Assembly (NCBI GenBank): GCA_003696905.1
Contig: RFHJ01000132.1
Location: 1 to 33,576 of the forward strand
Source: Gammaproteobacteria bacterium
GTDB taxonomy: Bacteria > Pseudomonadota > Gammaproteobacteria > Chromatiales > Chromatiaceae
Direction of reading: 5' to 3'
DNA: 33,576 bases
The translations under genes and the position numbers were made by a program. The notes below the pieces were generated by a model, which ran no database searches, was not told the DNA's origin, and saw only the letters and a list, made by a program, of their open reading frames with translations. Below are positions 1-33,576 of this stretch, piece by piece (within the stretch, counting starts at the first letter, position 1; the number at the start of each line of letters is the position of its first letter).

Positions 1-1
1 C

Positions 2-30
2 AAAATCGATCGCTATAAGCGATTGATTTT
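2..30. repeat. AT-rich inverted repeat at the left edge
   Basis: Arms of 13 nt (2-14 and 18-30) surround a 3-nt loop and differ at one position. The right arm ends in TTTT, so on the plus strand this could be a weak terminator for a gene lying left of the window, but the T run is part of the stem. Upstream context is missing, so the role is unknown. Confidence 0.4.
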
Positions 31-52
31 GAAGCCAGCCGCAAACCGCGTT

Positions 53-115
53 TGCGGCGCAGCGTACCCTGATAAAGCCAGGGATGGCTTTTATCAGGGC
101 TTCCTTAACGGAGAG
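53..115 (+). repeat. Dispersed hairpin repeat, copy 1
   Basis: A long hairpin (arms 67-79 and 86-99, one bulged T, loop AGGGAT) sits inside a block that recurs near 12,792-12,846 downstream of the RND pump. Shared text runs from GCGGCGCAGC through CCAGGGATGGCTTT to TTCCT-AA-GGAG. The final GGAG serves as the apparent ribosome-binding site of the SDR gene, so the repeat abuts or overlaps that gene's translation start region. It resembles an intergenic palindromic repeat family. Whether it also terminates upstream transcription cannot be told here. Confidence 0.6.
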
Positions 116-121
116 ACAACA

Positions 122-973
122 GTGGAGCGCGACCAGCATCCCGTCCTGATCACCGGTTGTTCCAGCGGCATCGGTCGCACCGCCGCCAGGATACTGCGCG
201 AAAGGGGATATCCCGTGATCCCCACGGCGCGGCGTGCAGAGGACGTGGAACGATTGCGTGCCGAGGGTCTGGAAAGCATACAACTCGACCTCGACGAGCC
301 GGCGAGCGTGGAGAACGGCTTCGAGCAGGCCATGGCCTTGACGGGCGGACGGTTGTACGCACTGTTCAACAACGGTGCCTGGGGCCTGCCCGGTGCGGTG
401 GAGGATCTCTCGCGCGAGGCGTTGCTGGCCCAGCTACAGACCAATCTGCTCGGCTGGCACCAGCTGACCTGCCTCGCCATTCCAGTGATGCGCGCGGCGG
501 GCAAGGGCCGGATCATCCAGAACAGCTCCGTCCTGGGCCTGGTGGCGATGCCCTACCGCGGCGCCTACAACTGTTCCAAGTTCGCCCTGGAAGGGTTGAC
601 CGATACCCTCCGCCTGGAACTGTACGGCACGGGGATCTTCGTCAGCCTGATCGAACCCGGTCCCATCCGCAGTCGCTTTCGGCAGAACGCCCATGCCCGC
701 TTTCTGCAATACATCGACCGCGAGCACAGTGCGCACCGCCAGGCCTATGTAGCCATGGAGCGTCGCCTGGCGAAAGAGGGCGATGCCGCCCCCTTCACCC
801 TGCCACCCGAGGCGGTGGTGAGGAAGCTGATCCATGCACTGGAGAGCCCGCGTCCCCGGGCCCGCTATGGCGTTACCGTGCCGACCCGCCTCTTCGCCGC
901 ACTGCGACGGCTGCTGCCCACCGCGGCACTGGATGCCGTCCTGCGGCGCGCCTCCGGTGGCGGGGCCCGGTAA
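122..973 (+). CDS. YbbO-like short-chain dehydrogenase/reductase (SDR)
   Basis: Predicted cytosolic NAD(P)-dependent oxidoreductase of 283 aa. The nucleotide-binding motif TGCSSGIG is at residues 11-18, an NNGA turn at 83-86, serines at 135-136, and the catalytic Y149-x3-K153 pair in AYNCSK. The phrase LIEPGPIRSRF and the C-terminal pattern closely resemble E. coli YbbO, an aldehyde reductase-type SDR. The true substrate cannot be read from sequence. The ORF track starts at codon 23, but GTG at 122 is preferred: a GGAG lies 8 nt upstream and the product then begins just before the Rossmann fold as in homologues. The 33 extra residues would be encoded by the repeat. The gene converges with gshA, with 27 nt between the stop codons. 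Confidence 0.9.
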   Translation: MERDQHPVLITGCSSGIGRTAARILRERGYPVIPTARRAEDVERLRAEGLESIQLDLDEPASVENGFEQAMALTGGRLYALFNNGAWGLPGAVEDLSREALLAQLQTNLLGWHQLTCLAIPVMRAAGKGRIIQNSSVLGLVAMPYRGAYNCSKFALEGLTDTLRLELYGTGIFVSLIEPGPIRSRFRQNAHARFLQYIDREHSAHRQAYVAMERRLAKEGDAAPFTLPPEAVVRKLIHALESPRPRARYGVTVPTRLFAALRRLLPTAALDAVLRRASGGGAR

Positions 974-1000
974 CAAAGCGACCGAAAGCGCCTGTCGACG

Positions 1001-2590
1001 TCAGCCCTCGAGTGCGCGGTAGGTCTGGGCGAAATACTCCGCCAGAAAGGTATCGAAATCCATGTCATCGGCCGCCTCGATGGCCGCCTGTTCGAGGTGT
1101 GACTCCGCGGCGAGCCGATCGAATTCGGCGATCCGCTCCGAGGAAAGCGCGCGCTCGCTGAAATAGCGGTAGTGATGGGTGGAGAGCCGCCGCGCGAAAT
1201 CGTAGAACCCCTCCCCCCGCTCGCGCATCTCGTCGAGCATGCGTGCCGAGGGGGTGCGTTCCGGGGCCAACACCTTGCGCAACTGCTCGTCCACTGCGTC
1301 CTCGTAGGCCTGGCCACCATGGACCCGATCCAGCAGCTCCGCCACCGGCAGCACCGCATCGAGCACCCGCTGCGCCCAGTCCCGCAGGGCCACCGGCCGA
1401 CCACAACAGCGCAGTTCGAGGCCGGGCTCGCGGCCACGATGGGCCACCCGCAGAATGTTCTCGTTGATCTCGTCCAGCTCCTCGCCCGACAGACCCGGGC
1501 TGTCGGCCAGCAGGCAGGCGAACATCAGGGCCTCGACGAAGCGCAACTGGGTCTCGTCCACGCCCAGGGGGTGGAAGGCGTTGACATCAAGGGAGCGCAG
1601 CTCGACATACCGCACCCCGCGTTCCAGCAGGGCGACCGCCGGGCTCTCCAGGCGACCGGTGAGCTGCTTGGGCCGGACCGTGTTGTAGTACTCGTTCTCG
1701 ATCTGCAGCAGATTGGCGTTGAGCTGCCGGTATTCGCCATCCACCTTCACCCCGATCCGTTCCCAGGCCTCGGCGGGTGTGGTAACCGCATACAAGAGCG
1801 AACGGGCATAGGTCTCCACATCCCGATAACAGACGTGAATCCCCAGGCCGTCCTCCTTCTTGTTCTGGTAGCCGATATCCCCCATGCGCAGCGAGGTGGC
1901 ATAGGGCTCGTAAAAAGTCGATTCGTCGAATACCGCCAGACGACTCTCACCATTGGCGAAGAAGGACTTGCACACCGCCGGCGAGGCTCCGAAGAGGTAG
2001 GGCACCAACCAGCCGATCCGCTGCAGGTTGCGCACCATGCCCATGTAGGCACGATCGCGCATGGTGCGGGGATCCTCTTCACCGGCCAGTGCGGCATAGG
2101 CGGGCCAGAAGGCCTCAGGCAGAGACCAATTGAAATGAACCCCCGCGATCACCTGCATCACCCGGCCATAGCGCCAGCCCAGGCCGACCCGGTAGACGTG
2201 CTTCATGCGACCCAGGTTGGAGTCGCCATACTCGGCGATGGGAATGCTTTTTTCTCCCGCCAGGACGCAAGGCATGCTGGTCGCCCACAGGAACTCGTCC
2301 TCGAGGAGGCGGTAGGCATAGCTCTGGACATCGGCGAGAAAGTCCAGCGCCTCGCCCGAGCTGGCCAATGGCGGCGTGATGAACTCCGCCAGGGCCTCCG
2401 AGTAGTCGGTGGTGATCCAGGGATGGGTCAACGGCGCCCCCCAGGCGGCAGGGTGCGGCGTATCGGCGATGCCGCCGTTGCGCGCCACCCGCAGGCTCTC
2501 CTTTTCGAGTCCCATGCGCGACTGCCGGATGCACTCGAGGTCGATGGCCTCGGGCAGGCGCCGCAGAATCGCGCCCGTCAGTTCGAACAC
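1001..2590 (-). CDS. gshA: Glutamate-cysteine ligase GshA
   Basis: Catalyses the ATP-dependent joining of L-glutamate and L-cysteine to gamma-glutamylcysteine, the first step of glutathione synthesis in the cytosol. The 529-aa product matches the gammaproteobacterial type-1 family (E. coli GshA is 518 aa). Recognisable blocks are GLEKESLRV near residue 27, TTDYSEALAEFITPP near 60, LNANLLQIENEYY, and RGVRYVELRSLDVNAFHPLGVDE. The ORF track begins 39 codons earlier. GTG at 2590 is chosen because GGAGG lies just upstream and the product then starts FELTGAILRRLP like its homologues. No gshB is present in the window. The gene is separated by 184 nt from the upstream prc, so it probably has its own promoter. 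Confidence 0.96.
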   Translation of the reverse strand: MFELTGAILRRLPEAIDLECIRQSRMGLEKESLRVARNGGIADTPHPAAWGAPLTHPWITTDYSEALAEFITPPLASSGEALDFLADVQSYAYRLLEDEFLWATSMPCVLAGEKSIPIAEYGDSNLGRMKHVYRVGLGWRYGRVMQVIAGVHFNWSLPEAFWPAYAALAGEEDPRTMRDRAYMGMVRNLQRIGWLVPYLFGASPAVCKSFFANGESRLAVFDESTFYEPYATSLRMGDIGYQNKKEDGLGIHVCYRDVETYARSLLYAVTTPAEAWERIGVKVDGEYRQLNANLLQIENEYYNTVRPKQLTGRLESPAVALLERGVRYVELRSLDVNAFHPLGVDETQLRFVEALMFACLLADSPGLSGEELDEINENILRVAHRGREPGLELRCCGRPVALRDWAQRVLDAVLPVAELLDRVHGGQAYEDAVDEQLRKVLAPERTPSARMLDEMRERGEGFYDFARRLSTHHYRYFSERALSSERIAEFDRLAAESHLEQAAIEAADDMDFDTFLAEYFAQTYRALEG

Positions 2591-2774
2591 GGAGACCTCC
2601 GCGAGATACCGGCAAGCCACCGGAGGTGGGTGAGCTGTGACATGGTGACTGGGCAGGGAGATAGCGGGAAAGGGGGGGATTGTAGCCAAGCTCCCGCCCC
2701 TGCGCACCCACGGGAAAGCACGAGTCAGACCGAGCCAGATCTGCGAAGAGTCGCCAACAGGAATGGCGCTGGGT
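2591..2774 (-). promoter_or_regulatory. prc-gshA intergenic region, possible gshA promoter
   Basis: This 184-nt gap holds a TACAAT -10-like hexamer on the minus strand (2684 to 2679), about 90 nt before the gshA start. No good -35 element is seen at the matching distance, so this is only a candidate. No clear terminator hairpin for prc was found. Confidence 0.25.
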
Positions 2775-4889
2775 TCAGTCCCTCTGTGCCGTCAGGGGCC
2801 GGCTGGTCTTGATCCAGTCGACCATGATCCGCGCCGTCTCGTCGAGCATGATGCGCTCGATTCCCTCCGGGTCCTCGTCGGCATGGGCGAGTTTCTCGTC
2901 CTCGTCTTCCTCGTCCAGAGACTTCAGCGGCGGCAGCCCCCGCCAGGTCCGCAGCCGGTTGCGCAGGGCCAGCAGTCGTTGTTCACGCTGCTCTCGTTCC
3001 GCCTTGCGCTTCGCCTCGTTGAGTGAGGCGTCCTTGTGGTCCTTGATGCGCATGAATTCCTTTTCCTGGTCGATGAGGAACTGAAAACCCGGATCCCTGG
3101 CGATACGCCGGTTGCTGCGTTCCCGGAGATAGGAGATCGGGAACTCCACTCTTGGCTGTTCCACCACCGGCTGAATCGCCGCCCATGGCAAAGCATGATC
3201 CAGGGCGCGCTCGCCATAGTCTCGCGCCCCCTGGGCAGTAGGAAATTCGATGTCCGGCTCCACGCCCTTCAACTGGGTACTCGCCCCCAGTACGCGGAAA
3301 AATTGCGCCATGGTCAGCCTCAGTCGCCCCAGGTCGTGATCGCTGCGCAGATAACGGGCCAGATTTACCAGCGTCTGCACCGTGCCCTTGCCAAAGGTCG
3401 GTTCCCCGACGATCAGTCCCCTTCCGTAGTCCTTGATGGCACCGGCGAAAATCTCCGATGCCGAGGCGCTGTTGCGGTCCACCAGGACGATCAGAGGGCC
3501 GCGATAGACCTCGCCGGGATCGGTATCCTTTTCCAGCTCGACATTGCTCGCCGCATCCTTGATCTGTACCACCGGCCCCCTGTCGATGAACAGGCCGGTC
3601 AGTTCAGTCGCTTCGGCCAGCGATCCGCCGCCATTCTGGCGCAGATCGATGATGACGCCATCCACCCCCTGGGATTCGAGTGCCTCGAGGAGCTTGCGCA
3701 CATCGCGGGTGGTACTGCGGAAGTTGCGCTTGCCCGCGGCCTGCCCTGCAAAATCGCGGTAGAAGGCCGGCAGGTCGATCACGCCGATCTTCAGCCCACC
3801 GAATTCGGGGCCCTGCAGGATCTTGCTCTTGGCCGCCTTGTCCTCGAGCTTGATGGTGTCGCGCACCAGCACCACCTCGCGCGCGCGACCGCCGATCCCC
3901 TCGCCCTTGGGAATGATGCTCAGCCGCACGATACTGCCCTTGGGCCCACGGATCAGCTCCACCACGTCCTGTAGCCGCCAGCCGACGACGTCTTCCATGG
4001 CACCATCCCTGCCCTGGGCCACACCGACGATGTGATCTCCCGGATGGAGCTTGCCACTGCGAGCCGCCGGACCGCCGACCACGGTGCGCAGGATCTTGGT
4101 GTAGCCATCCTCACTGCGCAGGACCGCGCCGATCCCTTGCAGGGAAAGCCGCATGCCGATGTCGAAGTTCTCCGACACCTCCGGCGACATATAGCTGGTG
4201 TGCGGCTCGATGCTCAGGGTCACGGCATTGACGAAGGTCTGGAATACGTCCTCCGCCTTCATCTGACGAACCCGGTCGCGTAGTCCCTCATAGCGCTTCT
4301 GCAGCCGCTGCTTGTCGAACGGCTTGCTGTCGTCGAGGCGGGCAACCAGGATGTCGTTCTTGACCCGCTTGCGCCATAGATCGTCCAGTGCCTTTTCGTC
4401 CCGGGCCCAGGGCTCGTCTTCGCGATCGAAGACGTAACGCTCATCACGGCTGAAATCGAAGGGATAGTTGTTCAGCAGGTCGATGGCGTAGGCAGCACGC
4501 TGCTCCACCTTGTGCCGGAAGAGACGGAAGATCTCGAATGGTGCGGCCAGTTTGCCCTTGGTCAGGGCATCGTCGAAATAGTCTCGATAGGCGCTGAAAC
4601 GATCGATGTCTTCGCGGGTGAAGAAATTCTTGTTGGGATCGAGCGATTCGAGAAAGCGGTCGAAGGCGTCCCGCGAGAGCTGGTCGTCGATATGTGGGCG
4701 GGTATAGTGGAAACCCTCCAGCACCTGCGCGATCACCAGCGCCGTCCGCCTCTCATCCTCGGTCGGTTGCAGCGACTCGAGCGCCACCGGCTGCGGGCGC
4801 GCCTGGGCGGCCAGCGGCCAGGCGATACTCCACAGCAATATCGGCAGAAGCAGGATGGGGCGGATTCTCGGATTGGTCGGGTTGCTCAT
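2775..4889 (-). CDS. prc: Tail-specific (C-terminal processing) protease Prc
   Basis: Periplasmic S41 serine protease of 704 aa (E. coli Prc/Tsp is 682) that degrades proteins through nonpolar C-termini and trims cell-wall enzymes and lipoproteins. The N-terminal signal sequence includes the hydrophobic run ILLLPILLWSIAWPLAAQA. A Tsp N-terminal helical domain follows, then a PDZ domain at about 250-335 (GIGAVLR...LHPGDHIVGV) and the S41 core with RNSASASEIF and EPTFGKGTVQ. By alignment to E. coli S430/D441/K455, the catalytic residues are S476, D487 and K501. A charged C-terminal domain carries an acidic DEEDEDE stretch. ATG at 4889 overlaps the Nudix stop as ATGA, implying translational coupling. 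The 42 upstream codons in the ORF track precede the signal peptide and are not used. Confidence 0.95.
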   Translation of the reverse strand: MSNPTNPRIRPILLLPILLWSIAWPLAAQARPQPVALESLQPTEDERRTALVIAQVLEGFHYTRPHIDDQLSRDAFDRFLESLDPNKNFFTREDIDRFSAYRDYFDDALTKGKLAAPFEIFRLFRHKVEQRAAYAIDLLNNYPFDFSRDERYVFDREDEPWARDEKALDDLWRKRVKNDILVARLDDSKPFDKQRLQKRYEGLRDRVRQMKAEDVFQTFVNAVTLSIEPHTSYMSPEVSENFDIGMRLSLQGIGAVLRSEDGYTKILRTVVGGPAARSGKLHPGDHIVGVAQGRDGAMEDVVGWRLQDVVELIRGPKGSIVRLSIIPKGEGIGGRAREVVLVRDTIKLEDKAAKSKILQGPEFGGLKIGVIDLPAFYRDFAGQAAGKRNFRSTTRDVRKLLEALESQGVDGVIIDLRQNGGGSLAEATELTGLFIDRGPVVQIKDAASNVELEKDTDPGEVYRGPLIVLVDRNSASASEIFAGAIKDYGRGLIVGEPTFGKGTVQTLVNLARYLRSDHDLGRLRLTMAQFFRVLGASTQLKGVEPDIEFPTAQGARDYGERALDHALPWAAIQPVVEQPRVEFPISYLRERSNRRIARDPGFQFLIDQEKEFMRIKDHKDASLNEAKRKAEREQREQRLLALRNRLRTWRGLPPLKSLDEEDEDEKLAHADEDPEGIERIMLDETARIMVDWIKTSRPLTAQRD

Positions 4890-5758
4890 GGGGCTCTGCT
4901 CGTGTCGGGCATGCCGACCGGCGGGTGGAGGCCGGTGACAATCTCCAGGTAATCGGGGTGCTCGGGGCCTATCAGGCCATGGCGAACGAGGAAGTCGATG
5001 ATCACGAGATTGCAATTGAGCTTGAAATCGTCGGTATCGCGCACGATCTGCATCACCTGCTCTATCGGCATCAAGAGGAACTCCTCCACCTCGCCGTCCG
5101 TGTTTCGAGGTATAAAGGTAGCGGGAAGTTCAATGTCATAACAATACAATACGTCGGGTCTAAACCCCCGCTCGGCCACCCGATTGTACGACAGCACCCC
5201 CACGGGACGGGCCCGAGCGGCCAATTCGGCCGGCATGCCGGCCTCTTCCGCACATTCCTTCGCCAGGTTTTCCCGCAATCCGATGCCGCTGGGCAGCCCC
5301 CCGGCCACCATGTTGTCGAGCGCGCCGGGGAAGATCAGTCGATCACGCGACCGCCGCCCTATCCACATCTTCAGCTGCCCCCCTTCACGCACGAAGCCGT
5401 TGAGGTGCTGACCGAAGGAGCGGAGACCGAGCGGGGCGGCCATCACCCGATCGACGGTGGCGATGGCCTGGTCACGCCCCCCCGCGGTGACCGGATAGGG
5501 CTCCCCCAGCAAGGGCGGGATTTCCCCGCGCTCAGCGAGCGTCTGCGCCACCTGCGTGAGCCCCGCCTGCAGGCCAACCGGGTCACCGCCCGGCGAACGC
5601 ACCTGCACTTCATCCACCGCGAACCATTGGGGCCATTCCATGAGCAGGCGGGCAAAGGCGGGACGCACCCACCCATAGATGCCGCTGCCGATGCGCCAGG
5701 GCAGAAAGGGCTCGGCCACCGGCCGGTTGCAGGCCTGAATATGCCGTAGATAACCCAT
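4886..5758 (-). CDS. Nudix hydrolase with DUF4743-like N-terminal domain
   Basis: Predicted cytosolic Nudix hydrolase of 290 aa. The first ~120 residues (start MGYLRHIQACN; PFLPWRIGSGIYGWVRP; FAVDEVQV) look like the DUF4743 domain found before Nudix domains in thiamine-pyrophosphokinase-associated and Tnr3-like proteins. The Nudix box is GGLPSGIGLRENLAKECAEEAG. It keeps KExxxEEAG for metal binding, but the first Glu of the usual Gx5E is Ile and R is K, which is typical of this subfamily. Known relatives act on oxidised thiamine diphosphates, but the substrate here is unproven. The start lies 4 nt after the mazG stop and the stop overlaps prc by ATGA, so the gene is in the middle of an operon. 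Confidence 0.88.
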   Translation of the reverse strand: MGYLRHIQACNRPVAEPFLPWRIGSGIYGWVRPAFARLLMEWPQWFAVDEVQVRSPGGDPVGLQAGLTQVAQTLAERGEIPPLLGEPYPVTAGGRDQAIATVDRVMAAPLGLRSFGQHLNGFVREGGQLKMWIGRRSRDRLIFPGALDNMVAGGLPSGIGLRENLAKECAEEAGMPAELAARARPVGVLSYNRVAERGFRPDVLYCYDIELPATFIPRNTDGEVEEFLLMPIEQVMQIVRDTDDFKLNCNLVIIDFLVRHGLIGPEHPDYLEIVTGLHPPVGMPDTSRAP

Positions 5759-5762
5759 TGCT

Positions 5763-6578
5763 TCAGCCCTCCCCGGCATCCTGTTCCTTCTCCTTTACCC
5801 GGGACCATGCCGTCTCCAGCTGCCCGAGCTCGAGCTGCGACAGGTCGTCGTGGCCGGCCGCCGCCAGCTCCTGCTCCATGGCGCGAAAGCGTCGCTCGAA
5901 CTTGTCGTTGGCCGCGCGCAGCAGCTGTTCCGAGGAATGGCCGAACAGCCTCACCAGGTTCACCACGGCAAACAGCAGATCGCCCAACTCCTCCGCCAGA
6001 TGGGCCGAATCGCCCCCGGCCGCCGCCTCTTCCACCTCGCGCAGCTCCTCGCGGGTCTTCTCCAGGGCGCCTCGTGCATCGGGCCAGTCGAAGCCGACGT
6101 CCCGGGCCCGTTTCTGCAGCTTGTGCGCCCGTACCAGGGCAGGCAGTGCCCGGGCGATACCGGCCACCTGGCTCTCATCCTGCATCGCCTTGCGGGATCG
6201 CTCTTCCGCCTTGCTGGCCTCCCAGGCGCGGCGTAGGCCCTCGTGATCGGCATGGATGACATCGCCGAAGACATGGGGATGGCGACGCTGCATCTTGTCA
6301 GTGATGCCCTCGGCGACGTCGGCGAAATCGAAGTGCCCCTGCTCCTCGGCGATCCGGCTGTAGAAGACGATCTGGAACAGTAGGTCGCCCAACTCCTCGC
6401 GCAGTTCGGCGACCTGCCCCTGCTCGACCGCATCGGCCACCTCATAGGCCTCTTCCAGGGTGTAGGGGACCAGGCTGCGCCAGGTCTGGGCACGGTCCCA
6501 GGGACAGCCTCGTTCGGGGTCACGCAATCGTGCCATCAGGTCGAGCAGCGCCTGAATCGCGGTACAGGGATCGGACAT
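5763..6578 (-). CDS. mazG: Nucleoside triphosphate pyrophosphohydrolase MazG
   Basis: Cytosolic all-alpha NTP pyrophosphohydrolase of 271 aa (E. coli 263) that converts (d)NTPs to monophosphates and pyrophosphate, removing aberrant nucleotides. It has the family's two repeats. The N-terminal one has CPWDRAQTWRSL, TLEEAYEVADAV and EELGDLLFQIVF. The C-terminal one has LREVEEAA and AEELGDLLFAVVNLVRL. The EExxE/ExxD clusters bind magnesium. ATG at 6578 is 3 nt past the dgt stop, so the two genes are probably co-translated. Neighbours on both sides also hydrolyse nucleotides, which supports a housecleaning role. Confidence 0.95.
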   Translation of the reverse strand: MSDPCTAIQALLDLMARLRDPERGCPWDRAQTWRSLVPYTLEEAYEVADAVEQGQVAELREELGDLLFQIVFYSRIAEEQGHFDFADVAEGITDKMQRRHPHVFGDVIHADHEGLRRAWEASKAEERSRKAMQDESQVAGIARALPALVRAHKLQKRARDVGFDWPDARGALEKTREELREVEEAAAGGDSAHLAEELGDLLFAVVNLVRLFGHSSEQLLRAANDKFERRFRAMEQELAAAGHDDLSQLELGQLETAWSRVKEKEQDAGEG

Positions 6579-6581
6579 CGC

Positions 6582-7940
6582 TCAGCCCCCCGGCAATGAA
6601 ATGCCGGTGACCTTTTTGTAAAGGCTCACCGCATAGGAGTCGGTCATGCCCGAGACGAAGTCGGTCAACAGCAGCAGGCGCAGGTAGGGGTCGGGCGAGG
6701 GTATCCGCCCGGCGCCGATGAATTGCTCGGGAACCAGCCGGATCAGCATCTTGCTGCGCGCCGAGGCGCGCTCGCCGTGCTCGGCCACATCGTCGATGAC
6801 CTGAATGAAGCGCTCGAGCAGGTCGTGGATCACCTGAAAGCCCGCCGCCTGTATGCTCACCACCTCGGGGGCACAGTAGATGCGCTCACGGGCCATGTCG
6901 ATCAATACGTCGGCCTGCGCACGAGCAGGAATCTCCTCCAGCAGCGGGCGGTCGAAGCGGCCGGCCAGGATCGCGGCCTCGTTGTCCATGAAACAGCTCA
7001 GCGCCTGGGTGATGATCTGATTGATCACCTTGGCCCGCAGGAACTCGATGCGGTCCTTGCGTTCGCGAATGCCGCCCAGGCGGGCCTGCTGACGCTCCCG
7101 GTCCGGCAACAGGTCGAGAAAGGCGGCAGTGACCTCGTCGTAACTGAAGTGTCCCAGGCGATAGCCGTCCTCGATGTCGATCACCCGATAGGCGATGTCG
7201 TCGGCCGCCTCCACCAGAAAGGCCAACGGATGGCGATACCAGATGGCCCGCTGGGGATCGCGCCGTATCAGTCCAACCGCCTCCGCCACCGCCTCGAAGG
7301 CGGCGCGATCGGCCACGGTGAATCCCTGCTTCCGGGCACTCACGCCATCGTAACGGCTGCCGCCCAGGCAGGACTCGCGCGGATACTTGGTGAAGGCCGC
7401 CAGGGTGGCACAAGTCAGCTGAAGGCCGCCGGGATTGTCGGGATTCTGCAACCGGGTGACGATACGAAACCCCTGGGCATTGCCCTCGAAGGCGAGGAAA
7501 TCCTCCCGTTGACTACCGCGCAGCACGGCCACCCGGCGCGCCCCATAGTCGGCGCTGGCCGCCCACTCGCGGATGGCGTCCTCGCCGGAGTGCCCAAAGG
7601 GCGGATTGCCGATGTCGTGGGCCAGGCAGGCCGCCGCGCAGATATTGCCGAAATCGGCCGACTCGAAGGCATCGAGGCGATGGCGCGCAATCACCTGCTC
7701 GCCCACCAGTGTCCCCAGCGAGCGACCGATGCAGGAGGCCTCCAGGCTGTGGGTGAGGCGGGTCCGCACATAGTCGACCTTGGAGAGGGGAAACACCTGG
7801 GTCTTGTCCTGCATGCGCCGAAAGGCGGAGCAGAACACCACGCGATCGAAGTCTCGTTGAAAGTCGGTTCGGGCGGTATGCCGCTCGGGTGGCCGATCGG
7901 TCCCCAGCCGGCGACGGGAGAGCAGGCGCGGCCACTGCAT
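6582..7940 (-). CDS. dgt: Deoxyguanosinetriphosphate triphosphohydrolase
   Basis: HD-domain enzyme of 452 aa that splits dGTP (and in relatives other dNTPs) into the nucleoside and triphosphate. Visible motifs are SAFRRMQDKTQVFPL (about 38-52), RTRLTHSLE with metal ligand H64, AHDIGNPPFGHSGE with H108-D109 and E120, and ADDIAYRVIDIEDGY with further HD-fold residues. ATG at 7940 is preferred because homologues begin with M-x-W-x-x-LL as in MQWPRLLSRRR. An in-frame GTG at 7964, with a GGAG about 12 nt upstream, is an alternative that adds 8 residues. It is the first gene of the dgt-mazG-Nudix-prc run and diverges from the RND operon. Confidence 0.93.
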   Translation of the reverse strand: MQWPRLLSRRRLGTDRPPERHTARTDFQRDFDRVVFCSAFRRMQDKTQVFPLSKVDYVRTRLTHSLEASCIGRSLGTLVGEQVIARHRLDAFESADFGNICAAACLAHDIGNPPFGHSGEDAIREWAASADYGARRVAVLRGSQREDFLAFEGNAQGFRIVTRLQNPDNPGGLQLTCATLAAFTKYPRESCLGGSRYDGVSARKQGFTVADRAAFEAVAEAVGLIRRDPQRAIWYRHPLAFLVEAADDIAYRVIDIEDGYRLGHFSYDEVTAAFLDLLPDRERQQARLGGIRERKDRIEFLRAKVINQIITQALSCFMDNEAAILAGRFDRPLLEEIPARAQADVLIDMARERIYCAPEVVSIQAAGFQVIHDLLERFIQVIDDVAEHGERASARSKMLIRLVPEQFIGAGRIPSPDPYLRLLLLTDFVSGMTDSYAVSLYKKVTGISLPGG

Positions 7941-8050
7941 GGGGGTTTCATCAGACGGTTGCACGGACAGCGGGAACTCCCTGGATCTTTCCTCGAGGGC
8001 CTCACTTTATCACTGCCATCGGTGAAATTCGTGCGCCCGGCGAGTTGCCT

Positions 8051-8068
8051 GCTAAGGTAGCTAAGGTA
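8051..8068. repeat. Tandem 9-bp direct repeat
   Basis: GCTAAGGTA occurs twice back to back in the 316-nt region between dgt and the RND adaptor gene. It lies upstream of the predicted RND promoter at 8132-8160. It could be a regulator-binding site for either divergent gene, but nothing beyond the repetition and position supports this. Confidence 0.4.
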
Positions 8069-8131
8069 TTGCCAGAAAAGAAGCATTCGCCCGAACGACG
8101 CAACTGGACAATGACAAGAGACTGATTTTCA

Positions 8132-8160
8132 TTGACATTTTTACGCATTCTCGATAGATT
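8132..8160 (+). promoter_or_regulatory. Sigma-70 promoter for the RND efflux operon
   Basis: A perfect TTGACA -35 box (8132-8137), a 17-bp spacer and a TAGATT -10 box (8155-8160, four of six matches) face the adaptor gene. The implied leader is about 90 nt. The rest of the divergent dgt/RND gap holds the tandem GCTAAGGTA repeat; no clear dgt promoter was recognised. Confidence 0.6.
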
Positions 8161-8256
8161 CCGGCGCCATTTTCGGCGTGCCAGTAGCTGCCTGCGACAT
8201 CGATGGCGGGCGACGACGATCGCCGGCGACTAGTCAAGACCCGGGGTGAATTCCAC

Positions 8257-9459
8257 ATGAACATCCGCTCTCTCGCTGCGAGCCTCCTTCTCTGTCTCTC
8301 TGCCCAGGGCGCCCTGGGCCAACAAACGCCTGCGCCGAGCTACCGCATCGTCCCGGTGGAACGACAGGCCGCCGACCTGACGGTGACCCTGGCGGCCACC
8401 GTCACGCCCTTCAAGACGGTCCAGCTGACCGCGCAGATGCCCGGCCGGGTAAAACAGATCACGGGCCGCGAGGGCGACCATTTCGAGCAGGGGGCAGTAC
8501 TGGTCACCCTCGACGACTCTGCCCTGCTGGCCCGTCGTGAGGCCGCCCTGGCGGCGCGGGAGTCGGCCCTGGTGGCGATCCAGAACGCCCAGGCCCAGTA
8601 CCAGCGCGAGATCTATTCGCCCCGCTCCGATGCGGTCCGCAGCGCGCCTGGCGGCTTCGGTTTTCCCGGCATGATGGATCAGATGTTCGGCGTGCCCATG
8701 CAGGACGCCCTGGGCCTGCGTGATCACGATGCCGAGCGCTACACCGATATCGTGGACGTGCAGACCCGCCTGGCCCAGGCGCAGAACAGCCTGCGCCAGG
8801 CGGAGGCCAATATCCGCGAGATCGATGCACGCCTGCGGGACACCCTGAGCGTGGCGCCCTTCACGGGGGTCATCGACAAGGTCTACGTGGAAGAAGGCGA
8901 CACCGTGCAGCCGGGCCAGCCGCTGGTGGACTTCAGCCAGGAGGGCCGGTTCAAGGTGGAAGCCGACCTGCCGGTGCACCTGGTGCGCCATCTCCGACCC
9001 GGGCAGACCCTGCCGGTCAAACTGGACAACAAGGGGGCGGCCATCCCCGCCCAGGTCTATCGGATCCATCCCACCGCCGACCAGCGCCGCCACACCATCC
9101 ATGTCGAGCTCACCCTGCCGGAAGGGGTGGCCGCCACCGCCGGGCAGTATGCCGAGATCGAAGTGGCAGACCGCACCGCCAGCGCCACGCCACAGCTGAG
9201 CATCCCGGCATCGGCGGTGATCCGCAAGAGCGGCATGCCCCTGGTGTTCAGTGTCGACCCGCAGGGCATCGTCCGGCTGCGGGTGGTTCGCCTCGGCGAC
9301 GACCTGGGCAACGGCCGTGTGGCCGTGCTCTCCGGCGTGCGCGAGGGCGACCGCATCATCGACGCGCCGCCGCCCGGTCTGAAGGCGGGACAGTCGATCT
9401 CCGAGCCCCGGCCGGATGCCGGCGCCCCGGAAATCGCCACCCCGTCTCAGGAGGGTTGA
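8257..9459 (+). CDS. RND efflux periplasmic adaptor (membrane fusion protein, HlyD/AcrA type)
   Basis: Periplasmic adaptor of 400 aa expected to link the inner-membrane pump encoded next to an outer-membrane channel. A Sec-type signal peptide covers about residues 1-21; the Cys at position 13 does not sit in a good lipobox. The biotinyl-lipoyl half-motifs are at about 55-88 (MPGRVKQITGREGDHFEQG) and 200-222 (APFTGVIDKVYVEEGDTVQPG), with alpha-helical hairpin arms between them, followed by beta-barrel and membrane-proximal domains. An unusual Gly/Phe/Met-rich loop (GFGFPGMMDQMFGVPM) lies between the arms. ATG at 8257 has GGGGTGA 8 nt upstream; the track's earlier start has no such site. It sits 4 nt before the pump gene. 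Confidence 0.93.
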   Translation: MNIRSLAASLLLCLSAQGALGQQTPAPSYRIVPVERQAADLTVTLAATVTPFKTVQLTAQMPGRVKQITGREGDHFEQGAVLVTLDDSALLARREAALAARESALVAIQNAQAQYQREIYSPRSDAVRSAPGGFGFPGMMDQMFGVPMQDALGLRDHDAERYTDIVDVQTRLAQAQNSLRQAEANIREIDARLRDTLSVAPFTGVIDKVYVEEGDTVQPGQPLVDFSQEGRFKVEADLPVHLVRHLRPGQTLPVKLDNKGAAIPAQVYRIHPTADQRRHTIHVELTLPEGVAATAGQYAEIEVADRTASATPQLSIPASAVIRKSGMPLVFSVDPQGIVRLRVVRLGDDLGNGRVAVLSGVREGDRIIDAPPPGLKAGQSISEPRPDAGAPEIATPSQEG

Positions 9460-9463
9460 TGCC

Positions 9464-12400
9464 GTGGCAGAACAGCGTCCCCCCGAGAATAACGGCAACA
9501 AACTGGGACTGGCAGGCGCCACCGCCAAGGCCTTTATCCACTCACCGCTCTCTCCCCTGCTGTTCCTGGCCATGCTGGGCATGGGGATCATCGGCCTGAT
9601 CGCCACCCCGCGTCAGGAGGATCCGCAGATATCGGTTCCCCTGATCGACATCTTCCTCTCCTACCCCGGCGCCTCGGCGGAGCAGGTGGCCGCCAAGGCG
9701 GTAGAACCCTTGGAGCGGATCATGTCCGAGATACCGGGGGTGAAGCACGTCTATTCGGCGAGCATGCGCGAACAGGGCATCGTCACGGTGCGCTTTCGGG
9801 TGGGCGAGCAGACCGGCCCCTCCGTGGTGAAGGTGCACGACAAGCTCGCCTCCAACCTCGACAAGATTCCCCCCGGCATCCAGGGGCCGCCGCTGGTCAA
9901 GGTGAAAGGAATCGACGACGTGCCCATCGTGACCCTGACCCTTTGGAGCAAGGATCTGGAGGGCACCACCCTGAGAAAGCTGGCCAGCAACCTGCTGCAG
10001 CAGCTCAAGCAGATACCCGATACCGGCGAGGGGTTCATCGTCGGCGGTCAGCAGGAACAGATCCGGATCCAGGTACGCCCGGAGCAGTTGTCGAGCCACG
10101 GCGTGACCGCTGGCGAGATCGTGGCGCGTATCCGCCGTGCCAACCTGGAACGCCGGGTCGGACGAGGCGAACAGGACAACCTGGACTTCCGCATCTATGC
10201 CGGTGCCTTTCTCCGCACCCCCCAGGATGTGCAAAACCTGGTGCTACGGGTGCAAGACGGCGTACCCGTCTATGTGCGTGACGTCGCCGATGTGAGTTGG
10301 GCCGCCGAAGAGGCCCACAGCTACGTGAACTACTACACCGGCCCAGCCGCCGAGGCGGCGGGCGTCGCCGACCAGTCCGCCGATGGCGAGGGCGCAGTCA
10401 CGGTGGCGATCGCCAAGAAAAAGGGCAGTAATGGCGTGACGGTGGCGAATGCCATCCTCGACCGGGTCGAGGTGCTCAAGGGCAACCTGATCCCGGAGCA
10501 GGTGCAGGTGGCGGTCACCCGCAACTATGGCAAGACCGCCGCCGACAAGGTCAACGCCCTGCTGCTGAAGCTGGTCATCGCCACCGGCATCGTCACCCTC
10601 CTGGTGTGGTGGACCCTCGGCTTCAAGCCGGCGCTGGTGGTCACCATCGTCATCCCGGTGGTGATCCTGATGACCGTGTTCGCCGCCCTGGTGATGGGCT
10701 TCACCATCGACCGGGTGTCGCTGTTCGCGCTCATCTTCTCCATCGGCATTCTGGTGGACGATGCCATCGTGGTGGTGGAGAACATCTATCGCCGCTGGCT
10801 GCTCAAGGGAGAACCCTCCACCGAGGTGGCCATCGACGCGGTGCGCGAGGTGGGCAATCCCACCATCATCGCCACCTTCACCGTGGTCGCCGCGCTGATG
10901 CCCATGGCCTTCGTGCGCGGCCTGATGGGTCCCTACATGGCGCCCATCCCGGTGCTCGGCTCGGTGGCCATGATCATCTCGCTGTTCGCCGCCTTCGCCT
11001 TCACCTCCTACCTGGTGATGCGGATCCGTCCCTCCATGGCGCGGCTGGAACGCGCCGAGGCCAAAGAACACGCGGCCAACGAGCGCCTGGAGCGCCTGTT
11101 CCGCGCCATCCTGCCCCCGCTGCTCGACCACAAGGTGCTGGGCTACGGCTTTCTGGCGGTGCTGGTCGCCGCCTTCTTCGGCGTCTGCGCCATGTTCTAC
11201 ACCACTGCCGTCACGGTGAAGATGCTGCCCTACGACAACAAGCCCGAGTTCGCGGTGGTGATCGACCTGCCGGAGGGAACCGCCCTGCCGGTGACCTCCA
11301 ATGTCGCCCGCGAGATGGCCGAGGCCCTGCGCGACATCGACGAGGTCACCGCATTGCAGACCTATGCCGGCACCGCCCGCCCCTTCGACTTCAACGGCAT
11401 GGTGCGGCACTACTATCTGCGCCAGGCGCCCTGGCAGGGCGAGATCCAGGTGCAGCTGGTGGACAAGCACCAGCGCGAGGCCTCCAGTCACGAACTGGCA
11501 GAGCAGGCCCGCGCCCTGTTGAAACCTATTGCCGACCGCCATGGGGCGAAGATCACGGTGGCGGAGATGCCACCCGGCCCGCCGGTACTCCAGTCGGTGG
11601 TGGCGGAGATCTATGGCCCCGACGCCAAGACCCGGCGCGAGGTGGCGCGGAAGATGACCGAGATCTTCGAGCAGACGGAGGGGCTGGCCGATGTCGACAA
11701 CTATCTCACCGAACCCCACGAGTCCTGGCGCTTCGTGATCAACGCCCAGAAGGCGTCAACCAAGGGCGTCACCACCGCCAACATCGTGGAGAACCTCTCC
11801 ATGGTGATGGGCGAATACAAGATCACCGACCGGCGCACCGACGACTCGCTGGAACCCACCTGGATCGTGATCCAGGCACCGCTCTCGCTGCGCGCCAATC
11901 CCGAATCCATGGGTGACCTGCCGATCGCTGCCCCGGGCGGAGTGACCATCCCCCTGGCCGAACTCGGCCACTGGGAGAAGCTGCCCGAAGACCCGATCAT
12001 CTACCACAAGGATCTGCGCCCGCTGGAGTACGTGGTGGGCGATGCCGTGGGACGCCTCGGTGCTCCCATCTATCCGATGTTCAAGATCGAGGATGCGCTG
12101 CAGGACTATGTCACACCGGATGGCCAGACCCTCTCCGGCACCATGACCGGGCCGCCCCCGGCGAACGGCCTGTCGGGTTTCGAGTGGGGTGGCGAATGGA
12201 CCGTGACCTACGAGACCTTCCGCGACATGGGGGCCGCCTTCGCGGTGGCCCTGGTACTGATCTACATGCTGGTGGTGGGCATGTTCGGCAACTTCGTGCT
12301 GCCGGCCATCATCATGGCACCGATCCCGCTCACCCTGCTGGGCATCATTCCGGGCCACTGGCTGGTGACCCAGCTGACCGGCACCAATGCCTATTTCACC

Positions 12401-12760
12401 GCCACCTCGATGATTGGCTTCATCGCCCTGGCCGGCATCATCGTGCGCAATTCCATCCTCCTGGTGGACTTCGCGGTGGAGGCGATCCGCTGTGGGCAGG
12501 AGACACGGGAGGCGGTACTGCTGGCCTGTAAGGCCCGGACGCGGCCGATCATGATTACCGCCCTCGCCCTGATCGGCGGTGCCAGCGTGATCCTGCACGA
12601 CCCGATCTTCCAGGGGATGGCGATCTCGCTGATGTTCGGCGTCTTCGTCTCGACGCTCCTCACCCTGCTGGTCATTCCGCTGGGATGCGTCAGCGCGGCG
12701 AAGAGCATGTGCGAGGTCGCCAGGGCACGGGATGCCGCCGGCGCACCCCATGCGATTTGA
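9464..12760 (+). CDS. RND family efflux pump, inner-membrane transporter
   Basis: Proton-driven resistance-nodulation-division permease of 1,098 aa (AcrB is 1,049). TM1 begins at about residue 30 (PLLFLAMLGMGIIGLIA), followed by the first periplasmic porter domain, a TM2-TM6 bundle from about 370, a second porter domain and a C-terminal TM bundle. TM4 keeps the proton-relay pair in GILVDDAIVVVEN (D432, D433), as in multidrug (HAE) pumps rather than metal pumps. The substrate is unknown. GTG at 9464 is chosen because GGAGGG lies 8 nt upstream; the track's start at 9416 overlaps the adaptor gene. No TolC-like gene follows, so an outer-membrane partner must be encoded elsewhere. Confidence 0.94.
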   Translation: MAEQRPPENNGNKLGLAGATAKAFIHSPLSPLLFLAMLGMGIIGLIATPRQEDPQISVPLIDIFLSYPGASAEQVAAKAVEPLERIMSEIPGVKHVYSASMREQGIVTVRFRVGEQTGPSVVKVHDKLASNLDKIPPGIQGPPLVKVKGIDDVPIVTLTLWSKDLEGTTLRKLASNLLQQLKQIPDTGEGFIVGGQQEQIRIQVRPEQLSSHGVTAGEIVARIRRANLERRVGRGEQDNLDFRIYAGAFLRTPQDVQNLVLRVQDGVPVYVRDVADVSWAAEEAHSYVNYYTGPAAEAAGVADQSADGEGAVTVAIAKKKGSNGVTVANAILDRVEVLKGNLIPEQVQVAVTRNYGKTAADKVNALLLKLVIATGIVTLLVWWTLGFKPALVVTIVIPVVILMTVFAALVMGFTIDRVSLFALIFSIGILVDDAIVVVENIYRRWLLKGEPSTEVAIDAVREVGNPTIIATFTVVAALMPMAFVRGLMGPYMAPIPVLGSVAMIISLFAAFAFTSYLVMRIRPSMARLERAEAKEHAANERLERLFRAILPPLLDHKVLGYGFLAVLVAAFFGVCAMFYTTAVTVKMLPYDNKPEFAVVIDLPEGTALPVTSNVAREMAEALRDIDEVTALQTYAGTARPFDFNGMVRHYYLRQAPWQGEIQVQLVDKHQREASSHELAEQARALLKPIADRHGAKITVAEMPPGPPVLQSVVAEIYGPDAKTRREVARKMTEIFEQTEGLADVDNYLTEPHESWRFVINAQKASTKGVTTANIVENLSMVMGEYKITDRRTDDSLEPTWIVIQAPLSLRANPESMGDLPIAAPGGVTIPLAELGHWEKLPEDPIIYHKDLRPLEYVVGDAVGRLGAPIYPMFKIEDALQDYVTPDGQTLSGTMTGPPPANGLSGFEWGGEWTVTYETFRDMGAAFAVALVLIYMLVVGMFGNFVLPAIIMAPIPLTLLGIIPGHWLVTQLTGTNAYFTATSMIGFIALAGIIVRNSILLVDFAVEAIRCGQETREAVLLACKARTRPIMITALALIGGASVILHDPIFQGMAISLMFGVFVSTLLTLLVIPLGCVSAAKSMCEVARARDAAGAPHAI

Positions 12761-12791
12761 TTCGGGGACGAGGTTTCTCACACCTGGGTTT

Positions 12792-12846
12792 GAGCGGCGC
12801 AGCCTGAAGGCCAGGGATGGCTTTATCTGGATTTCCTGAATGGAGC
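12792..12846 (+). repeat. Dispersed hairpin repeat, copy 2
   Basis: This copy shares GCGGCGCAGC, CCAGGGATGGCTTT, ATC-GG and TTCCT-AA-GGAG with the block at 53-115. Its left hairpin arm is shortened, so the stem is weaker. It lies 31 nt after the RND pump stop and before the convergent higA gene. The rest of 12,761-12,920 is a GC-rich spacer with short hairpins (CCGGC...GCCGG) and no T-run terminator. Confidence 0.6.
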
Positions 12847-12920
12847 GAAGCGCATCCGATTCCTTCCGGCATTACTTGCCGGATTCCGGCCTACGGCCTG
12901 CATCCGGGCCGTGGGGCTGT

Positions 12921-13211
12921 TCAAGCGGCGATGTTCTCGATCCTGTCCAGCTGGTCACGTACAGCGCGCCGAGCCTCCTCCAGATCATAATCCGCCTGCA
13001 ACCCCATCCAGAACTGTTCGGACGTGCCGAGGGCGCGCGCCAGCCGCAAGGCAGTATCGGCCGTGATGGCGCGCTTGCCATGGACTATTTCATTGATCCG
13101 GCGGGGAGGCACCGCCATGGCCCGCGCCAGACGGTTCTGGCTGATCCCCAGTGGCCTCAGAAATTCCTCCAGCAGCACTTCTCCAGGGTGAATGTTGGGT
13201 AGCTTCTTCAT
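12921..13211 (-). CDS. higA: HigA-family antitoxin
   Basis: Antitoxin of 96 aa with an XRE-type helix-turn-helix. The N-terminal signature NIHPGEVLLEEFLRPLGISQNRLARAM and the recognition-helix region PPRRINEIVHGKRAITADTALRLARAL are characteristic of HigA. It should bind and neutralise the HigB RNase and repress the operon. The start is set at ATG 13211, giving TAA-G-ATG with higB (1 nt gap). The 12 upstream residues in the ORF track lie inside higB and are not used. The toxin-before-antitoxin order is the usual higBA order. Confidence 0.93.
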   Translation of the reverse strand: MKKLPNIHPGEVLLEEFLRPLGISQNRLARAMAVPPRRINEIVHGKRAITADTALRLARALGTSEQFWMGLQADYDLEEARRAVRDQLDRIENIAA

Positions 13212-13212
13212 C

Positions 13213-13494
13213 TTAGTGGTAATCCACGATCTCGACCTCATCCACATGTCCTTCGCGCCAGACGAAACAAATCCGCCACTGATCGTTTATTCGGATACTG
13301 TATCGCCCCTTGCGTTCGCCCTTCAGCGCCTCCAGCCGATTCGCCGGCGGAATACGCAGATCGTCCAGTTCGACCGCATTGTTCAACATCCGGAGCTTTC
13401 GCCTGGCAACGGCCTGGATATCGGGCGGTAATCGACGTGACCGATCACCTTTCCATACCTTCTCGGTCTCCCTGTCCTTGAAGCCCAATATCAT
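13213..13494 (-). CDS. higB: HigB-family toxin (RelE/ParE superfamily mRNA interferase)
   Basis: Small basic protein of 93 aa. Family features are the middle segment RRLPPDIQAVARRKLRMLNNAVELDDLRIPPANRLEALKG followed by GRYSIRINDQWRICFVWREG and a C-terminal His in EIVDYH. HigB toxins cut mRNA on the ribosome, and conserved Arg/Lys/His residues are present here. The gene is full length, so the module is probably intact. It is flanked on both sides by intergenic repeats, consistent with a horizontally moving module. Confidence 0.93.
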   Translation of the reverse strand: MILGFKDRETEKVWKGDRSRRLPPDIQAVARRKLRMLNNAVELDDLRIPPANRLEALKGERKGRYSIRINDQWRICFVWREGHVDEVEIVDYH

Positions 13495-13523
13495 AGGCGA
13501 ACCATAACGTATCGCGTCAAATA

Positions 13524-13534
13524 ACGCCAGGCGT
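13524..13534. promoter_or_regulatory. Short palindrome upstream of higB, candidate HigA operator
   Basis: ACGCC-A-GGCGT is a perfect 5+1+5 palindrome about 30 nt upstream of the higB start, beside a TTGACG -35-like hexamer on the minus strand. HigA proteins bind palindromes in their own promoter. No matching -10 box was found, so the assignment is tentative. Confidence 0.3.
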
Positions 13535-13601
13535 CATGATCGTGTCCAGGAGTCCGTCATCTAAAGCCGGTGGCTTCGGGTTACGGCTGAAAGCCGGATC
13601 G

Positions 13602-13619
13602 ATTGGCCGTACGGCCAAT
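13602..13619. repeat. 18-bp perfect palindrome
   Basis: ATTGGCCGTACGGCCAAT is perfectly self-complementary. It directly precedes the paired GC-rich repeat units at 13,621-13,720. This belongs to the 434-nt gene-free stretch 13,495-13,928, which otherwise holds only repeats and no supported coding region. Confidence 0.65.
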
Positions 13620-13620
13620 T

Positions 13621-13720
13621 GTCCCCTCCCCACTTGTGGGGAGGGCTCGGGTGGGGAAGAAGCTTCCCTGTTGGCCGGCCTCCACCCCCATCCCAACCTT
13701 CCCCCTCAAGAGGGGGAAGG
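13621..13720. repeat. Pair of inverted REP-like units
   Basis: Two hairpins lie in opposite orientation: CCCTCCCCAC-TT-GTGGGGAGGG (13624-13645) and CCTTCCCCCTC-AA-GAGGGGGAAGG (13697-13720). Each is followed on its own strand by a similar GGG-TGGGG tail, so the second is an inverted copy of the first. The ~30 nt between them are unrelated. This is the layout of a bacterial interspersed palindromic element rather than a gene; ORFs called across it are not supported. Confidence 0.65.
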
Positions 13721-13802
13721 GGCAAAACCTCAGTCCGGCTAAAGCCCGGGGGGTTTATGGATCCCTGATTTGAGACTCTAAATTCGTAACTTGCTGAAAA
13801 GT

Positions 13803-13879
13803 GGAGCGAGCGTCTGCGTGAAAAATGTCGGTGGCAGGGAGGTATTCACGGCGTTTTTTTCGCGCAGACGACCCGCTCC
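13803..13879. repeat. Long imperfect inverted repeat
   Basis: Arms of about 23-24 nt (13803-13825 and 13856-13879) pair as GGAGCG..GCGTCTGCG.GAAAAA against TTTTTCGCGCAGACG..CGCTCC, with a ~30-nt loop. A T7 run (13854-13860) forms part of the right arm. It could be a mobile-element remnant or a structured RNA element. It lies 49 nt beyond the porin stop codon. Confidence 0.55.
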
Positions 13880-13928
13880 GCACACAGTTGGATGACTTTA
13901 CCCTGTGATCGGGTCATGCATTGACGGG

Positions 13929-15050
13929 TCAGAAGAGCACCAGGCGATAGTTGAGGAAGGCCCGGGAATTGCGCCCGTCTCTACCCATGTCACTATGGAC
14001 CAGGTCCAGCGTGAGCGACTCAGTGAAGGCGTAACCGGCGGTGAAGTCCCATTCATTGGCGACACCCCTGTCGAAGGTTACATGACGGACACCGAGGGTG
14101 AGGTCCTCGATGCCCCCATATTCGACGCCGGCCGCCAGCGCGCGGACACGGGGGATGCCGTCGATGGTGTTCTGCTCTGCGGAGGTGAAGAAGGGCCCGC
14201 CGCCGTAGCCGTTGGTCACGCTACCACTGCCGAAGACCTGATTGAAATCGCCCGATAGGGTGAAATCGCCAAGCTCCCAGGCCAGAGCGGCTCCCCAGGC
14301 CATCGCCTGCTGGTCGGCGGCGCGATCGCGCTGGTGGGTCCACTGCAGGGACATCTGCACCTTGTCGCGAAGCTCGGTCGTCGCCTCCAGATAGGCGATG
14401 TCGGTGCCACCCTGCTGGTAGTAATACCATCCCTGGGCCTCCACCCGATCGGAGGAAAAGAGGACTCCCACGAAGGTGGCACCATGATCGCCGTTGATGC
14501 TGGTGAAGTCTTCACGGCCCGGACTGTCGACCCCTGCCCAATGCCGCAGATGGCCGATCGACAAGTGCACCCGATCGACCGGATCCGCATCGAGACGCGC
14601 CGCCTCGAAGGTGTTGGGAATCATGCCGATGTCGTCGCTGTCGGCAAAGGGGGTTTCCAGTTCCTGCCGACCCACCTTGAGGGTGCCCAACGGCGTCACG
14701 GCCTCGACCCACAGCTGTCCCAGGATGGCGTAGCCCGAGCCGTTGGGGCCGCCCCTGGCATCGAGAAACAGGTCGTCATCGTCCAGATTGCCAATCGGCG
14801 TCGTGGCGTAGAAGGTTCCTCCGAGCCGCAATCCCCGCCATTCCGAGGTAACGCCGTCCAGGCGCACACCGACCGAGAGACTCTCGCTGTCGGCGCCACT
14901 CGAATCCTCGGTCTGGGTATAGCCGAGACGCAGCCCGGCGCTCAGCCCAGGCTCTGCCGCCAGCCCCGGAGCTGCCGCCAGACAAAGGGCGAGCAGACTG
15001 GTCGCTGCCAAGGATCTGTTGCTGGAGAACGGCTGTAGCATTCGATTCAT
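13929..15050 (-). CDS. OprD-like outer-membrane porin
   Basis: Predicted outer-membrane beta-barrel of 373 aa. A Sec signal peptide (ATSLLALCLAAAPGLAA) ends near residue 32. The mature part has alternating amphipathic strands, many Gly/Asp turns, and a C-terminal Phe in FLNYRLVLF suited to BAM-dependent insertion. The segment GTLKVGRQELETPFADSDDIGMIPNTFEA resembles the OprD/OprP-type porin signature. Substrate specificity cannot be assigned; relatives pass amino acids or organic acids. ATG at 15050 is preferred, with GAGAGG close upstream; ATG 15041 is an alternative. It is 97 nt downstream of the chemoreceptor gene on the same strand, so co-transcription is possible. Confidence 0.8.
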   Translation of the reverse strand: MNRMLQPFSSNRSLAATSLLALCLAAAPGLAAEPGLSAGLRLGYTQTEDSSGADSESLSVGVRLDGVTSEWRGLRLGGTFYATTPIGNLDDDDLFLDARGGPNGSGYAILGQLWVEAVTPLGTLKVGRQELETPFADSDDIGMIPNTFEAARLDADPVDRVHLSIGHLRHWAGVDSPGREDFTSINGDHGATFVGVLFSSDRVEAQGWYYYQQGGTDIAYLEATTELRDKVQMSLQWTHQRDRAADQQAMAWGAALAWELGDFTLSGDFNQVFGSGSVTNGYGGGPFFTSAEQNTIDGIPRVRALAAGVEYGGIEDLTLGVRHVTFDRGVANEWDFTAGYAFTESLTLDLVHSDMGRDGRNSRAFLNYRLVLF

Positions 15051-15147
15051 GACCTCTCGCTGCAGACAGGAGGAGCGATGCATCATGCCCTCTGTACCGG
15101 TCGCATCCACCTGTGGCCTCCTTGTCCTGGCCGCAGTGTAGAGCGCC

Positions 15148-17958
15148 TCAAAACTCTTCCCACTCGTCGTCACCCGATTCTACCGGTTCCGCCTTGGGTC
15201 TTGGTTCTGGCACGGGCCGCACCCCGGATGTCGGCGTCGCCTTCTCCGCGGGTCGCGTGGGGGCAACCGCGGTGGCTGCGGGCCGGTGCTCCACCGAAGC
15301 GGCTGCGGATGCACCTGCCGGGGCCACCCGCTCGGCGCCTGTACCCTCGGCCGTCTTGAAGAAGCTGACCAGGCGCCGCATCTCCACCGCCTTTTCGCTC
15401 AGCGATGCGGACGCGGCGGAGGTCTGCTCGGCCAGCGCGGCGTTCTGCTGGGTGACCTCGTCCATCGAGGTGACCGCCTGGTTGACCTGTTCGATGCCTG
15501 CGAGCTGTTCACTGGAGGCCGCCGCGATCTCGGCGATGATGTCGCCGACCTTCTTCACGCTCACCACGATCTCCTCCAGGGTGCTGCCCGACTCGTCCAC
15601 CAGCGCACTGCCCGCCTGGACCTTGGTCACCGAATCCTGAATCAGCTCCTTGATCTCCTTGGCCGCCTCCGCGGAGCGGGAGGCCAGATTCCGCACCTCG
15701 GTGGCCACCACGGCGAAGCCCCTGCCCTGCTCGCCGGCCCGGGCCGCCTCCACCGAGGCGTTCAGTGCCAACAGGTTGGTCTGGAAGGCGATCTCGTCGA
15801 TCACGCCGATAATTTCGGCGATCCGCTCGCTCGCATCGTTGATCTCCTTCATCGCCGTCACGGTACGTCCGACCACCTCTCCGCCCTGATTGGCCAGCTG
15901 GCTGGCGCTGGTGGCCACCTGATCGGCCACCCTGGCGTTTTCCGCATTGTTGCGCACCGTCGAGGTCAGCTCCTCCATCGAGGCCGCGGTTTCTTGCAAC
16001 GCTGCCGCCTGTTGCTCCGTGCGATTGGAGAGATTGGTGTTGCCGCTGCTGATCTCTCCGGAGGCAGAGGCAATACTCTCGGAAGCTGCATGCAGCTGCT
16101 GCACTACCCTTTGGATGTTCTCGATGGTCGTATTGACGTCCTGCTTGACCCGTTCGAACACACCCGCGTACTCGCGCGTAATGGGTTTTGTGAGGTCGCC
16201 TTCGGCCATCCGCTTCATGGTGGCGGCAATGTCACTGAAGCCGTTTTCCACCACATCCAGCAGCTGGTTCATGCCCACCCCCAACTGACGGAAGAAGCCC
16301 CGCTTGCCGTCGAGTGCGATGCGGCGGCTCAGTTCTCCGTTTTTGGCGGCGGCCACGATGTCTTCGATCTCACGCTCGACCTTCACCTCGGCGGTACGGT
16401 TGGTCCACTCCACCGCGGTGCCGATGCGGTTGCCCTCCTGATCGAATACCGGGTTGGCCACGATGCGCAGGGTCAGGCCATTGACCTCCACCTCGTTCTC
16501 CACTGCCTCCCGGATCCCGTCCAGCATGGCGCGTTGATGCCGAGGGTCCCGATGGAACAGGTCCATGTTCTTGCCTCGCAGGTCTTCGGGATCGAAGCCG
16601 GGCAGCGCCTCGCGCAGCTGGGGCGCCGCCTCCCTGAACATCCTTTCCACCGACTTGTTCAGATAGATGATGTTGTAGTCTTGATCGGCCACCATCACCG
16701 AACTGCCCACATTGTCCAGCGCGGCACGGATGCGGGCGTTCTCGGCGGCGAGCCGCCGCTCGTCCTCCAGGCGCCTGGCCTCTTCCTCGGCCGCCGCGAT
16801 CTCCTCGGTCCGGTCCACCCACTGGGTCACCCGCCCCAGATAGGTCTTCTCTTCGTCGTAGACCGGGCTGGCCACGAAGCGGACCTGACGATCGCCCATC
16901 ACCGAATCGACCGTGATGGTGCTGTCCAGGGGGCGACTGAAGGCGGCACGACCCGCCTCGTCGTCGAAATAGTCACGCAGCCGGCCGCCGATCAGCTTGT
17001 CCACGCTGAAACCAGGGTGGTTGCGGGCGATCGCCGGCGCCAGCTCGGTGAACAGGCGTCGCGCCGCCTCGTTCATGAAGATGAGGGTATTGTTCTCGTC
17101 GGAGACGGTGATGGCGGCATCCGCGTTCTCCAGTGCAGAGCGCATGCGCCCGACCTCGCTGAGCTGCTCCCTCAGGTGCTGCATCTGCTCGCGCAATTGA
17201 TCCCGCATGCGCAACAGCGCCTGATAGAGTCCAGTCGCCTTGCTCTGGCCCTCGTATTCGGTATCGAGCTCGCCCGCTGCGATGGCCTCGGCAATCCGGC
17301 TCAACACCACCGGATCGTGACCGATGGTGCGGAAGATGCCGTGAAACAGCCAGGCCATGAGCCCCACGACCGCCAGGAAGGCCAGAGAACCGATGACCGT
17401 ATAGAACAGCAGTTGACCGGACAGTGTCTTGTCCTGTTGCGCCTGCTCGGCGACCCCCGCGCGGGCCCGTTCAACGAAGGGGACGATCTGTTCGCTGAGC
17501 GCCTCCGCCGCCTTGTCGAACTTCGGCATCAGGACATTGCCGGCCGCCGGGCCGCCCGAGATGTAGGCCTTGGCCATCTCCTGACCAACCTCATAGTACC
17601 GTTCGAAGGCGGCCGACATCTTGTCATAGGTCGCCTGGTGAGCGGCATCGAGTTGACGCAGTTCGCTCAGTAATTCGTGGAAGCGCTTCGCCTGGCCGGC
17701 TGCCTCGTCGAAGCCATCATTCAGTCCGTCGAGCCCCCGAGTCGCGCTGATGTCGGAAAGCCACTGCTGCACCTGCACCACCGCCAGGTTGAGCTGATGG
17801 GCCCTGTCCATCAAAGCCACATCGTGGTCCACGAGGTCACCCAGGGACCTGATGACCCGCTGCTCCTGGACCAGTAAGGTGCTGACGGTGACACCGGCCA
17901 CCACCACCAGGGCGAGGACGATGCCGACGAGTTTCTGCTTGAAGGTGAGACGGTCCAT
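15148..17958 (-). CDS. Methyl-accepting chemotaxis protein with two PAS domains and CheR/CheB tether
   Basis: Chemoreceptor of 936 aa. TM1 spans about residues 8-29, a periplasmic helical bundle about 30-185, and TM2 about 190-215 ([21 protein letters not shown]). A HAMP-like segment beginning [20 protein letters not shown], two cytoplasmic PAS domains ([13 protein letters not shown] and [14 protein letters not shown]), a second HAMP-like region ([13 protein letters not shown]) and the MCP signalling hairpin with tip [33 protein letters not shown] follow. After a Pro/Ala-rich linker it ends DDEWEEF, a pentapeptide tether like NWETF that recruits CheR and CheB. FHRDPRHQ in PAS2 is seen in MCP-associated PAS domains; the ligand is unknown. 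ATG 17958 has GAGAGGA upstream, and the track's 78 earlier codons are not used. Confidence 0.94.
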
Positions 17959-18052
17959 GGTGCGAATTTCCTCTCGCTGATCCGGTGAAACACAGGCTGC
18001 GGCCACGGCCGCAAGGCTCGCCGGCATTCGATTTGCCGGTGCGGTACCGCAG

Positions 18053-18079
18053 CTAGCGGCCTGAGAGAGGAATCCTTTA
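18053..18079 (-). promoter_or_regulatory. Sigma-28 (FliA)-like promoter of the chemoreceptor gene
   Basis: On the minus strand the sequence reads TAAA (18079-18076), exactly 15 nt, then GCCGCTAG (18060-18053). The FliA consensus is TAAA-N15-GCCGATAA; the -35 core is perfect and the -10 matches six of eight. It lies about 95 nt upstream of the start codon, and receptors are classic FliA targets. The same 172-nt gap contains the tail of the livF transcript and an A8 run (T8 on the livF strand) without a strong hairpin. Confidence 0.65.
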
Positions 18080-18130
18080 GGGACGGCCTGAAAAAAAACA
18101 GTGAGAAGCCCGGGAACCCCGACCACAGGG

Positions 18131-18895
18131 TCAGATCGCGAGGTACTCCTCGCGCAACTCGTGATTGTCGAGCACCTCCTGGGCGGTGCCATCGAATACC
18201 ACGTTGCCCATGTCGAGGATCACCGCGCGGTCGGCGAGATTCAAGGCGGCAATGGCGTTCTGCTCCACGATGATGGTGGTAATGCCCAGCTCGCGGATAC
18301 TCTCAAGGATACGTTCGATCTCCTGCACGATCACCGGTGCCAGCCCCTCGTAGGGCTCGTCCAGCAAGAGCAGTTTCACGTCGCGGGCCAGGGCGCGTGC
18401 CACCGCCAGCATCTGCTGTTCACCGCCGGAGAGGGTGACGGCCTCCTGGGTGCGGCGCTCGGCAAGACGCGGAAAGTGTTCGTAGATCCGCTCCTTGGTC
18501 CAGCCGTGCGGCGGTGCAATCTGCGCCAGGTCCAGCGATTCCTCGACCGTCAGGCCCGGGATGATGCGCCGGTCCTCGGGTACCAGCTGGATGCCCGAGC
18601 GAGCCGCCTTCCAGGCGCTCATCTCGTGGATGGGGTGGTGATCCAGCCACACCTCGCCGTGTTTCATCTCGGGCGTATCGAGCCGCGCGATGGTACGCAG
18701 GGTCGAGGTCTTGCCGGCGCCGTTGCGCCCCAGCAGGGCCAGAATCTCGCCCTCGCGGATGTCGAAGCTGACGCCCTGGACGATATAGCTCTCGCCATAG
18801 TAAGCGTGCAATTCCCAGGCGGAAAAGAAGGCCGGAGAGGTGCCCAGCGCCTTGATCGGCGGGGTCTTGGGTGCTCGCTTGGTGGTAAAGGTCAT
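18131..18895 (-). CDS. livF: Liv-type ABC importer ATP-binding protein (LivF)
   Basis: Second ATPase subunit (254 aa) of a branched-chain-amino-acid-type ABC importer, acting at the cytoplasmic face of the LivH/LivM permease pair. It shows Walker [11 protein letters not shown]-loop region [21 protein letters not shown], signature [15 protein letters not shown], Walker B LLLLDEP and the H-loop position in TTIIVEQN, which has the Gln/Asn variant common in LivF. The N terminus carries about 25 extra residues before the core fold. ATG 18895 overlaps the livG stop as ATGA. It is the last gene of the operon, and no CoA ligase or other enzyme follows. Confidence 0.92.
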
Positions 18896-19671
18896 ATCTC
18901 TGCACTCCCCAGGTAGGCCTCGCGCACCTTCGGGTGCCCCTTGATCTCGTCCGGATGGCCCTCGGCGATGATTTTTCCCTGGGCCAGCACACTGATGCGG
19001 TCGGCGAGGCTGAATACGACATGCATGTCGTGCTCGATGATCACCTTGGTCATCCCCCTGGCCTTGATCTTCTTCAGCAGATCGATGGTGCGGTTGGTGT
19101 CGTGGCGCGCCATGCCCGCCGTGGGTTCATCGAGCAGCAACAGCTTGGGATGCTGGATCAAGCACATGGCCAGTTCCAGGCGTCGCTTGTCGCCCCGCGA
19201 GAGATTCCCTGCGTGATGATGTGCCTGTTCGGCCATGCCCAAATCCTCCAGGAGCGCCATTGCCTCGTCCTCGACGTCCTTTTCGTCCCGCAGGGGTTCG
19301 AAGGGGTTGAAGCGGAAGGTGCCCTCCTTGTGGGCGAAGGCCGGCAGCATGACGTTCTGCACCAGCGACAGGTCGGGAAAGATTGCCGGGGTCTGGAAGA
19401 CCCGCGAAATACCCAGCTGGTTGATATCGTGGGGCTTGAGATCGCCCTGGGTGAGATCCGTGCCCAGAAAACGGATGGTGCCACTGTCGGGCTTGAGCAG
19501 GCCGATGCAGGTATTGAGCAGGGTCGACTTGCCAGCCCCGTTGGGCCCGATGATGGCATGGGTCTTCCCCTGTTCGATCCGGAGATTGATGTCCGAGAGC
19601 GCCTGCAGGCCGCCAAAGGCCTTGTTGACCCCAGCGATCTCGAGCACGATGTTGTCCGGCTGAGCACTCAT
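18892..19671 (-). CDS. livG: Liv-type ABC importer ATP-binding protein (LivG)
   Basis: First ATPase subunit, 259 aa. It shows Walker A IGPNGAGKSTLLN, Q-loop VFQTPAIFPDLSLVQNVML, signature LSRGDKRRLELAMCL (variant of LSGGQ, as in many LivG/UrtD proteins), Walker B LLLLDEPTAGMA and switch His in VIIEHDMHVV. The stop of livM and ATG 19671 share one base (TGATG), and GGAGG lies 4-5 nt upstream. A GTG three bases earlier is the ORF-track start and would overlap livM by 4 nt instead. The substrate is set by the binding protein, not by this subunit. Confidence 0.92.
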   Translation of the reverse strand: MSAQPDNIVLEIAGVNKAFGGLQALSDINLRIEQGKTHAIIGPNGAGKSTLLNTCIGLLKPDSGTIRFLGTDLTQGDLKPHDINQLGISRVFQTPAIFPDLSLVQNVMLPAFAHKEGTFRFNPFEPLRDEKDVEDEAMALLEDLGMAEQAHHHAGNLSRGDKRRLELAMCLIQHPKLLLLDEPTAGMARHDTNRTIDLLKKIKARGMTKVIIEHDMHVVFSLADRISVLAQGKIIAEGHPDEIKGHPKVREAYLGSAEI

Positions 19672-20807
19672 CACGCCTCCTCCTCTGCCTTGCCGGGCTT
19701 GCGCTGGAACAACGCCTGAATGCGACGGAAGCCCTCGATGATGCCGCCCGGCAGGAAGATGATGATCACCATGAACAGCACCCCCAGGGTCAGGTGCCAG
19801 CCATCACCCACGAAGGGCGAGGTCAGCGTCACCATCAGCTCGTTCAGCCAGTCCGGCAGGAAGTCGAAGACCTGGTGCAGCGTCTGTTCATTGACCGCCG
19901 AGAAGATGTTCTCGAAGTACTTGATGGTCGCCGCGCCGATCACCGGGCCCAACAGCGTTCCGACACCCCCGAGGATGGTCATCAGCACTACCTCGCCGGA
20001 GGCGGTCCATTGCATCCGTTCGGCGCCGGCCAAGGGATCGACGATGGCCATCAGGGATCCCGCCAGGCCGGCGTAGATACCGGAGATCACGAAGACACTC
20101 AGCAGATAGGGCCTGGGATTGAAACCCGTGTACTCCATCCGTGTCTGGTTACTTTTTATAGCCACCAGTTTCATGCCGTAGGGCGAGCGGAAGATCCGCA
20201 GCGCCACCCAGAAACCCAGAATCAGCATCACGGCGCAGAAATAGAAACCAGCATAGCCCTTGAGCGTCAGTCCAAACAGGTCGGCGAGCGGCGAGCCCTG
20301 CACCTGAATACCCAGCAGGGTATCGATCAGTCGCGGATCGTCGCGCAACACGCGCAGGCCGGTTTCGCCGTTGGTGATGGGGGTGAGCACCGAATAGGCC
20401 ATGTTGTAGGACATCTGGGCGAAGGCCAGGGTCAGGATGGAGAAATAGATGCCCGTCCGCCGCAGGCTGAGGAAACCGATGACCACCGCGAAGATTGCCG
20501 AGATCGCCACCGATAGCAGAACCGCCGGGATGACGTTCATCGACAACAGTTTGAACGACCACACAGTGGCGTAGGAACCCACCCCGAGGAAGGCGGCGTG
20601 GCCGAAGGAGAGGTAGCCGGTCAAGCCGAACAAAAGATTGTAGCCGATGGCAAAGAGGCCAAAGATGGCAAACTTCTGCAGCAGATCGGGATAGCCCGCG
20701 CCAATGGCCTGGGCCCACAGCGGGGCGCTCAACACCACCGCGGAAAATATGGCCAGCACCAGGTAATCGCGCAGGGAAGTGGAGGCAATGATGATTCGGG
20801 TCTGCAT
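19671..20807 (-). CDS. livM: Liv-type ABC importer permease (LivM)
   Basis: Inner-membrane permease of 378 aa with roughly ten hydrophobic segments, for example [51 protein letters not shown] and VIIIFLPGG near the C terminus. The [20 protein letters not shown] block and the region [15 protein letters not shown]...[22 protein letters not shown], which contacts the ATPases, are hallmarks of LivM. It pairs with LivH. The start has GGGAGAA just upstream and lies 10 nt after the livH stop. Confidence 0.92.
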
Positions 20808-20817
20808 GATTTCTCCC

Positions 20818-21816
20818 TCAGTCCTTGCCCATCAGGCCGCGCGGCCGAACCAGCAGGATGATGACCGCCACCAGGTAGATGATGATCTGGTCGATGCCCG
20901 GCAGGATGGACTTGATCTCGTTCATGGAGAAGAACGACTGCAGAATGCCGAGCAGAAACCCGGCCGCCACTGCCCCCGGCAGCGAGCCCATGCCGCCGAC
21001 CACGACCACCACGAAGGAGAGCACCAGAAAGTCCATGCCCATGTGGTAGTCGGGCGAGAGAATGGGCGTGTACATGGTCCCTGCGAGGCCGGCGACCACG
21101 GCCGCGATGCCGAACACAATGGTGAAGCGCCGCTCGATGTTGATGCCGAGCAGGCTCACCATCTCACGGTCGTGCATGCCGGCACGCACCACCATACCGA
21201 AGGTGGTGAACTGCAGAAAGGCGAACACGAGGCCGATGACCACCACCGAGAACAGCAGATAGATCAACCGCCACCAAGGATAGACGATGCCGGGCATGCC
21301 GAAGACGGCGCCGACGTCCACGCTGGTCGCCACCGCCTCCGGCGCCGCCACCGGGATGGGGTTGGCGCCATAGAAGGACTTCACGATCTCCTGCAGTACG
21401 ATGGCCAGCCCAAAGGTGACCAGGATCTGATCGGCATGGTCACGCTTGTAGAAATAGCGGATCAGGCCCCGTTCCATGGCGAGCCCGATCAGGAGCATCA
21501 CCGGTATGGCCGCGACGATCGATATCGGCACCGAATAATCGATGATGGCACGCCCGATGTCCCCCCACCACACCTCCAGATAGGGGACCTCCTTGTAGGC
21601 ATCGAAGAAGGTGATGCTGGGGTCTTTCACCCGCATCGAGATCGTCAACAGTTCCTGCACGCTGACCGCCACGAAGGCGCCCAGCATGAAGAGCGCGCCG
21701 TGGGCGAAGTTCACCACCCCTAGGGTGCCGAAGACCAGACTCAGACCCAGGGCGATGAGCGCATAGGCTCCCCCTTTGTCCAGGCCGTTGAGTATCTGCA
21801 GCAATATCGCTTCCAT
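20818..21816 (-). CDS. livH: Liv-type ABC importer permease (LivH)
   Basis: Inner-membrane permease of 332 aa (E. coli LivH 308). It begins [45 protein letters not shown], the family signature, and carries the coupling region [43 protein letters not shown] loop at about 55-90 ([27 protein letters not shown]) is longer than in E. coli LivH and is common in homologues transporting amides or carboxylates; its function is unknown. It lies 113 nt after the binding-protein gene, with a hairpin terminator between. Confidence 0.92.
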
Positions 21817-21883
21817 AACCGGACTCTTCCCACTCGCGCCGGCCGGGCCGAAGCGGCCCGCCCGATGAATTCACGTGACAACG

Positions 21884-21916
21884 CAAAAACCGGTCGTCCC
21901 CCACGGGACGACCGGT
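21884..21916 (-). terminator. Intrinsic terminator/attenuator between the binding-protein and permease genes
   Basis: On the minus strand, ACCGGTCGTCCC-GTGG-GGGACGACCGGT forms a perfect 12-bp stem with a 4-nt loop and runs into TTTTTGCG. The stem is 14 nt downstream of the binding-protein stop and about 70 nt upstream of livH. It would let the binding protein be made in excess while some transcripts read through to the membrane subunits, a common arrangement in ABC import operons. Confidence 0.8.
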
Positions 21917-21929
21917 CTCACCCGCCGGA

Positions 21930-23273
21930 TCAGGCGTTGCACTGACCCAGTTCGCCGCCGAAGATCGACGGGTCGTACTCCACCTGCGAACGCGGCACCA
22001 CCTTGGCTACCTCCAGCAGGTCGAATTGCGAGCTCGGCTTCTCCTTGCCGCGCACCACCAGCACGTCCTTGAAGCACTGGTGGTCGGCCGCGCGGTACTC
22101 GGTGGGCCCGTTGCCCATGCCGTCGAACTTGAAGCCTTCCAGCGCCTCGATCACACCGCAGGGGTTGAAGGTGCCGGCCATCTCGCAGGCATTGGCATAC
22201 AACAGGGTCTGCACATAGCAGGTCTGTGCCGCCTGCGACGGCGGGAAACCGTACTCGGCGCCAAAGGACTTGACGAAGGCCTTGGAGCCCTCGTCGCTCA
22301 GCGACCAGTGCCAGTTGGTGGTCCCCAGGATACCCTTGATGGCATCTCCGGCGCCCTGCGCCATGAGACGGGAGAACAGCGGCACCACGATCTCGAACTT
22401 CTTGCCATTGACCATCTTGTCGCGCAGACCGAACTGCACCGCCTGGGTCAACGAGTTCACCATGTCCTTGCCGTAGTGGTTGAGGATCAGCACATCGGCG
22501 CCCGAGTTCAGTACCGGGGTGATGTACTGGGAGAAGTCGCCGGCGCCCAGCGGGGTACGCACGGCAGCAACGGTCTTCCACCCCAGGGCCTCGGTGGCGT
22601 TCTTGATGGACTCTTCCTGGGTCCAGCCCCAGGTATAGTCGGCGGTCAGGTGATAGGCCTTGCGGTCACGGCCGTATTCCTCCGCCAGCACCGGTGCCAG
22701 GGCCTGGCCGGACATGTAGGCGTTGAAGAAGTGGCGGAAGCCGTGCTTGCGCTTGTCCTTGCCGGTGGTGTCGTTGGAGTGGGTCAGGCCCGCCATGAAG
22801 ATCACACCGGCCTCCTGGCACAGCGACTGTACCGCGATCGCCACCCCCGATGAGGAGCCGCCCGAGATCATCAATGCGCCGTCCTTCTCGATCATCCGCT
22901 TGGCCGAGGCGCGGGCCGCGTCCGACTTGGTCTGGGTGTCGCCAGTCACGTAGGTGACCTTCTTGCCCAGAATACCGTTGCCCTTGAGGCTCGACGGCTT
23001 CATGGTGTTGAGCATGCCCCCGTCACCCTCGCCGTTGAGGTGCTTGACCGCCAGCTTGAAGGCGCGCAGCTCGTCCGCGCCCTCGTCGGCATAGGCACCG
23101 GTCTGTGGCACGTTGAAGCCGAGGGTCACGGTAGCACCCTTCGGCTCGTTGACGAACGCATGGGCATTGCGAATCAGAATGGTGGGCGCCGCGGTGACCG
23201 CGGCGGTGGCGATGGATGCCTTGAGGAATCCACGCCGGGAAAGGTTAGGGAATTTCTTATCGTCGTCAGACAT
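21930..23273 (-). CDS. Tat-exported periplasmic binding protein of a liv-type ABC importer
   Basis: Substrate-binding protein (447 aa) of the Peripla_BP_6 (LivJ-like) family. The N terminus has a twin-arginine signal, LSRRGFLKAS, with Arg13-Arg14, a hydrophobic stretch and AHA cleavage near residue 39; LivJ itself uses Sec, so export of a folded protein is expected. The mature part has GFNVPQTGAYADEGADELRAFKLAVKHLN, SGGSSSGVAIAVQ and YTWGWTQEESIKNA, typical of the family. The ligand could be a branched-chain amino acid, amide or short carboxylate; the neighbouring CrbSR-type regulators favour a carbon source but do not prove it. GGAGG lies 9 nt before ATG 23273. First gene of the operon. Confidence 0.9.
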   Translation of the reverse strand: MSDDDKKFPNLSRRGFLKASIATAAVTAAPTILIRNAHAFVNEPKGATVTLGFNVPQTGAYADEGADELRAFKLAVKHLNGEGDGGMLNTMKPSSLKGNGILGKKVTYVTGDTQTKSDAARASAKRMIEKDGALMISGGSSSGVAIAVQSLCQEAGVIFMAGLTHSNDTTGKDKRKHGFRHFFNAYMSGQALAPVLAEEYGRDRKAYHLTADYTWGWTQEESIKNATEALGWKTVAAVRTPLGAGDFSQYITPVLNSGADVLILNHYGKDMVNSLTQAVQFGLRDKMVNGKKFEIVVPLFSRLMAQGAGDAIKGILGTTNWHWSLSDEGSKAFVKSFGAEYGFPPSQAAQTCYVQTLLYANACEMAGTFNPCGVIEALEGFKFDGMGNGPTEYRAADHQCFKDVLVVRGKEKPSSQFDLLEVAKVVPRSQVEYDPSIFGGELGQCNA

Positions 23274-23339
23274 GAGCTCTATCCTCCGGGTTTGGCCACC
23301 CGCCCACGGGTGATCCAGACAGTGTCCTGACAGGGACGG

Positions 23340-23361
23340 GACTTTGTAGAATCCGCTGGCC
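23340..23361. promoter_or_regulatory. Intergenic motif copy 2, near the binding-protein gene
   Basis: GACTTTGTAGAAT-CCGCTGGCC matches the motif at 23443-23469 with a few changes and a short gap, in the same orientation. It lies about 67 nt upstream of the binding-protein start. The 230-nt gap between the divergent genes otherwise holds no coding region. Candidate binding site for a shared regulator. Confidence 0.4.
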
Positions 23362-23439
23362 CGCGCGAGGGCATTCCACCCCCAAGAAAGGCCATGCAGT
23401 TCACGGCGCGACTATGGCAATACCCCGGTTTGCATACAA

Positions 23440-23469
23440 TTAGACTTTAGTCGAATACCTCCGCTGGCC
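23440..23469. promoter_or_regulatory. Palindromic operator-like motif (copy 1) before the response regulator
   Basis: TTAGACT-TT-AGTCGAA (23440-23455) is a 7-2-7 inverted repeat with one mismatch. Its right part continues into GAATACCTCCGCTGGCC, shared with copy 2. A TACAAT -10-like hexamer (23435-23440) abuts it and lacks a good -35, as expected for an activator-dependent promoter. It lies about 50 nt upstream of the regulator gene. The LuxR-type regulator encoded next door is the obvious candidate binder, but this is inference. Confidence 0.45.
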
Positions 23470-23503
23470 GGAGAGACGCATAATCCGGAGGAACGAGGAC
23501 GCC

Positions 23504-24169
23504 ATGCCGGAATCTGCCTGCGAAATGGACACGCACATCATCGTGGCGGACGATCACCCCCTGTTCCGCGATGCCGTCACCCACCTGCTGGAACGCAGCA
23601 TACCCATGGTGCGCGTCAGCCAGGTAGAGAGCTTTCGCCAGCTCAACGAGCAGCTGGCGGGAGATGTCCTGCCCAGTCTGGTGCTGCTGGACCTGAAACT
23701 GATCGACACCCGCGGCCTGGACGGCCTGTTGCTGCTGAAGAAACACTACCCGTCGCTGCCCGTACTCATCATCTCCGCCTTCGACGACGACAAGGTGGTA
23801 CAGATGGCCATGCAGTGCGGCGCCAGCGGCTTCGTACCCAAGCGCCTGGAGATGGAGCGCATGGCCGAGGCCATCCAGTCCGTGCTGGAGGGCGAGATGT
23901 GGTTTCCGGAGCTCGAGGTGGCCGACGAGGCACCGCCGCTGGATACCAAGGCGTTGGTCGAATCACTCACCCCGGCTCAGCTGCGCGTCCTTTCCCTGCT
24001 GCGCGACGGCATGCCCAGCAAGGAGATGGCGGCCGCCATGTCGGTCACCGAGGCCACCATCAAGGCCCATCTCACCGAGATCTTTCGCAAACTGAAGGTC
24101 AAGAACCGGACCCAGGCGGTGCTCGCGACCCAGGATCTCGACCTTCCTTCCCAGGGACTGCCGGAATAG
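23504..24169 (+). CDS. crbR: LuxR/NarL-type response regulator, CrbR/ErdR-like
   Basis: DNA-binding response regulator of 221 aa. The receiver domain has acidic residues D16-D17, phosphoacceptor D63 in LVLLDLKLID, and K113 in GFVPKRLEM. The C-terminal LuxR helix-turn-helix (about 158-210) reads LTPAQLRVLSLLRDGMPSKEMAAAMSVTEATIKAHLTEIFRKLKV. Together with the SLC5-kinase hybrid beside it, this matches CrbR/ErdR, activators of acetate and related carbon-use genes in Vibrio and Pseudomonas; the name rests on architecture and context, not an alignment. ATG 23504 follows GGAGGA and GAGGA sequences; Met8 is a weaker alternative. Divergent from the ABC importer and convergent with its probable kinase, 6 nt apart. 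Confidence 0.85.
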   Translation: MPESACEMDTHIIVADDHPLFRDAVTHLLERSIPMVRVSQVESFRQLNEQLAGDVLPSLVLLDLKLIDTRGLDGLLLLKKHYPSLPVLIISAFDDDKVVQMAMQCGASGFVPKRLEMERMAEAIQSVLEGEMWFPELEVADEAPPLDTKALVESLTPAQLRVLSLLRDGMPSKEMAAAMSVTEATIKAHLTEIFRKLKVKNRTQAVLATQDLDLPSQGLPE

Positions 24170-24175
24170 GCGGTA

Positions 24176-27100
24176 TCAGCCGGCCGCGCGGGCCTGCTCC
24201 TGTTGTGTCAGGGCAGTGTGCAGTATCGATCGCAGCTTGGCCGGCTCCACCGGCTTGGCGAGAAACTGAAAGCCCGCGGCCAGCGCCGATTCACGCACTC
24301 GCGCGTCCTGTTCGGCGGTGATGAGCACGCCGAGGAAGCGCTCCCCGTGACGCGCCCGGTAGTGGTGCAGCAGATCCAGACCGTTGGTCATTTCGTGCAA
24401 TCGGTAGTCCATGAGCACGATGTCGCACGGGACGGTGGCATCCGCCCGCTGCAGATATCCCTCGGCACTGTTCTCGCACAGCACCTCGGCGCCCCAGCGT
24501 TCGAGCACGGTGCGCGTGGCGCGCAATATCTCGGGATCGTCGTCGACGCACAGGATGCGTCGCCCCTCCAGCCAGCGGGTCTTGAAAGGACGGGTATCGA
24601 CACTGGAATGCCGCACTGCCTGGACCTGTACCCGCGGCACCACCACACTGAAGGTGCTGCCCACCCCCTCGCGCGACCGGACCTCCAGGCGGTGGCCGAG
24701 CAATTCCGCCATGCGTTCGCAGATCGCCAGCCCCAGGCCCACACCTTCGGCATTGTGATCGAGCTGCTGGAACTCGCGGAATATCGCCTCCAGCTTGTCC
24801 GGAGGAATACCGCGTCCGGAATCACGTACCTCGATGCGGATGGCATCCGGACCGGCCCGTCGGCAGACCACCAGGATCGTACCCTGCTCGGTGTAACGAA
24901 TGGCATTGGAGAGAAAGTTCTGCAGGATGCTGCGCAACAGATTGCGATCGCTGCGGGTCCCGCAGTGGCTCTCATGGATCCGCAGGTTCAGCCCCTTCTG
25001 CCGGGCGAGTACCGAAAATTCGTTGTACAGGGCGTCGAACAGCGGCTGGATGGGGAAGGCGGTGACCTCGGGCCGCATGGCTCCGGCATCCAGCTTCGAG
25101 ATGTCGAGCAGCGCCCGCAGCAGCGATTCGGCCGACGCCAGGGCATCCAGGGCATTGCGCGCCAGCAACTGGCGCTCGTCCCCCGCCAGATCCTCGTAGA
25201 GGGCGCCCAGGTACAGCTTGGATGCCCCCAACGGCTGGGTCAGGTCGTGGCTGGCCGCCGCCAGGAAGCGCGACTTGCTGCGGGTACTCTCCTCCAGCCG
25301 CGCATTGAGTTCCGACAGCCGCCGGGTGCGGGCCTCGACCTGGCTCTCCAGGCGCTCGTTGACCCGCGCCAGTTCGCGCTCTGCCTGCTTGATCGCCGTG
25401 ATGTCGGTGAAGGTGGTGATGAAGCCCCCATCGGGCAGGCGCGCGCCCTGGGTCTGGATGATCCGGCCGTCGCGCCATTCGCGGACATAGGTATAGGGAC
25501 GGCCGTGGCGCAGATAATCAAGCCGCTTGCGTACCTCTGCATCCAGCGGACCGGTGAACACGGGCCCGAAGCCGCGCTGCACGTTGAATCGAATCACCTC
25601 CTCGATCGGCATGCCCACGTGCAGAAAATCCGCGGGAAAGGCAAACAGCTCACTATAAAGCCGATTCCAGGTCATCAGGCGCAGATCCGGGTCGACCACG
25701 CTCACCGCCTGGCCGATGTGATCGAGGGTGACCTGCAGGATCTCACGGTTGAACTGCAAGGCCTGCCCTGCGGTATCCAGCAGCCGGTAGAGATCGCGCT
25801 CGCCGTCCCGGTCGAGACTGCCACGCAGGGCGGTGTCGATCAGATGTTCGGCACTGGCGGTGCCGATGCTGCCCGCCAACAGGTGCTGGGCCTGCCGCAG
25901 CAGGCGGTCGCCGGCGCGCTGGTGCTGCTCGCGGACGGGGTCACAGCCGTGCTCCAGGAAGAACTGCCGGGTGCGTTCCTCGCCAGTGAAGCGGCTGCAC
26001 AGCTCCGCGAGATCCCCCACCCGCAGGCGGTGGTCCAGTGCCTCTGGCTGCGCCTCGTGCAGGTCCACATAGCTGCTCGCCTGCAGGCGGTCGACGAAGG
26101 AATGATCGGCACGCAGCGACACCAGCACATACAGCAACAGGTTGGCGCCGAGGCTCCAGAAGACCCCATGGCTCAGGTAGTCGTCGAAATGCCAGCCGAA
26201 CAGGGCCCGAGGCGCCAGCCATTGCAGACCAAAGGGTCCCTCCGTCAGGAACCCGGATGGCAGCCAGGCCGCATTGCCCAGCGATGGCAGCAGCAACAGA
26301 TACAACCAGAGGGCGAAGCCGGCGATCAACCCCGCCACCACGCCATGGCGATGCCCCCGGCGCCAGTAGAGCCCCCCGACCAGGGCCGGCAGAAACTGGA
26401 TCGCCGCCGCGAAGGAGAGCAGACCGATGCTGTAGAGCGACTTGCCGCTGCCCGCCAGGAGATAGTAGCCATAGGCCAGCAGCATCAGGCCCAGGATGGT
26501 GAGGCGCCGGATCAACAGCAGATGGCAATGCAGGCTGCGGCCCTCCGCCTGACGTCCCCAACGCACCATGAGCGGAAAGATGAGGTCGTTCGATACCATG
26601 GTGCTGAGTGCCAGGGTGGAGACGATCACCATCCCGGTCGCTGCCGAGAAGCCGCCCAGATAGGCGAGCAGGGTCAACAAGTCGTGCCCGCTCTGCAGCG
26701 GCAGAAAGAGCACATACAGATCCGGATTTCCGCCCCAGGCGAAGCGCTGCAGGCCGGCGCCGGTGATGGGCACCACTGCCAGGCTGAACAACAGCAGATA
26801 GAGCGGGAATCCCCAACGGGCAAAGGGCAACTCGTTCCCGCGTCCCTCCACCGCGAAGACGTGGAACTGCCTTGGCAGACACAGGATGGCGGCTGCCGCC
26901 AGCAGGGTCCGGGTGATGAAGCCACCGTCCAGGTCCGATTCGTGAAAGGGGAGCAGCATCAGCGAGAATGCCGTCAGACTGGACGAGCCGGCCGCCGCCT
27001 GGCGCAACAGCTGGACCGCCAGTCCCGCGATGGCGAGGAAGGCCACCAGCTTGACCATCGACTCCACCGATATGGCGTGGATCATGCCACGGTGGTGCAC

Positions 27101-27655
27101 CGAGGCATCGATGGTGCGGGCACCGAACAGGACCGCGAAGGCCGCCAGTATCAGGGTCAGCACCAGGGCGGTATCGACGTTGTGCAGCAGGCTTCCCGGG
27201 TCGGCGGCCGCCGGTGCCAGGGCATCATAGGCATTGGCAATGGCCTTGATCTGCAGCGAGATGTAGGGCAGCGTCCCTACCAGTGCGATGAGGGTGACGA
27301 CCGCCGCCACCTGATGGCTCTTGCCATAGCGGCCGGCGATGAAGTCGGCGATGGTGGTCGACTTCTGGCGCTTGCTCACACTGAGCAGCTTCTTCAGAAA
27401 GGAATGGAACAGCAGAAAGACCAGAATGGGGCCGAGGTAGATGGCAAAGAAGGAAAGTCCGCCCTGGGCCGCATTGCCTACCGCCCCGTAGAAGGTCCAC
27501 GACGTGCAGTAGACCGTCAGCGAGAGGGTAAAGATCAGTGGCTGGTGGCGCGAGACATGCCCCTCTGGTTGGGCGTCACCGCGATGCGCCACAAAGAACA
27601 GCGCGCCCAGATAGAGCGCGACGACGCCGGCCAGGAGTTCGGCACCGAGCCCCAT
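24176..27655 (-). CDS. crbS: Sodium:solute symporter-histidine kinase-receiver hybrid, CrbS-like
   Basis: Membrane sensor kinase of 1,159 aa. Residues 1-515 form an SLC5/SSS transporter-like region with about a dozen TM segments (SLTVYCTSWTFYGAVG; FIAGRYGKS). A STAC-like helical linker lies at 540-630, PAS at about 640-755 (GQAVSVVDPDLRLMTWNR), HisKA with H803 in ASHDLTQPLGASKLY, HATPase with NFLSNAIRYT, DSGRGIPP and GVGLGLAICERM, and a C-terminal receiver with D1083 (VLMDYRL) and K1134. This is the CrbS/MxtR layout, in which solute sensing or transport is tied to a LuxR-type regulator. ATG 27655 lies 17 nt after the ilvD stop, so it may share the ilvD transcript. No strong ribosome-binding site is seen. 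Confidence 0.9.
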   Translation of the reverse strand: MGLGAELLAGVVALYLGALFFVAHRGDAQPEGHVSRHQPLIFTLSLTVYCTSWTFYGAVGNAAQGGLSFFAIYLGPILVFLLFHSFLKKLLSVSKRQKSTTIADFIAGRYGKSHQVAAVVTLIALVGTLPYISLQIKAIANAYDALAPAAADPGSLLHNVDTALVLTLILAAFAVLFGARTIDASVHHRGMIHAISVESMVKLVAFLAIAGLAVQLLRQAAAGSSSLTAFSLMLLPFHESDLDGGFITRTLLAAAAILCLPRQFHVFAVEGRGNELPFARWGFPLYLLLFSLAVVPITGAGLQRFAWGGNPDLYVLFLPLQSGHDLLTLLAYLGGFSAATGMVIVSTLALSTMVSNDLIFPLMVRWGRQAEGRSLHCHLLLIRRLTILGLMLLAYGYYLLAGSGKSLYSIGLLSFAAAIQFLPALVGGLYWRRGHRHGVVAGLIAGFALWLYLLLLPSLGNAAWLPSGFLTEGPFGLQWLAPRALFGWHFDDYLSHGVFWSLGANLLLYVLVSLRADHSFVDRLQASSYVDLHEAQPEALDHRLRVGDLAELCSRFTGEERTRQFFLEHGCDPVREQHQRAGDRLLRQAQHLLAGSIGTASAEHLIDTALRGSLDRDGERDLYRLLDTAGQALQFNREILQVTLDHIGQAVSVVDPDLRLMTWNRLYSELFAFPADFLHVGMPIEEVIRFNVQRGFGPVFTGPLDAEVRKRLDYLRHGRPYTYVREWRDGRIIQTQGARLPDGGFITTFTDITAIKQAERELARVNERLESQVEARTRRLSELNARLEESTRSKSRFLAAASHDLTQPLGASKLYLGALYEDLAGDERQLLARNALDALASAESLLRALLDISKLDAGAMRPEVTAFPIQPLFDALYNEFSVLARQKGLNLRIHESHCGTRSDRNLLRSILQNFLSNAIRYTEQGTILVVCRRAGPDAIRIEVRDSGRGIPPDKLEAIFREFQQLDHNAEGVGLGLAICERMAELLGHRLEVRSREGVGSTFSVVVPRVQVQAVRHSSVDTRPFKTRWLEGRRILCVDDDPEILRATRTVLERWGAEVLCENSAEGYLQRADATVPCDIVLMDYRLHEMTNGLDLLHHYRARHGERFLGVLITAEQDARVRESALAAGFQFLAKPVEPAKLRSILHTALTQQEQARAAG

Positions 27656-27672
27656 GCGGCCGACTCAGCGCC

Positions 27673-29535
27673 TCACTGGCCCCCGCGTCTCAACTGGGAG
27701 AGATCGCGGACCGCGCCGCGCGCCGCCGAAGTGGTGAGCGCGGCATAGGCCTGCAACGCCTCGGAGACCCGACGGTCGCGATTCGCCGGCTGCCACGCCT
27801 TCTCCCCCCGCGCCTCCATGGCCGCACGGCGACGGGCCAGCTCCTCGTCGTCCACCGCCACCCGGATGAGCCGGTTGGGGATGTCGATCTCGATCCGATC
27901 GCCCTCCTCCACCAGGCCGATGGTGCCGCCTTCCGCCGCCTCGGGCGAGCAGTGGCCGATCGACAGGCCCGAGGTGCCGCCGGAGAAACGGCCATCGGTG
28001 ATCAGGGCGCAGGACTTGCCCAGCCCCTTGGACTTCAGGTAGCTGGTGGGATAGAGCATCTCCTGCATCCCTGGCCCGCCCTTGGGTCCTTCGTAACGGA
28101 TGATCACCACATCACCCGGCTGAATCCGGTCACCCAGAATGGCATCGACCGCCGCGTCCTGACTCTCGAAGATGCGTGCCGGACCTGCGAAGGTCCAGAT
28201 CGACTCGTCCACGCCGGCCGTCTTGACGATGCAACCCTGCTCCGCCAGGTTGCCATAGAGCACCGCGAGGCCGCCCTCGCGGCTATAGGCATGTTGCAGA
28301 TCGCGGATACAGCCCGTCTCGCGATCCAGATCCAGATCGGGCCATTGACTGTCCTGACTGAAGGCCACCTGGGTCGGGATTCCCCCCGGGCCTGCGAGAT
28401 AGCGTCGCTTCACCTCCTCGCCGGGGTTACGCATGACGTCCCAGTGCTCCAGGGCATCGGCCATGCTGGGGGCATGCACCACTGGGACGTCCCGATGCAG
28501 CAGGCCGGCCCGATCCAGTTCACCGAGAATGCCCATCACGCCCCCGGCGCGATGGACGTCCTCCATGTGATAGAGCGGTGTCGAGGGTGCCACCTTGCAC
28601 AGATTCGGCACCTTGCGGCTGAGACGATCGATGTCGCTCATGGTGAAATCCACCTTCGCCTCGTGGGCCGCCGCCAGCAGGTGCAACACGGTGTTGGTGG
28701 ACCCCCCCATGGCGATGTCCAGCGTCATGGCATTCTCGAAGGCCTCGAAGGTGGCGATGCTGCGGGGCAATACCGTCTCGTCGTCCTGCTCGTAGTAGCG
28801 GCGGGTGATCTCGACGATCAGACGCCCCGCCTCCAGGAACAGCGCCTTGCGCTCGGCATGAGTGGCCACCAGGGAGCCATTGCCGGGCAACGAGAGGCCC
28901 AGCGCCTCGGTCAGGCAGTTCATGGAGTTGGCGGTGAACATGCCCGAACAGGAGCCACAGGTGGGACAGGCGGAGCGCTCGATCTGCTCCACCTCTTCGT
29001 CCGATTCGTTGGGATCGGCGGCCGAAACCATGGCATCCACCAGGTCCAGCTTCACCTCGCCCTTGTCGGCCAGGCGCACCTTGCCTGCCTCCATCGGCCC
29101 GCCGGAGACGAAGACCGTGGGAATGTTCAGGCGCAGCGCCGCCATCAGCATGCCGGGGGTGATCTTGTCACAATTGGAGATGCACACCAGGGCATCGGCA
29201 CAGTGCGCATTGACCATGTATTCCACCGAATCGGCGATCAGGTCGCGCGAGGGGAGCGAATAGAGCATGCCGCCATGCCCCATGGCGATACCGTCGTCCA
29301 CTGCGATGGTGTTGAATTCCTTGGCCACCCCACCGGCCTGTTGGATCTCGCGCGCCACCAGTTGGCCCAGATCCTTGAGATGCACATGCCCTGGCACGAA
29401 TTGGGTGAAGGAGTTGGCGATGGCGATGATGGGCTTGTCGAAGTCTCCCTCTTTCATTCCGGTCGCGCGCCAGAGGGCGCGGGCGCCGGCCATGTTGCGA
29501 CCATGGGTCGTGGTATGGGAGCGATATCGTGGCAT
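27673..29535 (-). CDS. ilvD: Dihydroxy-acid dehydratase IlvD
   Basis: Iron-sulfur enzyme of 620 aa (E. coli 616) that dehydrates 2,3-dihydroxy-isovalerate and -methylvalerate in valine, leucine and isoleucine synthesis; cytosolic, Mg-dependent. Cluster and active-site motifs are [23 protein letters not shown] (C122 and Lys124), [17 protein letters not shown] (C193, C196) and [26 protein letters not shown] 29535 is used, with GGAG 8 nt upstream; the track's first 12 residues are outside the family start. No other ilv genes are nearby. It is followed at 17 nt by the crbS-like gene. Confidence 0.97.
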
Positions 29536-29569
29536 GCCTGTATCTCCGGAAGGAATTGCCGAGGGACGC

Positions 29570-29599
29570 ATTATCCTGCCTCGGGGCGAGCAAGCGCAA
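29570..29599 (-). promoter_or_regulatory. Possible ilvD promoter
   Basis: On the minus strand TTGCGC (29599-29594), an 18-nt spacer and GATAAT (29575-29570) lie about 35 nt upstream of the ilvD start, in the 105-nt gap after the GGDEF-EAL gene. The -10 matches five of six, the -35 only three. No terminator hairpin with a T run was seen in this gap. Confidence 0.3.
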
Positions 29600-29640
29600 A
29601 TCGGCCGCAGCCCATGGAAATGAATTCGGACAGACTCGCC

Positions 29641-32367
29641 CTACTGGCTGCTGTAGGCAAGACGCAGCCGATGCGAGCGCGGCACCGGCTCTGGGCGGGA
29701 AAGGCCATAGCCCTGGAGGTAATCGACCCCCTGCTTGCGCATGCTCATGACCGTGGCACTGTCTTCGATCATCTCGGCGACGGTCTCGACGCCGAGCACC
29801 TGAGCGATTTCACAGATCATGCGCACCGATACGGCGGACAGGGGATCGGTGACCGCATTGCGCACGAACTGCCCATCGATCTTGATGTAGTCCACCTGAA
29901 GGTTGTGGAGATAGCCGAGCGAACTCATGCCCGCACCAAAGTCGTCGAGCATCAAACGGTATCCCATCGCACGCAACCGACCGGCCAGTTTGCGTGCCAC
30001 CTCCAAATTGGTGATGGCCGCTGTCTCGGTGATCTCGAAACAGACCCGCTCCGGTGGTACCTTGCAGCGTCTCGCCTCTTCCTCGATGTAGTCGACCAGC
30101 CCTTCATCGGTAAGCGTCTGGCCGGACAGATTGATGGTGCAGCGCGAATCCGGCGGCATGCACTCCGGATCGCCCATCGCCTCCATGGCCAGCGCGATCA
30201 CCCGCCGGTCGATACAGCGCATCATGTCGAAACGCTCGGCCGCCGGCAGAAACAGCCCGGGCGCAATATCCGAGCCATCGGCATCGCGAAGGCGCACCAG
30301 AAACTCGTAGAAGGCCGGCGCTTCCCCCTCGGTTTTGCGCACCGGCCAGATCGCCTGGCGATAGAGCAGGAACTGATCGTTCTCCAGCGCCTGCTGCAGG
30401 CGAGGCAACCATTGAACCTGGCGACGCCGCTCACCCACTGCACGGTCATCGGGCTGGAAGACATGCACGGTATTGCGGCCGGCCTCCTTCGCCGCGTGGC
30501 AGGCCATGTCAGCGTTTTTCATGATCTCCTCGAACCCGCCCAACTCCGGATCCACCGGCACCACGCCCAAGCTGGCATGCACGTCGATCACCTGTCCCGA
30601 CCACAGGAAACGCATCGACTCCAGGCGCTTGCGCAGGCGGTCCGCCAACTCGCCCACGATGGTCATGTCGGGCGCCCGCATCAGGATGGCGAATTCGTCC
30701 CCGCCCATGCGGCCGATGCAGTCATCGTCGCGCAGGGCGTTTTCGAGGACCTCCGTCACCATCTTGAGCAGCTGATCTCCCGCCTCGTGACCGTAGGTAT
30801 CATTGATCAACTTGAAGCGGTCGAGGTCGATGAACACCAGGGCATGGACTGCATCGTCGCTCACCTGCCGGGAGAGCACGGCGCGCACCCGCTGCTCGAA
30901 CGCGGCGCGGTTCAGCAGACCCGTCAGGTGGTCGTGCGAGGCCTGATAGGCGAGGCGACTGGTCAGCTCATGTTCCCTGCTGGTATCGCGAATGGCCAGC
31001 ACCAGACCACCATGTTCGTGCCCTTCCAGGCGGGAGACCCGGATACTCACCGGAATGCGACCCCGCGAACGGTTGTTCAAGAGCAGGTCGGGGCCGGCAT
31101 CGCCCTCGCACATCCGTTCCAACCAGGCATGGACATCGGGCAAGGCCCTATCGTCGAAGGCGTCGATCAGCTCCAGCACCCGGTTGGCGGGCTTGCCCAG
31201 AAGCTCGTCCGCAGCGCCCTCCAGCATCTCCTCCGCCACCCGGTTCAGATAACGCACCCGATACCCCTCATCCAGCATGATCACGGCATCGGAGATCGAG
31301 CGCATGGCGCCATCGGCACGACGGCGCTCCTGTTCCAGCTCACGCCCTTTGCGCAGGCTCTCCTGCCTGGCCTGGGCGCGATTCTGAAGCGCCGCGACCA
31401 GGAACATCATGGCCAGCCCCAGCCCGAGGGGCGGAAGCCAAACCCAGGGGCCGAGCAGATCCGATGCATCGAGAGACCGACTCACCCGCAACGTCCGACT
31501 GCCCGAAAACACCGGCCGCCCTCCCAGCAACTCCACCAGGTATCCCTCGCCGGGTAGCCATCGCAGCTCGCTGGAGGGTGTTCTTCCGGCCTCCTCACCC
31601 TCCACCACCGTGAAGTGGGCCAAGGGAAAGTCCGCCTGGAGATTCGCCATCAGCCTGGCCGATGAAAGCCCGAGGAGGAACACACCGTCGAACTGCCGCA
31701 GCCGCTGGCCGCGGGAACCGGGTACGAGGAATCCGCGATAGGTCGGGGCACCATAGAAGATGTCCCCGGCGAAACGCGCCCCTGGGCTCCAATCGTCGAG
31801 CACCATTGGACGGCCAGCAGACACCAGGCGGGTCAGCAGGGGCAGATCGTCCCCTTGACGCATCACGTCCGCCCCCAGCAGGGCCAGGATGCGCGGGTCG
31901 CTGGGTTCAAGGAAGCGAATGGGCAAATAACCCTGTTGACCATCGACCAGGGCATGAGGGCCGTTACCCCGGATATGGAAGGTGGGATAGCCGGCTTCCT
32001 CCATCTCGCCGACGAATTGGGCCGCCCGGTCACCCGGAACCCAGCTGGCGTAGGCAATGAGATGGGTCTCGGGGCTGGCCTGCCGGATCGACGCAGCGAG
32101 GGCGGCCAGACGCGATGGATCGAAATCGCTCATCCCCTGCTGAGTCGCCGCCAGGGCATTGAGCATCGCCAAGGCATTGCGGTCGGCCTGTTCCAGGACC
32201 TCAGTCGCCTGGCTTACCGTCTGCAGGAATTCCTCGCGCTCCGCCTCGACCCGCAGATCCAGCAGGAAAGAGAACACCAGGGAAACCGGCAACAGAAATG
32301 CCAGCACCTGCCACCAGTGGGGTTGACGCAGTAATATCGGGGAGGACTTCACTGCGTCTTCTGCCAT
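29641..32367 (-). CDS. Membrane CHASE-PAS-GGDEF-EAL c-di-GMP enzyme
   Basis: Cyclic-di-GMP enzyme of 908 aa. TM1 is about 17-37; a periplasmic CHASE-like domain (AYASWVPGDRAAQF...GYPTFHIRG...YLPIRFLEPSDPRILALLGADV) occupies about 50-240; TM2 is about 308-328. PAS (350-465) and GGDEF follow, with the active site RMGGDEF at 553-559 and an intact inhibitory site RDDD (546-549) five residues before it. The EAL domain reads EFL (688-690) instead of EAL but keeps the glutamate plus N746, E778, D808-D809, K829, E865/E868 and QGYGL, so phosphodiesterase activity is plausible. Net activity cannot be predicted. ATG 32367 overlaps the upstream gene by 19 nt; GTG 32352 with a GTGA overlap is an alternative. 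Either implies coupling. Confidence 0.93.
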   Translation of the reverse strand: MAEDAVKSSPILLRQPHWWQVLAFLLPVSLVFSFLLDLRVEAEREEFLQTVSQATEVLEQADRNALAMLNALAATQQGMSDFDPSRLAALAASIRQASPETHLIAYASWVPGDRAAQFVGEMEEAGYPTFHIRGNGPHALVDGQQGYLPIRFLEPSDPRILALLGADVMRQGDDLPLLTRLVSAGRPMVLDDWSPGARFAGDIFYGAPTYRGFLVPGSRGQRLRQFDGVFLLGLSSARLMANLQADFPLAHFTVVEGEEAGRTPSSELRWLPGEGYLVELLGGRPVFSGSRTLRVSRSLDASDLLGPWVWLPPLGLGLAMMFLVAALQNRAQARQESLRKGRELEQERRRADGAMRSISDAVIMLDEGYRVRYLNRVAEEMLEGAADELLGKPANRVLELIDAFDDRALPDVHAWLERMCEGDAGPDLLLNNRSRGRIPVSIRVSRLEGHEHGGLVLAIRDTSREHELTSRLAYQASHDHLTGLLNRAAFEQRVRAVLSRQVSDDAVHALVFIDLDRFKLINDTYGHEAGDQLLKMVTEVLENALRDDDCIGRMGGDEFAILMRAPDMTIVGELADRLRKRLESMRFLWSGQVIDVHASLGVVPVDPELGGFEEIMKNADMACHAAKEAGRNTVHVFQPDDRAVGERRRQVQWLPRLQQALENDQFLLYRQAIWPVRKTEGEAPAFYEFLVRLRDADGSDIAPGLFLPAAERFDMMRCIDRRVIALAMEAMGDPECMPPDSRCTINLSGQTLTDEGLVDYIEEEARRCKVPPERVCFEITETAAITNLEVARKLAGRLRAMGYRLMLDDFGAGMSSLGYLHNLQVDYIKIDGQFVRNAVTDPLSAVSVRMICEIAQVLGVETVAEMIEDSATVMSMRKQGVDYLQGYGLSRPEPVPRSHRLRLAYSSQ

Positions 32368-33323
32368 CGCTTCGCCTTGGCACGCAGTTTATCGGGGAGT
32401 CGAATGCCGGCCAGCTTCACCAAACCCTCGTTGAGCCACAGATCCCACCGGCGATTGGCGACAATCGGGATTTCACCCGGCGACACACCTTCCAGAATCG
32501 CCAATGCGGTCTCTCCTGCCCACTCCCCCTGTTCCTCCGGAATCTTGGTAAAGCCCAACATGGTCACCGGCATCATCCATTCGTGGTTGGTCACGCTCAG
32601 CGTCGCGACCTTGTCCTGGATCGCTGCCCGAACGGCCTCGAAATCCCAGCCATTGATGCCTGCATGGCTGCCGATTGCGACAAAGGGGAAGCGCTGTGCC
32701 TTCTCGAAGGCCTCGATCCAGGCCTCCGGAGTATCCACCAGGGCACTTTCCATCGTCAGCCCAAGATCCTCGGCAGCCTTGCGGAAACGGGCCAGATTCT
32801 TGCGCTCGGTGGTGGTATCAGCACCCAGGTAGAAGAAATGGTTTGCATCACCCCTGAGACGCCGCGCTTCCTTGAGCATGGCACGCACTGGCGCCACCTC
32901 GATCATTCCGGTCACATTCTCGAAGGGAAAGCCATATTCTTCCACCGACCAGTTCACACCACAGAACACGAAGGGCAAGGCAGCGTCCTTGTAATAGGGA
33001 ACGATCAGATAGCGCGCCGCGTTGTCGTCCGCGGTGATAACCACGTCGGGCTTCCAGCTCTCGATCAATTGCTTCGCGGCCAACGCCGCTGCTCGTTTAT
33101 CCGCGTCACTCTTGTGACGCTTGGTGTCCATGTCGAACTGACGCAGCTCGCATTTGCCTTGGAGTACCTTTTCCAACCCACGCTGCACACCATCCGACCA
33201 GCTGTAGCCCTGATGATAGGAGGAGACGAAGAAACAACGAGGGAGCGCCCAGGCGTTGGCACACAATATCGAGACCAGAAACAGCCCCGCGAACGGCAGG
33301 CGGGAAAATTGCCTCTTCAACAT
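32349..33323 (-). CDS. Periplasmic ABC_sub_bind-family protein
   Basis: Secreted solute-binding protein of 324 aa with signal peptide RLPFAGLFLVSILCANAWA. Features of the ABC_sub_bind (TrpX/uncharacterised transport periplasmic component) family are RCFFVSSYHQGYSWSDGVQRGL near the mature N terminus, KPDVVITADDNAARYLIVPYY, LPFVFCGVNW, and VTGMIEVAPVRAMLKEARRLRGDANHFFYLGADTTTE. No ABC permease or ATPase lies beside it; instead its stop overlaps the GGDEF-EAL start. It therefore more likely delivers ligand information to the CHASE region than feeds a transporter. The ligand is unknown. ATG 33323 has only a weak GGA upstream. Confidence 0.85.
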   Translation of the reverse strand: MLKRQFSRLPFAGLFLVSILCANAWALPRCFFVSSYHQGYSWSDGVQRGLEKVLQGKCELRQFDMDTKRHKSDADKRAAALAAKQLIESWKPDVVITADDNAARYLIVPYYKDAALPFVFCGVNWSVEEYGFPFENVTGMIEVAPVRAMLKEARRLRGDANHFFYLGADTTTERKNLARFRKAAEDLGLTMESALVDTPEAWIEAFEKAQRFPFVAIGSHAGINGWDFEAVRAAIQDKVATLSVTNHEWMMPVTMLGFTKIPEEQGEWAGETALAILEGVSPGEIPIVANRRWDLWLNEGLVKLAGIRLPDKLRAKAKRWQKTQ

Positions 33324-33430
33324 ATGCGAGTATCCAAAAAAGTGGTTTCACACAACGACTTGGATTTGAAAGTGTAGCGCGTTTCTAGGACGAGCACAGG
33401 ACACCGTAAACATTGTCGAGCCAGCACCGA

Positions 33431-33457
33431 TAAACGGCAGCGGGACGGGAAACTTTA
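33431..33457 (-). promoter_or_regulatory. Sigma-28 (FliA)-like promoter of the binding-protein/GGDEF-EAL operon
   Basis: On the minus strand TAAAGTTT (33457-33450) is followed by 11 nt and GCCGTTTA (33438-33431). The FliA consensus is TAAAGTTT-N11-GCCGATAA: the -35 element matches fully, the spacing is exact, and the -10 matches six of eight. It implies a leader of about 100 nt before the gene at 33323. ORFs called across 33,325-33,554 are not supported as genes. Confidence 0.75.
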
Positions 33458-33513
33458 ATTCGACTAACTCCCGTGACGCCTTGGCCACACCCCTGATCAT
33501 GGAAAATGTCATC

Positions 33514-33576
33514 GATGCGGTTCGTGCCTCACCGCATCCTACATCATCCTCCAACTTCGTAGGGTGTGGTGAGCAC
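33514..33576. repeat. Inverted pair of GTAGGRTGYGGTGAG-type repeat units, cut by the window edge
   Basis: The unit GTAGGATGCGGTGAGGCAC runs on the minus strand (33542-33524) and a related GTAGGGTGTGGTGAGCAC on the plus strand (33559-33576). The first forms a hairpin, GATGCGGT (33514-33521) against ACCGCATC (33531-33538). Such units recur between genes in many bacteria. The second copy reaches the last base, so its full extent is unknown. Confidence 0.6.

Follow-up and report, generated by a model that had tools for sequence, protein, structure and literature searches.

Activation of acs by CrbR in P. fluorescens requires an inverted repeat, ACTU, which lies at positions -52 to -36 of the acs promoter, immediately before the RpoD promoter and beside its -35 element (Sepulveda and Lupas 2017, PMC5715377). 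In S. fredii, too, the CrbS/CrbR and RpuS/RpuR systems each consist of an SLC5-type sensor kinase and a LuxR-family regulator, although RpuR acts through a direct repeat to activate the gene of the symporter MctP (PMC9100948). The locus that we describe here combines a pair of this kind with an ABC importer that is not among the targets in PMC5715377, nor is any importer of its family named as a direct target of the S. fredii systems (PMC9100948). In gene content and fold families (Peripla_BP_6, UrtB-E-like) this importer resembles UrtABCDE and LivFGHMJ. A third point of comparison is provided by the ScfR-type regulators such as PccR and RamB, an unrelated family with HTH_3 and ScfRs domains.

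In the window, i.e. the whole stretch of 33,576 nucleotides that was analysed, a LuxR-type response regulator gene is divergent to the importer operon and convergent with a hybrid sensor kinase gene (Table 1), just as crbS and crbR are convergent in S. fredii (PMC9100948). The regulator scores 178 bits against the ErdR model NF041830, under the curated cut-off of 390, and is therefore CrbR-like but not a member of the strict ErdR group that this model defines. Most alignments of its orthologues begin near residue 8, and its true start may be an internal ATG at 23525. The kinase contains the Pfam domains PAS_7, HisKA, HATPase_c and Response_reg, its N-terminal part matches MctP (E=3.9e-14), it matches the solved histidine kinase 10ed (E=5.7e-64), and its domain order is that of CrbS (SLC5 symporter domain, PAS, HisKA, HATPase, REC).

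Table 1. Positions in the window of the genes, the inverted repeat and the promoter elements discussed in the text
Feature	Position	Strand	Remarks
Importer permeases and ATPases, UrtB/C/D/E-like	18131..21816	-	NCBIfam UrtB/C/D/E matches
Importer ATPases	18892-19674, 18131-18895	-	Urt-like
Importer permeases	20818-21816, 19671-20807	-	Urt-like
Tat-exported Peripla_BP_6 substrate-binding protein	21930..23273	-	First gene of importer operon; PF13458 E=4.1e-72, TAT_signal
Reported "copy 2", GACTTTGTAGAATCCGCTGGCC	23340..23361	.	Chance resemblance, in predicted importer 5' leader
-10 CATAGT, importer promoter	23411..23416	-	23 bp from palindrome; conserved
Predicted -35 TTGTAT, importer promoter	23434..23439	-	Adjoins palindrome; 17-bp spacing to -10
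ACTU-type inverted repeat (copy 1), TTAGACTTTAGTCGAAT	23440..23456	.	Candidate operator common to both divergent promoters
Predicted -35 TACCTC, regulator promoter	23456..23461	+	Adjoins palindrome; 17-bp spacing to conserved -10; poor consensus
-10 CATAAT, response-regulator promoter	23479..23484	+	23 bp from palindrome; conserved
NarL/LuxR-type response regulator	23504..24169	+	Best NCBIfam match ErdR (CrbR); Response_reg + GerE
CrbS-like hybrid sensor kinase	24176..27655	-	Convergent with regulator; SLC5/MctP-like membrane part, PAS, HisKA, HATPase, REC

The palindrome and the divergent promoters

The initial annotation had reported two related copies of a motif in the intergenic region (23340-23469), the first containing a 7-2-7 palindrome, and both strings are present in the sequence as it described them (TTAGACTTTAGTCGAATACCTCCGCTGGCC at 23440-23469 in the case of copy 1). 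The palindrome, TTAGACT-TT-AGTCGAA, is there as well, with six of its seven arm pairs complementary and one mismatched; copy 1 consists of these 16 bp (23440-23455) and a following T. When both strands of the window were scored with a matrix built from six of the ACTU sites listed in PMC5715377, the overlapping registers starting at 23439 and 23440 ranked first and second among about 33,560 positions, with 23.0 and 20.0 bits, and the next-best position in the window reached 11.2 bits. Copy 1 differs from the nearest listed ACTU instance at 2 of 17 bases, and is thus 15/17 identical to TACGACTAAAGTCTAAA (reverse complement) of the P. fluorescens CrbR (ErdR) regulon (Sepulveda and Lupas 2017, PMC5715377). 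A comparison of the intergenic region with Rfam returned no RNA family. The match of copy 1 to ACTU is far beyond chance, and, as judged from its sequence, it is a genuine ACTU-type operator of the CrbR/ErdR kind placed at divergent promoters; its duplication into two copies is unsupported.

The promoter elements on the two sides of the palindrome are arranged almost as mirror images. In each of the six congeneric loci compared (L002-L007), exactly 23 bp separate the palindrome from the importer-side -10 element CATAGT, the predicted -35 in congeners being TTGTAT, TTGTTC or TTGGCA, and on the regulator side a CATAAT or GATAAT is found at 23-24 bp in the same loci, despite differing downstream leaders. 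The acs promoters of congeners have their -10 (TACGAT or TAGGAT) 23-24 bp from the palindrome, the distance at L185 having been read by eye from the printed sequence. A 17-bp spacer and a 23-bp distance place the -35 hexamer directly against the palindrome, the arrangement also seen in the published acs promoter; the spacing on both divergent sides equals that at acs and matches the published ACTU/RpoD geometry. It is chiefly from this near-mirror arrangement that we argue for a single site serving both promoters. As in P. fluorescens, the site is an imperfect inverted repeat beside a (predicted) -35 and acs is a target in congeners, but here, unlike there, it is common to divergent promoters, one of which is the regulator's own. 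No full-consensus promoter was reported by a sigma-70 scan and the predicted -35 hexamers are poor, which tells against the model, although it is what one would expect of activator-dependent promoters. The leader of the regulator gene would be only about 13 nt long if the annotated ATG is used, and this also counts against the model, as do the sub-cut-off ErdR score of the regulator and the single site and missing acs of the window's draft genome.

Conservation and genome-wide occurrence of the site

Copy 1 is identical at all 17 positions in five congeners (L003-L007) whose regulators are 69-90% identical to that of the window, and the palindrome reads TTAGACTTTNGTCKAM in six further genomes (G013, G065, G072, G251, G391 and G497). 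G000, the genome of the window, has the regulator gene next to the divergent gene of the substrate-binding protein, and so do G002, G003, G005, G006, G007, G013, G072, G251, G391 and G497 (L053 and L075 apparently represent G072 and G391 a second time, so that each was counted once). In L142 (G065:C185), near a contig end, the palindrome is 326 bp before the regulator gene, compared with about 85 in the congener G013. Where regulators fall below about 46% identity, the orthologous loci compared have neither a neighbouring importer nor the site. Thus the site is conserved in orthologous intergenic regions, and its absence from them, which would have told against a common regulator of the two genes, was not what we observed.

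Nor is the motif a dispersed repeat. In G002, G003, G005 and G006, of which G003 and G005 are complete single-contig genomes, TTMGACNNNNGTCKAA occurs at exactly two places, the regulator/importer intergenic region and the region upstream of acs (156-204 bp from the acs match where measured), and a control with the reversed pattern gave zero matches in the genus. The initial annotation had pointed to a regulator acting on both genes, with acs and crbR homologues as the place to search, and this guess is supported: the ACTU site is present at the acs promoter of G001, G002, G003, G005 and G006. In the congener G004 the regulator orthologue and the importer are both missing and there are zero sites, its acs being without one as well. 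Similarly, in G009, G010 and G017, which have the importer with no regulator beside it, no site was found there. A search of the TTMGACNNNNGTCKAA type in the draft genome G000 found the window's site alone. No AcsA above the family cut-off was found in this draft, while the congeners searched have AcsA; since the draft is 92% complete, the missing acs may reflect either an assembly gap or a loss. One-mismatch sites in G000 (TAAGACCGAGGTCGAAT, C206) and in G002 (C20) both lie inside open reading frames and were read as chance occurrences.

The congener G001 presents a separate case. Its regulator gene (L008, G001:C199) is without approximately the first 22 codons and lies beside an IstB-like transposase gene, and its importer (L191, G001:C21), near a contig end, has no palindrome and shows a TTGACA upstream of the conserved CATAGT, while its acs site is kept. 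An insertion element seems to have brought about a natural decoupling here, to the extent that contig breaks permit such a reading.

Proposed regulation and alternative explanations

We consider it highly probable that the palindrome is the predicted site from which the CrbR/ErdR-type regulator activates both the importer operon and its own gene. In the proposed scheme the convergent CrbS-like kinase would phosphorylate the regulator, and a dimer of the phosphorylated regulator would bind the 7-2-7 repeat; with the repeat directly beside the -35 of both promoters, each with its 17-bp spacer and its -10 at 23 bp, the bound dimer would be placed to activate the importer operon on its left and the regulator gene on its right. 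Binding, its dependence on phosphorylation and a positive rather than negative effect on transcription are what we infer here, and the inducing signal would presumably be related to acetate or another monocarboxylate. Where acs is present, it too is very probably activated by this regulator.

One may also consider that the site serves just one promoter, for instance in activation of the importer, and that its nearness to the regulator gene is incidental. Such an arrangement would agree with the single target visible in the draft genome, and with L073, L076 and L130 (alphaproteobacterial and other loci), where the site precedes the importer while the regulator is not adjacent; nevertheless, the conservation of the regulator-side -10 at a fixed distance in front of different leaders, and a spacing on both sides equal to that at acs, make it unlikely. 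Repression by the regulator is far less probable still. It would require the bound palindrome to block a promoter that uses TACAAT, which the initial annotation had taken for a -10 abutting copy 1. That string is indeed found at 23435-23440, overlapping the palindrome edge on the + strand, but congeners have AACAAT or CCAAT in its place and it is not conserved in L004-L007 or L009, and published ACTU sites are activating and located upstream of the -35. We therefore rejected TACAAT as the relevant -10, the conserved elements at a fixed 23-24 bp being CATAAT (+) and CATAGT (-).

Least credible of all is that copies 1 and 2 are two cooperating sites of the regulator, looping or tiling across the intergenic region. 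Its attraction lies in the similarity between the copies, which the initial annotation considered hard to explain by base composition, and to a point this holds: the best direct-repeat score in the intergenic region is 17, against 10.6 +/- 2.0 in dinucleotide shuffles, just 3/400 of which reach 17. However, among 290 pieces of the window of equal length, 33 score as high, so that the similarity is weak evidence for a repeat, and gaps of one and four bases are needed to align the two copies. Copy 2 keeps 15, 4, 6, 6 and 14 of its 22 bases in L003-L007, respectively, which is no better than background, and the CCGCTGGCC tail is likewise not conserved. Copy 2 has 7/17 mismatches to the nearest published ACTU site and no ACTU score, and its position is about 43-64 nt into the predicted leader of the importer, past the predicted start site. 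Conservation and the window-piece control thus led us to reject the pairing of the two copies as a repeat; copy 2 is a chance look-alike.

The importer and its possible substrate

The importer differs from UrtABCDE in that all its subunits score under the curated Urt cut-offs (UrtA 62/493, UrtB 184/250, UrtC 121/296, UrtD 234/304 and UrtE 194/286 bits), and from urea and branched-chain amino acid systems in general in that its neighbouring regulators indicate short-chain acyl metabolism rather than nitrogen. Across Alpha- and Gammaproteobacteria its binding protein shares about 80% identity. After the importer operon, on the same (minus) strand, there is a gene for a methyl-accepting chemotaxis protein (15148-17958), and an ACTU site is also predicted at the P. 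fluorescens gene PFLU0447, which encodes such a protein.

In 35 of 80 named loci from relatives, the place of CrbR, divergent to the importer, is held by a gene related to the regulator of L085 (L085:4225-5790), which has an ScfR (short-chain fatty acyl-CoA regulator) domain, and beyond this ScfR-type neighbour there is often an SLC5-like protein. None of these 35 importer promoters has an ACTU site at <=2 mismatches. Sites with <=1 mismatch upstream of the importer were found in 2/2 regulator-adjacent loci, 0/35 ScfR loci and 3/43 other loci, the chance expectation being about 0.0015 per locus; two of the three site-bearing genomes in the last group have a CrbR-like regulator elsewhere, with 40-41% identity.

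That two unrelated regulators linked to short-chain acyl compounds occupy the same place suggests the substrate class of the importer, and the ScfR neighbours hint at a short-chain carboxylate. Our tentative proposal, which could well prove wrong, is that acetate, another short-chain carboxylate or a direct precursor is taken up by this importer, which would then be a widespread and so far uncharacterised ABC system. In the literature we found no paper placing it under CrbR, and no evidence on this importer came from a transposon study in C. sphaeroides, in which PccR and ABC transporters are named.

What appears to be new is a widespread urea-type ABC importer as a predicted ACTU target, together with apparent positive autoregulation of the regulator. 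The CrbS/R acetate regulon would in this way extend to an ABC importer operon and to the regulator's own gene, beyond the Pseudomonas and Vibrio systems that have been studied, and a transporter of Alpha- and Gammaproteobacteria that could readily be taken for a urea or branched-chain amino acid system now has a concrete substrate hypothesis.

Follow-up and report, generated by a model that had tools for sequence, protein, structure and literature searches.

What role can be assigned to a periplasmic solute-binding protein (SBP) whose gene overlaps that of a membrane c-di-GMP enzyme and has no ABC transporter gene at its side? The question is raised by a gene pair near one end of contig RFHJ01000132.1 from a Gammaproteobacteria bacterium; the window analyzed is this whole stretch of DNA, 33,576 nucleotides long. 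The first-pass annotation had reported an overlap of 4-19 nt between the two genes, a CHASE-like periplasmic domain in the enzyme and the lack of ABC transporter genes. Open reading frames and Pfam domains bear out the pair at the place claimed, with an overlap of 19 nt if the enzyme starts at its ATG and of 4 nt if an alternative GTG is used; the CHASE-like domain is recognized by PF03924, and no ABC permease or ATPase gene was found among the ORFs adjoining the pair. The features of the locus are the following:

29628..29641, minus strand: terminator-like hairpin with a T-rich tail at the enzyme stop, before ilvD (consensus scan, weak on its own)
29641..32367, minus strand: membrane CHASE-PAS-GGDEF-EAL enzyme, 908 aa (ORF, Pfam domains, two TM segments)
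29692..30402, minus strand: EAL domain, residues 656-892, signature reading EFL (PF00563, 2.1e-56)
30472..30942, minus strand: GGDEF domain, residues 476-632 (PF00990, 9.2e-42)
30970..31308, minus strand: PAS domain, about residues 354-466 (PF08448 at 357-466, 2.2e-7)
31597..32127, minus strand: CHASE domain, residues 81-257, proposed docking platform for the SBP (PF03924, 5.9e-11)
32349..33323, minus strand: SBP gene, encoding a periplasmic ABC_sub_bind-type solute-binding protein of 324 aa (ORF and PF04392, E=3.6e-9)

The SBP begins with a hydrophobic, signal-peptide-like segment (about residues 1-26, from hydropathy), and its AlphaFold2 model (pLDDT 94.5) displays a Venus-flytrap fold, the best PDB matches in Foldseek being 3lft, 3lkv and 6hnj. 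PF04392 is accompanied in Pfam by a weak match to Peripla_BP_6, below the cut-off, while profile matches to the TrpX-type proteins 3lft, 3lkv and 6hni range from 5e-12 to 1e-9 and include the NVTGxx[DE] stretch. By sequence and predicted fold, the protein is a member of the PF04392 ABC_sub_bind superfamily. It shares fold and family signature with the TrpX-type ABC_sub_bind proteins (3lft, 3lkv, 6hni/6hnj); however, the roles ascribed to these are transport or adhesion, whereas the family studied here lies next to sensors and forms a distinct clade by score. Cleft-type positions are near-invariant among homologues. The TrpX-type relatives are the sole hint to the ligand, and by analogy suggest an aromatic or other amino-acid-like molecule.

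In the enzyme, hydropathy places one transmembrane segment on each side of the CHASE domain, TM1 at about residues 17-42 and TM2 at about 307-328. The AlphaFold2 model of residues 41-306 (pLDDT 86.7) resembles the CHASE structures of PcrK and AHK4, which are its best PDB matches; as judged by profile and modelled fold, the periplasmic region is a CHASE domain (PF03924). The GGDEF domain retains RDDD-N5-GGDEF, comprising the RxxD product-inhibition site and the diguanylate cyclase site, and the EAL domain retains EFLVR, INLS, FEITE, LDDFG, IKID, AEMIE and YLQGY. Thus, the catalytic motif set is present in both domains (GGDEF, RxxD, ExLxR, N, E, DD, K, E, Q). The dominant activity is not readable from intact motifs; by analogy with YhjH, BifA and RbdA, our guess is that breakdown would prevail. 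The terminator-like hairpin after the enzyme gene is weak evidence for a two-gene operon.

The association of the two genes extends well beyond the window. A CHASE-domain transducer is encoded directly downstream of the SBP in 41 of 43 close homologues, L017 and L035 being without an adjoining CHASE partner; in a phylum sample of 398 genomes the same holds for 10/10 top SBP matches, nine of them besides the window. When the search was reversed, starting from the CHASE subfamily, an SBP gene was found upstream in 13 of the 14 top-scoring loci, and in nine of ten independent CHASE-subfamily genes once profile members and the window had been removed. Conversely, no SBP lay upstream of any of 46 lower-scoring CHASE genes (0/16 lower-scoring matches and, as negative control, 0/30 generic CHASE genes). 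ABC ATPase matches occur in 2 of 80 homologous loci, in neither case adjacent to the SBP. In a mirror-tree comparison, which still includes shared ancestry, SBP and CHASE distances correlate with r=0.60, against 0.33 at most in 1000 shuffles. The SBP gene is stably tied to that of a membrane sensor rather than to transporter genes, as in co-receptor systems, and the pair is conserved together, the linkage singled out from this one locus having held in both search directions (41/43; 9/10).

Two FliA (sigma-28)-like sites, found by pattern and weight-matrix scans, overlap upstream of the pair:

33407..33433, plus strand: TAAACATT-N11-ACCGATAA, directed outward beyond the contig end
33431..33457, minus strand: TAAAGTTT-N11-GCCGTTTA, about 107 nt before the start codon of the SBP gene

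The minus-strand site matches TAAAGTTT-N11-GCCGATAA at 14 of 16 positions. Its -35 element is perfect; since the -10 element carries mismatches at two of eight positions, the wording "near-perfect" used in the first-pass annotation was slightly generous. None of 3000 Markov-resampled upstream regions reached its score, and the exact FliA pattern with a variable gap gave no match. FliA promoters of the same genome were sampled by pattern search and from stretches of it; on the resulting matrix, which rests on few promoters, the minus-strand site scores 17.0 bits and the plus-strand site 16.7. Among homologous loci, FliA-like sites precede 11 of 27 genes of the GGDEF-EAL class compared with 6 of 106 control upstreams (Fisher 2e-5), and they are rare in the histidine kinase class (2/23); in L005, a completely sequenced relative, there is a weak match at most. 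Sedimenticola selenatireducens (L028), a culturable relative, has both the pair and a FliA-like site. Genes for FliS, a CheY-like protein and YcgR sit behind FliA-like sites in the genome under study. The earlier attribution to sigma-28 thus gains from the enrichment across the class, but the control is not universal (11/27) and the -10 element is imperfect here. From these sequence patterns, the operon probably belongs to the FliA regulon, its c-di-GMP enzyme being switched on together with flagella. Alternatively, the FliA-like signal could serve a gene beyond the contig end, with the SBP operon using another, unrecognized promoter: the plus-strand site is only slightly weaker and the two -10 mismatches fall in its minus-strand counterpart. 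We regard this as rather unlikely, considering that homologous GGDEF-class SBP genes are enriched in FliA-like sites at the corresponding upstream position and that a consensus scan of positions 29400-33576 found no sigma-70-type site.

The enzyme type is not constant along the family. Behind a constant SBP and CHASE unit, the outputs are GGDEF-EAL, histidine kinase (HK) or SpoIIE phosphatase, and at least eight output changes occur on the SBP tree, MCP partners counted. More distant SBP relatives are paired with chemoreceptors, or form single chains of the types SBP-PAS-GGDEF-EAL, SBP-HK and SBP-SpoIIE. The pairing of this SBP with a c-di-GMP enzyme, as first described, is therefore correct here but too narrow, because the SBP and CHASE unit joins several kinds of output. 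The use of one pair with different outputs across many bacteria suggests a reusable two-protein chemical sensor. Tentatively, the SBP and this CHASE subfamily may be seen as a widespread cassette, possibly with one common ligand, that has been combined with c-di-GMP enzymes, with phosphorelay kinases, with SpoIIE phosphatases and, via other sensor domains, with chemoreceptors. If so, the c-di-GMP version in the flagellar regulon would enable motile cells to link the signal to the motor brake.

For the pair in the window, we consider it likely that the two proteins act as a co-receptor similar to LuxP-LuxQ and NspS-MbaA, in which the ligand-loaded SBP would dock on the CHASE domain and set c-di-GMP turnover in motile cells; docking, ligand control, output direction and motility effect are predictions of this reading. 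The two-way conservation, the single-chain fusions and the near-absence of ABC genes count in its favor. SBP and enzyme together would constitute one ligand receptor: a small periplasmic molecule would be bound by the SBP, one ligand state of which would dock on the tandem-PAS-like CHASE domain, and the change would be relayed across the membrane and through the PAS domain until it reached the GGDEF-EAL output, where it would tip c-di-GMP turnover toward synthesis or breakdown. The operon would be transcribed at least partly by sigma-28 and the receptor would therefore be made in flagellated cells, where it could tune c-di-GMP and hence the YcgR-type flagellar brake.

The same SBP might also have a dual use, feeding an unlinked importer while also informing the sensor whether ligand is bound, as maltose-binding protein does for Tar; several SBPs are known to serve transport as well as signaling (PMC9602780). 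This appears improbable for a family in which nearly all homologous loci have no adjacent ABC genes. Moreover, the genome itself (fragmentary, about 92% complete) contains just two ABC_sub_bind matches, the SBP of the pair and one other that overlaps a sensor kinase gene, so that both adjoin sensors. It is quite improbable that SBP and enzyme are co-expressed and act separately, even though SBPs whose transporters are encoded elsewhere are common and the CHASE domain, which would then bind its own ligand, is structurally like the ligand-binding ones of the cytokinin receptors AHK4 and PcrK. Against separate action stand the exclusive two-way linkage across outputs and phyla, the single-chain fusions among distant relatives, and the far better conservation of the SBP (about 50-60% identity in the compared pairs) than of the CHASE domain (about 20-35%), the reverse of what is expected if CHASE binds the ligand. 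For the CHASE domain, a cytokinin-like molecule is conceivable. In the SBP-linked CHASE family, Leu/Phe predominate in the column corresponding to Asp262 of AHK4, and Phe/Leu/Ile/Val in that of Thr294, which may also speak against separate action, although PcrK too is without the Asp and the window enzyme has Asp at the first of these columns. An ordinary transport SBP, part of a TrpX-like importer, was rejected in view of the sensor linkage and the missing adjacent ABC genes, and a chance neighbor in view of the two-way conservation.

Few systems of SBP-driven c-di-GMP control are known. According to a review, SBP_bac_3, fused in RmcA, was the only member of the periplasmic-binding-protein clan to have been studied in c-di-GMP networks (PMC8846402), and our literature search found no paper joining ABC_sub_bind with GGDEF. 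With its dozens of natural pairs, this is a defined family whose receptor unit is kept as outputs vary; the natural variation could reveal partner choice, docking surface and ligand, and a single ligand assay would do for both the kinase and the c-di-GMP versions.

Among the systems compared, NspS is a PotD-type SBP. In Vibrio cholerae, and also in Sinorhizobium meliloti, SBP occupancy decides whether MbaA makes or breaks c-di-GMP, and the ligands of NspS are polyamines (PMC8967002, PMC9993111). The pair described here is likewise made of a periplasmic SBP and a membrane GGDEF-EAL protein from overlapping genes. Unlike NspS, its SBP matches PF04392 and, weakly, Peripla_BP_6; homology with NspS was rejected, the families being different and no PotD/SBP_bac match turning up in Pfam. 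A further difference is that the module is also found with HK or SpoIIE as output, and that a FliA-like promoter frequently precedes its GGDEF-EAL version. In Vibrio harveyi, LuxP, a sugar-binding-type periplasmic protein, docks on a tandem-PAS-like periplasmic domain of LuxQ; this domain itself requires no ligand. LuxQ is indeed entered without a ligand in PMC8694187. A periplasmic binding protein and a tandem-PAS-like sensor domain are found here too, with a docking that we infer; LuxQ, however, has a histidine kinase output, and the periplasmic domain it carries falls outside the present CHASE subfamily.

On the output side, YhjH of E. coli and BifA of P. aeruginosa are FliA-dependent phosphodiesterases of the flagellar regulon (PMC4866697). 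Like the enzyme of the pair, they are c-di-GMP enzymes assigned to that regulon. We know of no coupling of either to a periplasmic SBP. The closest solved PAS-GGDEF-EAL structure is 5xgb (E=2.9e-125), that of RbdA (PA0861) from Pseudomonas. Its periplasmic domain is modelled as all-helical (PMC11372557), thus differing from CHASE; a partner SBP is not mentioned in the parts consulted. Finally, the structural search started from the CHASE model also matched Dret_0059 of Desulfohalobium retbaense (PDB 5ere), which, by the title of Wu et al. 2017 (cited in PMC8694187), carries a solute-binding domain and tandem PAS-like sensor domains in one polypeptide; it is a fused single chain with a dCache-type sensor, whereas the pair described here consists of two genes and a CHASE domain.

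At the end of the contig, the genes for the ABC_sub_bind solute-binding protein (SBP) and its neighbouring enzyme share 19 nt, and no ABC transporter gene adjoins them in the window, in agreement with the first-pass annotation, which had described an SBP without transporter genes overlapping a c-di-GMP enzyme:

33323..32349, minus strand: SBP gene, 324 aa, Pfam ABC_sub_bind
32367..29641, minus strand: enzyme gene, 908 aa, Pfam CHASE, PAS, GGDEF and EAL

Hydropathy indicates a signal-peptide-like N-terminus in the SBP and two membrane segments flanking the CHASE domain of the enzyme, whose catalytic motifs are all intact on inspection, as is the RxxD site. After a further 69 nt beyond the enzyme, the same strand carries a gene that is presumably ilvD, judging from its translation; a weak terminator-like hairpin lies in between.

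A genome-wide SBP search returned 80 loci, in which the gene following the SBP nearly always encodes a transmembrane signal transducer, of the CHASE-(PAS)-GGDEF-EAL or CHASE-histidine kinase (HK) type, or an MCP in more distant homologues. With SBP scores of at least 428 bits, a CHASE domain of the same subfamily lies directly downstream in 41 of 43 loci (the exceptions being L017 and L035); likewise, in 398 genomes evenly drawn from the phylum, it follows the SBP in all ten best matches (at least 396 bits; the window is one of them). In the other direction, 184 genomes of the class were screened with a profile for the SBP-linked CHASE region, and an SBP was found immediately upstream in 13/14 of the best loci. 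Leaving out the window, as well as three loci identical to members of the profile, gives 9/10; this last count rests on independent genomes, while the score cut is itself tied to SBP linkage, since the profile was made from SBP-linked genes. No SBP precedes the 16 lower-scoring loci or the 30 from a generic PF03924 search. The pair is thus kept together, whichever partner is used as query.

The output behind the SBP-CHASE unit can be GGDEF-EAL, HK with or without REC/Hpt, or SpoIIE (locus L036); at least eight output changes are required on the SBP tree, counting MCP partners, though not every one of these is forced by starred branches alone. The chemoreceptor partners examined carry Cache, not CHASE, domains. 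SBP and CHASE distances are correlated (r=0.60, or 0.53 among pairs whose outputs differ; shuffles at most 0.33), shared ancestry being still included in these values, and the SBP is better conserved than its partner CHASE. Distant relatives combine the modules on single chains, as SBP-PAS-GGDEF-EAL (L127, L128), SBP-PAS-HK (L125) or SBP with SpoIIE (L124, 1811-8144; L132, 3939-8974), the phosphatase fusions being followed by a further ABC_sub_bind gene. The other ABC_sub_bind match in the draft genome (L104, 9699-13042, contig C156) shares 4 nt with the gene of a membrane-bound HAMP-HK-REC-Hpt hybrid kinase, again an SBP-sensor pair that lacks a transporter. At L036, L048, L056, L066 and L068 the SBP is present in tandem, either as separate copies or inside one ORF; these are possibly two receptors serving one sensor.

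The SBP model has a Venus-flytrap fold (pLDDT 94.5) and best matches 3lft (Trp-bound), 3lkv and CD0873 structures. Conservation reaches at least 90% at 55 alignment positions, many of them at strand ends, which in such a fold line the cleft, so that the protein likely recognises a specific ligand. The CHASE model (pLDDT 86.7) resembles PcrK and AHK4; the AHK4 pocket positions are not retained across the SBP-linked family, which argues only weakly against direct ligand binding by CHASE, since PcrK also deviates there. Another match of the CHASE model was 5ere, described as a single polypeptide that unites a solute-binding domain with PAS-like domains in tandem (PMC8694187).

The most economical reading is that SBP and enzyme would form a co-receptor, where the SBP, ligand-loaded or empty, would dock on the CHASE domain and set the GGDEF-EAL balance. 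This would parallel NspS acting on MbaA, whose genes also overlap (PMC8967002); SBP/sensor co-receptors are already known from LuxP-LuxQ and NspS-MbaA. The open-access literature searched contains no description of a PF04392 protein paired with a CHASE transducer, and according to a review only one family of the periplasmic-binding-protein clan had been studied in c-di-GMP networks (PMC8846402).

Candidate FliA promoters were scored with a matrix derived from other sites of the same genome:

33457-33431, minus strand: FliA-like site TAAAGTTT-N11-GCCGTTTA, 14/16 consensus positions, 17.0 bits
33407-33433, plus strand: second FliA-like site, 16.7 bits, overlapping the SBP promoter and pointing off the contig
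15148-18192, minus strand: MCP gene, true start probably near 17961
18079-18053, minus strand: strong FliA-like site of the MCP gene, TAAAGGATTCCTCTCTCAGGCCGCTAG

The SBP-side site had been called near-perfect; both its mismatches fall in the -10 element. No resampled upstream region scores as high, and only the MCP site exceeds it in the window. The two sites at the SBP may be an overlapping, opposed sigma-28 pair. Among homologues, FliA-like sites precede 11/27 SBP genes of the GGDEF-EAL class versus 2/23 of the HK class and 6/106 controls (other genes of the same loci); FliA control is therefore a recurrent, not universal, trait of the c-di-GMP version. FliS, CheY-like and YcgR-like genes lie behind FliA-like sites in the same genome, which thus likely has a flagellar regulon including a c-di-GMP brake; the YcgR-like PilZ gene (contig C293, L116) encodes a plausible effector for the enzyme. 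Made together with flagella, the pair would join YhjH, BifA and other c-di-GMP enzymes that depend on FliA (PMC4866697).

Elsewhere in the window, a long sensor kinase that is symporter-like and includes a receiver (24176-27655, minus) and a LuxR-type response regulator beside it (23504-24169, plus) resemble CrbS/CrbR, and adjoin a branched-chain or urea-type ABC transporter having its own SBP. Two small adjacent genes (12921-13494, minus) resemble HigB/HigA toxin-antitoxin, from translation only.
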